Positions 1 through 42,937 of a DNA stretch of 42,937 bases are shown here, piece by piece; position 1 is the first letter of the stretch, and every line of letters begins with the position of its first letter. The position numbers and the translations under genes were made by a program. Location of the stretch: positions 17,501 through 60,437 of the forward strand of contig JAHBMJ010000015.1 in assembly GCA_018398765.1 (NCBI GenBank), written 5' to 3'. Below the pieces are notes generated by a model. It saw only the letters and a list, made by a program, of their open reading frames with translations. It was not told the origin of the DNA and searched no databases. The DNA comes from Chromera velia. Its lineage: Eukaryota > Sar > Chromeraceae.

Positions 1-31
1 CGTGTGTGTGTGTGCTCGTGCGTGTGTGTTC

Positions 32-74
<43 letters not shown>

Positions 75-89
75 CGTGCGTGTGTGTGC

Positions 90-140
<51 letters not shown>

Positions 141-175
141 TGAGTAAGTGAGTGAGTGAGTGAGTGACTTAGTGA
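1..175. repeat. (GT)n / (GA)n / GAGT compound microsatellite
   Basis: The first 175 bases are almost entirely GT dinucleotides with CGTG variants. They pass into GA dinucleotides near 112-136 and then GTGA/GAGT tetramers. There is no coding signal. The tract probably lies in an intron, because the first exon seen downstream starts at a splice acceptor. Confidence 0.95.
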
Positions 176-297
176 GTGCTTGCACGGCCAATGACAAAGA
201 ACACACGTGTCTCAGCACGTTAGCATGTATGGATGTATGAATGTATGCGTGCCGGGATAAATCTCCATTTTTCGCTTCTATCTGTAAAGCTCTGCAG

Positions 298-1472
298 CGT
301 GGGTCAACATCGGCATCGCCATTCTCGAATTTGCTGCCATCAGCACCCCCTACGGTGCCGGTGTGGTCCTTGGCATTGCCATCTTTGGCCTTCTGGTCAG
401 TTTGGCGAACTTGGCCTACCAGTATCACATGAAGAACGATCCTGAGTTCCTGGCTAAGATGAATGCGATGGAAGTGCTCTTGGAAAAAACTTGTGCAGAG
501 CTGCAAAGAGATGCAGAGGAAGAAATCGCAAAACTAGAACCGTTGTACGGAGAAGAGTTCAACGCAGCCACCTGTACTTCCAGGGCCGTGATGACCTTCG
601 AGGACATCGACACAGAGTTCGCGGCCCGCACCCAAAGGAAGGACCTGGCCCGGAAATTCAACATCGCTTTTCCGGGCCAGATAGACCAGTTCTTCACCTA
701 TTTCGACAGGGCCTCGAACATCGTTGCCGGGGTCTTCAACGGAATTGGGCTCGGCATGGCTCTGCAAGAGGCCGGGCTGGCGGCGTTCCAGGTCCTCTAC
801 ACATGGGCCGGGCCCTCTGCCGACACAGTAGCGTGGTTGGCCGGTGAGAAGGGGTTGGAGTTGTTCTCTGGATTGAAGAAGGGTCTGGAGGGTCTGATGT
901 CTGCAGGCACGTCCCTCTTCCATGGGGTGAGTGCAATGATCAAACAGAGGCAGAGCTTGGCCTCCACAGAAACGGCACTCACGGCAAAATTTGCCCAGAA
1001 CTTTTTGAACAAATACACGGACCTGTGGAAGGAATGCAATGGAGTTGTTTTCCTTGTTATTCTTGTCTGCGACGCGCAGGGCCGAAGAGAAGGCATGACC
1101 CCTGTGGATGCCCGTCTCCTCTATCGTGCTACTGGGGGCGGGGTGTTGTCTGACGAAACGGATCAAGTAGAATTAACGTCCAACAATTTGTGGGCAGAGC
1201 CTCACCACCATCCTACTCCCAAACGCTCCATTGTCTCTAGCATGATCAGAAAAGTAAGAGAAGTGTTTGCCAAAACGGTGCTTGGGAAGAAGGACGCGAC
1301 CATTGTGGATGAATGTGAGAAACCCCTTGCCACCCGGTGCAAGCACTGCGTCGACATTTCAGAAGAGAGAGACTCAGCCAAACGGTCCATTCTGTCGGCA
1401 GTGCAGGAGGCAGGAGGGGGGAGAATCGATAAGGTCGGAAACAAATGCTTCGTTTATGGTGAACAAGCGTAA
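298..1472 (+). CDS. Terminal exon of an unrecognised membrane protein (5' partial)
   Basis: I do not recognise the family. The open frame extends upstream of any ATG to a polypyrimidine tract and CTGCAG acceptor ending at 297, so the coding part should begin at 298 and earlier exons should lie outside the window. The frame ends at TAA 1470-1472, giving about 391 residues. The N-terminal 45 residues are strongly hydrophobic (WVNIGIAILEFAAI, then GVVLGIAIFGLLVSLANL) and look like one or two membrane segments. A charged, helical Glu/Lys/Gln stretch follows, then a second Gly/Ala-rich hydrophobic region around 720-850 (IVAGVFNGIGLGMALQEAG), a short hydrophobic patch near 1045-1068, and a basic C-terminus with CKHC. 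No catalytic motif is visible. An upstream start inside 233-297 is possible but unsupported. Confidence 0.55.
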
Positions 1473-2229
1473 GAAAAACTGCAATCCAATCGCACGTGTC
1501 AAGTGCATCGGCATACGTTACGCATTGCTGTAAAGACAGCCTGAGACTGTCTGCGTTCAAAGTATATTAAGTCCGAGTCATATTATTGACTGAACAATCG
1601 AAGTTTAATACAAGTTCATAGAGCTTTGTTTGATCGACCAATGCAACAACCATCCAATTGTTTGATGCGTTGTTTGAAGCCTAGCATACGTCAGACCGGT
1701 CCCTATATACGGCTAGATATACGAGAGAACTTTAATATCGTCTTTGAATTTAGTTTTATAACTTGTATTATTAATATTAAATTTCAGTGTTATGTTTCAT
1801 GGAGATCTCCAAAATTCTTTGAAAATCTCCAAATCTCTAAACATTTCCAAAAACTTTTCTAGATAGAATATGATTAAAGAAAGCTTAGAAACATAATTGG
1901 CATGTTTAGTTTCACTAGTTATAGGACCGCTAGATAGAACATCGATCGTAGTATCTTATAGATCGAACATAAGGAAGGTGCTCCAAATGTTAGGTTTGAA
2001 TATCCAAACCAATTTTGGAGAGATCTAAAGCTCTAAACCCTCTCCATCATATTAGTTAGGGTCAACTAGTATAGTGTATGAAATAACTGTTGTTTCGGTC
2101 TTAACAGTACGTACTGCATGAATGTTCCAGTGATAGTTCCACAAGTTTTGCAGGCAGTTAAAAAAAAATAAATAAAAATAATTTAAGCAGACGTCTAAAC
2201 TTTTTGTAGCAAGAATCTAGTTTCTTTTT
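1473..2229. other. AT-rich intergenic DNA, no gene seen
   Basis: Base composition drops to AT-rich after the stop codon at 1472. Only short chance ORFs occur. No RNA gene or conserved motif is apparent. It presumably holds the 3' UTR of the upstream gene. Confidence 0.7.
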
Positions 2230-2464
2230 CAGAAATAATATGGGTTAATCTGGACGACTATCAAACACACGGACTCTCATATGCAAGGTCTTTATGACTG
2301 CTAAAAGACTGATATTACAACAAGGTACAACGATCCTTCTGTGTCTTGCAGGTATCTGTATCATATGATTGATAATACAGATCCTATGAGGATGACGTCA
2401 GATTCAGTCACCTTTGGCAGCCCTGACATCTCCATTCTGAGACTGTCATGAATCTAACTCACAA
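2230..2464 (-). repeat. LTR (3' copy relative to the minus-strand element)
   Basis: This copy differs from 3407-3640 by scattered substitutions (for example CAAACACACGG versus CAGACATACGG), a few per cent overall. The two LTRs have therefore diverged since insertion. It begins CAGAAATAATATGGG and ends near CTCACAA on the plus strand. Confidence 0.8.
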
Positions 2465-2599
2465 CTCATCCCCTCATGACAGGCGAACGATCTACACTTC
2501 AATCATAGATCGATTAACCAAAAGCAATAGGCTTCGTGAGTGCATTGGCTGCGTGACTCTCACGACGGATCCAAACAATGCTGGCAGACAATGAATGCA

Positions 2600-3400
2600 T
2601 CAGTCAAGAACATGCTGCATCCCCGTGTCTGAATCTGCCACCCCCGATCTGAACTGATCATGCAAAGGGTTACAGTCAATCAAGAACTGTACGGGCATGT
2701 CTTTTTGAAAATTCCGGCCAAAAGAAATCAGTCGAAGCACACGCTTGAGGCACTGCTCAAACCCAACCAATTCTAAAGCTGTGGAGCTGTCCAGCTTGAT
2801 GGTCGAACGCATCGACCACCATACAAAAATGTTGAACAATTCATCTCCTGGCTTCCAGGCATGATCAACCAGAAGAGCAATCCATGCATGCTTTCCTTCA
2901 TATGTGTCTTTCTCATGAGAGGAATCAATGAAGAAAACCATTTTGAGAAGAGGAGAGCGAGACAGACGGCGAAAATTCAGATCTTTTGGATCTTTCTTGA
3001 TTTCATGCAGGATTCTGACAGCAATCGCGAGATCCCTGTGGATCGGAGTCTTCCTATAGTGAGAAAGAATATCATACCACACACGACGGAAAGGAGAGAG
3101 ACGTCCCCCCCAACCCAGACACCCGATCACACTGCTGTAGATGTCTTTCAGAGACAGATCTGGTTGCTCACCTTCCTGCAGATAAAAATCCTTTTCTTTG
3201 CATGAAGACGTGCCCTCTACTCCTCTTCGAGGGATCTTATATTCTCTAAACAGTTTGTCTGTGTCCACCCCCTCAAGATACGAGGACATCGAGACTCTGC
3301 ACTCCCTTGTGTCTCCTTCAAAGTCCATTCCCGCATACTTGAATTTATATGAAGCCATGTCAAGCCTCGTCATTTTCCTAAACTCCATCTCCCCCTGCAC
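2600..3400 (-). pseudogene. Retrotransposon Pol fragment: end of RT plus RNase H
   Basis: This is a 266-residue open frame between the two LTRs. After a lead-in with IYSSVIGCLGW, the position where Ty1/copia polyproteins pass from reverse transcriptase to RNase H, comes a HRDLAIAVRILHEIKKD segment like the copia 'H...A..RIL.YLK' motif. Candidate RNase H acidic residues follow: Asp in VFFIDSSH, Glu in the DSSTALELVGFEQ stretch and Asp in FLIDCNPL. WWSMRSTIKLDSS matches the 'W.S.kq..v.lSS.EAE' pattern of copia RNase H. The frame is intact but represents only the C-terminal part of Pol. It begins just inside the 5' LTR, so the upstream coding region was deleted. Copia affinity is inferred from motif order only. 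Confidence 0.65.
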
Positions 3401-3406
3401 GTCACC

Positions 3407-3640
3407 AGAAATAATATGGGTTAATCTGGACGACTATCAGACATACGGACTCTCATATGCAAGGTCTTTACGACTGTTAAGAGACTAACATTACGACAAG
3501 GTACAACGATCCTTCTGTATCTTGCAGGTATCTGTATCATATGATTGATAATACAGATCCTATGAGGATGACATCAGATTCAGTCACTCCTGGTACCCCT
3601 GACATCTCCATTCTGAGACTGTTATAAATCTAACTCACAA
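3407..3640 (-). repeat. LTR (5' copy relative to the minus-strand element)
   Basis: Direct repeat of 2230-2464. On the minus strand it runs from TTGTGAGTTAG to ATTATTTCTG and is followed at once by GGTGACGTGC, where a primer-binding site would be expected. I could not match that segment to a tRNA from memory. Confidence 0.8.
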
Positions 3641-3646
3641 CTTTTT

Positions 3647-4570
3647 CTTCCTATTTCTTCCTTATGACACCCTTAGACTTTCTTTTCATTAGAAACTACA
3701 AATTTTTGCAAAAATCTTTTTTTCCTTTTTAAATAAAAAATTCTACCAGCATCGCATATCCGACTTAAAATCCGACTTTATCAATACTGATCACATTTTC
3801 TTAATCAACAGTAATTCAGTACGAATATTGATTCTTTTTTTTATTCATTAATTATAGTTGAATCATTTTCTGTCGTATTTACGAGGGACTCAGGACTAGC
3901 CTGAGGACTGGCTATGAAGTCTTTTTGTTGTTTCTGAGCATGTATCTAATTCCGCTTACCAGAAGAATCAGCAGAATGCATACACGGTCTGTGCAGACTG
4001 TGCAGCGCCATGCAATGCCAATCTGTCTTGTATGTCTCGGCATGACCGTTCCTGTAGACATGCATTCAGACAAATTCCAGGACAAGTCTCTGTTCATTCA
4101 TCCTTCCTTTTCCTTTTCACGTTTGGATGCAGAGCACGTCCCAGCTTTGCAATTGGTTGTTTCACGACTTTCTGGTTTTGGGGTTTGGTCTTTTCTGTAC
4201 CAGTTCCGGCGTCAACCCCTGCATGCATGCAGGAGAGGAGAACAAGCAGAGATACTCGATGGAGGCTTCGCAAGAAAAAAAAAATATTTCAACGCACTCT
4301 GGCACACAAAACCACAAACGCATACATCCACAGGTATACACAATCACATGCGAATACAAATGACACATACCCAGAAAGACACACGCATGCAATTTTCGCA
4401 GACGTTCCCTCTCAGTCTCTGTTCCAGATTTTCTTTCCTTCCGTCCCCCTCTTCCCCCCCCCTCCCTACACCCTTCTCTTAAACGGTTTTCCCCACACGC
4501 ACACAGGCAGAGATATTCTGCAATTCTCCCTTTTGCGCATACACACCGTCACATCACGCCTTTCATCCGC
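3647..4570. other. Intergenic, AT-rich then C/A-rich low complexity
   Basis: 3650-3900 is AT-rich. 3900-4570 gains CA- and C-rich low-complexity sequence. Overlapping ORFs on both strands have biased compositions typical of low complexity. I see no supported gene. One TGCATGCA octamer lies at 4220-4227. Confidence 0.6.
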
Positions 4571-4576
4571 CCATCC

Positions 4577-4626
4577 ACACACACACACACACACAAACAA
4601 AGGAGGNGGGGGGGGGGGGGGGGGGC
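4577..4626. repeat. (CA)n followed by poly-G with an assembly N
   Basis: A CA run near 4577-4594 is followed by AGGAGG, a single N at 4607 and about 18 G. The N beside the homopolymer marks an unresolved length. Confidence 0.9.
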
Positions 4627-4697
4627 AGAAAGACAGAGAGAAACCAAGGAAAAGAGAAGGGAGAGAGGAGACGACACCGCAAAGACGGTCCAGTTGG

Positions 4698-6606
4698 TCA
4701 AAGGTTTTCTTTCAACAGGGCCGCAAAAAGCCGTGAGATGACAGTACAGAAGCAGCAGAGGGACAAACAGAAAAGCCAAAATCCGCATTCACATCCACCC
4801 ACTCTTCTTTCATTCAACGACGGACAAATACAGAGAATATGCATGTGCTCAGTAACACATCTACAGCATGCGATTCTCCCTTTCCCTCTTTCCTGCCCCC
4901 ACGCACCTGCCCCCCTTGCGATGAGGTACTGGGCCATGTAGTATGTGCTCATGGTGCAGAGGACCAGGAAGGTCCGGGTCGCCCTCTCGGAGGCAAAAGG
5001 GAGGGCCGACTCCATGCCTTCAAAAAGAATTGAAGGAAGGAAGAAGTTGGAAGGAAGACCATTAAGTTCAAATGGATGACGGTAGCGTCGGAGACACCAA
5101 AGAAACGAAAAGACGAGATGAGACAGGCGGCAGAACTTACACAAATCGAAGAAGAGATGCAGAAGAGCAAAGATGGCGAACGAGAGAAAAAGAAATAAGA
5201 TCCTCAAAAGAGAGACAAAAAAAGAGGTACGGCACAGAGACACCGCGCAAAAGAAAAAGTGATGTAGGTGGTAACAGATACACACACAGATTCAGATACA
5301 GATACAGATATACAGACACAAATACACACACAGATATTGATACAGACACACATACAGATACAGATACAGACACAGAGACAGATACAGACACAGATACGGA
5401 CACAGAAACAGATACAGAGACAGACACAGATACAGACACAGAAACAGACACAGACACAGAAAGAGACACAGATACAGAAACAGACAGACCTGCAAAGTTG
5501 AACACTTCGTTGATCACAATGCTGTCAGAGATGGCAAAACTGATTGCACCCGCCTTTGAAGCCACAAGATCTAGACACGCCCCCCCACTTCCTTCTCCTC
5601 CTTGTACAAGGGCTCTCCAGACCATGCACGAGATAGCTGCTGTGTAGAAGGTCACCGGAACCAGAGCCTCGAAAGGCAAAAACTTCCAGTTCAGGGAGAA
5701 GGAGGACACGGCCAGCCCAAGGAGCCCGACAAAATAGATAGCTCGGAATTCCGAGTTATCCAAACAGAACGCGACTGTGTACAGCACATGTTGGAGAGCG
5801 AAGCAGAGAGCCCCCAGGTGGAAGAAGAAGACATCGTTCTCGTCCATCGGCATCGCCATAAAGGAGTCCCCAAACAGCGCGAAGCAGAGACCAGCCAGAA
5901 TCAGGTACGAGTAAGTGGGGGCACTCTCGGTCGACCCTTTTGGCGATCCCCGGCGGCACTTGGACACGAGGGAGCCTATCAGAATTCCGACTGGTAGAAG
6001 CTTAGTGCCTGCATGCACACAGTGGAAAAGAGAGAGAGAAAAACTCACATAGAGCGAAAGGATTATGATGAAGATAAAGCCGTTTTCTCGCAGAAAAAAA
6101 AAACCGGCAGCGCACTAACGAGAGGCCCCAATGATGCTCCGAGAACTCCCTAAGGGAGGGACTCTTCCCTGCCCCCTCGCTTCCTGTCGCAATCTTTCAG
6201 TGAACGAGACAGTGAGGGTCCAACAGACAAAAATCTGGCTCGCTCCTTGGCACTACGCTTTGGTTTGTTGGTCAAACTTCATTCCATCTTTCAGTGTGAC
6301 ATGTCCAACCCCTGTACTCTCCGATACCCTTTACATGTATATCAATAATGAATAAAACCCTCCAAAAAGCCCTCCCTATCAGACCACACACCCACCTGTG
6401 TTGATCAGGAGCACCTTCGGAGTGTCACCCTCGTACAGGACCCGGCAGAGGAGATGAAGTCCTCCGAACACGGAGAAGAACGTGAGGACCCGGTATTTGT
6501 TCAAGACAGAGACCAGCAGAAGCATGCAGAACAGGTACACGAAGATGCACCCACACACGATGTTGACTGCTCCTGACCAGGAGAACGTAGCCACCTGGTA
6601 TTCCAT
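4698..6606 (-). CDS. TMEM86/YhhN family protein, lysoplasmalogenase-like
   Basis: The YhhN/TMEM86 family comprises multi-pass membrane enzymes. Characterised members hydrolyse the vinyl-ether bond of lysoplasmalogens. Proposed minus-strand exons: 6606-6396 (ATG 6606-6604, MEYQVATFSW), 6008-5490, and 5017 onward. Both junctions join in phase through a split Gly codon (donors GTGGGT and GTCTGT; acceptors ATGCAG and GAAG). Family signatures are visible in order: KLLPVGILIG, LCFALFGDSFMA (the 'LLGD' motif), HLGALCFALQHVLY ('G...F...H..Y'), ISDSIVINEVFNF ('SDs...n.F') and TYYMAQYLI near the end. Conserved Asp residues in FGDS and ISDS are present. About 280 residues are covered by 4907. Beyond that the frame either reads on to a stop at 4698 or splices at GTGCGT (4906), so the C-terminus is uncertain. 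Substrate specificity is inferred from family only. Confidence 0.8.
5280..5489. repeat. CAGATA/CAGACA hexanucleotide array in an intron
   Basis: About 35 imperfect copies of a six-base unit (ACAGAT/ACAGAC) fill 210 bp. On the minus strand the array starts exactly at the proposed donor (GTCTGT) of TMEM86 intron 2. It stays open in three plus-strand frames and at least one minus-strand frame, giving spurious Ser-Val or Asp-Thr repeat ORFs. Confidence 0.92.
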
Positions 6607-6609
6607 CCT

Positions 6610-7885
6610 TCCTTGCTTCTCCTTCCTTCTTTCTTAGTTGAACCCCAACAAATGAGTCAGGTTGAGAGTAAGGCAACACAAATGCCGGCTTCTTCACCAG
6701 CTAGAAGCTGAAAGAATCAATCCAGTGCGATGCCTCTGTGCCCCCCCCTCCCGGGCCTTCACTGTCCGATTTGACAATCCCCTCAGTGTTCTCTTCTCCT
6801 CTCGTTTTTGCGTGCTAGTTTCAACTCCCGTCTCCTCAACGTCCTCTTGTCTCCTCTCCAAGCTGTTGTCTTTTGTGCCTGTTCACACCTCTTCTTCGCA
6901 AAGAGAATGGAACGCTCCAGCACTGCTATGCCAAGTTACGATTCTATCACGCAGACAGACAATTCTGGACGCCAACCGATGCCAACAAAACGAATTCTTC
7001 AGTAGACCTGTGCAGAGAAGAAAGACGAAGCTTTTGCAACACTTATAGACATGACCTTCTATAAACAGATTCTGAGAGCAAAGGGCACAGATCAAAGAAG
7101 CAGTGCAGTTGATGTCGATAAAATTACGGATCAATTGTCCCAGAATGTTCCAGATGCGGCTGGCCATAGACCAGAATTCAATTAAGACTTGCGGTTGGTC
7201 ACCAACTTATGTAGCAGCTGTCTCCAAGCGTCCGTCTACATGCATAGCTTGCCGTGGCCCCCGGCCATGGTATTATCTGTTAAGGCCCTTAGCCGCACCT
7301 GTGGAAAAAAAAAAGTCGAATTACCAATAAATCGGGTTACATTTGCCTTTCGGGACCCGCGCTTTCCGGCAACTGTACAGCGCGTGCATGGCGAACATGC
7401 GTCTAACCTTGATGTATCGGTACATATATATACAAAAACACACATGGAGGGGAATTGTACGTAGATTCGATCATCTGTGTAGTTTTCAAGGAAGGCGATA
7501 AAACATACCATCTAAGTGAAGCTGTTCTGAATTGCTCCGTTGTTTGACTATGCTACCAAACTCAGTGGTAAGTTAAGACATGCCGCCTTACAGAGTTAGG
7601 AGTGAGCCGCACCACGACTGAGTACGCTTGACAAAGAGGAAAAACGGATAATTTGATCTGCAGGAACCTCTTTTTGCCCGTCTTCTTTCTCTCTGCTTGG
7701 CCCCTCTTGTCGTTCTTCAGCACCTGGTTTCTCGACTTCCTTCTACCTCCACTTGAGGATTTGGGACGCAAAATACTGTCTATATATAGTGTGTATCACT
7801 GTGGATGCTGTAGTATTCGCTTTGAAATGTTGTGGAGAGGCTCACCGCGTATGGGTCCAGCGCTTGGTAAGTTCAAGAGGAAGAG
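6610..7885. other. Intergenic, no gene supported
   Basis: This is the upstream side of the minus-strand TMEM86 gene, so its promoter probably lies within 6607-7100. Several ORFs under 130 codons occur on both strands but lack recognisable motifs. Nothing else can be supported. Confidence 0.6.
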
Positions 7886-7970
7886 ATGTGAACAGAAGCC
7901 GTTTGGGCCTGTGAATAAAGCTAGATAAGCAAGTGTATGAACAAAAGCCGTTTGGGCATGTGGATGAATG
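7886..7970 (+). repeat. Two detached copies of the 9.2-10.6 kb minisatellite unit
   Basis: The core AGAAGCCGTTTGGGC occurs here once exactly and once with one change (AAAAGCCGTTTGGGC), spaced about 50 bp apart. They carry the same GTGGATGAATG downstream sequence as the main array 1.2 kb away. Confidence 0.85.
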
Positions 7971-9205
7971 TTTACTAGGGTATTCGACTATTTCAATTAC
8001 GATTAAGATTTTATAGGTAAGATCATACAAAACTTTAAGGGCTCAATATGGAGGTGCCCGCTGCCAGACCCGCCGCCGCATCTTATTGAGATACGCGGGA
8101 CGGGCGTGCCGCATGGATTTATGAAATAGTAATCGCATGTTGATTGAAACATAATTGAATACGAATCAAACAGACTGATTGATAAGAAGGAAAACATTCT
8201 TTTTCTTATCAGTCCTCTCCGTATGAATGATTTGCATCCTTCTACAGTAAGTTCTCTTTTATACTAGAGCCTGGTACCTTACAAAAACATATAATAAAAA
8301 CATAGATTATATAAACATTTTAGGCTAAAGGAACGTGGTTCACCTTAAAAAGCTTAACTCCGGTGAAATTAAGTATGATTACAGGAAAAAATAATCATAT
8401 ACCCCCCCTTTTATAGTATGTCTCTTACAACTGATTACGGACTATGAGATTATGGCATCTTTTAAAAGACCACCAATATTTTTTTTCCTTACATACCGTT
8501 ACCCATCTCCCAGAAAGCACAAGGCTTCCCGCTGTAGCTCATACAAAAGACAATAAAAATTATTAATTCTCTTCTTCTGCAGTCTTTTCAGCGCCTATTA
8601 GGGAGTCAAGCTAGGGATTCAGGGGCAAAGGGAGGGGGGAAGAGTGATGGAAGAGGAGTTGAGTTGACTATTTGGCCTCTCTTGGGACGCCGCAGAGCAA
8701 CAGCAGCCACCGCGAGCCTAGTTCTATTGCAGCCCAAAATTTGCCTTAATACTGTTGGTCTTACTGTTATTTTTTATTGGTTGCACCATATAAAAGTCGT
8801 AGGAAAAGGCTAGGGAAAAAGTAACTGTTTGTTCATGGAGGAGGATGAGCGAAAGACCCTGATGTTATTATGGATGTTGAGATTGAAGTCTGGTGATGAC
8901 ATTATCGTATCATGACGGTTTTCTTTTGTTTTTTGAAGGAGGGTCCAGGGAGGGGGGCTGTTTACCCCATTTTACTATATATTACGGATTACAAGTTTAC
9001 GAGCCCTTTCTAGATGTCGGCTGGAGACAAGACTTTCATCGCAGACTACAAGCGAACCAGTGAGCATTCTGATAAGATGTTGACTTTGTTTGAAGTAATT
9101 TAATATAATAAGTCCTAAAAAAATGGTTTTTAGTGTAGGAGTGACGTTAAATACTAATATACCTTATGTGTAACCCCTAAAATTCATCTAGTAATACTTT
9201 AAGTC
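7971..9205. other. AT-rich intergenic DNA, no gene seen
   Basis: The segment is mostly AT-rich with short G-rich patches (8600-8710, 8940-8960). No ORF of note and no RNA-gene structure was recognised. One small GC-rich island (8055-8115) contains CCGCCGCCGC and CGGGACGGGCG. Confidence 0.6.
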
Positions 9206-9209
9206 GATT

Positions 9210-10600
9210 ACCCTAGGAATGTTTGGGCGTGCGGGTGCATGGAGAAAGAGGGACATGGAAAGGAAGTGTGTGTAGTAACAGAATCCGCTTAGGCCTGCAG
9301 GTGGATGAATGAAGAGAGACGGAGAGAGCGAGCGTGTTTATAAGTATGTATGAGTTTGTGAATAGAAGCCGTTTGGGCGTGACGGAGAGAGCGAGTGTGT
9401 TTATGAGTATGTATGAGTTTGTGAACAGAAGCCGTTTGGGCGTGCAAATGAGATAAGGAGAACGAGTGTGTGAACAGAAGCCGCTTAGGCCCATAGATGA
9501 ATGAAGAGAGATCAATTGTGTGTCATTGAAGAAAAGCCGCTTGGGCTGCTGGTTAGGCCTGTGGATAAATGAAGAGAGATCAAGTGTATGAACAGAAACA
9601 TACAGAAGCCGCTTGGGCCTATGGATGAGTGAAAAGAGACAGGGAGAACGAGTGTGTGAATTGAAGCCGTTTGGGCATGTGGGTGAATGAAGGGAGACAA
9701 GGAGATACAAGGAAAGCAAGTGTATGAACAGAAGCCGCTTGGGCGTGTGAATGAAAAGAGACAAGGAGATACAAGGAGAGCGAGTGTGTGAACAGAAGCT
9801 GGTTCGGCGTGCGGGCGAAGAAAGAGAGACAAGGAGAACAAGTGTATAAACAGAAGCTAGGAACAGGAGTCGTTTGGGCCCGTGGACTAGCCTATAGATG
9901 AATGAAGAAGAATCAATTGTGTGTCATTGAACAAAAGCCGCTGAGGCCTATGGCTAGGCCTGTGGATGAATGAAGAGATATCAAGTGCGTGAACAGAAGC
10001 CGCTTGGGCCTGCTGATGAATTAAGAGAGACAGGGAGAGTGAGTATGTGAACAGAAGCCGTTTGGGCGTGTGGGTGAATGAAAAGAGACAAGGAGATACA
10101 AGGAGAGCAAGTGTGTGAACAGAAGCCGCTTGGGCCTCATGCAGTAAATCAATGAAGAATAATGAAGAGAGACATGGAGAGCGAGTGTGTAAACAGAAGC
10201 CGTTTGGGGCGTCACGACGGTGTGGGTGCATGAACACAGACAGGGAAAGCGAGTATCTGAACCGGTGTGAACAAGCTAGGTGAACAGGAGCCGGTTGGGC
10301 ATGCGGGTGAATGAAGAGGGACAAGGACTCGCACAAGCATGTCAGCAGAAGATATTTGAATGGATGTGTGGGTACTTGAATAAATAGAGACAGCCCGTCA
10401 CTAAGAGAGAATGAGACTCAGTGTGAAAACAGAACTTCAAGCCGTTAGGGCCTGTGGGTAAATAGAAATAAACGAAGAGAGACAGAGAGAGCGAGTGTGT
10501 GAATAAAAGCCGTTCGGGCATGTGGATGTGAGAGTGTTAATGGAAGCCGTTAACTTTGGGCATGTGGGTGAGTGATCGAAGAGAAACAGGGAAAATGAAG
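9210..10600 (+). repeat. Degenerate ~50-65 bp minisatellite, core AGAAGCCGYTTGGGC
   Basis: Roughly twenty copies of a unit built as AACAGAAGCCG(T/C)TTGGGC, then GTGGATGAATGA, then AGAGAGACAAGGAGA, then GCGAGTGTGTG. Units vary in length through internal insertions and deletions. The minus strand stays open for up to 183 codons because the unit lacks stops in that frame, producing repeats of PKRLLF...HTL. I regard that as incidental, since the frame shifts from unit to unit. It grades into GAGT-rich simple sequence after 10580. Confidence 0.9.
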
Positions 10601-11210
10601 GAGTAAGTGAGTGAGCAAGTAAGACAGTGAGTAAGTGAATTAGTGAGGAAAGCAAGAATGACTCAATGAGTCAGTGACTAAGTGTGTTAGTGAGTGAGTA
10701 AGTGAGCACAATTAACTATAGCAACTAATACCGCAAGCGTAGCAAGCATGTAGTTTGGGACTTGTATAACGTTGTGTTCAAACATTTTACAGACTAGTTC
10801 ACAGTCTCAGTCACAGCTAGATGATTTAAAAGAGTAAGTTGATAATAGAAGGCGTATATAATGTTTGGCTACCACATATGCTACTATGCTACTACTAGAA
10901 TGGCCAAAATATAAATGAAAGTAATTACAGCATGTGTGTCTGTATGTAAAAGACCTGTATATTAACTCCGTAAATAAAAAATAAAAATGTAAGTAAATTT
11001 AAGTGGGGAGTACTGTGATTTTTTTTTTTTATAAGCAAAAATAAGTTGTTAAAGATTTATCAGTAATGTATTGCTGTGGTTACAATTTCATTTTCTCTTT
11101 CATGTTTATTCACGTTAACACCATGTGTTAGCAAAGTCCTTGTACGTCATTAATTTTCTTATTAGCAAACGTATCTAATAGTAGAGCTCTTCTTATTTCT
11201 TCTTCTCAAC
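10601..11210. other. GAGT simple sequence then AT-rich DNA
   Basis: AGTGAGTAAGTG-type repeats to about 10710 are followed by AT-rich sequence with a poly-T run near 11020. No gene is visible. Confidence 0.7.
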
Positions 11211-11322
11211 GGTCTTGAAGCCCGTCCAGCCGTCTCCGGCCCTCTATGGCATTTACAGATACCGCGGCTACGTTTTTGTGCAGCCAACAACCGTGATTGA
11301 GGGTTTTGTCATGCACCGTATA

Positions 11323-11740
11323 TTAATATGGGAAGGGGAACCTGTTGCATGCATGTACTACGATCATGGATGCACCTCTCGGTGCTCTCACCCTATATCT
11401 CACCCCTGGGGGCCACGGCATGTCCCGTAGGGACATTATAATACGTATAATGCCGTCTCCGCCGTCTCCGAGCACTCCCCTGCATCTCCTGCGACAAACC
11501 ACAAACCTGTCAAGCTCCCTCAAGTGATTGGAGACGAATCTCTGATACGGAGAACACCAGAAACTGAGATACACTGACTCATCACTGACTCCACGCATTT
11601 CGACTGGCTCCTCGTTGATGCCACACAACCTGGTCCCTGAAACTTCCACCGGTACGTGATGAACAAAGGCTTCATCCTCAAAACCGTCTCTCAACGTTCT
11701 GATAGTCCGCATCCAGCGTGTGTTCCTTTGGGTGCTTACA
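11323..11740 (-). CDS. Uncertain minus-strand ORF upstream of cysteine synthase
   Basis: A frame open on the minus strand includes about 135 codons of fairly balanced composition (RTIRTLRDGFEDEAFVHHV, then GVSDESVYLSFWCSPYQRF). It ends at a stop near 11323. The same frame continues to 12054, but that part overlaps exon 1 of the plus-strand gene and is likely a shadow. No family is recognised. It could be an exon of a divergent gene, a transposon relic, or chance. The opposite strand also carries a 71-codon ORF at 11215-11430, so strand assignment is weak. Confidence 0.25.
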
Positions 11741-11854
11741 GACTGGCTGAGTCTTTTCTGGCACCCTGAACTTTGCTTGGCTGAACAAGTGTGAATCTGG
11801 GAATGCATTTTTGGGGGGAAAGCTGATATATCGGACTTACGTCTCAAGGGAAAA

Positions 11855-14800
11855 ATGGAGACGGCCTGGAGTACTGCGAGTCGTGTGTGCGGCCTTTGCG
11901 CTCTCTCTGTGGGAGTGGCGACAGTCACCTGGCTTGGAATTTCCTCGGCGAGAAAGAGAGGCTCGGCAGCAAAGAGGAAGAGGAGAAGAGAAGAGGCAGG
12001 AGCAAAGTCAAAGGGAAGCTTTTGCGCACTGGTCGGAAACACTCCTTTGGTCAAACTGGAAGAGTGAGTCAGTCATGTGTTGTGCATCTAGCTGTGCATA
12101 CATACACAAAGAGCACAGCCGTGCGCGGAAGGGGCTGGTTGCATGGATGCACACACTCCTCCCTCCCCCCTGCTCCTGTGTGGGTGTGTGGGTGGGTGTG
12201 TCGGTCTTTCGGCCTGCTTTTTCTGCCCTCTCGCATTCTGTCCGCGTGTCTGCGCACCTTCTGGCCCTGCTTGCCCTCCCTCTCACGCCCTCTCACTGTC
12301 ACCGGGTCTTGCTGTCACTCCCTTCACAAACCCATACGAGTGCCAGTGCCTCTATCTCTCCTTTCTTCCTTCCTTCCTTCCTTACCCCCCCACCTGCCCC
12401 TCCAGGGTCTCGAAGGACCTGGGGATCGAATTGTTCGGGAAGGCGGAGTTCCTCAATCCGGGGGGGTCTGTGAAGGACCGCGTGGCCGTGAAGATCATCG
12501 AGGTCGCAGAGGAACAGGGCAAACTGAAAAAGGGTGAGAGAGACAGAGGATCGTGTGTGCGTTTCTTTTGTTCGTTTTTTTGCTCCTTCCCTCGATCTTT
12601 CGTTCGTCCATTAAAGCTGGTGACAGTGAAAAACAGAAGCAATAGGAAAGGTAAAGGGGCAGAAGGGGAGCGAAAAAACCTGGTCTGTTGAAGAGACGAG
12701 AGAAGAAGAATTGGTGGGTGGGCACTGCCCATCTGAGTGCACAGAAGAGCATTTCTTAGCTGCATGGAATCTCTTTGCCGAGCTCGTCTGATTGAAAAAA
12801 AGAGTTCCCTTCATGATCCTCTTTTTCTCGATCAGTCCTCATGCGACTCCCTTCAATCTTTCTCCTCAATTTGAAACCTTTCCTTCCCTCTCCCCCCACT
12901 CCACTGCAGGAGGAACCATCTTCGAGGGCACATCAGGTCTGTCTGTCTGTCTCTCTTTGGCAGAAGGAGCGTATACGAGTAGAATTTCTGAACGCTGTAT
13001 CGCTCCAGTTGAATTGACAGCATGGAAAACGGGAAAAGACGCTGCCGTATGTCTCTGAAGGTGTGATCACGTTGCACTGGCTTGAAGGAGAGAGAAGAGG
13101 AGAGAATAAGGAAGGTGCAGGGAGTCAGACTGCAGGAAAGGAATAATTGCAGACACGTCGAGAACTGCAGGGTAGATGGATTGACCGTACTGAGAAGATC
13201 AATGGATTGATGGACATTTAGACAGACAAAAAATGCGAAGGAGTCTCAGACAGGCACACCGGCAGAAAGAAGGGAGTCACACCAACACGCAGGCAGACAA
13301 CATGGAGAGCGGGGTCTTGCGGGAATGATGCTCGTCTGTAGATCCGTCTGCTCGTCTGTCGTCTGTCCAGGCATCCCTCTGGTTGCATTCCAGACAGGCA
13401 TCTCTGGTGTGTGCGTCTGTGTCGGTCTTTGTGCATGCAGGGAGTACGGGAATCAGTCTCGCTCTGGCAGGCAACTGCAAGGGATACAAGACCGTCATTT
13501 TTGTGCCTAATGATCAGGCAAAGGAGAAGGTGGGTTGCCCTCTGTCGGTCCTCTCTATGGCCACTTCCATAACGTCGCATGGCCCCTCCTCTCCAGCCCT
13601 ACCATGCATAATTTTTCCTCCTGTTTCTCTTTTCATTTCTGCTGTCTTCCATTTCTTTTTCCTGATTTTGGCCCTTTCTTCATTTGACTATGCCTCTTCC
13701 TGCTTTTTTCTCCCTCCCTCCCTTCCTGCCGGCTTTTTTGTGGTCAGTCCTGAATTCTGCTTTCTGATCGAAGGATGCACGCCATCGGCCAACGAACATG
13801 CAAACAAACAATGGAAATGTAAACAAATCACCTTGCAGATCCAAACGCTAGAGGCTATAGGTGCAGAGGTCAGTGACGGCTTTCTTTCTCTCTTCTGTGG
13901 GTTGCTTTTGTGACTTCACTTTCCAATTTTCGTAGGTGTGCGTGCGAATGTCTCGTCGAAGCTCTCCGCTCCTTCTTCCCCCCTACCTCTCCCCATGCAG
14001 CCCTTCCGCCGCCTTCCGATCTCCCTTTCAGTGGAAAATAAGTTCTTATTGTGTCTCTCGTTCTCATTGAACTCGACGTCAAAGGCCGAAGAAGGGTCCT
14101 GAATGTTGAAATTTTTGTGGGACAGAGACGAGGAATGTCGCAGTGAGTCGACGAAAGGAGTTCTCCTCTCTTAATTCGGTCTCGTGTGCGTGCGCGCAGG
14201 TTCGTCTGTGTGACACTGTGGGGATTGTGGACGAGGAACATTTTGTGAATGCAGCGAGAAGAGAGGCGCAGCGTCTAGATCCCCGAGGTGAGCTTTGTCA
14301 CAAGAAGCAAGACTTTGCTCGAACTCATACAGACGAAAGAGATGCGCTCTGCTCTCGATGTGGAAGAAACAAACATTTCAACCTGGGAAAATTTGTGGAC
14401 GTACGTACGAGACATCCAACCGAGACTCCGTTGTCATGTATCCTTTTGGCCATGCACCCCCTCTGCAGGTGAGGGTATCGCTCTGTTCTCCAATCAATTC
14501 GAGAACCTTGCCAACTGCCTCGCTCACATAGAGGGCACAGGTGAGGTCCTTGCGTGCGTCAGGAATTTTTTAAAAAAACCTTGCCAACAGGTGCTGCGGG
14601 TTGAATGCGGTTTAGCGTCCGGCGAGAGGGCTGTCAGACTTTGCCTTTTGGGGGAAAGGGGAGAAGGAGTGAGGGGCGAGACGCTTCATATGTGTGACTT
14701 GCAGAGTGGGCGCACTTGCATGGTTTCTTTGTTGGCTGGTTATTGGTTGGTGGCTTTGTTGGAAAGAGACGGTGCGGAGAATTTATGTGTTTTCTCTTCG

Positions 14801-15375
14801 TCTCGTGTCGTCTCTTCAGACCTCTTTTTTCTCCTCGTAGCGGATTTCTTGATGCCGTGCTTCATCCCAATGCAAATGGCTGGATGAGACTGAACTGCAC
14901 CACTCATGCTTGAAGCACAATAGTACCACAGTGCAACCACTTCCATAACCAGCATGATGACTGTACCACTACTACTCTTGGAGCTTCACTGTTTCTCTAT
15001 GTCACCATCCCAAAGCATACATGCAGGGGAAGAGATCTGGGAGCAGACCGGTGGAGATGTTGACTTTTTTGTGTCAGGCGCGGGGACGGGGGGCACCATA
15101 GCTGGGGTTGCGTTGTGTCTGAAAAAGAAGAAGATGAAATCCAGCGAGCGGGTTGCGACAGTGCGCGGCGGTTGGTTCAAGAGAGTCTTTGGGGGTTGGA
15201 AGAAGAAGGAGTCGGCAGAGGGGCAGAAGAAGAAGGTGAACGACGACGTTGGTGTGATCCTCTCCGATCCTCAGGGAAGCGCTCTGGCAGGCAGGGTGCG
15301 CACAGGCACTCTATTCAACCCTTGGGACAAGGAGGGACACAGGTCGGTCAGGTGTGGATGAGAAAGTGTGAGAGA

Positions 15376-15414
<39 letters not shown>

Positions 15415-17015
15415 TGGGTGTTTGAGTCTTCGGGTGTTCGTTTGAGTGAATGAGTGAGTGAGTGAGTCAGTGAGCGAGCGAGTGAGTAAATGAATATGAG
15501 TGAGCGAATGTGGGTGACAGAATGTGAGTATGTGTTGGTGCACACCTACGCAGATATTCATGTTCATCTACCTGTCTGCCTGTCTGTCTGCTTCCTCCCT
15601 TCAGAAAAAGAATCTCCGTAGACACAATTGTCGAAGGTATCGGGTTGAATCGTCTAACTGCCAATTTTCAAGTCAGCACGTTCAGCTAGAGGCGTGCTAG
15701 GCGGAGGCTATGCTGAAAGGAATGAGGGCATCCATCCGGGGGAGGCAACGTAGATTTCTGTCGTCTGACTGGCTTTACTTGTCTTTTCGCTTGTGCATGC
15801 ACCTCTCTTCCTTGGAAGAAAATTTACATAGAGTGGGACGACGGTTTTTTCTTCCCCTGTCTTGGCATGCTTGTCGCCTATGCATTTCTGTGTTCATCTG
15901 TCTCTTAGTGGCGATTTGACCCGACTCGTACCCCCATTGCAAGGCAAAGCGCATCCATCGCTTCGTGTGATGTGAGCCTCTGTTCTCCGTTCCTGCTTTC
16001 ATCTGTCAAGGTGTACATGCGTGAATGTATATTAGTGTGGGTGCATGCATTCGTGTGTTTGCGAGAGTGCAGCTAGGACTTCCTCTGATTGACCATGCCT
16101 TCAGCGTCTCTGACAGGGAAGCCGTGGCCATCTCGCGATACTTGGTCGGTCCGTGCATTCATCTCTTCATTCTCTTCTGCCCATATACTTCCCTTCTCGT
16201 CGTCTTCGTGAAGTGCCATCTCAGGGTGGTTGAACTGACCTCATTGTGTATTCCTTCGTTCGCATATGAGAATGAGAAAGGGGAAGTGTCTCTTGAAAGC
16301 TCTTTTTCGATCTTGTCCTTTTCCCGCGAGTGGGGGCTCTATCCTTGCTCTTTTTCACCACTGCATGCGCCAGGCCTGTTTGTCCGTCTGACTGGCTGTC
16401 GGCCAGTAGAGTTCCTCAGCCAGTCCGTCAGTCAGTCAGTCAGTCAGTCAGTGAGTCAGTCAGTCAGTCAGTCAGTCAGTCAGTCAGTCTGCTTCCATCC
16501 ATTTAGGGCTTACGTTTGTTCTCCACCCACTCATTTCTTCTTTCTCGTAAAAAGACTCAAACGGTACATGCTTGCAGGTCTTGAAGGAGGGCCTCTTCCT
16601 CGGTTCCTCTGCAGCTGTGAACGTGGCTGCTGTTGTGAAGGGAGTGAAGACAGGGGTGATTCCCCCAGGGTCCAGAGTGGTGACGATTTTGTGTGACTCG
16701 GGGGTGAGGCACCTGTCCAAGCTCTACAGCGTTCCCTTTCTGCAAAGTCGGAAGGACGCTATTTGGCCGGTGCAACCTGTCTCCTCTTCATCATCTTCGT
16801 CTTCCGGAGCGCAGCCTCGAGCCAGTGTCAGTGTCGGACTGGAAACACAAAGAGAGTCGCAGTCGCAAACGGCAGTAAAGCCTGTGAGCAATGAAAAGGT
16901 GGCTGCGGTTGCACACAACAGAAAAGCAGACAAGGAGGCAAGCGACGTAGACTCCTTGCAGCATTTGTTGGAAACGCCTCTTTTTGATTTAGTGGAAGGT
17001 ACCGACAGGTGCTAG
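11855..17015 (+). CDS. Cysteine synthase-like PLP enzyme, membrane-anchored type
   Basis: A fold-type II PLP enzyme of the cysteine synthase/CBS family, closest in motif style to the yeast mitochondrial Mcy1 (YGR012W) type. Exons: 11855-12063, 12406-12533, 12910-12936, 13441-13529, 13839-13868, 14200-14287, 14469-14540, 15027-15342, 15605-15671, 16073-16144, 16578-17015. All phases agree and give 511 residues. An N-terminal hydrophobic segment (LCALSVGVATVTWLGI) is followed by basic residues and suggests a membrane anchor. Active-site features: VGNTPLVKL; the PLP lysine in NPGGSVKDRVA; the substrate loop GTSGSTGISLA; the phosphate-binding SGAGTGGTIAG; and a C-terminal CDSG serine expected near the PLP ring nitrogen. 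Two unusual parts are a Lys-rich insertion (about 15120-15240) after the Gly loop and a ~90-residue Ser-rich tail. Catalysis (sulfide plus an activated serine) is inferred; a related lyase activity is possible. Confidence 0.9.
15377..15490. repeat. (GT)n and GAGT repeats in intron 8 of the cysteine synthase gene
   Basis: About 17 GT units (15379-15412) are followed by a GAGT/GAGC tetramer tract (15446-15490). Both lie between exons 8 and 9. Confidence 0.9.
16420..16491. repeat. (CAGT)n in intron 10 of the cysteine synthase gene
   Basis: About 16 CAGT units with one GAGT variant. The plus strand is open across them (Ser-Gln-Ser-Val repeats), which explains a 223-codon spurious ORF in this intron. 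Confidence 0.92.
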
Positions 17016-17028
17016 TAGCACTGAAAGA

Positions 17029-17110
17029 TCATCATCATCATACGCCGTCGCCATCAGCCAATTTCTAGGCGTCTAGCGTTTGGCGGCAACGCACGAGGCT
17101 AGGCGCCGCA
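17029..17110 (-). repeat. Severely 5'-truncated LINE 3' tail
   Basis: ATCATCATCATACGCC, then an interrupted match through GGCGTCTAGCGTTTGGC, is shared with 34615-34680, the 3' end of the decayed LINE. On the minus strand this reads as the last ~50 bp of the element followed by an (ATG)n tail. It starts 14 bases after the cysteine synthase stop codon, so it probably contributes to that gene's 3' UTR. Confidence 0.65.
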
Positions 17111-17564
17111 CATAAAAAAAAAGAAAAAAAAAATAGGCGTCCTCAACCTTTTTTTTTCTTTTTTTTTTTTAGGTCAACAGTTAGGTTCACATTTTGTGTG
17201 GAAAAGTAAGTTTCAGAGTCGAAAGTGATTCTTTTCCTTTTGGAGGCACTTGAAATAAAAAAATAAAAAAAAAAGAAAAAAAATAGGCCTTCCCAACTTT
17301 TTTTTTTCTTCAAGTTTTTTTTTTTCTATGTGTAGCGCCTAGGCACGAGGCAGTTTAGTTTTTTTTTACGACAGCATTCTACCTTTCTAATAACGCTGCT
17401 AGTGACGCTAAAAAATCATTTTAATTCTAACTTTTATTCCTAGTCACTTTTTGAAAAAAGGATCGGTTACAGCGTCTCGTGCAGCGTGCTAGAGTCTTAC
17501 GCGGTTTCATAAATCATATTTGAGCTTTAATATGGCCAGAATGAACTGAATTATACAATGAATT
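17111..17564. other. Homopolymer-rich AT DNA, no gene
   Basis: Several runs of 8 or more A or T on both strands (17115-17175, 17258-17365). A CCTAGGC-like motif and the words GCGCCTAGGC and GGCGCC recur. No coding potential is seen. Confidence 0.7.
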
Positions 17565-17696
17565 GAACATATCAATCAATCAATCAATCAATCAATTAAT
17601 TGACTGTTTTTACGCTCTGGCTTTACCTAGCTAGTTTCAGAGCTATACTATAGTAGCTCTTATTTGAAGCTCAACTATATAGAAGTTTAGCTGACA

Positions 17697-17727
<31 letters not shown>

Positions 17728-17733
17728 ATGTTC
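17565..17733. repeat. Inverted repeat of GAACATATCAATC... arms
   Basis: GAACAT plus (ATCA)n at 17565-17596 is mirrored as (TGAT)n plus ATGTTC at 17697-17733. The arms are about 32 bp, perfect, with a loop of about 100 bp. The right arm, read on the minus strand, directly follows the 3' end of the LINE at 17774-20371 and can be read as its simple-repeat tail. Confidence 0.85.
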
Positions 17734-20270
17734 CGCCCTAAGGCCTTCCCGCTATGTCTATCTGTCGCCAGAGCTAGCAGGGCGGGGCGTTCCCCAGCCT
17801 AAGCTGAGGTATCAGACCCCGCCCTCGGGGCCCGCCAGAGTCTGTTGCCCTGGCCGCTGCTGCATGATTATTCGTTGTTCGAGCCACGGCTCTGGATCCG
17901 CGTTGGCTTTCCGGCCTGAAAATCGATCTGAAACGGCATGTGATTTGGGCTTCCTCGCTCTTTTTGTTTGCTTTATCAATCTTCTTCTGCGGCTCCCTCC
18001 TTCCCCACCCTAACGCTCCTTCGGTCGTCTCTAAGTTATCAATTGTCTCCTCATATTCTTTTGTTAGTCTCTCGATCGCCCGCTGCCTTCCGGTGATTCC
18101 TGCATGTCTGGCCGCCAGAGCGTCTCCCTCTATGTGTCCGTACCATCCTGGACACTCCTCAAACACCCTCCGTCTGAATAACGTCCATCCCAAAAACTCA
18201 TCCACTCCGGCATGACATTCATTCAACAGAAAACAGAAAAGCGTCGAGTTGTCCCTTTTTCCCTCTTCTCTGTTGAGCCCTTCTCTTTCTGTGGCTGCCT
18301 TTCTGGCTCTTTCTTCCATCTTGCTGTCCCATTTCCCTTCTATCTTTCTGAACATTTCTGCTCTCTCTCTGTCAAAAACAGGACATTCTGTCACCAAATG
18401 GATTTCATCTTCCACCACCTCGATTCCCAACCACCCTCGACAGAACTGGCACATCCTTTTCTGTAACGGCACCTTCTCTCCCCCCCTTACCGGAATTTTT
18501 CCCTGAGTCGCAGCCACAGCCCTGTCTCCCACCCTGCATGCTGCTCTCCTCCTGTGTTCTGATCGCGGCGCCACTCTCGTATAGCAAAAAGGGGCTCTCC
18601 CTATTCTCTCTCTGTCTATTTTCATTGTCGAGCCAACCTTTCTACCTGCTCTGTCTTCAAACAAAGAAAGGTGGAGACGGTTTCCGTTTGAGACCTTTCT
18701 GTGCACGTCAGCCATCATCACTCCTGTCAGTTCTGCCTTCTCCTGACTGCTCTTCTCTCTTATGTTTCTTTCTATTCTATGTGCAAACGCCTCTCTCTTC
18801 TTCTCGTCTAGCTCATTTTTTGTTCTCTTCAGCAGCCATCTCTCTATCCCGTCCACTCTCTCGTTGACTACCTGTGTTCCTCTCTGCCCTACGCTTCCTT
18901 TTAGTCTTTCTCTTGCAAAAGGGTGCATTCCTCTGTCTGTGTAGAGTGCCTGTGCACATTGTTTCAGATGAGGGAAAAGATGAAAAGGATGCATTCCTCT
19001 CCCCCCTCCCATTTCGTTCTCTATCCCCTCTCTCAGGCATGTAAGGATTGCCTGCCCTACCGCTTCGTTTCTTCTCTCCTTTAAAGCCTTCCCTGCCCAC
19101 CGGATCGTTCTGGAAGCCACTTCGAGATCAATCGGAATGAAACCTCCTTCCATCATCAGCGTGTCACAATTCTCTTTCTTTCTCAAACGCAAAACAAACC
19201 TGACAAATCTCCTTTGCTTCTCGTCGAATTCTGCATACGCGCTATCTGGGCATGCATGGATTTCGCATCCATACAACCATACGGCGCGCACTGTCTGTTT
19301 AAATATATTGAAGCAATCAGCGGGTGGAATCCCTCCCTCCCTTCCTATCTTCCCCATCAGTCCCTGCATGCATCTCTCTGCTTTGATTGACCGTGCTTTC
19401 ATCATGGTTTCTAGGTTGCAGTCGGCGGATAGGACTAGTCCCAGGTAGGGTTGCTCTCTTGCTTCTTTCATCACTATCTCCCCCAGTCTAACTTCTTCTT
19501 TCTCTCTTGATGCGATACGGCCAAACCGGACCAATCTCGACTTGTCAGAGAATAGAAGACGGAGAGGTTCTGCAAAGGCTACAAGGTTCGAAAGAAGAAG
19601 GTTCAACTGTCTATCTGAGGATTCGAGGAGTGTTGTGTCATCTGCAAACAGAGGGGCAAGGAAATCGACCCACCTCCCGTTTTCTCCTGCCGGCACCTTT
19701 GGCCTCTGTCTGTCGGTCTGTCGTCTCTGTCCTCTCCTCTTTCCTACTTCCTCTGGCAAGTCATGTGTGTACACAGAGTAAAGGGAAGGGCCGCTCGGGC
19801 CTCCTTGCTTGAGTCCTTTGTCTTCCGGGTACCACATGCTCGTTCCCTTCACCCGTGCCCTCACTTTTTCCAGAGAGGCCTCAACCCATCTGATCAGGCC
19901 TTCCTCCACCCCTGCCTTTCTCAATTTCTCTTTTAACTTTTCAAGCCTCACTTCGTCGAAAGCCCGTGTGAAGTCAACAAAAGCAACACTGAGCACTTCC
20001 ATTCGAGCAATAATGAACAGCAAAAGAAAAATTGCATCGTATGTGCCTGTCTTTCTCTTGTATGCGAACTGCCATGGCGTCTGTCTGGCTTCCTTTTCCA
20101 CCTTTGTTCTCATGATCATGTCCCCCCATTTCGCATCTGCTACCACCAGGTGCACTCCCCTCCATCCCCCAAGTAGTGCGAGTGACTTACCCGGTTTTGG
20201 AAGGGCCGTCACCAGCAAGTCATTCCACCCTTTCGGCCACCAACCAAAACGATATGCAACATTAATTAAC
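17697..20270 (-). mobile_element. 5'-truncated non-LTR retrotransposon (LINE) with (ATCA)n tail
   Basis: The minus-strand reverse transcriptase frame enters abruptly from AT-rich flanking DNA near 20260, inside the N-terminal RT region. No endonuclease domain is present. The 3' end runs past the stop at 17774 to a GAACATATCAATC tetranucleotide tail at 17733-17697. Truncation at the 5' end with a simple-repeat tail is the usual outcome of target-primed reverse transcription. The frame has no premature stop, so the insertion is probably young. Confidence 0.75.
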
Positions 20271-20371
20271 AAAACATACAACAGAGTGAATGTAATTAAG
20301 CATATAGTACATGATTGAAACTGTTTTTCAGACACTATACAATTTAATAATAATACAACTATTGATCTCAA
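17774..20371 (-). CDS. LINE reverse transcriptase, 865-codon open frame
   Basis: Reverse transcriptase of a non-LTR element, which copies its own RNA at a nicked target. Visible motifs in order: GWNDLLVTALPKPGK and GGWRGVHLV (RT motifs 1-2), VAFVDFTRAFDEV (first catalytic Asp), GLKQGGPSGPSLYS (the 'QG.P.GP.L' motif), APLFADDTTLL (the catalytic FADD pair) and YLGLVLSAD. C-terminal to the RT is CQFC...H...CPVF, a CCHC zinc-knuckle-like motif common at the end of LINE ORFs. It is followed by a Lys/Arg-rich tail. The first ~35 residues are encoded by AT-rich flanking DNA and are not part of the element. It differs clearly in sequence and C-terminal finger type from the second LINE at 34.6-38.1 kb. 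Confidence 0.85.
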   Translation of the reverse strand: MRSIVVLLLNCIVSEKQFQSCTICLITFTLLYVLLINVAYRFGWWPKGWNDLLVTALPKPGKSLALLGGWRGVHLVVADAKWGDMIMRTKVEKEARQTPWQFAYKRKTGTYDAIFLLLFIIARMEVLSVAFVDFTRAFDEVRLEKLKEKLRKAGVEEGLIRWVEASLEKVRARVKGTSMWYPEDKGLKQGGPSGPSLYSVYTHDLPEEVGKRRGQRRQTDRQRPKVPAGENGRWVDFLAPLFADDTTLLESSDRQLNLLLSNLVAFAEPLRLLFSDKSRLVRFGRIASREKEEVRLGEIVMKEAREQPYLGLVLSADCNLETMMKARSIKAERCMQGLMGKIGREGGIPPADCFNIFKQTVRAVWLYGCEIHACPDSAYAEFDEKQRRFVRFVLRLRKKENCDTLMMEGGFIPIDLEVASRTIRWAGKALKERRNEAVGQAILTCLREGIENEMGGGRGMHPFHLFPHLKQCAQALYTDRGMHPFARERLKGSVGQRGTQVVNERVDGIERWLLKRTKNELDEKKREAFAHRIERNIREKSSQEKAELTGVMMADVHRKVSNGNRLHLSLFEDRAGRKVGSTMKIDRERIGRAPFCYTRVAPRSEHRRRAACRVGDRAVAATQGKIPVRGGEKVPLQKRMCQFCRGWLGIEVVEDEIHLVTECPVFDRERAEMFRKIEGKWDSKMEERARKAATEREGLNREEGKRDNSTLFCFLLNECHAGVDEFLGWTLFRRRVFEECPGWYGHIEGDALAARHAGITGRQRAIERLTKEYEETIDNLETTEGALGWGRREPQKKIDKANKKSEEAQITCRFRSIFRPESQRGSRAVARTTNNHAAAARATDSGGPRGRGLIPQLRLGNAPPC

Positions 20372-20417
20372 AAAAATAAAACTTGAAGAAGAAAATATTG
20401 AAAACTATAGATTGGAG

Positions 20418-20485
20418 AGAACAGTTTTGATCAAATAGTATACTGTTTTGGACAGAACAGTTTTGATCGAATGGTATACTGTTTT
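20418..20485. repeat. Tandem pair of a 32-bp dyad element
   Basis: Two near-identical units (20418-20449, 20454-20485) of AGAACAGTTTTGATC(A/G)AAT(A/G)GTATACTGTTTT, split here for reading as AGAACAGTTTTGATC and GTATACTGTTTT. Each unit has inverted ends (AACAGT...ACTGTT). Flanking DNA is AT-rich and non-coding. Confidence 0.8.
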
Positions 20486-22510
20486 AAAATAGCACTATTC
20501 TGACCTAGATTCTGATGGGCAAAAAGAGAAGCCTATAGAGAGAAGCTCACCCAGAGAGAACGCCACAGTGTATATATATCAACGTATAGACACTGGCTCT
20601 TAGAGTCAGAACCTATATAGTCCAGAACACAAATCTATCAATAAAAGTACCCACATTGGTCTCACAAAAATATTCGAAACAATCTTCTTGGTGATTCACT
20701 ACAAATGAGGAACAAGACTTTCCACGCCTAGTTCCACGCACGTCCCCGTATCAATCATTTCATTCATTCATGCAGGTACTCCAATGCATTCATTTTGTAT
20801 TCTACCAAACATTCACTCCTTCATCCTACTACTAAGGCATTCATCAACGTGTGGATTCAATCATTGATCCTGAGAGTAGCACTCACCGGACTCATCTCGC
20901 TGGGCTGCACACAGATCCATATCCCGGTCTGCTCTTGCCGTTCCCTTTTGTCTCTCTCACCGTCTTGACTCTTAAACATACAACTTGATCTCAATTGATA
21001 CTTTTTTCCCCCCTCCACTACACTTCCATACAGGCTTGACGATCACTCAAGCCTTTCAATTTCTTCTGCCCACTCCCCTGATGTCTGTGTGTGTTTAGCT
21101 TCTGTCTCTGTCCCCCTGGGTCCCTGCATGGCCCATGCAGCAGAATTCCAAGAAATCCAGAAGGACAACCGACCCAACAATTGACATCCTCCGGGAGAAA
21201 GGCTCGTCCTCGTCTGAAATACCCTCTTCTTTGTTCATCTTGTTTCTTTCTACTTTCTTTCAACACGTCCTTTGTCTTCTTGTCAACAGCAATAAAGAGC
21301 GAAGGAAGGACTGATCGATTTGTCCCGTCAACGGCCCCTTCCCGCATCCCCCTCGTGTCACCACGCATGCATCAGAACAAACAAACGAGCAAACAAAAGA
21401 AGGAGGAAAAAGAGAGGAAAGACAGACCCCCAGAACCAACCCCGCCTCCCTCCCTCCAGAGCTTCATGGGGAGACCTCCCGTGTCCTCCCGTCGCCATGA
21501 GGTCACGCAGGAGAGAAGAAAAAAAAATATCGAGAGGAGTGGAACGTGCATCTGCATGCAGAGACAACATGATATAGAGACATGTGACACAATGGGGGGG
21601 GGGAAGAGACTTCTGTGCATGCATCTGTGTGTCCCTGAACCACACAACTAAATGCAGAACTTCCTTCCTTCCTTCCTTCCTTCCTTCCTTCCCACAATGG
21701 TCGCTTCACACTCAGCAAGGAGCCAAGACAACAATCTCAGGCTTAATTACCGCCACGTGTTCCTTCCCTCTGCACTTGCATCTGCAAATGTCCAAAGGCA
21801 TACAAGGCACTGCCCACACAAACAGTCACCAGGTGTGCGAAGGAACTCAACTCACAGGCATACCTTGACTTTTCACAATTTCTTTAAACGCAATTTCTGT
21901 GCGTTATTTGCTCATGAGAGACCTGTTTCACGTGTACATTCTGCAAATCAGAAGGAAGGCAGTAAGTCCTGAGAGACATTGATTGACACACCATGCAATT
22001 GAGTGTACACAAATGCAGATATCCACCCCTGTGTGCAATGACTATCGAGAGAGGCCCATTATTGACTGACTTCAGACAGACATCCAGCAGTCTGAGCGCC
22101 AGACAGAGAAACAACCCCTAGCGGTCGACTGGGCAGATCCAATACATGCAGGAGGTATGCAAGTCGCCCGCTGAGCAAAACCCGACCCCTCCCCCGCGTT
22201 AGTCCTCCTGGCAGCCTGAAATGCTGCGGGGCCTCCTGGGCTCGCCTTCTCGCGAGGACTTGAGTCAACGTCAGGGAGAGGAAGGGAGGGAGGAAAGGGC
22301 CTATCTCACCCCCCTCCGGAAAGGGAAACCTCCTGCCTGCCTCCCTGCCGGGGGTGCAAGGGCGTCCCCGTGGAGTGAATGCATGAGGGGATCAGACAGA
22401 TCCTTCCTTCCTTCCATCGATCGATCGATCGATAAGCAGGCAGGCACTGGAGGGAGCTAGAGTGGACCGAAGGGAAGTAGAGGACGTCCTGAAAGAAACA
22501 GACAAGTCCA

Positions 22511-22549
<39 letters not shown>

Positions 22550-23190
22550 GGGGAGAGGGGGAGAGACATGCATGGATGCAAACAGGAACAGAAAAAGGAA
22601 GGAAAGGTTTCATGCATCCTTACTGGAGTCAAGTGATCGAAAGGTTGAACACAAACAAGGCTGCACGGTGAAGGCATGAGAGTGCAAGGAAAAAAAATGG
22701 GGACAACATGAGAAGAAAAAAGGAGGAAGGAATGGAGAAAGGAAACAAGGAGAGAATGACGGGAATTCGTTCATGCATTCGTTCTTGTAGTGCTCTGGAG
22801 ATCTGAATGAGCCATGCATGCATCACTCAATTCCCGCTGCCTGTACGTCCCGAGGCCTCTGTGTGTGTGTGTGAGCGCTTTCACTCGCCTTTCTCGTCCT
22901 TCTTTCCACAAGACTGGTTACAAAGAAAGGACGGAACACAAAAAAACAGAACAGGACAAAACGCACAGGAAGGGAAGGACCGGTTGAAAGAACCCGTTCG
23001 GCTTGTCCTTCCCTTCCCTTCTCTGCACAGACAATCTCCCGTCTCTACTTTTAAAGCTTCGCTGGCTGAGGCTGACAAGAACCATCTGATGTTTGCCTGC
23101 TAGCACGCATGATCGGGGAACGGGTCTTGACTGAACTCAGACAGACAAGACACCTGCATGCACACATTGGGGAGACGAACCTCTGCATTC
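20486..23190. other. Long interval with no supported gene; several microsatellites
   Basis: The interval contains a poly-G run (21594-21601), (CTTC)n at 21660-21692, (ATCG)n near 22417-22432, (CA)n at 22516-22546 and frequent TGCATGC words. Short minus-strand ORFs at 21018-21368 (FLPEDVNCWVGCPSGFLGIL) and 22059-22268 (RVLLSGRLAYLLHVLDLP) have plausible composition. Neither has a recognised domain nor clear splice partners. They could be exons of a minus-strand gene, but I cannot support that. Confidence 0.5.
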
Positions 23191-23197
23191 AAACTCT

Positions 23198-26100
23198 TCA
23201 AGTGACCGCTGCTGCTCTTGCGTGGCGGCGCTGCAGAAGGGACTCGAGGGCAGGTGGGCTGATGGCGGCGCCTCTGCATTCCTTGCATCGACTGCGCCGC
23301 CGCCCATGCTCGCAATAAGCTGCACCCCCACATTCCTTGCAGTAGTACCGCGCTCGCCCATGCTCGCAAAGGCTCGAACCTCCGCAGTCCTTGCAGCGTC
23401 TGCGCTCCCGGCCATGCTCGCAAAGGCTCGAACCTCCGCAGTCCTTGCAGCGTCTGCGCTCCCGGCCATGCTCGCAAAGGCTGGAACCTCCGCAGTCCTT
23501 GCAACGATTGCGCCGCCGCCCATGCTCGCAATAAGCTGCACCCCCACATTCCTTGCAGTAGTACCGCACTCGTCCGTGCTCACAGACAGCAGACTTAGGC
23601 TGGCGTTTAGACACAGACACAGGCAAAGTCTTGAGCCCCTGAAGGAGATCAGTCGAAAAGGAGACGGCCAAAAGTGAAGTCTCTTTCTTGGACCCATCAC
23701 GCAAACGCTCTTCTATTCTGATCTCCTCACATGCGGACGGAGAGTGGGCCAACAATCCGCGTGCGAACGCCTCTGCAGCCAAACGAGCCCCACCTTCTCC
23801 AAAGTGAAAAGACGAAAAGCGGAATTTATGCACACCCTCATTAACTAGTGTTTTTCTCACTTTCTCGTTTTTTCTTCCCTGCCTAGAACCTGTCTCGTTC
23901 TCCTTCCTCCCCCCCCCCCTCCGATCACAAAAGTTTGTCCATTTGGGGTCATTTCTGTCGACACACAAAACTTCCCACGAGGCAGAGTCGCCCCGACGCA
24001 CTCCCGGTATTTCCTCCAAAGGCTGCTGCTCTCCTACCTCTTCAAGAAGCTTTCTCACCTCTGCAACGTTCTGCAGACGGCAGAAATGCCTTCTAAAGCA
24101 CTTCCCAATACATGCAGCACCCCCCTTTCCGTACACCGAGACGGGTATCGAAATCAAACGACTCTCAGCAAACCGCCCCCACGCAGAAGGAAAACGTGAT
24201 GGATCAAGCACCAGCCACTCCTCTCCATCCACTACGACCCATCTCTCCCGGTCTCTCTGCACAACCCGGCTGAATTCCTCTGCATTCTCCCTCTGACAAA
24301 CAAAAGACAACACGTCTCCCCCCCCCTGCACATCAAATTGACGGACAAGCCTCTTTGGACTCTCACGCCGAAGCCTGCCTCTAGGATCTTTCAACAAAGA
24401 CTTCTCCTCAACATACTCAACAACCCAAGCGCCCTGTGGAGACGCCAAATGAGACTTGGAGTCCTTTGTGGAACCTGCGTCTGTCTCCCGCTCCTTCTCC
24501 TCGTCTCCCTTCCCTCCTCTCCCCCGCTCTTTTTCCTCTGAGAAAAGCGCTTCTTCTTCCTCCCCCCTACTTCCCCCTACCGTTTTCTTTCCTCCTCTCT
24601 TCTGTTTCTGAGTGCTCTTTGGTTCTCTCTTGAGACACTTCCACGAGACACCAAGACGAGAGCTGTGGAGAGACTCCACAAAACCACTCGCAAAGGCATA
24701 GGCAGCTGCGAGAGCCCCTCTGTGGCCGTATCGGGAGACGGGAAAGCGCACGCGTGTGACAGACAAGCGCAAAGGGTCAACAAACCGGACCTCCCAACTC
24801 TCTCCCAACTTCCATCTTTTCTCATCCTTCTCTCTTAATTGATTCCAGAGGGTCCGGCTTCTTACTGGAGCAGCGTGCTTCCAGCTGAGCGTTACTAGCC
24901 CCTTTCTTTTGAAGGCAGCTTTTCCAATCTTGGCCTTCATTTCTTCTCCCTCTCTTGAAGAAGAGTATGCTAGTGAGGGAGACAAAAAGCGCTCTAAACA
25001 CACACCCCTCATCGCGTCTTCAAACAAAACCTCTGACAATTCCTTCGCTGAGGCCCAGGCACCTCCAAGACCGAAAGAAAAGGCGGGGAAGAAGAACGAT
25101 GGGTGCCTTTTTCTTTTCTTTTTCTTCGGCTTTGTTCGCCCGATCTCCTCACTCTTCCCGTCCCCTACCCCCTGCCCTGACAGATCAGACATGTCCACTA
25201 CAAACCCACAGTCCCTCCCTTCACCCTGCTGCTCTCCAATATTAACATACCGAGGTGTGAGTGCAACCCTATGCACCCACGAGGCAAATCCCTCAGCTGC
25301 CGCTCGGGACCCCCCCTCCCCATACGCCTCGACTCCGAAATTTCGTTTGCTTTTCTTCCTCACCGATTTCAGGTTCTTCCAACCCTGCGAGATGTAAGTC
25401 ACTCTCCACACACACTGATGCTTTCCCGTTGACATCTTGACCACATCGGGGGACACCCCCACAGGCCGTCTTTGGCCATCTACAGCATCTAATGTTTGCT
25501 GACGCTCCAACCACCCCAGACGACTGCTTTTCAGTGCATCAGGGGGAGGATTCAGAAAGGCCTCCAACGAACTCCCTCCCTCTTCTGCAGCCTTCAGCAG
25601 TCCTTTAGCGAAACTCTCAGCTGCGCACTTGGCGCCCTGAAAGGAGAACTGATTGGCGGCAAAACTGTAATGTCTCGTCAAATTCGTCAAGGTCGTCTGT
25701 CCTTGGAGCAGACTGCTGTTGTCTTCTTCTGGGAGTCCTCGAAGGATCTCCTCACAATCAACTCTCCAAACACGCTTGATACCCTTTCCATACAGACCTA
25801 CCCCGGGCACGGAGGACACTGCCTCCCCTCCCCCTTCCCCCTCCCTTTCTCCTCTTTCCTCCGCTTCTGACGGAATCAACTTGAGCATGCCAGGCTCCTC
25901 CCTCGACTGCAAAAACAAAACTGTCGGGTCGACCCGAAAGAGTCGAATGCTCTTGGCAAAACGAACCGCACGCTCACGAGCAGCGGCAACTCCCACTTCG
26001 GAGGCACTGAAGAAAGCGGAAATTGGCGACCCCCTTCGCGCACGCACTATCCAGCCCTTCATGCCCTCTTTGGTTGTTGACCAGGTAACAAGGGGGGCGT

Positions 26101-27505
26101 TGCCAAGGGCTGCCGCCGTCTTGTCGGCACCGTGAAGAAACTTTTTTCGAACGTTGTCGGCAATTCGTTCGTCTGCCCTCTTCCACTGCTGTGCTGACTG
26201 TGCATTCGGCAACGTCTCCACCTCCCCCGTCAGACGCGACTTCACCTGCTGAAATTCTTTCGAAAAATCGCTCATGTACACATCAAGTGCACCCTCTGCA
26301 CTTTCCGCCTCCTCACCCTTAGCACCCTCAGTCTTCTCGGACGACGCGAGAGCAAAAGGAGGTCGTGTTGCCCCCACAGCCACTGACGGGAACTTTGGCT
26401 CCTCCTCGAAGGCCCCGAAAGAACCGAAGGCAGGGGAGAAGGATAACGAAGGGAGGGACGCAGAGGTCCCGGGGGGGAGGCGGGGCACGTAGGGAGAGGG
26501 GGGGGCAAGGGGTGGAGCGAAAGGTGGAAGAGGAATAAACGGCTTTGCAGCAGGGAGGGCTGAAGGGTTTGTGGGTGAATGTCTAGTTCCCTTCTGTCCC
26601 TTCTTTTTCTTCTCTCCCTTCTTCCTGTCATCCTTGTCTGCTCTCTCTGGCGTCTCCTTCTCCTTCTCCTTCTGCCAGAGGAAAGGGTCCCGGGATCGGG
26701 AGGCCGAGAGAAGCAAAACAGGAGGAGAAGAAGGAGAAGGGGGTCTCGGAGGGGGGGGGGAGATCGTGGAACTTCTTTGCCTGTTCCTTTTCCACCTTCT
26801 CCTTTTGTCCTGTCTTCTCCTTCTGGAGACTCTGTGGTCTACCCTCTGGGAGGGAGGCACAGTCGGAGGGGTTTTCGTTTGTTTGCCAGGGATGTTTTTG
26901 TGTTTTTTGGCTTCAGCCCCACGATGTGCATGCATTTGCTTATCCTTCTTTGTCCTTTCTGTTCCTGTCTCGGGATTCAAGTTCTTTCCGGGACTCCTCC
27001 TCTTCTCCCCCTCTCCAGACTTGCCTGCTCTTTTCCCCCTCCTCTTCTTTTTCTTCTCCTCAACTCGAGACAGCCCTTCTGGCCCTCGGAGGGCATCTGT
27101 TGAGGGGGGCGGCGGCGTCTCCTCCAGGCTCTTGAACAGAGAGGAGAGATCACCCAGAGACGCACTGGATGGGGTGGAGAGGGAAGAAGAAGAATGTGAA
27201 GGAGAAGAAAGGGAAAGAAGGGGGGAACTGAAGTCGAAGGTTGCTGCTGCCTCCCTCTCCTGCTCCCTTCGCTTCTCAATCTGCCCGCCCTCCTCTAATA
27301 CCAGCGCCCCTTTCCGTCCCTGCAGCGTCACGCTGATCACCCTGTGTCGCCTGACGGGCCGTAGGGGGATCGGCAAAAAAGCCGGATCGCCCCATCTCCC
27401 TCCGCCTCTTTCCACTACATGTACACCACCAGGCTTGACGGAGGAGACTTCTGATAATCCAAGCAAAACGCACAAATCCAGTAGCAGAGAGACACTCCAC
27501 CGCAT
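23198..27505 (-). CDS. Multi-AP2-like-domain protein with C-terminal CEHGR repeats
   Basis: A single open frame of 1435 residues. Residues ~85-420 are low-complexity, Lys/Arg/Pro/Ser-rich. Then come repeated modules of the ApiAP2 type (a Trp-x-Val strand followed by F.v..yG..gA...Ae.FA): about 471-518 (divergent), 577-633, 697-745 (WRVTYISQGWK...FGVEAYGEGGSRAAAEGFA, the clearest), 898-945, 1093-1141 (divergent) and 1173-1251. AP2 modules bind DNA in apicomplexan and plant regulators, so a transcription-factor or chromatin role is inferred. Residues ~1307-1416 are six 18-residue CEHGRxRxxCKxCGG repeats, presumably zinc-binding. The ATG at 27505 is preceded directly by an in-frame stop. The first ~22 residues resemble a signal peptide, odd for a nuclear protein, so the true start may be internal (for example after the TTATCAG acceptor-like site near 27452) or further exons may exist. 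Confidence 0.75.
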   Translation of the reverse strand: MRWSVSLLLDLCVLLGLSEVSSVKPGGVHVVERGGGRWGDPAFLPIPLRPVRRHRVISVTLQGRKGALVLEEGGQIEKRREQEREAAATFDFSSPLLSLSSPSHSSSSLSTPSSASLGDLSSLFKSLEETPPPPSTDALRGPEGLSRVEEKKKKRRGKRAGKSGEGEKRRSPGKNLNPETGTERTKKDKQMHAHRGAEAKKHKNIPGKQTKTPPTVPPSQRVDHRVSRRRRQDKRRRWKRNRQRSSTISPPPPRPPSPSSPPVLLLSASRSRDPFLWQKEKEKETPERADKDDRKKGEKKKKGQKGTRHSPTNPSALPAAKPFIPLPPFAPPLAPPSPYVPRLPPGTSASLPSLSFSPAFGSFGAFEEEPKFPSVAVGATRPPFALASSEKTEGAKGEEAESAEGALDVYMSDFSKEFQQVKSRLTGEVETLPNAQSAQQWKRADERIADNVRKKFLHGADKTAAALGNAPLVTWSTTKEGMKGWIVRARRGSPISAFFSASEVGVAAARERAVRFAKSIRLFRVDPTVLFLQSREEPGMLKLIPSEAEERGEREGEGGGEAVSSVPGVGLYGKGIKRVWRVDCEEILRGLPEEDNSSLLQGQTTLTNLTRHYSFAANQFSFQGAKCAAESFAKGLLKAAEEGGSSLEAFLNPPPDALKSSRLGWLERQQTLDAVDGQRRPVGVSPDVVKMSTGKHQCVWRVTYISQGWKNLKSVRKKSKRNFGVEAYGEGGSRAAAEGFASWVHRVALTPRYVNIGEQQGEGRDCGFVVDMSDLSGQGVGDGKSEEIGRTKPKKKKRKRHPSFFFPAFSFGLGGAWASAKELSEVLFEDAMRGVCLERFLSPSLAYSSSREGEEMKAKIGKAAFKRKGLVTLSWKHAAPVRSRTLWNQLREKDEKRWKLGESWEVRFVDPLRLSVTRVRFPVSRYGHRGALAAAYAFASGFVESLHSSRLGVSWKCLKREPKSTQKQKRGGKKTVGGSRGEEEEALFSEEKERGRGGKGDEEKERETDAGSTKDSKSHLASPQGAWVVEYVEEKSLLKDPRGRLRRESPKRLVRQFDVQGGGDVLSFVCQRENAEEFSRVVQRDRERWVVVDGEEWLVLDPSRFPSAWGRFAESRLISIPVSVYGKGGAACIGKCFRRHFCRLQNVAEVRKLLEEVGEQQPLEEIPGVRRGDSASWEVLCVDRNDPKWTNFCDRRGGGRKENETGSRQGRKNEKVRKTLVNEGVHKFRFSSFHFGEGGARLAAEAFARGLLAHSPSACEEIRIEERLRDGSKKETSLLAVSFSTDLLQGLKTLPVSVSKRQPKSAVCEHGRVRYYCKECGGAAYCEHGRRRNRCKDCGGSSLCEHGRERRRCKDCGGSSLCEHGRERRRCKDCGGSSLCEHGRARYYCKECGGAAYCEHGRRRSRCKECRGAAISPPALESLLQRRHARAAAVT
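23255..23590 (-). repeat. 54-bp coding tandem repeat encoding six CEHGR modules
   Basis: Six 18-codon units. Unit order by sequence is A (RYYCKECGGAAY), B (RRNRCKDCGG), C, C (both RERRRCKDCGGSSL), A (RYYCKECGGAAY), B' (RRSRCKECRG). Each unit has one His and three Cys at fixed spacing. The two C units are almost identical at DNA level, indicating recent duplication. Confidence 0.92.
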
Positions 27506-27740
27506 TCACGAAAAGTACCTGCACACAGAGATGGGGGTGTGATGATGCACGAGTTAGAGTAGCAGACACACACCCACACACACACACACACAGAGCTAGA
27601 GGGCAACGTCAAGGAACGAAAGGACAGATGGGCGTTCACTTCAGTCCAAAAGAGTTGAAGTCTTCATGAACGCAGGAACCTTTGTGCGAGAATCGGAGGC
27701 AGGGAAACAAACAAGTGCACATGCACACTCACCGAGACAT

Positions 27741-27927
27741 GAGGCTCCCACTCCTTTTCCAGGTCAAAGCAACGGACCACGTACGACCTCAGGACACAAC
27801 AGATCTCTCTCTCCCACTCCTTGTACACGAACAAACTCTTCAATGCAGGGTACAAAGAGACAGAAACATGCCCAGAAGGTGTCCACTGATCGACAGACAA
27901 GAGTGAGTCCCAAACCGCTGTACACAA
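27741..27927 (-). CDS. Possible coding exon upstream of the AP2-like gene
   Basis: The minus strand reads SLYPALKSLFVYKEWEREI...CFDLEKEWEPHVS and then meets a good GTGAGT donor at about 27740. Composition looks coding. However, the phase (0) does not join the AP2-like frame at the nearest in-frame acceptor, which needs phase 1. It may belong to a different gene or be non-coding. No domain is recognised. Confidence 0.3.
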
Positions 27928-27949
27928 TGCTTCATCTCAGTCTCTTCGA

Positions 27950-28768
27950 TACGCAACAGATGAAGTGATGCAGGTGACACTTTCTCTTATCGTTAGCAGA
28001 AATGGCAACAAGCAAGCCTCTGAGCTTCCAGTGAGATTGCTTGTCTTGAAAGGAAACGCCTGCATTGCAAGACCTGCTGCCAGAGTCACAGTCAGACGCA
28101 AGGAACAGTCGAAGCAACAGTTGCTAGACGGGATGTAGACGGCTACAGTCTGATTGGCTGAAGTTGCCGGCCTTTGTGCATACATGCATGCGTGACGGAT
28201 TCGTATTTTCTGCGCGCGCGGCGCCGCACATGCAGAATGCCCATATATGCGATCGAGCGCATGCATGCATGAGCGCGGCGCCGCGCGATGTTCACGCACT
28301 TCGCGCGGCGCCTCCTGAGTCAATTCGAACTTTCACTCATGGTCCGAATGATTCTGACAATGAATCGTTATGAATCGCTACAGCTCCGAATGTCACTCAG
28401 CGGGCCGCCAAGTACATTAATTCTCCAGTCGATGCGTATGAAGATTCATTGTCCTGCTGCTCTTTACACTTCACAATTCGTTGCTGGCCGCCCGACGCGC
28501 AGGCGGACCTTTTGAGAATGAGCCGTCTCCTTGAGGCGTGCATGTATTGAATCCAGCGGGTGAGGAATTGATGCACCGTGAGCAGAACAGGCAGGCGTCC
28601 GTGCTAGCCTAGAGTCCTGGAAACAAAGGCACGGAGACGAGTCTGTTTCTCAGCTCCTTTTCGGTGACCCTCTGGCCTTTCTGCCAGGGGGCCGAAAATT
28701 CGATTGATCAGTCTGACGGCTCAGAGTGGAGGTTTGGTCGGTCGGTCGAGAAGGCAATCCTCCCTCCA
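27950..28768. promoter_or_regulatory. Probable bidirectional promoter region with GGCGCC palindromes
   Basis: The AP2-like gene is transcribed leftwards and the cycloisomerase gene rightwards from this interval. Within 28210-28315 a GCGCGGCGCC word occurs three times (28212-28229, 28272-28288, 28302-28312), two of them inside longer palindromes, together with a TGCATGCA octamer (28262-28269). No TATA box can be assigned. The promoter role is inferred from gene layout and composition only. Confidence 0.4.
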
Positions 28769-29383
28769 ATGCCGTCTACATTGGCTGTCCGGGACTGGGT
28801 GGTGGTGGGCATAGGGGTGGTGCCTGCTACCGTCGTGTGGGTGATTCTGGGTCTAGTTGCCTGCTTCAGTGTGATTCCGGAGACGGGGGAGGGGGGGCAG
28901 AAACCTGTGTGGTTGTCTCGGAATCCAGTGAAGAGGTCTGGGGAGGTTTTCTTCTTGAATTATTCGGTTTTCTGGATTTGTTGGTTTGGCACTGTGGTGG
29001 TCTCTGGGGTCTGGAGGAACTTCGGGAATTGGAGCTACCTGTTCGTGACATCGATGCTCGTGGTCCCTCCTTTCGTTCTTCCTCTGCTTCAGGTCAGGAT
29101 CTCTTCTCTGTGTGCAGAGGGGGGGGTCTTGTTCCTCCTTCAGTGTTTGACCTTGCTAGTTCCTCTCTCGATAAAGTGTCCTAAAGTGCAGGAGAGAGCT
29201 TGGGGCCTTCCTGCTGTGGCCTGCTGTTGTCTTGTCGTGTTTTTGATTTTCTTTCCTCCTTACAGTTCTGTTCTTTGACGTGTTCCTTCGCTTCCTGGTG
29301 TCCATGGTAGCGTGGTAGAAAGAGAAGCTCTGGATATTCTTGGAACTCTCTCCTTCTCTACCTCTTTGCTGTCACTCCCTCTG

Positions 29384-29417
<34 letters not shown>

Positions 29418-32275
29418 TGGGAGAGAGAGACTGTGGGCAAGACTGTGCAGGCAGGAGAGGAAGAGACCTCAAAGAATGCCCAGATGTCCACTCTCTGCCG
29501 TCTGTTCTGGTTCAAGGCCAACGTGTGGGTCGCCATTTTGAGTTTCATTGGGAACTACTTCTGGTCAGTCGGTGTGAAACGAGAATGATTTAGGGTTTGT
29601 GCTTTTTTTCTTTTTTGTTCTTTGGGCGCTGTGCGCGTGGTCCATATTCTATGCGATCAACAAGAAAGATTCGTCCTTCCTTCTTTGGTATTTCATGTGG
29701 ATCATGATCAGGTCATTGTCTGTACTTATGTGGCTGAGCTTGCTCACAGCTCGCTCATGCAAAAAGAGTTTTGTGCGCCTTGAAGACATACAGAGAGACC
29801 TGGCTGCAGCGATGCGGCTCTGCAAGGGACCAGCGCGCCCCTTTCTTCCCTTTCATGAAACTCCTTTGAATGGTTTTCCCTCGCACGTCATGGCAGCCAA
29901 TGTGTATCTTCTCTTTTCTCCCTCTCGCGCGCTGTGCGCGTAAGTTTTCCTCGGCTGGTTTTTTGGGGGGGGAAACAGCCAGGAACGCAAACTCTCGAAC
30001 AAAACACCGCCTTTTTGTCCACGCAAAAAAAGATGCATACACGAACGCAGAAATACCCATGCATGCCCTCCCTCGCTGCTCTTCCCCCCCTTTCCCATGC
30101 AGGACCCACTACTTCTACAGCCTTCTGGGGGTCTCCTACTCCCTCGACGGCTGGAGACTGAACAACGTCCCCGTGCCGATGTACCTGGCAACACACTCGT
30201 ACTTCCTCAGCTACCATGTCGTTGCAGGTACATCCATCCGCAGAGGAGCTTGTACATAGACGGACAGCATTTTTGACAGGCAGACGGACAGGAGGAAGCG
30301 CACAGTGGGTGCATGTGTGCGTGAGAGAGAGGCGGAGGGGGGCAGAGAAAGGGAGTGGGAGAGGGAGAGGGAGAGGCGGAGGGAGAAAAAGGAATCTGTA
30401 AGAGGCGAGACAGTCCTGCAGACAGTCAGACAGGCAGAGCCGGAGAAAAAGAGGCGGGGCAGACCGGAAGACCATGTGAAATGTCACGTTTCCTCCGCAG
30501 CCATGCAGTGAAATGTTGAACAGAAAGTCTCGTCCATCCACACACGGACTGTCAATATTTTCATGCTCTCTCGACATAACCCATATGTCCTGCAGGTCTG
30601 GTGCTGCGTCGTTGGCGCACCTCCCGTCTCCGTGCTGCGAGTCCTGCCTGGCTCCGTCCCCTCGGCTCCTTTGCCGTGGTGTCGCTCCTTGCTTCCTCCA
30701 CAGCTCTGACGGAGGCAGTGACGATCTCGGGATATGACCACTACGTCATTGCAGACAGGTGAGTGAGGGCAGGGGGGGGGAGAGACGGTGTGATGCATAC
30801 ATGCATGGCACATTCCAGTCTTTTTTTTCTTCTGGCAGTCGATAGATCGTTTCGCTTTGTGTCTCTGGTACATCACGAAGAAGGGGGGGAGGGATTTCGG
30901 TCTGTCGGATCGTCAATTCATTGCTCGTTCAGATGAGAAGAATGTCTGGTCAAATGACACTCAGAGGGAGACACAGGTAGAAGCAAGCATAAGCACGCAC
31001 AGACGCATGCACACACACATACACACACACATACACATACGCACACACATACATACACAAACACACGCATACCCACAAAGAACCAAGGGCGAGAAGATTG
31101 ATCTGGGTCAGTTGATGGATCGATGCCGCATCGGTTGATTGCCTGGTATGTTGCCTGCCTGCAGGAAATTCTTCTACACCGTGGGCTCTGTTGTCTACGG
31201 GATGGCCCTCATGATTTCTTTCCCCATGTTCTCACAGGTAGGTATTTCTTTCCCCATGTTCTCACAGGTAGGTATAGATGCATGTGCGTTAAGTGGCCCT
31301 CTTTTCTCTCTCCAGATAAGTCTTTCTCTTTCTTTCTCTCTCTTTTTTTTTCAATATGCATCTTTCTAATTTGACATGGCTTCGAAGGTGCACACTTTTC
31401 TGTTGTGCGCGGCCGATGCTGAAAACAAACGTCTGAAAGAAGCGGCAAGGCGCTGGAAAAGGGCCAATCAATTCTTTTGGTTTGGTGCATTTAAGGCCGC
31501 AGTCGAATTTCTCCGCCGCCGTGTTTCCTCTCATCACAATGTTCTTCTGGTAGTCGGCTGCGATCTCTCTCTCATCGGCCTTCGAAAGACGCACCCATAG
31601 ATACCCATATACACATATGTGTCCCCACAATCCCCCCCCCCCNCGCCTGCCTGCCTGCAGCTGGACGAACCTTCATCGGGGTGCCGTCTCTGTGGGGGGT
31701 CGGGCGATCTCAGTGGGGCCGCCCTCGCAGCCGGAGCGAAGGAGGAATCGTTGCGCGCAGCGGGTCTTGGCTCCACGTCACCCCGGACGCCCCTCATCCC
31801 TCCGGTGCCTCCTAAATGGAGACCCTCGGGGGCGCCGGGCGCAGGCGGCTCGAAGCCGGGAGGCGCCACCCCGCCGCGCCCCGGACTGCTACGCAGCAAC
31901 ACAGTTCATTTGGGACCGGGGGGGAGGGTGAAGGCACGGCCCAAGACCCCGACGGCGGCATCGTCCCTGCTGGGCGGGTTAGGACTGGAGGCGGGAGGGG
32001 GCCCCGGCATGCCGCTGTCAGGGGAGGATGCCGGGGCCCGTTTCGGGGCCTCTTGGGGTTCCAGCGCTCTTCGTATTGATTGTGCGTGCTCTTGTTGGTC
32101 TCTGGGTCAGACTGTGCTCCACGCCTGTGCTACAGGCATGCTGGTTTTGTTGGCCTTCGACGCGTTTCGATTAATCTTCCAGGCCTCCCCCTCAGTGAAG
32201 GTGCAAGATGTGAGGCTTCCCTGGCTAGAGAGTGTGATTGCAGGGATCAAAGAAGAGAACGAATTTTCTTTGTAA
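28769..32275 (+). CDS. CPI1: Cycloeucalenol cycloisomerase
   Basis: The ER-membrane enzyme that opens the 9,19-cyclopropane ring of cycloeucalenol to give obtusifoliol in cycloartenol-based sterol synthesis. Exons: 28769-29092, 29451-29563, 30103-30227, 30596-30758, 31165-31237, 31661-32275. Phases join to 470 residues. Matches to the plant family in order: WLSRNPVKRSGEVFFLNYS ('NPSKRWGE.FFL.Y'), FWFKANVWVAILSFIGNYFW split across the TGG codon into THYFYSLLGVSYS, WRLNNVPVPMYLATHSYF ('W.MNNVP...LTH'), SYHVVAG, YDHYVIADRKFFYTVGSVVY, SFPMFSQ, LDE and a last hydrophobic helix VLHACATGMLVLLAFDAF. Plant enzymes are about 280 residues. The excess is mainly a GC-rich, Gly/Pro-rich insertion of about 120 residues in exon 6 between LDE and the last helix. 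I chose the ATG at 28769 because the frame upstream lacks another ATG. Confidence 0.92.
31214..31273 (+). repeat. Exact 30-bp tandem duplication covering an exon-intron junction
   Basis: Positions 31214-31243 and 31244-31273 are identical. The unit holds the end of CPI1 exon 5 (SFPMFSQ) plus its donor GTAGGT. Two equally good donors result, at 31238 and 31268. Use of the second would add ten in-frame residues. Confidence 0.95.
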
Positions 32276-34380
32276 TCAATCGACTCTATCTATCCTGCAG
32301 GCTGCTGTGTGATTCTTTTGACTGACGATGGAATTTTGTGCTCTGCTTGGAGGAAGAAGGGGGGGGGGAGATCGGGGTGCATGGGTGTGAGGGAGTGGGG
32401 ATATTTGCACAAATGTGTTCGATCAGAGACATGAAGTGCTTGCCGGGAGGTCAGCATGGATCTAACCAGCAATGTGTGGGGAAGGGAGCGGGTACCAAAG
32501 GTTTGTACAGTCATCCAGTCGCGTTGCAGAGATGCAGAGAGAAGTGCATGGAAGGTTCCAGAGAGCAAAAAAAAGAACGGCTGTCCTCCTGCTCATATGA
32601 GAATTCGGTTGGGCGACGAGAGGGAAAGGGAGAGGGTCGGGTTGGTTTTCTGGATTCGCGTAGCTCATTCGTCTGTTTGCTTCATTCTTTGTTTCCATTC
32701 TTCGGTGCATGGCTGCACAACGGTAGGTTTCTGCAGTGCTCACTTTGTTTGGTCTGGGCTGTCTCGAAAATTTGGCATATGAATAAATCAAGCTGGATAG
32801 GGGGTGAACAGGAGACAAGAGGACAATCAGGGAAGAGCAGCATCTTGGGGGAGTGATGCAGTTCGTGTTCCCTTCATTGCATTCATTCATTCATTCATTG
32901 CTGGGTGATAAAATGAAGTGAATGAAGAGAGGGAAGAGAAGAGAGAGGGCGGGACAGAGAATAAAGGGGAAAGAGCAACAGTCTTTTGGGAAGCACGGCT
33001 TTCGTTTTTGATCAATTAACATGGGACCTGGGCGAACGACGGGAAAGTGTACGGAAAGTTGGTGGAGTGGGGGGGGAAGTAAGAGAATGTGGTGACGAAG
33101 GAGAGAGTAGATTGAAGGGAGGGCTTGCGAGTTTTTGTTCAGGGGCCTAGGCAGTCGATTTGGATGCCTTCTGGCATTGTAGATGACCATTTCTTTCTTT
33201 CCTTTCTTTGAGAGTTTGCTGTGAACGTGTACCGGGCAGGCAGGAATGATTGTGTGGAGAAAAAGAAAGAAGAATTGTACAGAAGAGAGAGCTTGTGGTC
33301 CTTCAACAAATTCGTGTATATGGGTGGGTCTCTTGGCAATTCTTCGACAAATTCATTTGCAGAACCGTGCATTTCTTTCGAGTCTGACACTAGGACACAG
33401 GAATGAATGAAATTGGATGAAAGTGCCACTTGAAAAAGAGATTGGGGGGGAACATAGAGGGATTTGAGTCTGGTGGAGTCGTCGTATGTTTCTTTAATGT
33501 CTTTTCCTTTTCTTTTCCTGTTTGCCAATTCGATTGCTTGATTGATTGTATTGGACGGTTAGTCCGGAGAAGCAACTTCTCCTCAAAAGTCGTTCTCATT
33601 TTTTACTTTGCTGTTCTCTTCTTTCCTTTGCTGTAATATTCTTTTCTTTGCCAAAATCAAATTTATAGTGAAATTATGTTTTTCTTTTGCCCAGACGCAA
33701 TTCATTGTTCAATTCGTTTCGTTTCTTGCTCAAACGATCGAAGTACACAGCGCTTTTGAGTGGGCTTATATCGCATTGATTGTACAGAAGGAGCCATGCA
33801 CGTACGCGAATACGCAGATGAATGGATGGATTGATAAATGAAAGAGTGCACGGCATCACTTGTCCGTCCGATCGATCGATCCCATGTGTACTTCCCTGGC
33901 AGTCGCCTGTGATGGGTCTCTTATACAAATGGACACTTGAACGGTCTTTGGAGAAACGTTCCAGGTATTTCTTCCTAGATTTCATCTCAGTCTGTCAGCC
34001 CTGTCTGTCTCCTTTCCTGTTTGGCGGCTTGTCGATCTCATCGTCCACTGTCTCGTTGATGGCATCGCTCGCTGATCTGTGAATCGCCTAGTGAATCGCA
34101 GGGGGCAACGAATTCATGCTGCGCCCTCCCGACCCGCGCTGCTCCCTCTGTCGGGTTCTCTCCAAAACCACCGGCGCAATAGGCCCCCCTTCCGAGCACT
34201 GGCAATGCAAGCATCCATGTTGCCATCATTATGATCAACGGATGCCGCCATGTCCACCGCAACTTCTGATCCTTTGTGTAAACTTTCAAGTTGATTACCA
34301 CCAAACTATATGATGTGAGTATATGTCAGTCCAAGTGTAAATCCAGCTGTGAGTCTGAAATTGACTCTGAATGATTCTAG
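32276..34380. other. Intergenic, no gene supported
   Basis: This includes the CPI1 3' UTR. ORFs of 100-170 codons at 32338-32856, 32462-32890 and 33139-33528 overlap on opposite strands and lack motifs. (ATTC)n occurs at 32877-32900. A C-rich plus-strand ORF at 34116-34313 (CSLCRVLS, CKHPCCHH) has clustered cysteines but nothing recognisable. Confidence 0.55.
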
Positions 34381-34398
34381 GAATGATTATACATATCC

Positions 34399-34540
34399 TT
34401 ATTAGTTAGTTAGCTAGTTAGTTAGTTAGTTAGTCAGACGATGCGAAACCTCAGTTGAAGCGCATCAATTTTTTAAACATAATTGTTCACTCATTCATTC
34501 ATTGATTCATTCAGTATATTATATTCATTCATTCATAACA
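34399..34540. repeat. (TTAG)n and (ATTC)n microsatellites
   Basis: TTAG/GTTA tetramers at about 34399-34436 and ATTC tetramers at about 34490-34536 flank the 3' end of the adjacent LINE. Confidence 0.85.
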
Positions 34541-34614
34541 GGTGTAATGAATGATAAAACTATCCAATTATCAAACTGTTTACATTGATATTCAGTTATA
34601 TGTTATGCTATGCT

Positions 34615-37600
34615 CATTATCATCATCATCATCATACGCCATCGTCATCGGCCCATAGTAGGCGTCTAGCGTTCGGCAAGTCATGACATGCAAGGCAGAT
34701 TGTTAAAGATGGACCCTCACTCGGCAACATTTGACAAACTAGCTTAACAACTACATTTCTTCGTGAACTCTTCTACTTCTGGTAGGGCGTGCTTGTGCAT
34801 GAGCGAGGCTGCTTCATGTGATGTTGACTGCCAGCCATGCCATGCCACCTCATAATGCCATCCTCTTCCTTGCTTGTACTTCTTAAGAATTTCCTTTATC
34901 TGACAGCCCTAAACCCAGCTTCCCTTCTTTTCTGCGACTGTCTTCTTCGGCTGCTCTGGCTGTCTGGGGGCGAGGTCTTTGTGTGCTTTGCTAGTGTGAA
35001 TACGAAGCCCGTAGAGGGTAGAGAACGTTCGTCCACATGCCGCACACTTCGCATCTCCATCTCTCTGCCCCTTTCTCACCTCCCTTTTCCTTTCTTTTTC
35101 TTCCGCTGCTCTCTCCTCTACCTTTTTTACCCCATCTTGAATTAACGCCCTCCACCTGCCCCTATGAGAGGCAAGCGTCTGCCACTCGGCCTCATTGATT
35201 TCCAGAAGGCAGAAATCAGAGAAGACACAGTCGCTCTAATGAAGGAGGGGTCGACTAAGGGGGCGCTCTCCTCGGAGATGCCCAAACAACAACTGACGAG
35301 GAAGACGCTCTCCCCCCATCCTCCCAATATGCCCCAGCTACCGGAGTCTGGCGAGTCTGATAGTGCTCTCAATCGTGCACAATCTAAACGCATGACGGAT
35401 GGCGGCATCAGGAGTACGCTCCTGACAAGGCTAGTTCGTCACCTGCCTTATACGCACTATGCATCATGACTCTAACTTCCTGATCTGGTCTCTTTGAGCT
35501 GCCCACGTCTCTGCCCTATAGAGGAGGGCGGGGAGGACTGCACCTTTGAACATGTGCATTTTTATTTTTGTTGTGAGCCCTGCCCACTTCCATACCTCCC
35601 CCTACAACTTCTCTCACACTATTCCTGCTTTCTGGATGTGGTGATGGATCTCTCCATTGAGAGACCCGTCATTCGACATCACACCCCCTAGGTACTAGAA
35701 CTGCTCTACCTCTTGCAGGGGCTGTCCTTTAATGATAATGATAGACTGACGCGGCTTCGCTATATGCCTTTCCTCCCCCCTTCCCGGCTGCAACATCATT
35801 TCTGTCTTCTTGATAGAGATTTTTAACCCCCACCTGTCGTATGCTGCCTGCGGGCGATCTGCAAACTCCTGCATGCGATACTCTTGCATCTCGGGTGCGG
35901 CCAGCCTGGCCAGGTCATCTGCGAACTTCAGATCAGCGACACTGATCTTGAAGGCGGATCGGCCTGCCTTCTTACTCGAAAAAGGCTCTGCAAAATCCAC
36001 CTCCACCTCTATCCCTCCATCCCAGCCCTGCAAGGCCTCCTGCACAACTGCTTCGAAAAGAATGGAGAAAAGAAGAGGTCCCGGACCAATCACACATCCC
36101 TGTCTGACCCCATTCTCAACTGCAAACGGCTCTGTTCTCTCTCCATTCACCTCTACACATTCCTGCATGTTTTGTATAAACGACATGATGATGTCTATTA
36201 GGAGGGGGGGAATGCTCACCTTCAAAAGCAAAGCACGGAGGGCAACATGATTGACTGTGTCGAAGGCCTTTGTCAGATCAACGAACAGCCTCTCCCGTGC
36301 CTTCTCCATGATCTGCCTTGCAGTGAAAAGCATGTCTATTGTCCCCCTCCCCTCCCTGAATCCCGCCTGTGACTCACCTATTTTCTTCTTGTTTCGCTTC
36401 TAGATGCGACCCCCCACAATCTTTGTAAGCACTTTGCCTGCAACGATTAGCAGGGCGATCTCCCTCCAGTTGTCACAGAGCAGACGGTTGCCCTTCTTGG
36501 GGACAGGGACCATCACTGCATCTCTGAACGCCTTCAGCACCCCCCTTTCCCTCCATACTGCCCTAAAAACCTCCAAAAGCCTGCTAATAATCGCTTCCCC
36601 ACCTGCCTTCAGCTGCTCTACTACTATGCTGTCTGCCCCTACAGCTTTCCCATTTGGCAGCCTCTTCACGGCCTCTCTCACTTCTGCTCTGCTTGGAATT
36701 TTATCTATCCACCACTCCATCCACGCTTGCGGGATTTTCTCTATCACCCCCTCAACTGCCTCAGATAGAAGGTTTACAACTCCTTCAAAGAAATGACCAA
36801 AACGGGCTGGCACTTCCCCTGCATCTGTCAGGGGGGGATTTCCCGCTTTCTGCCCTTCCCCCAGGATCGCCTTGATCCCTGGCCTGCCCTGAGGCCTTTG
36901 TAACTCCTTCTAGAAGCGGTAAAGCTTCAAAAAGTTGTTGTACACAAAGGCCTCTTCAAGCTCTTGTCCCTTCTGTGTCCACCAGGCGTTTCGGGCCCTT
37001 CTGACAGCGTGCGCTGCAGCATTCCGTGCTCCGTTTCGATTCAGCTCCCGTCTCCCCCTTCCTGCTCGCATTCTCATAAACAACCCTTGCTTTCTTCTTC
37101 TGTTCAAGCAACGGCAACAGTTGTAAACACGTCTCTGCAAACCATTCTGGCGTAGGGCGCGTGCTTTTGCTTTCTATCGTAGCTTTGGCGACATTGCGGA
37201 TGGTGACAGCTGTCTCCTCCCACAGCTGTTCAGCTGTTGCTGCGGCTGTGACTTTCGGGAGCTTTTCGAGTACGGCATGGAGCGCGGGACCGCGGGTACA
37301 AACGCTTTACTCGCTTATCCAATGCCTGCTGTACGCTTTCTTGCTTCTGCTTTCTGGGGGAAGGGAGACGGATTTTTAGACCAACGAACCGATGATCAGA
37401 CCAACAGTCGATCAACCTGTATACCCTGACATCACCCACCCTGCTCATATCCCCCCTCTTCACAAGAAAGTAGTCGAGCTCGTGCCACTTTTTGGAACGT
37501 GGGTGCTGCCACGATCTTTTGTGGTATGGGGGGTGCTAGAAGAACGAGTTTGCAACGACCAGCTCATGCTCAAGGCAGAACTCGAGCAAGCACTGCCCAT

Positions 37601-38111
37601 TCTGGTTTAGGTATCTCTGCCCCTCCGTGAACCTCCCTAACACCGCCGCCGTTTCCTCATTTCTTTCTCCCACCCTCGCATTGAAATCCCCCCCAATGAC
37701 GACTGGGTTTCCATTTAGGACTTTTCTCACTGCCTCCCCGAGGTCTCGGTAGAACTCAGCCACTTCCTCGTCTCCTGCCCCACTGGTAGGGGCGTAGGTT
37801 GAAATCAGTATGACGGCTTCGAGGTCAACTCGCCCGATACGGCTTGCATTACCGGTTTGTTACAGCACACCGGGTTTCTGCCTCTCTGCCTTCCTACTGA
37901 ACAAGAACCCCACCCCATTCCGCCCTTGCAATACGCTTCCTGCAGGTGGGCCTGCGAAGAGCAACCGCTGCCTTTCGTAACATTCCGTTTCCCCGTGGAT
38001 ATGGGTTTCCTACAGGAACGCAACGTCCATACTTGCCCTGTGGAACTCCTCCGCGATGTGGGCTGTCTTCTTTGGGGGAGCCTGTGCTCCCTTTCCTCCT
38101 GTATCAAGTAA
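34615..38111 (-). mobile_element. Decayed endonuclease-type LINE with (ATG)n tail
   Basis: A non-LTR retrotransposon about 3.5 kb long on the minus strand. In transcription order it shows an apurinic-type endonuclease, a reverse transcriptase, a C-terminal region with LGHIGRM, and a C2H2 finger. The 3' end at 34615-34635 is (CAT)n on the plus strand, an (ATG)n tail on the element strand. The 5' end is unclear: homology fades at about 38110 into AT-rich DNA. A Lys-rich minus-strand ORF at 38532-38753 might be a detached piece of a 5' ORF, but that is speculative. Confidence 0.8.
34880..38111 (-). pseudogene. LINE endonuclease-reverse transcriptase pseudogene
   Basis: Endonuclease: DVAFL(stop)ETH near 38010, ISTYAPTSGAGD, VVIGGDFNARVG, NQNGQCLLEFC, ELDYFLVKRG and CWSDHRFVGL (the SDH active-site motif). 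Reverse transcriptase: GKAVGADSIVVEQLK, VPVPKKGNRLLCDNWREIAL, LFVDLTKAFDTVN (catalytic Asp), VRQGCVIGPGPLLFS, LKFADDLARLA (FADD) and SIKKTEMM. C-terminal: QF(stop)YLGG, LLYRAETW, LGHIGRMGGERLP, then CAACGRTFSTLYGLRIHTSKAH, here broken as CAACGRTF and GLRIHTSKAH, a C2H2 finger. At least 12 in-frame stops interrupt it (38010, 37860, 37536, 36910, 36400, 35695, 35614, 35602, 35464, 35431, 35338, 35236). One or more frame changes occur around 37100-37300 between endonuclease and RT. It is not functional. Confidence 0.82.
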
Positions 38112-38960
38112 GGACCAGTGCATTAAACAAATAAATTGCAAATAAATTGCTTTGACTAGTTTGATGCAAACAATTATTGCAATAGTTGCAATTAATTGCC
38201 AATAATTGCCTATAAAACAAAAATTTAATTTTTCTAAGTGCTCTAGGGTGTTTAAAGGACTATTAATAACATTTTTGTGTTTTTTTATGCATATTTAATG
38301 TGATGTACAGTATTTTAATACTTATATAAATGAATTTAAAATCTTTGAAAGGAGTTATACTAAGTTATACAACTCATTACTAAGCTATTACTTCGTATTA
38401 ATACCTGTAATATATTTAACAATAACTATTTTTATTTTTTAATATAGAAAATATAAACTTAGAATTCAATATGAATGATAAACAATATGAACACACTTTC
38501 ATGTACGGTTCATAACATGAAAATTCTGTAACTATACCTTACTGTAAGGTGCAAAAATTCTGGGTTCCGAGGAACCAGCACTGTCTACGCCGCTTTCCTT
38601 TCTTTCGGTCTCCTTTTTGCCTGTTGCCTTTTTTCCACCTTCCAACTTTCTGTTTCTGCCTTTGTCTGTGCATCTTTGGTTGCCTACCATAGCAACGATG
38701 CTTACATGTTCCCTGAGGGGGGCGGCTCTTGACGCTTCAGGGCAGTTCTGCACGGCTTAACTGGGGGAAAGAAGACTCTCACTGAAACCAGTCCAGCACT
38801 GTTGCACAGAACTCCATGATTTGGGCTGCAATTTTCTTTGGAGAAGCGACGGTTCGATCCAAAGCCTCTACCCCAGATGGGAAAGGCCGGGGTCAGCGGC
38901 GCCGCATATTGCCGAGTAAAGCGTTCGCACCCGCGCTCCGCGCCGTACTCGAAAAGCTCC
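38112..38960. other. AT-rich DNA, then a short GC-richer patch, no gene supported
   Basis: 38112-38540 is strongly AT-rich. 38532-38753 holds a minus-strand ORF with Lys/Glu-rich composition and no recognised domain. 38851-38860 (GGTTCGATCC) matches the tRNA B-box consensus, but no cloverleaf could be drawn around it. Confidence 0.55.
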
Positions 38961-38967
38961 CGAAAGT

Positions 38968-39012
38968 TATACTATACTATGACTATGACTATAATGCGCC
39001 GTCGTTATCCAT
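38968..39012 (-). repeat. Third LINE-tail-like relic
   Basis: TATGACTATGACTATAATGCGCCGTCG resembles the (CAT)n-ACGCC-RTCG tails at 17029 and 34615, but with an ACTATG hexamer instead of CAT (written here in pieces: TATGACTATGACTATAATG and CGCCGTCG). The match is short, so the relation is tentative. Confidence 0.4.
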
Positions 39013-39700
39013 ATCTACAGATACATATCCAGAGCTAGCTCAGGCTAAATATTTTTAATGTTAGGCAGGGAAAAGTTGTTCTGTTCTAGGATATGTATAC
39101 ATCAAATAAAGTTTTACGCAGTGTAATACGCACTGTTTGCAAAAGTATTTGCATATTTATTTCATTTAAATTTATATAAAGTTGACAATAGATTATTACT
39201 ATGGTTATTATTAATTCACAGTAAATAACACACATGCTAGCAGACATCATTGAGAGATTCATTGTACTAGTTATTGTATTTTCTAAAAATATATACTAGT
39301 ATATAATATGAAAATGATTTCTTTTTTTTTCATATATAGTATGATAGTCGTGGGATGTCACAGGCCCAGTTTTTTAACTTTTTTTCAAAAAATAACCTTC
39401 GAAAACGGCCTACTTCAATATTTTCCACAGAATTGTAGCTCTCCAATTATGGTACCTTAGATTCCTACATTTTTTATTTTATTTTATTTTAATTAGTGTC
39501 TAGATTTTTTTTTTAAAAATTTATCACTGGCACCCAGGCTAGCAGAGCTGCAGGCAAAGCTCTTGATCTTGCGTACATCATAACAAATAAACAGGATGGC
39601 TTTGTGTTTGAGCGACGAGTCACTGAGCGTCCTTGAAGTGCAAGATTTTGTTAAAGTGCAGTACTAGGCGCGTTGAAAAATGTATTGAAGAAATCAGTCG
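39013..39700. other. AT-rich intergenic DNA, no gene seen
   Basis: Downstream (3') side of the PARP gene on the minus strand. Poly-T stretches occur near 39318-39330, 39370-39390 and 39506-39515. No ORF or RNA gene is recognised. Confidence 0.65.
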
Positions 39701-39704
39701 TTCT

Positions 39705-42700
39705 CTACCATGTATTAATGCAGCGAGAGCACGCACACCCTACCGCGTGCTCGTAGGTGACTACAAACAGGGGCACTGCAAGCCTGCCGTCAAACACGAC
39801 AAACTCACGGTGGTCCACCCTACCGCCCTCTGCACGCACTGCTGCTACAATGCTGTCGCACCCGTCCGCAGGTCTGTGTGACTGACTGTCCTCATCCAAG
39901 GGCTCCAGCTTCACATCCCGCACACCAACAAAAACCAGGGACAAAAGCATCCGCATCGGTCCCCCGTACGCATGGTGCCTGTGGCTCCCAGGTCCCGAGT
40001 AGAGATCGGCCTTGGAAGCGTTCTCTGCGAAGTAAGTGCCTCGTCCGTAGAGGCTACCCGTGGCCTCCCCACCCCTACAGGGGTCGAAACCCTCTTTGCA
40101 GACCGCCTCCACGCCCTCATCGCTTGTGCCGTGCCACAGCCAGAGCTCTGTCGCAGACCTGCGAGCCTGGACCCTTGCAGACACGTCAGTGCAGAACCCA
40201 AACTCCGAAGCTGGGAAGTGAGAGAAAAGCGGGAGACTGCCAAACTTTGCGTCTGCCATAGAGGGATCGTCGTCGCTCTGCCCATCTATCGAGCGGCCGT
40301 CTTCTCTTTCCCCACTGAGGATTCTCTCCTTCCGCTTTGCCGTCTCCATCAAATACTGGAGGCCCAATCCTGAGGGGAGGCAGATCTCCACATTCTGGAC
40401 CTGCATCCATCCATCCATCCATCCATCCATCCATCCATTTATGCATGGAGTAGTTTTGGGGTTCGTTCAGATTGCATGGCAACATGAATTCATTGCACGA
40501 TCTTTTGAGCACAACTATCCCCCCCCTCAACGCACTACAAAATCAACTTGTGACTAAGGCGGGCCTCTGCACGGAATTCCGTCGCGAAAGGCAATTCAGT
40601 GATTGAAGAACCGAAGCTTCTGGTAGGTTTCCAAAGGCACGCAGAGGGATGAAAGCTTGGACGGCAAGGTCAAGAGTAGCGCGAGCGTGTGTCGTGCGGT
40701 AGAGCGAGGAAGACAGAGAGAGAGAGAGAGAGAGAGAGAGTGCATGAGAAACACGCAGACACAAACACCGACTGGTGCCTCATTTGCATTCTTTTCTTTC
40801 AAAACACATTCATTGGTTCCTTCCTTGGTTTTTCAGTCGATCGGTCAATCTGTGGCCTCTTCCTTCCTTTTCTTTTTTCCCGCTGATTGACAGGCAGAAA
40901 GGCAAGGGAGGAGGAACAGAGAAAGCTAGGTGGAGTGATAAAAAAACTCCTCTGGGAGTTCAGATTTCCGAGACGATCGATGGGAGAACGAATTATAAAC
41001 ACACCTACCTGTAGTCTGGGAGGGCAGCACCACGTGGGATCACCCAGCGCCCGTCTGTGGGAGGTCACAGAGCTCTTCAGATTCTCCTCCACCCATGCTG
41101 CGATCTCTGGAGGGGCCCTCGGCCTGCCTGAGAAAGAACAGGGAGGGCATAGCGCCTTTCTGAGGAAGAAGTCATACAGCATTCCGCCTCTATTTGCCCA
41201 ACTTTGGCCCTCCACCGCAGCCTTCCTACTGCCGCACAAAAGCAGCTCGGTAGAGTCGTTCTGAGGTGCAGTTGCTGCTGCTGTTGTAGCGCTCGGGCCG
41301 TTCTGAGACGTCTCGGAGGCTGTGTCATCCGGATCATGCGCTAGCCAGTCCCCGTTGATGAAGTCCCCGTCTTCCGTCTGAATCTTTGGCACCGGAGACG
41401 CCTTCGCTCCCTCTTCCGAAGCCCCGCGGCGGGGTCGCTTCAAAGAGTGCTCTTGGTGCGCTGTGCGTGACCGGGCCTGTGTCTCTGTCTCTGCAGGAGG
41501 CTTCTCACGTCTCCGGAGAGCGCGCACTTTTCCGGTGGCAGTGTTCACCTGCAGCATCGGTTCCGCATCCACTAAATACGTGAATGCATGTATACACGCG
41601 CATCTTTTTTTCATTTCATCATGAAACACATATGCATGCGCATAAATAAAGAAAAACGATCTTCTTAATTCAAGTCTGCCCGACGTACCTGCATCAATGT
41701 CACCCCATCCGCCTTGTACGTCGCTCCCTGTCTGGAGAATTCCACAGGGGGCGGCAGCTCATTCCCCGCTTCAATCTTGCTTCTGTAACTCTCCAGTTTG
41801 ATGGTCACCTTCTTGCTCAGGGCCTCCCATTTCGAAGGGCCCACGCACACCTCCCACACGCAGCCTGTCGACACTGCAGTTTTCAACATTTCATTCATGC
41901 GTGCGGCAGGGATGGATGCATGCATGATCATTGGCTTCTGTGCATAGAGCCAATCGATCGATCACTTCATGAGGGAAAGATCGTTGCTCAGTGAACACTT
42001 CATGCGACACACGCAAGCAGCTTTCCGCACACAAGTGAAGTCAGCTCGATAGTGGAAGGAAGAGCCCCCGTGGGGCGAAAACAAAAGAGAAAAGACAAAG
42101 CGCGAAGAAAATAAGAAAGTAAAATTACAAGACGAGAAGCTTCGTGAAAATAACAAAAAAATGAGACACAGTGAAAAAACATTCAAAAGAAAAAATAAGA
42201 GAATCAAACAAAGGCAGAAGCAATAATAAAACCGAGCACTGGCCAAGATCCGAAACAAACAAAAAGGAGCACAAGAGGAAGACGTTCACCAAATAAAAAA
42301 AGACGACACTACGGACCAAAAAATCTAGATGCGCTCAGATCGAAGGACAGATCAACAGTCGGAAATTTAGCCATCATCTGCTGAACTAACTCCCTTGTCG
42401 ACCTATCTTTCGCCACCCTCCCGCCTTCGACAGCAAGTTCAGGCCAAAACGCAGAGCATCTCGCAGAGCCTGCCTGCTTGATCACCCAATCTTCCTCTTT
42501 CACGGCACTTCCCTCCAACTTCAGAGCTTGCACCACCGTTTGCACTCGAGAGGAAATCAACGACGCCAACTCTCCCACCGTGTCCTGATTCGAAAGGATG
42601 AAAGGAGAGGACTTCATAGAGACCTCATCTGCGACGACGGCTCCTTCGGGAGCGTTCACAAATTTCAATTCGTACACAACTTCCCTTCCATTTCTGCGCA

Positions 42701-42836
42701 ACTTCAACTCGAGGGTGCTCCCGTTGAAAATTCTGTAGTACGAAAGGGTGCGGTCATCCTCCAGGGTCTGGCCGTTGAAGATCATATCCTGCTGAGGGGG
42801 ACGGACTCCCTCCTTGCCCTCAAACTTTTCCTTCAC
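39705..42836 (-). CDS. Ubl-WWE-PARP protein, ADP-ribosyltransferase (5' partial)
   Basis: A PARP-family ADP-ribosyltransferase, which moves ADP-ribose from NAD to target proteins. Minus-strand exons: 42836-42317, 41873-41689, 41548-41009, 40400-39705. All phases agree. Exon 1 carries most of a ubiquitin-like fold (VKEKFEGKEGVRPPQQ, MIFNGQTLEDDRTLSYY, STLELKLRR); its first strands lie in an exon beyond the window. Exons 2-3 form a WWE domain: VWEVCVGPSKWEALSKK, then GVTLMQ joined across the intron to VNTATGKVRALRR. Exon 4 holds the catalytic domain: LWLWHGTSDEGV (His), YGRGTYFAENASKADLYS (Tyr), LLSLVFVGV and DHREFVVFD (Glu). The H-Y-E triad is therefore present, so transfer activity is expected. 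WWE domains bind iso-ADP-ribose in other proteins. The exon 1-2 junction uses a weak donor (GTCCGT), so two adjacent genes cannot be excluded: without splicing exon 1 stops at 42309. Confidence 0.82.
40401..41008 (-). other. Last PARP intron, with a (GA)n run
   Basis: The interval between the third and fourth PARP exons has the donor GTAGGT at 41008 and the acceptor ATGCAG ending at 40401. It holds an AG-repeat at 40711-40740. A minus-strand ORF piece at 40546-40690 (LDLAVQAFIPLRAFGNL) might be an additional exon. It is not needed for phase or domain continuity. Confidence 0.55.
40403..40440. repeat. (CATC)n abutting the last PARP intron acceptor
   Basis: About nine CATC units. On the minus strand they read TGGA repeats ending directly in TGGATGCAG, the acceptor for the catalytic-domain exon. 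Confidence 0.92.
41874..42316 (-). other. PARP intron between the Ubl and WWE exons
   Basis: A/G-rich on the plus strand (T/C-rich in the sense direction), with a TGCATGCA octamer at 41917-41924 near the acceptor. No other coding signal. Its existence as an intron rests on matching phase (phase 1 to phase 1) and on domain order. Confidence 0.5.
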
Positions 42837-42868
42837 CTGCACAGACCAGACAGACGGCAGAGACAGTG

Positions 42869-42869
42869 A

Positions 42870-42908
<39 letters not shown>

Positions 42909-42937
42909 GTCTGTGCGGTCGTGTGTGAGTGCGTGTA
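42869..42937. repeat. (GT)n microsatellite at the window edge
   Basis: GT dinucleotides from about 42873 to 42904, then mixed GT-rich sequence to the end. It lies in the intron upstream of the first visible PARP exon. Confidence 0.92.

Follow-up and report, generated by a model that had tools for sequence, protein, structure and literature searches.

A probable Chromera velia enzyme with ubiquitin-like, WWE and PARP domains in one chain, and its relatives in the same genome

Introduction

In the WWE-PARPs of animals (PARP7, 11, 12, 13 and 14) a WWE domain precedes a C-terminal PARP domain. Adaptors such as RAD23 and ubiquilin carry an integral ubiquitin-like domain (Ubl), which stays uncleaved within a larger protein and is used for docking, and in polyubiquitin and ubiquitin-ribosomal protein precursors the ubiquitin is cut off by deubiquitinases. 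The plant RCD1/SRO proteins, which belong to plant clade 2, are described as WWE-PARP-RST proteins (PMC4245714). ADP-ribosylation is known to meet ubiquitination through PAR-reading E3 ligases, through Deltex and through ubiquitin esterified to ADP-ribose, the parts usually residing in separate proteins (PMC12687431, PMC12000418). Some PARPs, nevertheless, bear ubiquitin-pathway modules of their own, namely UBCc or RWD (kin of PARP6/8), UBA, UIM (PARP10) and the U-box (Dictyostelium), and PARP4-like proteins of Acanthamoeba are credited with unspecified ‘ubiquitin-related domains’ (PMC2964712, PMC4245714). These last, which go without a name in the extracts consulted, could resemble the Ubl described below.

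Here we analyse a window of 42,937 nucleotides from Chromera velia (contig C15, positions 17501-60437), at the far end of which a single gene probably encodes a Ubl-(extension)-WWE-PARP enzyme belonging to a small family in this genome. The order of WWE and then PARP is shared with the animal and plant proteins. Unlike the animal WWE-PARPs, the window protein also has an N-terminal Ubl with an extension and a C-terminal Cys tail; unlike RCD1/SRO, it has a Ubl and an intact H-Y-E triad, and a Pfam scan finds no RST in it. With the PARPs that carry UBCc, RWD, UBA, UIM or U-box modules it shares a physical link between PARP and the ubiquitin system, but their modules are E2-like, E3-like or ubiquitin-binding, whereas the module here is itself ubiquitin-like and is accompanied by a WWE. 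RAD23 and ubiquilin are similar in having an integral Ubl and differ in having neither PARP nor WWE, and the window protein gives no UBA match in the Pfam scan.

An earlier note, made from the letters of this DNA, had remarked that an N-terminal Ubl on a WWE-PARP was an unfamiliar arrangement. No Ubl-WWE-PARP protein was found in the extracts of the PARP family surveys PMC2964712 and PMC4245714, in those of PMC1949818, PMC10450202, PMC11269756 and PMC12687431, or, by titles and abstract openings, among the matches listed in our literature searches. The same architecture may already be present, unannotated, in eukaryotic protein databases.

Results

A four-exon gene at the end of the contig

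Four exons on the minus strand (42836-42317, 41873-41689, 41548-41009 and 40400-39705) form, across junctions of phase 1, 0 and 0, a frame of 646 residues plus a stop codon, with no internal stop. This join had been put forward in the earlier note, the coordinates of which are correct. Contig C15 stops at position 60437, which is window position 42937, and the 5' end of the gene is missing for that reason; the upstream exon or exons with the start of the Ubl (about 25 residues, to about ubiquitin position 26) lie beyond the contig end. The acceptor 5' of the Ubl exon reads gtctgtgcag/GTG (slashes mark splice sites). The features of the gene, in the order in which they are transcribed, are as follows.

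42317..42836, minus strand: Ubl, C-terminal part (first ~50 residues), and extension, in one exon; Pfam ubiquitin 45 bits, profile 24-70
42318..42605, minus strand: conserved part of the extension (joined residues 78-173), common to the C732 paralogue
41874..42316, minus strand: phase-1 intron between Ubl exon and WWE exon, 443 nt; sites and phase as in C732
42309..42311, minus strand: in-frame TAG, which ends the Ubl frame if the intron is unspliced; TAA at the same place in the C732 paralogue
41689..41873, minus strand: exon with most of the WWE; sub-cut-off WWE match, joined residues 179-248
41549..41688, minus strand: phase-0 intron GTACGT...CTGCAG, 140 nt
41009..41548, minus strand: end of the WWE, then a linker of low conservation and a pre-PARP segment that is conserved, in one exon
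40401..41008, minus strand: phase-0 intron GTAGGT...ATGCAG, 608 nt
39705..40400, minus strand: exon with the PARP catalytic domain (above the Pfam cut-off) and the stop codon
40133-40131 (H), 40034-40032 (Y) and 39806-39804 (E), minus strand: triad codons in the PARP exon
39755-39720, minus strand: C-terminal tail Y-x-H-x3-C-x-C-x-R-C

Domains of the window protein

The joined protein thus reads, in order, C-terminal part of a Ubl, extension, WWE, and PARP with an H-Y-E triad. When it was scanned against Pfam, PARP (PF00644) scored 52.2-53 bits against a cut-off of 26.7 and ubiquitin (PF00240) 40.5 bits against 25.4, whereas WWE (PF02825) missed its threshold, with 16.6-16.9 bits against 21.1 (E 0.011). 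Two of the three domains named in the earlier note are thus firm by their own scores, and the third falls just short of its cut-off; the Ubl is present in the four-exon model, but only as the C-terminal part that lies within the window, the profile match beginning at position 24. Elsewhere in the family the Ubl match is of whole length (profile 1-70 in the paralogue C2048, 3-70 in C732).

We nevertheless take the window WWE, sub-threshold by itself, to be firm by kinship, because the WWE domains of C732 (23.8 bits) and C2048 (37.4 bits) pass the cut-off of 21.1, as does that of C487 (32.3 bits), and because a profile of the four paralogous WWE domains matches the solved structures of DTX1 (E 3.2e-6), TRIP12 (3.9e-4) and PARP11 (7.2e-4). 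In the genome-wide search for the WWE family, neither C15 nor C732 was among the matches. W4, W13, E25 and Q59 are invariant across the alignment of the four paralogues. Judging from the alignment with DTX1, Q59 is probably the highly conserved Gln that touches the adenine in WWE domains of solved structure (PMC11269756).

For the catalytic exon, the first matches among solved structures are PARP15, PARP10, PARP12 and the tankyrases, and the triad (H90, Y123 and E199) is invariant among five aligned catalytic parts. Its third residue, Glu in the window protein, aligns with Leu in PARP15 and sets the protein apart from most clade 3 mono-ADP-ribosyl PARPs, since most members of that clade have a residue other than Glu at this place (PMC2964712). 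The C-terminal tail recurs, as Y-x-H-x3-C-x-[CS]-x-R-C, in eight PARP loci (C15, C732, C1600, C735, C487, C2048, C1315 and C226), that is, in the window and in the stretches L025, L029, L034, L035, L037, L040 and L041, and it could bind a metal.

Aligned with ubiquitin, the window Ubl keeps Ile44, positions 48, 63 and 70 are Gln, Asn and Lys, and its C-terminus LRRNGR lies opposite LRLRGG, with Gly-Arg in place of Gly75-Gly76 (alignment numbering). Because the terminal Gly-Gly, Lys48 and Lys63 are all replaced, the window Ubl would not seem to be a normal conjugated ubiquitin. Such loss is not general in the family, since Gly-Gly-Met comes after the Ubl of C1315 and Gly-Gly-Pro after the first of those in C732. 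These two glycine pairs, and the three Ubls that stand in a row in C732, speak for a different fate of the protein, in which the fusion is made and the Ubl is then cut off by deubiquitinases, serving only as a chaperone or tag. We regard this as very improbable, because it is the window Ubl itself, together with the Ubls nearest the WWE in C732, C487 and C2048, that lacks the terminal Gly-Gly, and because Ubl and WWE are kept apart by an extension that C15 and C732 have both conserved. A Ubl that stays in the enzyme is the reading we prefer.

Within the Ubl exon, residues ~55-173 match no Pfam family above its cut-off. The idea that the extension is a further, degenerate Ubl was unsupported, hhalign against ubiquitin giving a probability of 0.1 percent and E 0.54 with a two-sequence profile. 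Single-sequence structure predictions (mean pLDDT 40.0 for the Ubl exon and 32.9 for the PARP exon) were too poor for use.

Relatives with Ubl and PARP in the same genome

In the source genome (177.8 Mb, 4040 contigs) the PARP family has 21 matches, spread over 18 contigs. We ran a ubiquitin profile, made from nine sequences, over the window, over a stretch of 6 to 9.9 kb surrounding the match on each of the other 17 PARP contigs, and over stretches of three WWE-only contigs; the stretches from outside the window are named L025 and L026-L044, and the scan covers any Ubl that lies inside them. In five of the 18 PARP-bearing stretches, namely C15, C732, C487, C2048 and C1315, a Ubl stands before PARP and on its strand, and this profile found none in the three WWE-only stretches. 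The genome-wide search for the ubiquitin family yielded 68 matches at E 0.01, including the repeats of one polyubiquitin gene, and six of them lie at four of these five places (C15, C732 three times, C2048 and C1315), the C487 Ubl being too weak. By a hand estimate (68 x 18 x 5 kb over the two strands of 178 Mb), about 0.02 Ubl-PARP pairs would be expected by chance.

In C732 (L025), the nearest paralogue, six exons encode 812 residues without an internal stop, in the order three ubiquitin stretches, extension, WWE (23.8 bits) and PARP (50.1 bits). C2048 (L037:5211-6989) holds a whole-length Ubl (31.3 bits) and a WWE (37.4 bits), both above cut-off, in one uninterrupted frame of 592 codons, and its PARP domain runs from L037 6990 onward in other frames. 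The 595-codon frame of C487 (L035:5248-7035) contains a WWE of 32.3 bits and a Ubl of 19.8 bits (below cut-off, E 7e-4), with a PARP of 45.0 bits in an overlapping frame (L035 6908-7888) and two assembly Ns inside the overlap. C1315 (L040:3547-1859, minus strand) combines the second part of a Ubl (28.3 bits) and a PARP (25.9 bits against a cut-off of 26.7; 27.6 in the genome search) in a frame of 562 codons, in which Pfam finds no WWE.

Comparison of the order of parts in relatives, which the earlier note had suggested for orthologues, was made here on paralogues of the same genome, and the order recurs: in C2048 and C487 the Ubl and WWE share one frame with PARP following, in C1315 the Ubl and PARP share one frame, and in C732 the Ubl is joined to WWE-PARP at the same splice sites and in the same phase as in the window. 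In these sister genes the parts stay in order, and in some of the genes no intron separates Ubl from WWE; for this reason the fusion looks real, and at the level of the family we take them to decide the question of one gene or two.

In a rough, unrooted PARP tree of 10 loci (eight other PARP loci were dropped, their pieces being under 90 residues), C1315 stands apart from the other four Ubl loci and beside the Ubl-less PARP of L041. Since it is not grouped with them, the Ubl-PARP fusion may have arisen, or disappeared, on more than one occasion.

Some further features of these loci were noted. The three Ubls of C732 are arrayed before WWE-PARP at L025:2601-4393, and the second and third have introns just 5' of the equivalent of ubiquitin position 26. 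The PARP part of C2048 shifts frame twice at L037:6980-7435, where short introns, assembly error or decay may be involved. L042, which represents one of the WWE-only contigs (the other two are C3638 and C2199), gave no Pfam match when translated through one frame.

The junction between Ubl and WWE

At the junction the window has the donor G/GTCCGT (42317/42316) and the acceptor CTGCAG/ (41874/41873), and the stop at 42311-42309 lies inside the intron. This stop could be the end of a gene of its own, in which case two adjacent genes would be present, a Ubl-extension gene ending at 42309 and a WWE-PARP gene beginning at an ATG, for example that at 41898, the fusion having been split in the ancestor of C15 and C732. 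Such a split is conceivable for this pair, because both copies stop at the same codon (TAG in the window, TAA in C732) and both have an in-frame ATG 5' of the WWE.

We consider it improbable, however, in view of what the two copies have and have not conserved. The donors, G/GTCTGTAA in C732 and G/GTCCGTAG in the window, both conform to G/GTCYGTAR (GTNNGT), both acceptors are CTGCAG/, positions and phase (1) agree, and each acceptor lies 17 bases 5' of a shared TGGGAG. Within the intron the likeness does not extend beyond these sites: nine of the first 12 intron bases are the same, then 3, 1, 2 and 5 of each following 12, and an alignment of the intron bodies scores 24, within the range of 200 shuffles (mean 22.9, maximum 39). 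Around the acceptor 18/60 bases are identical upstream and 41/60 downstream, so that the sequence of a putative separate WWE start, which would lie upstream, is not conserved between the copies.

The shared stop itself is easily had, in that at intron bases 6-8 it needs only a T at +6 followed by AA, AG or GA. The other six introns of both genes have the donors GTACGT, GTAGGT, GTCAGT, GTAGGT, GTCAGG and GTAGGT and, without exception, end in TGCAG; GTCCGT and GTCTGT are in keeping with this pattern, C at +3 being found in two of the six. A stop just after the donor is unremarkable, because the T at +6, present in five of the six other donors, starts a codon in a phase-1 intron. Finally, two separate genes are at odds with the related paralogues C2048, C487 and C1315, which hold parts in one frame. 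A single spliced gene is thus the reading that we retain.

Selection and age of the duplicates

Between C15 and C732, dS and dN are 1.53 and 0.51 for the extension (52% amino-acid identity, 86 aligned codons), 1.18 and 0.20 for the WWE, 1.09 and 0.20 for the pre-PARP segment, and 1.39 and 0.25 for the PARP exon. In the Ubl part dS is saturated, with a dN of 0.61 and 40% identity, and the whole Ubl exon gives 2.43 and 0.56. As duplicates, the extension and the WWE-PARP parts seem to be of much the same age, because the dS of the former (1.5) is near the 1.1-1.4 of the latter, as expected if all were duplicated together; by these estimates the Ubl part is evolving faster than either.

The same values bear on whether the locus makes a product. 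A pseudogene remnant in a transposon-rich region might be suspected, because the window contains pieces of reverse transcriptase and of an endonuclease, the latter lying about 1.8 kb away from the gene, and because the WWE is sub-threshold. We give this hardly any credence, however, because four exons run without internal stop or frameshift and because dN is below dS in each stretch measured, the amino acids of every exon being conserved.

Discussion

The domain architecture is well supported, and the functions of docking, reading and writing are those that we infer from it. The enzyme of the window would be a PARP with a permanent, non-conjugatable Ubl, which probably docks it on ubiquitin-binding partners (the proteasome, a segregase or E3 ligases). 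The WWE would bind ADP-ribose units and so keep the enzyme on targets that are already ADP-ribosylated, where the PARP domain would extend or spread the modification. ADP-ribosylation and ubiquitin-dependent handling would in this way be coupled in cis.

A bolder proposal, which we put forward tentatively and think rather unlikely, is that of a lineage-specific family that has its own Ubl platform, of up to three Ubls, before an ADP-ribose reader and writer, and that achieves the coupling with no need of a further protein, an E3 ligase that reads PAR, or else uses cis-ADP-ribosylation of its own Ubl as a switch. A chain of Ubl, WWE and PARP, present in several copies in this genome, would allow a single protein to be used for testing whether a Ubl recruits the ubiquitin machinery to ADP-ribosylated targets, and also whether a PARP is regulated from within by a Ubl.

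As to more distant PARP-like genes, a scan of viral sequences with the PARP alignment found one locus, L045:3966-5453, on a viral contig of 316 kb. In this frame no Ubl or WWE was seen by eye; it is distant from the query (35% identity over query residues 72-136), with the match near its C-terminal end.

In the surroundings of the window gene, all on the minus strand, 17777-20404, 35698-36399 and 37536-37859 hold retroelement remains near the gene, namely reverse transcriptase frames, two of which score above the Pfam cut-off, and a fragment of an endonuclease that falls just short of its own. An open frame of 1435 codons at 23201-27505 (minus strand) has no Pfam match at E 0.001, and inside it, at 23271-23581, lie tandem repeats of 54/108 bases.
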